Source of the DNA: JBFLYE01 sp040756715 [NCBI: bacterium]
Lineage (GTDB): Bacteria > UBA9089 > UBA9088
Reading direction: 5' to 3'
NCBI GenBank assembly: GCA_040756715.1
Contig: JBFLYE010000063.1
Span: forward strand, 1-5,400
Length of the DNA: 5,400 nucleotides
Within the stretch, counting starts at the first letter, position 1. Every line of letters starts with the position of its first letter. Shown one piece after another: positions 1 to 5,400 of the stretch. Position numbers and translations under genes: made by a program. The notes beneath the pieces are model-generated. The model did no database searches. It saw nothing but the letters and a program-made list of their open reading frames with translations, and had not been told where the DNA came from.

Positions 1-122
1 TAAAACTTAACCTTCAATTCAAAATTCAAAATTTAGAATTCAAAATTTCTTAAAAGGTGGATGAATTTTTAAACAGATAAACACACACTATCTATTTTTG
101 CACTAAGTGATGGAAGATACTA
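1..122 (-). mobile_element. MITE copy A (partial, runs off the window start)
   Basis: This is the reverse complement of the left half of copy C at 2756-2878, with near-identity over about 120 bases (shared landmarks: the GAATTTT-rich arm, AGGTGGATGAATTTTT, and TTTTTGCACTAAGT near the end). The outer terminus, read inward from position 122, is TAGTATCTTCCAT, identical to the left terminus of copy C. The bases immediately outside it, TA at 123-124, fit a TA target-site duplication. The other terminus should lie about 110 bases upstream of the window, if the copy is full length. It carries no coding capacity. It is inserted directly in front of the ABC permease start codon and is in the opposite orientation to copies B and C. 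Confidence is high that it is a repeat of the same family; the mobile nature is inferred from copy C. Confidence 0.85.
112..116 (+). promoter_or_regulatory. Shine-Dalgarno-like GGAAG supplied by the MITE end
   Basis: GGAAG lies 7 nt before the ATG at 124, a normal ribosome-binding distance, and it belongs to the MITE terminus (ATGGAAGATACTA). No other in-frame ATG, GTG or TTG exists between the upstream stop TAA at 70-72 and 124. The element therefore appears to provide the ribosome-binding site now used by the permease gene. That it works in translation is inferred. Confidence 0.45.
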
Positions 123-123
123 T

Positions 124-1140
124 ATGTTTCTTCTTTCCCTAAAGAGGCTTATAAGACATAGATTGGCAATGATTTCTTTAGGAATCCTTGGCTTTCTCTA
201 CATCCTTGCCATATTCGCCGATTTCTTTGCTTGCTATCATTATGACTATGAAAAAAGGGATAAAGCATACCATCCACCTGTTAAAATTTATTTTATTAAA
301 GATGGAAAAATAACATTTCCCTTTGTCTATGAATATAAAATGACTTGGAAGAATTACAAGAGGGTATGGCTTCCCGACAAAACAAAGCCCTATTTTCTAA
401 AGCTATTCTTTAAAGGAAGGCTATTTGGGGTAGAAGAACCTGCAATGCTTTATCTTTTAGGCTCTGATTGGAATGGAAGGGATATATTATCAAGGCTTAT
501 ATATGGTGCAAGAATCTCATTATCTATTGGCATAATTGGCGTCCTTATTTCCTTCTCATTAGGCCTTCTTATGGGAGGCATATCAGGCTATTTTGGAGGA
601 TGGATAGATACAGCAATTATGAGAACTGTTGAACTTATTATGAGCTTTCCCGCCTTTTATTTGTTGCTTAGCTTAAGGGCAATATTCCCTTTAGACCTTC
701 CCTCCTACCAGGTTTATATTATGATTGTTGTAATCTTAAGCTTCATTGAATGGGGAGGGATTGCAAGGATAATAAGGGGGATGGTTTTGTCAATAAGGGA
801 AAAGGAGTTTATCCTGGCAGAAAAGGCATTGGGTGCATCATCTTTAAGGATAATTCTCTCCCACATCCTTCCAAATACCCTTTCATATGTCATTGTCGCT
901 GCAGGACTCTCTATTCCATCATATATCCTTTCAGAATCTGCCCTATCTATGATCGGGCTTGGAATAAATGAGCCCTGGCCCTCTTGGGGAAATATGCTCT
1001 CTCGGGCAATGGATTATTCTGTTTTATCCTCCTGCTTTTGGATATTATCACCGGGCTTTCTTATCTTTGTTTCTGTCCTGTCATTTAACCTTTTATCTGA
1101 TGGCTTAAGGGATGCCTTTGACCCAAGGGCTATATTTTAA
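124..1140 (+). CDS. ABC transporter permease, OppC/DppC family (peptide/oligopeptide-type importer)
   Basis: This is an inner-membrane subunit of an ABC importer of the dipeptide/oligopeptide/nickel class; the substrate cannot be read from the sequence. The 338-residue protein has an OppC-type N-terminal segment (basic residues then a membrane helix at about 14-35), a periplasmic stretch (about 37-110), and a BPD_transp_1 domain. The domain opens with the OppC hallmark LGSDWNGRD (112-120) followed by LSRLIYGARISL. The EAA loop that contacts the ATPase is at about 226-251 (EKEFILAEKALGAS...ILPN). The protein ends with the typical FNLLSDGLRDAFDPR (321-335). About six membrane helices are apparent. 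The N-terminal periplasmic stretch is longer than in E. coli OppC/DppC; I recall a subfamily with an HPP-containing insert at this place. The partner permease, ATPases and binding protein are not in the window; an upstream oppB-like gene would be expected beyond position 1. Start 124 is the only candidate and touches MITE copy A. Confidence 0.93.
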   Translation: MFLLSLKRLIRHRLAMISLGILGFLYILAIFADFFACYHYDYEKRDKAYHPPVKIYFIKDGKITFPFVYEYKMTWKNYKRVWLPDKTKPYFLKLFFKGRLFGVEEPAMLYLLGSDWNGRDILSRLIYGARISLSIGIIGVLISFSLGLLMGGISGYFGGWIDTAIMRTVELIMSFPAFYLLLSLRAIFPLDLPSYQVYIMIVVILSFIEWGGIARIIRGMVLSIREKEFILAEKALGASSLRIILSHILPNTLSYVIVAAGLSIPSYILSESALSMIGLGINEPWPSWGNMLSRAMDYSVLSSCFWILSPGFLIFVSVLSFNLLSDGLRDAFDPRAIF

Positions 1141-1141
1141 G

Positions 1142-1163
1142 AAAGGTAAGAAAAAATACCTTT
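1142..1163 (+). terminator. Weak hairpin after the permease stop codon
   Basis: AAAGGTA (1142-1148) pairs with TACCTTT (1157-1163) around an A-rich 8-nt loop, starting just after the permease stop. It is A/T-rich and is not followed by a T-run, so it would be a poor intrinsic terminator by itself. An alternative short hairpin CCTTT-ATG-AAAGG (1159-1171) overlaps it. It is reported as a possible transcript end only. Confidence 0.2.
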
Positions 1164-1167
1164 ATGA

Positions 1168-1343
1168 AAGGATCTTCCCTCACTTAGTGCAAAAATAGAT
1201 AGGGTTTATGTTTATTTAAGAAATTTTGAATTCTAAATTTTGAATTTTGGATTGAAGGTTAAGTTTTATAAAATTTTTCCCCTTTTAATTCAAAATTCAA
1301 CATTCAAAATTCAAAATTTTATAAAGCGTTATGGAATTAACTA
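1168..1343 (+). mobile_element. MITE copy B (176 bp, internally shortened)
   Basis: Same family and orientation as copy C. The right terminus ATGGAATTAACTA (1331-1343) is identical to that of copy C and is followed by TA (1344-1345). The left terminus is eroded: AAGGATCTTCCCT replaces TAGTATCTTCCAT, and the flanking TA has become GA, so this looks like an older copy. Two internal gaps relative to copy C account for the shorter length: about 22 nt in the left arm (after 1216) and about 39 nt in the right arm (the stretch between two TAAAG motifs in copy C). It occupies most of the 211-bp space between two convergent genes and ends 8 nt before the last base of the LolC/E gene's stop codon (TAA, 1352-1354). 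No open frame of significance lies within it. Confidence 0.85.
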
Positions 1344-1351
1344 TATAATCC

Positions 1352-2506
1352 TTATTCCTCCCTTAATGCATCAGAAAGGGAAATTTTTGAGGCAAAGAGG
1401 GCTGGATACACAGAAAAAATAATAGAAAGAATAAAGGAAGAAAAAGAAATCCAGAGAATAGAATGTGTAGAAATGGCAAAGGGAAGGGAGGAGATATAAT
1501 AGACATCCCCTGGAAGCTTAATAAGAAAGGGGATAAACTTTCCAATTAAAAGCCCAAAAGAGGTTCCCATGGTTGTTCCCAAAAAACCAATTATTCCTCC
1601 CTCAATAAGGAAGATCAAGGCAATTGAGGCTTTTCCTGCTCCAAGTAGCCTCAATATCCCAATTTCCCTCTTTTTCCTTATAATGGTTATGGTTAATAAA
1701 GAAAAGAGGGAAAATAAAGAAACCAAAAGGATAATTAAGAGGATAATTGCCATTACCTTTTTCTCAAGCCTTATTGCATCAAAGAGGCTTTTATTAAGCT
1801 CATTGTATGTCCTTATTAAAAGCTCCTTTGGTAGCATTCTACACAGCCTCTCCTTTACCTCCTCTGCTTTTGAGACATCCGATAATTTTATCCCTATCCC
1901 AGAGACACCCTCAATTCCAAAGATTCTCTTTGCCGAGAATAGGGTTATATAGGAAATAGAGCTATCTACATCATACATTCCCGAGGTAAAGATTCCACAA
2001 ACCCTAAAATCAAAAGCCTTTGGCATTGCCAGGTCCTTTGCTGTAATTAAAGAAACAGAGTCGCCAATATTAGCTTGGATATTAAAGGCAAGCTCATTTC
2101 CAAGAAGAATAGAATTTTCATCTTTTAAATTCTCTCCACTTATCTCTATTCCCTCTGGTTTATCCAGACCTAAAACAATCCCGCCCGATGCTGTTTTTCC
2201 CTTAAATATTGCCTTTTGTTCAATATAGGGAAAGATGCTTGTAATCTTAAGATCCTCTATTCTTTGCAAGATTTCCTCGTAATTCTCAATGTAGTTCTCA
2301 ATATGGGTTATTCTAATATGGGGGGATGTTCCCACAATCCTTTTTTTAAGCTCTCTTTCAAACCCATTCATTACGCCCAAGACAACAATTAAAGAGGAAA
2401 CACCAAGGGCGATTAAGAAAATGGAAATAAGGCTAATAATAAAAAAGATTCTTTCCCCTTTTTTTCCAAAGATATTTCTTAAGGCAATGAGGAATCTAAA
2501 ATCCAA
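1352..2506 (-). CDS. lolC: LolC/LolE-type lipoprotein-releasing permease (FtsX/MacB_PCD family)
   Basis: This is the inner-membrane subunit of a LolCDE-like ABC complex, which uses a LolD ATPase to pass outer-membrane lipoproteins to LolA. The 384-residue protein is only slightly shorter than typical LolC/E (about 400). It begins FLIALRNIF, has a first membrane helix at about 21-46, then VMNGFERELKKRIVG (45-58), a periplasmic MacB-type core domain to about 245, and three C-terminal helices (about 251-276, 296-325, 345-373). Family hallmarks are visible: LFDAIRLEKKVMAIIL (241-256), KKREIGILRLLGA (278-290), LPGDVYYIS (331-339) and the C-terminal YPALFASK...DALREE. LolC versus LolE cannot be decided from one homologue, and no LolD is in the window. 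The start is TTG at 2504-2506, because an in-frame TGA lies two codons upstream; it overlaps the end of the protease frame by 11 nt, which suggests translational coupling. It is the last gene of the minus-strand run. Confidence 0.9.
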   Translation of the reverse strand: MDFRFLIALRNIFGKKGERIFFIISLISIFLIALGVSSLIVVLGVMNGFERELKKRIVGTSPHIRITHIENYIENYEEILQRIEDLKITSIFPYIEQKAIFKGKTASGGIVLGLDKPEGIEISGENLKDENSILLGNELAFNIQANIGDSVSLITAKDLAMPKAFDFRVCGIFTSGMYDVDSSISYITLFSAKRIFGIEGVSGIGIKLSDVSKAEEVKERLCRMLPKELLIRTYNELNKSLFDAIRLEKKVMAIILLIILLVSLFSLFSLLTITIIRKKREIGILRLLGAGKASIALIFLIEGGIIGFLGTTMGTSFGLLIGKFIPFLIKLPGDVYYISSLPFAISTHSILWISFSSFILSIIFSVYPALFASKISLSDALREE

Positions 2507-2768
2507 ATTTCAAGTCCATTCTCTTTATATGGAGAAGGCGATCTCCTAGCATATCAACAGCAGCTTGAGACTGCTCAAGGACTATATAGCCTATTAAAGG
2601 CTCATAAAAGCCATCTTCTGGTTCCATATCCACAAAAACAACCTCGCTGTAAATCTTCCGAAATCCCTCTATTTGAATCTCTACAGGGCCATAAATTTTA
2701 CCCTTAATTGTAGCTTGAGTAGCTGTTTCTAATTCTACCTCTTCAATTAAATTTATAGTATCTTCCAT
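2496..2768 (-). CDS. C-terminal fragment of the split aspartic protease, with a start codon from the MITE
   Basis: A 90-codon open frame whose first five codons (MEDTI) come from the MITE terminus and its TA duplication, and whose remaining 85 codons are the C-terminal two thirds of the protease (EVELETATQ..., YGPVEIQIEGF, EPLIGYIVLEQSQAAVDM). It lacks the catalytic DTGA. No Shine-Dalgarno-like sequence precedes the ATG: the bases upstream on the minus strand read TTTTTGCACTAAGTA. Translation is therefore doubtful and it is best read as a gene fragment. If translated, it could still couple translation to the LolC/E gene, whose TTG start overlaps its last 11 nt. Annotation pipelines would probably call it a hypothetical protein. 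Confidence 0.6.
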   Translation of the reverse strand: MEDTINLIEEVELETATQATIKGKIYGPVEIQIEGFRKIYSEVVFVDMEPEDGFYEPLIGYIVLEQSQAAVDMLGDRLLHIKRMDLKFGF

Positions 2769-2992
2769 TACTTAGTGCAAAAATAGATAGGGTTGTGTTT
2801 ATCTGTTAAAAATTCATCCACCTTTTAAGAAATTTTGAATTCTAAATTTTGAATTTTGAATTGAAGGTTTAAGTTTTATAAAATTTTTTCCCTTTTAATT
2901 CAAAATTCAACATTCAAAATTCATAATTTTATAAAGTTTTCCTTAAGATTATCTAAACACATACATTTTGTAAAGCGTTATGGAATTAACTA
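2756..2992 (+). mobile_element. MITE copy C (237 bp, TA target duplication), inserted in the protease gene
   Basis: The left terminus is TAGTATCTTCCAT (2756-2768). The right terminus, read inward on the minus strand, is TAGTTAATTCCAT (2992-2980). The two match at 10 of 13 positions as terminal inverted repeats. TA flanks both sides (2754-2755 and 2993-2994). A subterminal motif TGTGTTTA also recurs in inverted orientation in both arms (left near 2794-2801, right near 2954-2961). There is no transposase or other meaningful reading frame. TA duplication with short inverted ends fits elements moved by IS630/Tc1-mariner-type transposases; that assignment is inference, since no autonomous partner is in the window. 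The insertion boundaries are fixed independently by restoration of the interrupted reading frame. Confidence 0.9.
2830..2930. repeat. Internal inverted repeat of the MITE built from GAATTTT units
   Basis: The left arm at about 2830-2862 repeats (T)GAATTTT/TTTTGAATT units. The right arm at about 2897-2930 is the same motif in inverted orientation (AATTCAAAATTCAA...), so the core can form a long imperfect hairpin around TTTTATAAAA-containing sequence. The equivalent arms in copy B are about 1219-1252 and 1287-1320. Together with the terminal repeats, the whole element reads as one long imperfect palindrome. Confidence 0.75.
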
Positions 2993-3130
2993 TAATTCTC
3001 CTAGCCTTTCTTTCCATACACTTGGAAGAATCATATAAGCTGCACCTGTATCTACCAGAGCATCGCACTGGAGAGATTTTTCTGGATTTACTGCATTAGT
3101 AATCCTTAATGAGGTAACAATTCTTCCCAT
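2990..3130 (-). pseudogene. N-terminal fragment of the split aspartic protease (46 codons)
   Basis: The frame starts at ATG 3128-3130, inside the end of the aldolase gene, and runs for 46 codons to a TAG at 2990-2992 that belongs to the MITE terminus. It contains the DTG triad (Asp27-Thr28-Gly29) followed by Ala and a hydrophobic stretch ending in KERLGEL. It lacks the rest of the fold, including the flap and the C-terminal segment, so it cannot form a complete protease half. The coding signal is clear because both its motif and its in-frame continuation after element removal match the downstream fragment. Confidence 0.85.
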
Positions 3131-4533
3131 TGTTTAAGTATTTCTGGAAAGGGTTTTGGATAATAGAGGGGTTTGAAAAGAGAGGTAAGTTTGTCTGTAT
3201 TATCTACCTTAAGCAGCTTAAAGATTTCTAAAAATTTCTCGCTTAATTTTTCCCTTATATTTTTCTTTATCTCCTCATCTAGCTCAAAGAATTCCTTTTT
3301 AAATGGGCCAAAGCCCTTTTTCCTTGTTTTGTAGAGAAATTGGGTTTCTGTCTCTTCCTCCTTCATCTCTTTCTTGCAGGCTTCCTTTAGGTAGCTATAA
3401 ATTTTTTCCCTAAAGTCATCTGGGATAAGGTTATAGACCATATTCTGAAATTCTGTGGCAAGGTGAACCTCACATACATCTGTTTCTGGAAATTTATTGA
3501 AGAGCTCAAGAGGAAGGGTTGATGCACCATGCTGGACAGTGCCAGCCAGCTTATATTCCTTTGAAACCCTTGAGAGGACATCTAATGTATTAAAATCAAG
3601 CTTTACATCAGCTACGCCGCCAGAGGGAAGGGGAATTCCTCCATGAACCGTGCCTGTTTGAACCGCCATTTTTGAAATGCCGATATTTATCCCACGCTTT
3701 TTAATTTCTTCAAGATAGCCCCTCATATATTCCCTTAGCTCCTCTTCGTTTGAATTTTTCCCCCCTATTTCACCTATTTCTCCACCCAAAGAGACATTTA
3801 TCCCTTTTGGCTCAATCTTTCTTATATATTCTGTAAGCTCTGCGGCAGATGTAAAATTATTCCTTTGCTGCTCATAAACATTTGGCTGGGAAAGGTCAAC
3901 CAGAACAGATGTATCAAGGTCTATATTGTAAAATCCAGCCTCGATTACATCCTTTATTAAAGCCTTTACATTCTCTATATCCTGTGGAATTTTCCTTCTT
4001 ATCTGGAAGTGGTCTCCCTGAATAAATACGGGAAAAGATATACCCTCCTTTATCCCTGCCCCTATAATTGATGTAGCATATTCATCGCCTGACTGCTCGG
4101 TATATTCCATCTCACTCCTTGCAATCTCAAAGATAAAGAGAAAGGAATTAGCAATTTTAGAAGCAGAGAATACAGCCCTTGCTGTATCATAGGTAAGGCC
4201 CCTGATATTAATTGCAGGAACAGTAATGTTTGGAAATTTCCCTTCACCCTTTTCAGCATAGAATGGATATATGGATGATGGGATTATTCCAAGGTTATAA
4301 CCTATCTCCCTGATAAGCCACCGAGATGCACTTTTTATTGAGGTGTCTTCATTAAAGAGGCTGTTATAGACAAGGGAATCAATGAGCTCATTCCTTATGG
4401 CTTCAATATCCAAAACAGTTGCCCTTTCCCCTTTTATCCCTATTTTCCCTAAAATAGCCTCTAAAAATCCTTTTTTATCGTAGGTTTTATTCATAATTAC
4501 AAAGTATACCTTAAAAGAAATATTTTTGTCCAT
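3106..4533 (-). CDS. Class II (zinc-dependent) fructose-bisphosphate aldolase family protein, long form
   Basis: Class II aldolases of this family cleave or form ketose bisphosphates with a zinc ion on a TIM barrel. The 475-residue protein shows the expected order of active-site motifs: barrel start ITVPAINIRGL (103-113), GDH (173-175; Asp174 and zinc His175), DLDTSVLVDLS (205-215), GEIGEIGG (251-258; zinc Glu), TGTVHGG (293-299; His297), and TVQHGAST (332-339; His335). Correspondence with the E. coli zinc ligands is by motif, not structure. It is longer than the usual 300-360: there are about 100 extra N-terminal residues and a charged C-terminal extension after about 385. In the phosphate/substrate motif that usually reads N-I/V-D/A-T, this protein has VHLATE (356-361), with His in place of Asn, so the substrate may not be fructose bisphosphate. 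The start at 4533 is preceded by AAAGG only 2 nt away; Met14 (4494) is an alternative. The gene heads the minus-strand run and overlaps the protease start by 25 nt. Confidence 0.82.
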   Translation of the reverse strand: MDKNISFKVYFVIMNKTYDKKGFLEAILGKIGIKGERATVLDIEAIRNELIDSLVYNSLFNEDTSIKSASRWLIREIGYNLGIIPSSIYPFYAEKGEGKFPNITVPAINIRGLTYDTARAVFSASKIANSFLFIFEIARSEMEYTEQSGDEYATSIIGAGIKEGISFPVFIQGDHFQIRRKIPQDIENVKALIKDVIEAGFYNIDLDTSVLVDLSQPNVYEQQRNNFTSAAELTEYIRKIEPKGINVSLGGEIGEIGGKNSNEEELREYMRGYLEEIKKRGINIGISKMAVQTGTVHGGIPLPSGGVADVKLDFNTLDVLSRVSKEYKLAGTVQHGASTLPLELFNKFPETDVCEVHLATEFQNMVYNLIPDDFREKIYSYLKEACKKEMKEEETETQFLYKTRKKGFGPFKKEFFELDEEIKKNIREKLSEKFLEIFKLLKVDNTDKLTSLFKPLYYPKPFPEILKQWEELLPH

Positions 4534-4587
4534 TACCTTTTTTATAACAATAAAAAATTTCTTGAAAAATTTTCTTGCAAAAGTTTG

Positions 4588-4616
4588 TTGTCAAGTTTCT
4601 ATCTATAATTTATAAT
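4588..4616 (+). promoter_or_regulatory. Sigma-70-type promoter for trpF
   Basis: TTGTCA (4588-4593) and TATAAT (4611-4616) are separated by exactly 17 bases: a one-mismatch -35 and a perfect -10. The predicted transcript start is near 4623, giving a leader of about 210 nt before trpF. On the opposite strand the same bases read TTGACA (4594-4589), but no good -10 follows at 15-18 nt, so a divergent overlapping promoter for the aldolase is not supported. Confidence 0.6.
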
Positions 4617-4622
4617 CTATGC

Positions 4623-4836
4623 AAGCATCTTTAGTTAAACAGAAAGAAAAGCATATCTTAAAAGAGAAAGAAGAATTGGGTGGTAATTTGGACATTCAAC
4701 CCCTCTGATGAATTAATCGTAAGGAAAAGTATAAATTTAAAGGCAGGAGCCTTAAAAAAGGGGCTAAATAAATTGGCTTAATGGCCAAAGCCCTAGGTTG
4801 AAGATTAAGTTTTTTAGTTTAAGTTTTTATTTTGCT
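4623..4836 (+). promoter_or_regulatory. trpF 5' leader with two hairpins and a possible loop pairing
   Basis: This is the non-coding part of the 303-bp divergent gap (4534-4836). Hairpin 1 is AAGGC-AGGA-GCCTT (4740-4753), extendable past one mismatch by TTT/AAA. Hairpin 2 has an outer stem GGGCT/AGCCC (4761-4765, 4789-4793) and an inner stem TTGGC/GCCAA (4773-4777, 4784-4788) with a 7-nt bulge on one side. Its loop bases TTAAT (4778-4782) are complementary to ATTAA at 4804-4808, directly before a run of six T (4810-4815). This could be a pseudoknot or a weak alternative terminator stem. I do not recognise a known riboswitch class. No good ribosome-binding site is visible before trpF. Two short overlapping frames (4619-4708 and 4680-4781) are not convincing genes. 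The stretch 4534-4587 on the aldolase side is A/T-rich with nothing further I can name. Confidence 0.35.
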
Positions 4837-5400
4837 ATGCCAAAGATTAAAATATGTGGGTTAAGAGAGAAAGGGGATGTAGAGCTTGCGATAAAACTTG
4901 GCGTAGATGCCTTAGGTTTTATATTTTATAAAGGCTCTCCAAGGTTTATAGAGCCAGAAAGGGCAAAAGAAATAATAAAAGAAATTTCTCCATTTACCAC
5001 AACGGTTGGCGTCTTTGTTGATACTGACATCCAAGAGATAAAAAAGATTGTGGCATATTGCGGAATAGATATTGTCCAATTACATGGAGATGAGCCATTT
5101 TCCTATTGCCTTGAATTTCCCAGGGTTATTAAGGCATTTAGGATAGAGGGCGATAAAGATATAGAAAAGATAGAGAAATACAGAGGGATAACCTGGCTTA
5201 TTGATAAAAAAGAAAAGCCCCATTGGGAAATTGGAAAGCAATTAGCAAAAAAGGGAAGGGTTATTTTATCGGGTGGGCTTAACCCAGAAAATATCAGAGA
5301 GGCAATAGAAATTGTTTCACCCTATGCGGTTGATGTAAGCTCAGGGATTGAGGAAAACCCAGCGAAAAAAGACCATAAGAAGATGGAGGACTTTGTAATA
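4837..5400 (+). CDS. trpF: Phosphoribosylanthranilate isomerase TrpF (3' end beyond the window)
   Basis: TrpF converts N-(5-phosphoribosyl)anthranilate to 1-(2-carboxyphenylamino)-1-deoxyribulose 5-phosphate by an Amadori rearrangement, the third step of tryptophan synthesis from chorismate, in the cytoplasm. 188 codons are present without a stop; family members are about 200-215 residues, so little is missing. The (beta/alpha)8 signature is clear: KICGLR (5-10, catalytic Cys7), DALGFIF (24-30), SPRFI (34-38), VGVFVD (57-62), VQLHGDE (80-86), the strand WLID with the probable general acid Asp123, the phosphate-binding ILSGGLNPENI (143-153), and VDVSSGIEENP (165-175) near the end. The start at 4837 is the family-typical one, immediately before KIKICG, although no Shine-Dalgarno sequence is seen. 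Its own promoter and long leader suggest it begins a transcript; no other trp gene is in the window. Confidence 0.95.
   Translation, partial: MPKIKICGLREKGDVELAIKLGVDALGFIFYKGSPRFIEPERAKEIIKEISPFTTTVGVFVDTDIQEIKKIVAYCGIDIVQLHGDEPFSYCLEFPRVIKAFRIEGDKDIEKIEKYRGITWLIDKKEKPHWEIGKQLAKKGRVILSGGLNPENIREAIEIVSPYAVDVSSGIEENPAKKDHKKMEDFVI

What the first reader, a model, noticed from the sequence alone, without database searches (positions are those of the whole stretch)
2496..3130. Aspartic protease gene cleanly interrupted by a MITE, reconstructible to the base
The sequence shows a 46-codon frame with LVDTGA ending at a TAG inside the MITE, and an 85-codon continuation on the other side in a different frame. 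Deleting the 237-bp element and one TA gives GAA-TTA-AAT-TTA-ATT, an uninterrupted 131-residue protein. Other duplication sizes do not work: assuming no duplication or a TATA duplication puts a TAA stop at the joint. The reading frame therefore independently proves both the element boundaries and the TA duplication, and implies recent insertion because neither half has decayed. A naive annotation would miss the N-terminal half and call the rest a hypothetical protein.
Basis: seen in the sequence. Interest (0 to 1): 0.8.

Follow-up and report, generated by a model that had tools for sequence, protein, structure and literature searches.

The report
Protease gene split by mobile element
A short mobile DNA element, present in roughly a hundred copies in this bacterium, has jumped into a small protease gene and cut it in two; a related species still carries the gene whole, so the event is real and recent but of an ordinary kind.

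Summary
Confirmed. A 237-bp non-coding element (2756-2992, TA on each side) splits a retropepsin-like protease gene lying between a class II aldolase-like gene and lolC on the minus strand. Keeping one TA rejoins a 131-residue frame. A same-genus genome (G001) holds the uninterrupted 127-residue gene in the same gene order, with identical DNA at the joint. The protein is predicted to fold like HIV/FIV proteases.

The element belongs to a MITE family: 96 left ends, 100 right ends and 39 paired copies in 1.55 Mb, versus two left ends in G001. Its target is TA, often within ANYTARNT, as expected of IS630/Tc1/mariner-type transposition. In seven of 37 readable copies, this one included, keeping one TA rejoins a split open frame. 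No matching transposase was found.

The insertion looks young: ten copies are identical, and it lies in a 228-bp stretch identical to G001 although the neighbouring genes differ by 13-16%. "Neither half has decayed" needs a caveat: a near-invariant His is Asp and the native stop is gone, but both lie outside that stretch. A new member of a known kind.

The parts
2756..2992 (+). 237-bp MITE, imperfect terminal inverted repeats (18 of 27 positions), no coding capacity
   Evidence: copy family; TIR comparison; no ORF of 30 aa or more lies wholly inside it
2754..2755 (.). TA target-site duplication, left copy
   Evidence: joined frame; empty site in G001
2993..2994 (.). TA target-site duplication, right copy
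   Evidence: joined frame; empty site in G001
2995..3130 (-). N-terminal part of the retropepsin-like protease gene (DTGA motif); its frame runs on to a TAG at 2990-2992 inside the element
   Evidence: weak Pfam match below cut-off
2496..2755 (-). C-terminal part of the protease gene (codons 47-131 of the joined frame, plus stop)
   Evidence: 98% protein identity to the intact G001 allele
2766..2768 (-). ATG supplied by the element end, in frame with the C-terminal part (MEDTI-)
   Evidence: 90-aa ORF 2496-2768; no evidence that it is used
3106..4533 (-). class II fructose-bisphosphate-aldolase-like gene, upstream neighbour
   Evidence: PF01116 E 9.5e-21
1352..2506 (-). lolC/lolE-type permease gene, downstream neighbour
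   Evidence: TIGR02212 E 6.8e-78, 262 bits, below its 362-bit cut-off
1..124 (-). second copy of the same MITE family, left-end part only, cut by the contig start
   Evidence: (C63:100-124), alignment
1169..1345 (+). third copy with a degraded left end and internal deletions
   Evidence: right end (C63:1319-1345), alignment

Best explanation
A non-autonomous miniature transposon of IS630/Tc1/mariner type inserted at a TA in a retropepsin-like aspartic protease gene (after codon 45 to 46 of the joined frame) and duplicated the TA. The N-terminal product stops inside the element after 46 residues, keeping the DTGA motif but losing most of the fold; the C-terminal part is out of frame. The gene is therefore almost certainly a null allele. 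The insertion is one of about a hundred, many of them recent, moved by a transposase not found in the assembly. Shown: boundaries, TA duplication at this site, intact sister allele, number of ends, target preference, predicted fold. Inferred: loss of function, IS630-type transposase, recency.
For: Joined frame with one TA kept, stops at the joint otherwise. Intact allele in G001 in the same gene order, identical DNA at the joint. 96 left and 100 right ends, 39 pairs of 157-269 bp; 10 of 37 readable copies identical to this one, itself included. TA kept gives a frame of 100 or more codons with at least 45 on each side in 7 of 37 copies, against 1, 1, 1 and 2 of 37 for keeping 0, 1, 3 and 4 bases. 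Target context YTAR 29 of 37 against 22% of background TAs, ANYTARNT 12 of 37 against 0.8%. 228 bp without a difference from G001 across the site, the two neighbouring genes being 84.5% and 87% identical. Retropepsin-like predicted fold, mean pLDDT 91.5, matches to HIV and FIV proteases.
Against: No transposase with these ends was found; only DDE_3 was searched for, in three genomes, and the one copy in G000 has different ends. Only one empty site was found: the C-terminal halves of two other split genes gave no match in G001 or G002, a third gave only paralogues at 28-32% identity and one short 40% match, and the flank of G001's own copy gave only two short matches in G000. One of the seven frames (L010) also passes the threshold with 1 or 4 bases kept, though shorter. 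Loss of function is inferred; the element supplies an in-frame ATG for the C-terminal part.
Confidence: 0.94

Rival explanations
1. The interrupted state is ancestral and G001 lost the element by precise excision.
For: The element family also exists in G001 (two left ends).
Against: None of the 42 homologues that cover the joint is interrupted there; G001's allele has exactly one TA and no footprint; 10 of 37 copies in G000 are still identical.
Confidence: 0.02
2. The two frames are two genuine small genes (split protease) and the element between them is domesticated, its end providing the start codon of the second gene.
For: An ATG in the element end opens a 90-aa frame over the whole C-terminal part.
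Against: No homologue covering the joint is split there; the N-terminal frame ends at a TAG in the element; the one allele available from the genus is intact.
Confidence: 0.03
3. Assembly artefact: a repeat wrongly joined into the gene.
For: The assembly is badly broken at this very element: 54 of 218 contig starts lie at an unpaired end of it.
Against: Both flanks align to one contiguous G001 locus in the right order with exactly one TA duplicated; six other copies rejoin an open frame by the same rule.
Confidence: 0.02

Closest known systems
RUP (repeat unit of pneumococcus), a MITE thought to be moved by IS630-Spn1
   Same: About a hundred copies, short, TA target, can inactivate genes that it enters (RUP: 107 bp, 108 copies, IS transposase genes inactivated; PMC2229807, passages seen).
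   Different: Sequence, host and length; RUP has a named partner IS with similar ends, here none was found; RUP is described as intergenic and as entering IS elements, this one lies in rejoinable open frames in 7 of 37 readable copies.
IS630/Tc1/mariner group
   Same: TA target duplication (PMC7325037, passages); palindromic context around the TA; an IS630-type transposase locus exists in G000.
   Different: That IS630-type locus has ends that do not match the MITE ends; only a related G001 element (L099) has a right end resembling it (GCATAAATTGTTGCA against GCATAAATAGTTGCA, compared by eye, not tested).
Bacterial retropepsin-like proteases (Rlo and RimB; PMC12239564, abstract seen)
   Same: Aspartic protease with retropepsin-like features; here DTG motif and predicted fold.
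   Different: Those are secreted Pseudomonas enzymes in their own operon; no signal peptide was looked for here and no direct comparison with them was made; gene context is aldolase-lolC.

Membership tests
MITE (miniature inverted-repeat transposable element) | terminal inverted repeats | tested here: met
   18 of 27 positions match; 8 of 20,000 mononucleotide shuffles reach this
MITE (miniature inverted-repeat transposable element) | short, no coding capacity, many similar copies | tested here: met
   237 bp; no ORF of 30 aa or more wholly inside; 39 pairs, 96 left and 100 right ends
MITE (miniature inverted-repeat transposable element) | target-site duplication shown by an empty site | tested here: met
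   G001 allele has one TA where the window has two; one site only
MITE (miniature inverted-repeat transposable element) | ends shared with an autonomous partner | tested here: inconclusive
   DDE_3 transposases searched in G000, G001, G002 only, ends not matching; left end absent from 17 of 18 relatives; other transposase families not searched; the assembly may lack repeated contigs
IS630/Tc1/mariner-type mobilisation | insertion at TA with TA duplication | tested here: met
   TATA present in all 96 left and 100 right matches, which allowed 3 mismatches but were sought with TATA in the pattern
IS630/Tc1/mariner-type mobilisation | DDE_3 transposase acting on these ends | not testable with these tools
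   one IS630-type locus in G000 (PF13358, NF033545), ends different; needs a transposition assay
Retropepsin-like aspartic protease | D-T-G motif and retropepsin fold | tested here: met
   D26, T27, G28 conserved in 90% or more of 36 sequences; model mean pLDDT 91.5, HIV/FIV protease matches; PF13650 25.0 bits over the 24.3 cut-off
Retropepsin-like aspartic protease | proteolytic activity as a dimer | not testable with these tools
   no assay
TIGR03698 clan_AA_DTGF | score over the curated cut-off | tested here: not met
   25.2 against 57.35 bits for the intact G001 protein; so not filed under this model

The most novel reading that the evidence does not exclude
One species of an uncultivated lineage is in, or just past, a runaway burst of an IS630-type MITE (about one copy per 15 kb, many identical, at least seven open frames split), while the other genome of its genus has almost none; the source of the transposase is gone from the genome or came from outside. 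The insertion here sits in a stretch recently exchanged with the sister lineage, which puts it after that exchange.
Probability: 0.4. Interest if true: 0.45.

Novelty: new member of a known kind. Interest (0 to 1): 0.3.

Why it matters
It is a clean natural case in which the reading frame, a sister allele and a recombination tract together fix the ends, the target duplication and the relative age of a bacterial transposon insertion. The same element accounts for a good part of the breaks in this genome assembly, and it warns that gene catalogues of such genomes will miss genes that are merely split. MITE insertions into genes are otherwise well known.

Tried and rejected
The resident IS630-type locus (L106) was tested as the partner: its ends differ. 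The DDE_3 matches of G001 and G002 (L107-L113) were scanned for TA-starting end pairs; clear pairs, with other ends, appeared only in L109/L111 and L110/L113, none resembling the MITE; L112 gave no pair and L107 and L108 nothing above the noise. Other transposase families were not searched. Viral contigs hold neither end as an exact pattern. Rfam has no match in the window at gathering score. A promoter/terminator scan of 2400-3300 found 7 promoter-like sites against 3.6 (sd 2.1) in shuffles and no terminator; one spans the right element end and the flank (2968-2996), not pursued. Empty sites for other copies: two searches negative, one gave only paralogues; the flank of G001's own copy gave only two short matches in G000. 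The 240-bp element query matched 11 of 18 relatives; outside G001 the listed matches fall in the AT-rich interior and were not counted as the family. The idea that the Asp at the conserved His position shows decay after insertion was dropped as undatable, because it lies beyond the identical stretch.

Rows dropped: 2 of 39 paired copies lack 100 bp of flank and were left out of the 37. In the looser count (at least 20 codons per side, frame of 100 or more, longer than with 0, 1, 3 or 4 bases kept) 10 of 37 qualify; three (L005, L008, L152) were left out of the seven. At the strict threshold L010 also passes with 1 and with 4 bases kept, L058 with 4, L019 with 0 and with 3. Of the 46 loci, ten are not in the 36-row alignment: L077, L081, L145, L146 (partial), L076 (in-frame TGA), L143 and L144 (longer frames), and L083, L124 and L135, which are full length or nearly so and were left out only for convenience.

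Papers: PMC2229807 and PMC7325037, passages; PMC12239564, abstract and outline; the rest only as search listings.

Full report
What was checked. The window carries, on the minus strand, an aldolase-like gene (3106-4533), a small protease gene (3130 down to 2496) and a lolC/E-type gene (1352-2506). The protease gene is broken: its N-terminal frame of 46 codons ends at a TAG at 2990-2992, and its C-terminal part lies beyond an inserted element. Keeping one TA and removing 239 bases gives an uninterrupted 131-residue frame; keeping none or both TAs puts a stop at the joint.

The sister allele. The C-terminal part, searched in 98 genomes with the window's own included, matched in 12; in the own genome G000 (96% complete) it matched only here, so no second copy was seen at E 0.001. 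The same-genus genome G001 has it at 98% identity within an uninterrupted 127-residue gene, with aldolase directly upstream and lolC directly downstream; the DNA at the joint equals the joined window sequence, with a single TA. The same-family genome G002 has no match. A scan of named genomes returned 31 loci with relatives, from records of many phyla. Of 46 loci tried, 42 have residues on both sides of the joint and none is split there; 4 are partial; one of the 42 (L076) has an in-frame TGA about 20 residues further on. Thirty-six were aligned.

What the protein is. The intact G001 protein scores just over the Pfam cut-off for Asp_protease_2 (25.0 against 24.3) but under NCBIfam TIGR03698 (25.2 against 57.35). 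A profile of 36 relatives matches engineered covalent-dimer HIV-1 proteases in the PDB weakly (best E 0.0001 for the whole sequence, each domain alone not significant). The predicted structure (best of five models mean pLDDT 91.5, worst 71.7) matches a chain of kinetoplastid mitoribosomes first and then many HIV and FIV proteases (E about 1e-5, TM-scores by target length about 0.67-0.80). The break falls between the helix 36-42 and the strand that starts at residue 46 of the G001 protein, so the N-terminal product keeps the DTGA motif and loses most of the fold. The halves alone reach no curated cut-off, so annotation would very likely miss the gene.

The element. A 240-bp query has ten full-score matches in G000, the window's included. 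End patterns with up to 3 mismatches give 96 left and 100 right ends, none with the reversed control; 39 pair up into elements of 157-269 bp, 23 of them 240-245 bp. Of the unpaired 57 left and 61 right ends, 54 lie at contig starts, in 54 of the 218 contigs; many of the rest lie near contig ends where the contig length was seen, and some are inside contigs, such as C63:1319 whose left end has decayed. So there are about a hundred copies (inference). Folded as RNA from the minus strand, the element is far more stable than shuffles (z -5.6), as DNA moderately (z -2.5). Of 18 relatives only G001 has the left end, twice; one of these belongs to a complete element of about 170 bp with a different interior (L098).

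Target and class. Of 37 copies with at least 100 bp of flank on both sides, 35 have a pyrimidine before the TA and 31 a purine after it; YTAR 29 of 37 against 22% of 7,828 TAs in the flanks; ANYTARNT 12 of 37 against 0.8%. With TA kept, 7 of 37 copies rejoin a frame of at least 100 codons with 45 or more on each side; with 0, 1, 3 or 4 bases kept, 1, 1, 1 and 2 do. Besides the window these are: L004, whose halves match Response_reg and Trans_reg_C; L032 and L002, whose second halves match RimK-like ATP-grasp and DUF3368 while the first halves match nothing at E 0.01; L010 and L160, of which only the first halves were scanned (PD40; DUF11 and TIG weakly); and L044, not scanned, whose second half matches long uninterrupted frames in G001, G002 and G003 at 28-32% identity, with one short match at 40%. 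TA duplication is shared by the IS630/Tc1/mariner group (PMC7325037). The one IS630-type locus in G000 has different ends; a related G001 element (L099) has a right end close to it (by eye). So IS630-type mobilisation is well supported by target, not proven by a partner.

Age. Compared with G001, the aldolase and lolC genes are 87% and 84.5% identical and the C-terminal protease part 98% (the aldolase also has a stretch of 94-97%). Codons 31-106 of the protease have no difference at all (228 bp, spanning the insertion), while fourfold sites differ at 42 of 153 in aldolase and 30 of 122 in lolC. Constraint on the protein does not explain identical silent sites, so this stretch was most likely exchanged between the lineages recently, and the element came after (inference). 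Ten identical copies point the same way. Against a fully intact state: beyond codon 106 there are five changed codons, one of them His to Asp where 43 of 45 homologues with a residue have His, and about 16 bp around the native stop are missing, adding three residues (length read by eye). These lie outside the identical stretch and may predate the insertion.

Verdict. The finding is correct and its main prediction, an uninterrupted allele between aldolase and lolC, was verified in one genome. It is a new insertion by a MITE family of a known kind; the closest described case that I saw is RUP with IS630-Spn1 (PMC2229807).

Noticed in passing
window 1-124, 124-1140, 1169-1345: An oppC-like permease gene lies between two oppositely oriented copies of the same MITE family; its listed ATG (124-126) uses the last A of the left element's flanking TA.
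   Followed up: no
window 3733-4182: A second stretch of raised identity to G001 (94-97% in 150-bp windows) in the aldolase gene, suggesting further exchange between the two lineages.
   Followed up: partly
L101, L103, L105 (G001): A different G001 repeat with ends GTAACTATTCA shares about 31 bp (window 2937-2967, 94%) and an AATTCATCCA piece with this MITE, as if MITEs with unrelated ends shared interior modules.
   Followed up: no
L099 (G001:C72:1915 onward): An element with the same left end but a different right end (TATAGTATCTTGCATAAATTGTTGCA on the outward-to-inward strand), closer to the resident IS630 ends.
   Followed up: partly
L071, L080, L119, L139, L140: In 5 of the 44 protease loci looked at a neighbour looks like a glycolytic gene: aldolase in L071 and L080 (by likeness to the window's gene), phosphofructokinase, GAPDH and PGK in the others (recognised from memory, no search).
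   Followed up: no
left ends listed: 88 of 96 left ends carry ATGG on the strand that reads outward into the flank (the other 8 have TTCCCT), so insertions can open new frames; here this gives a 90-aa frame.
   Followed up: no
window 2968-2996: A promoter-like pair (TTGTAA, 17, TATAAT; 10 of 12) is formed by the right element end and the flank, reading outward on the plus strand.
   Followed up: no
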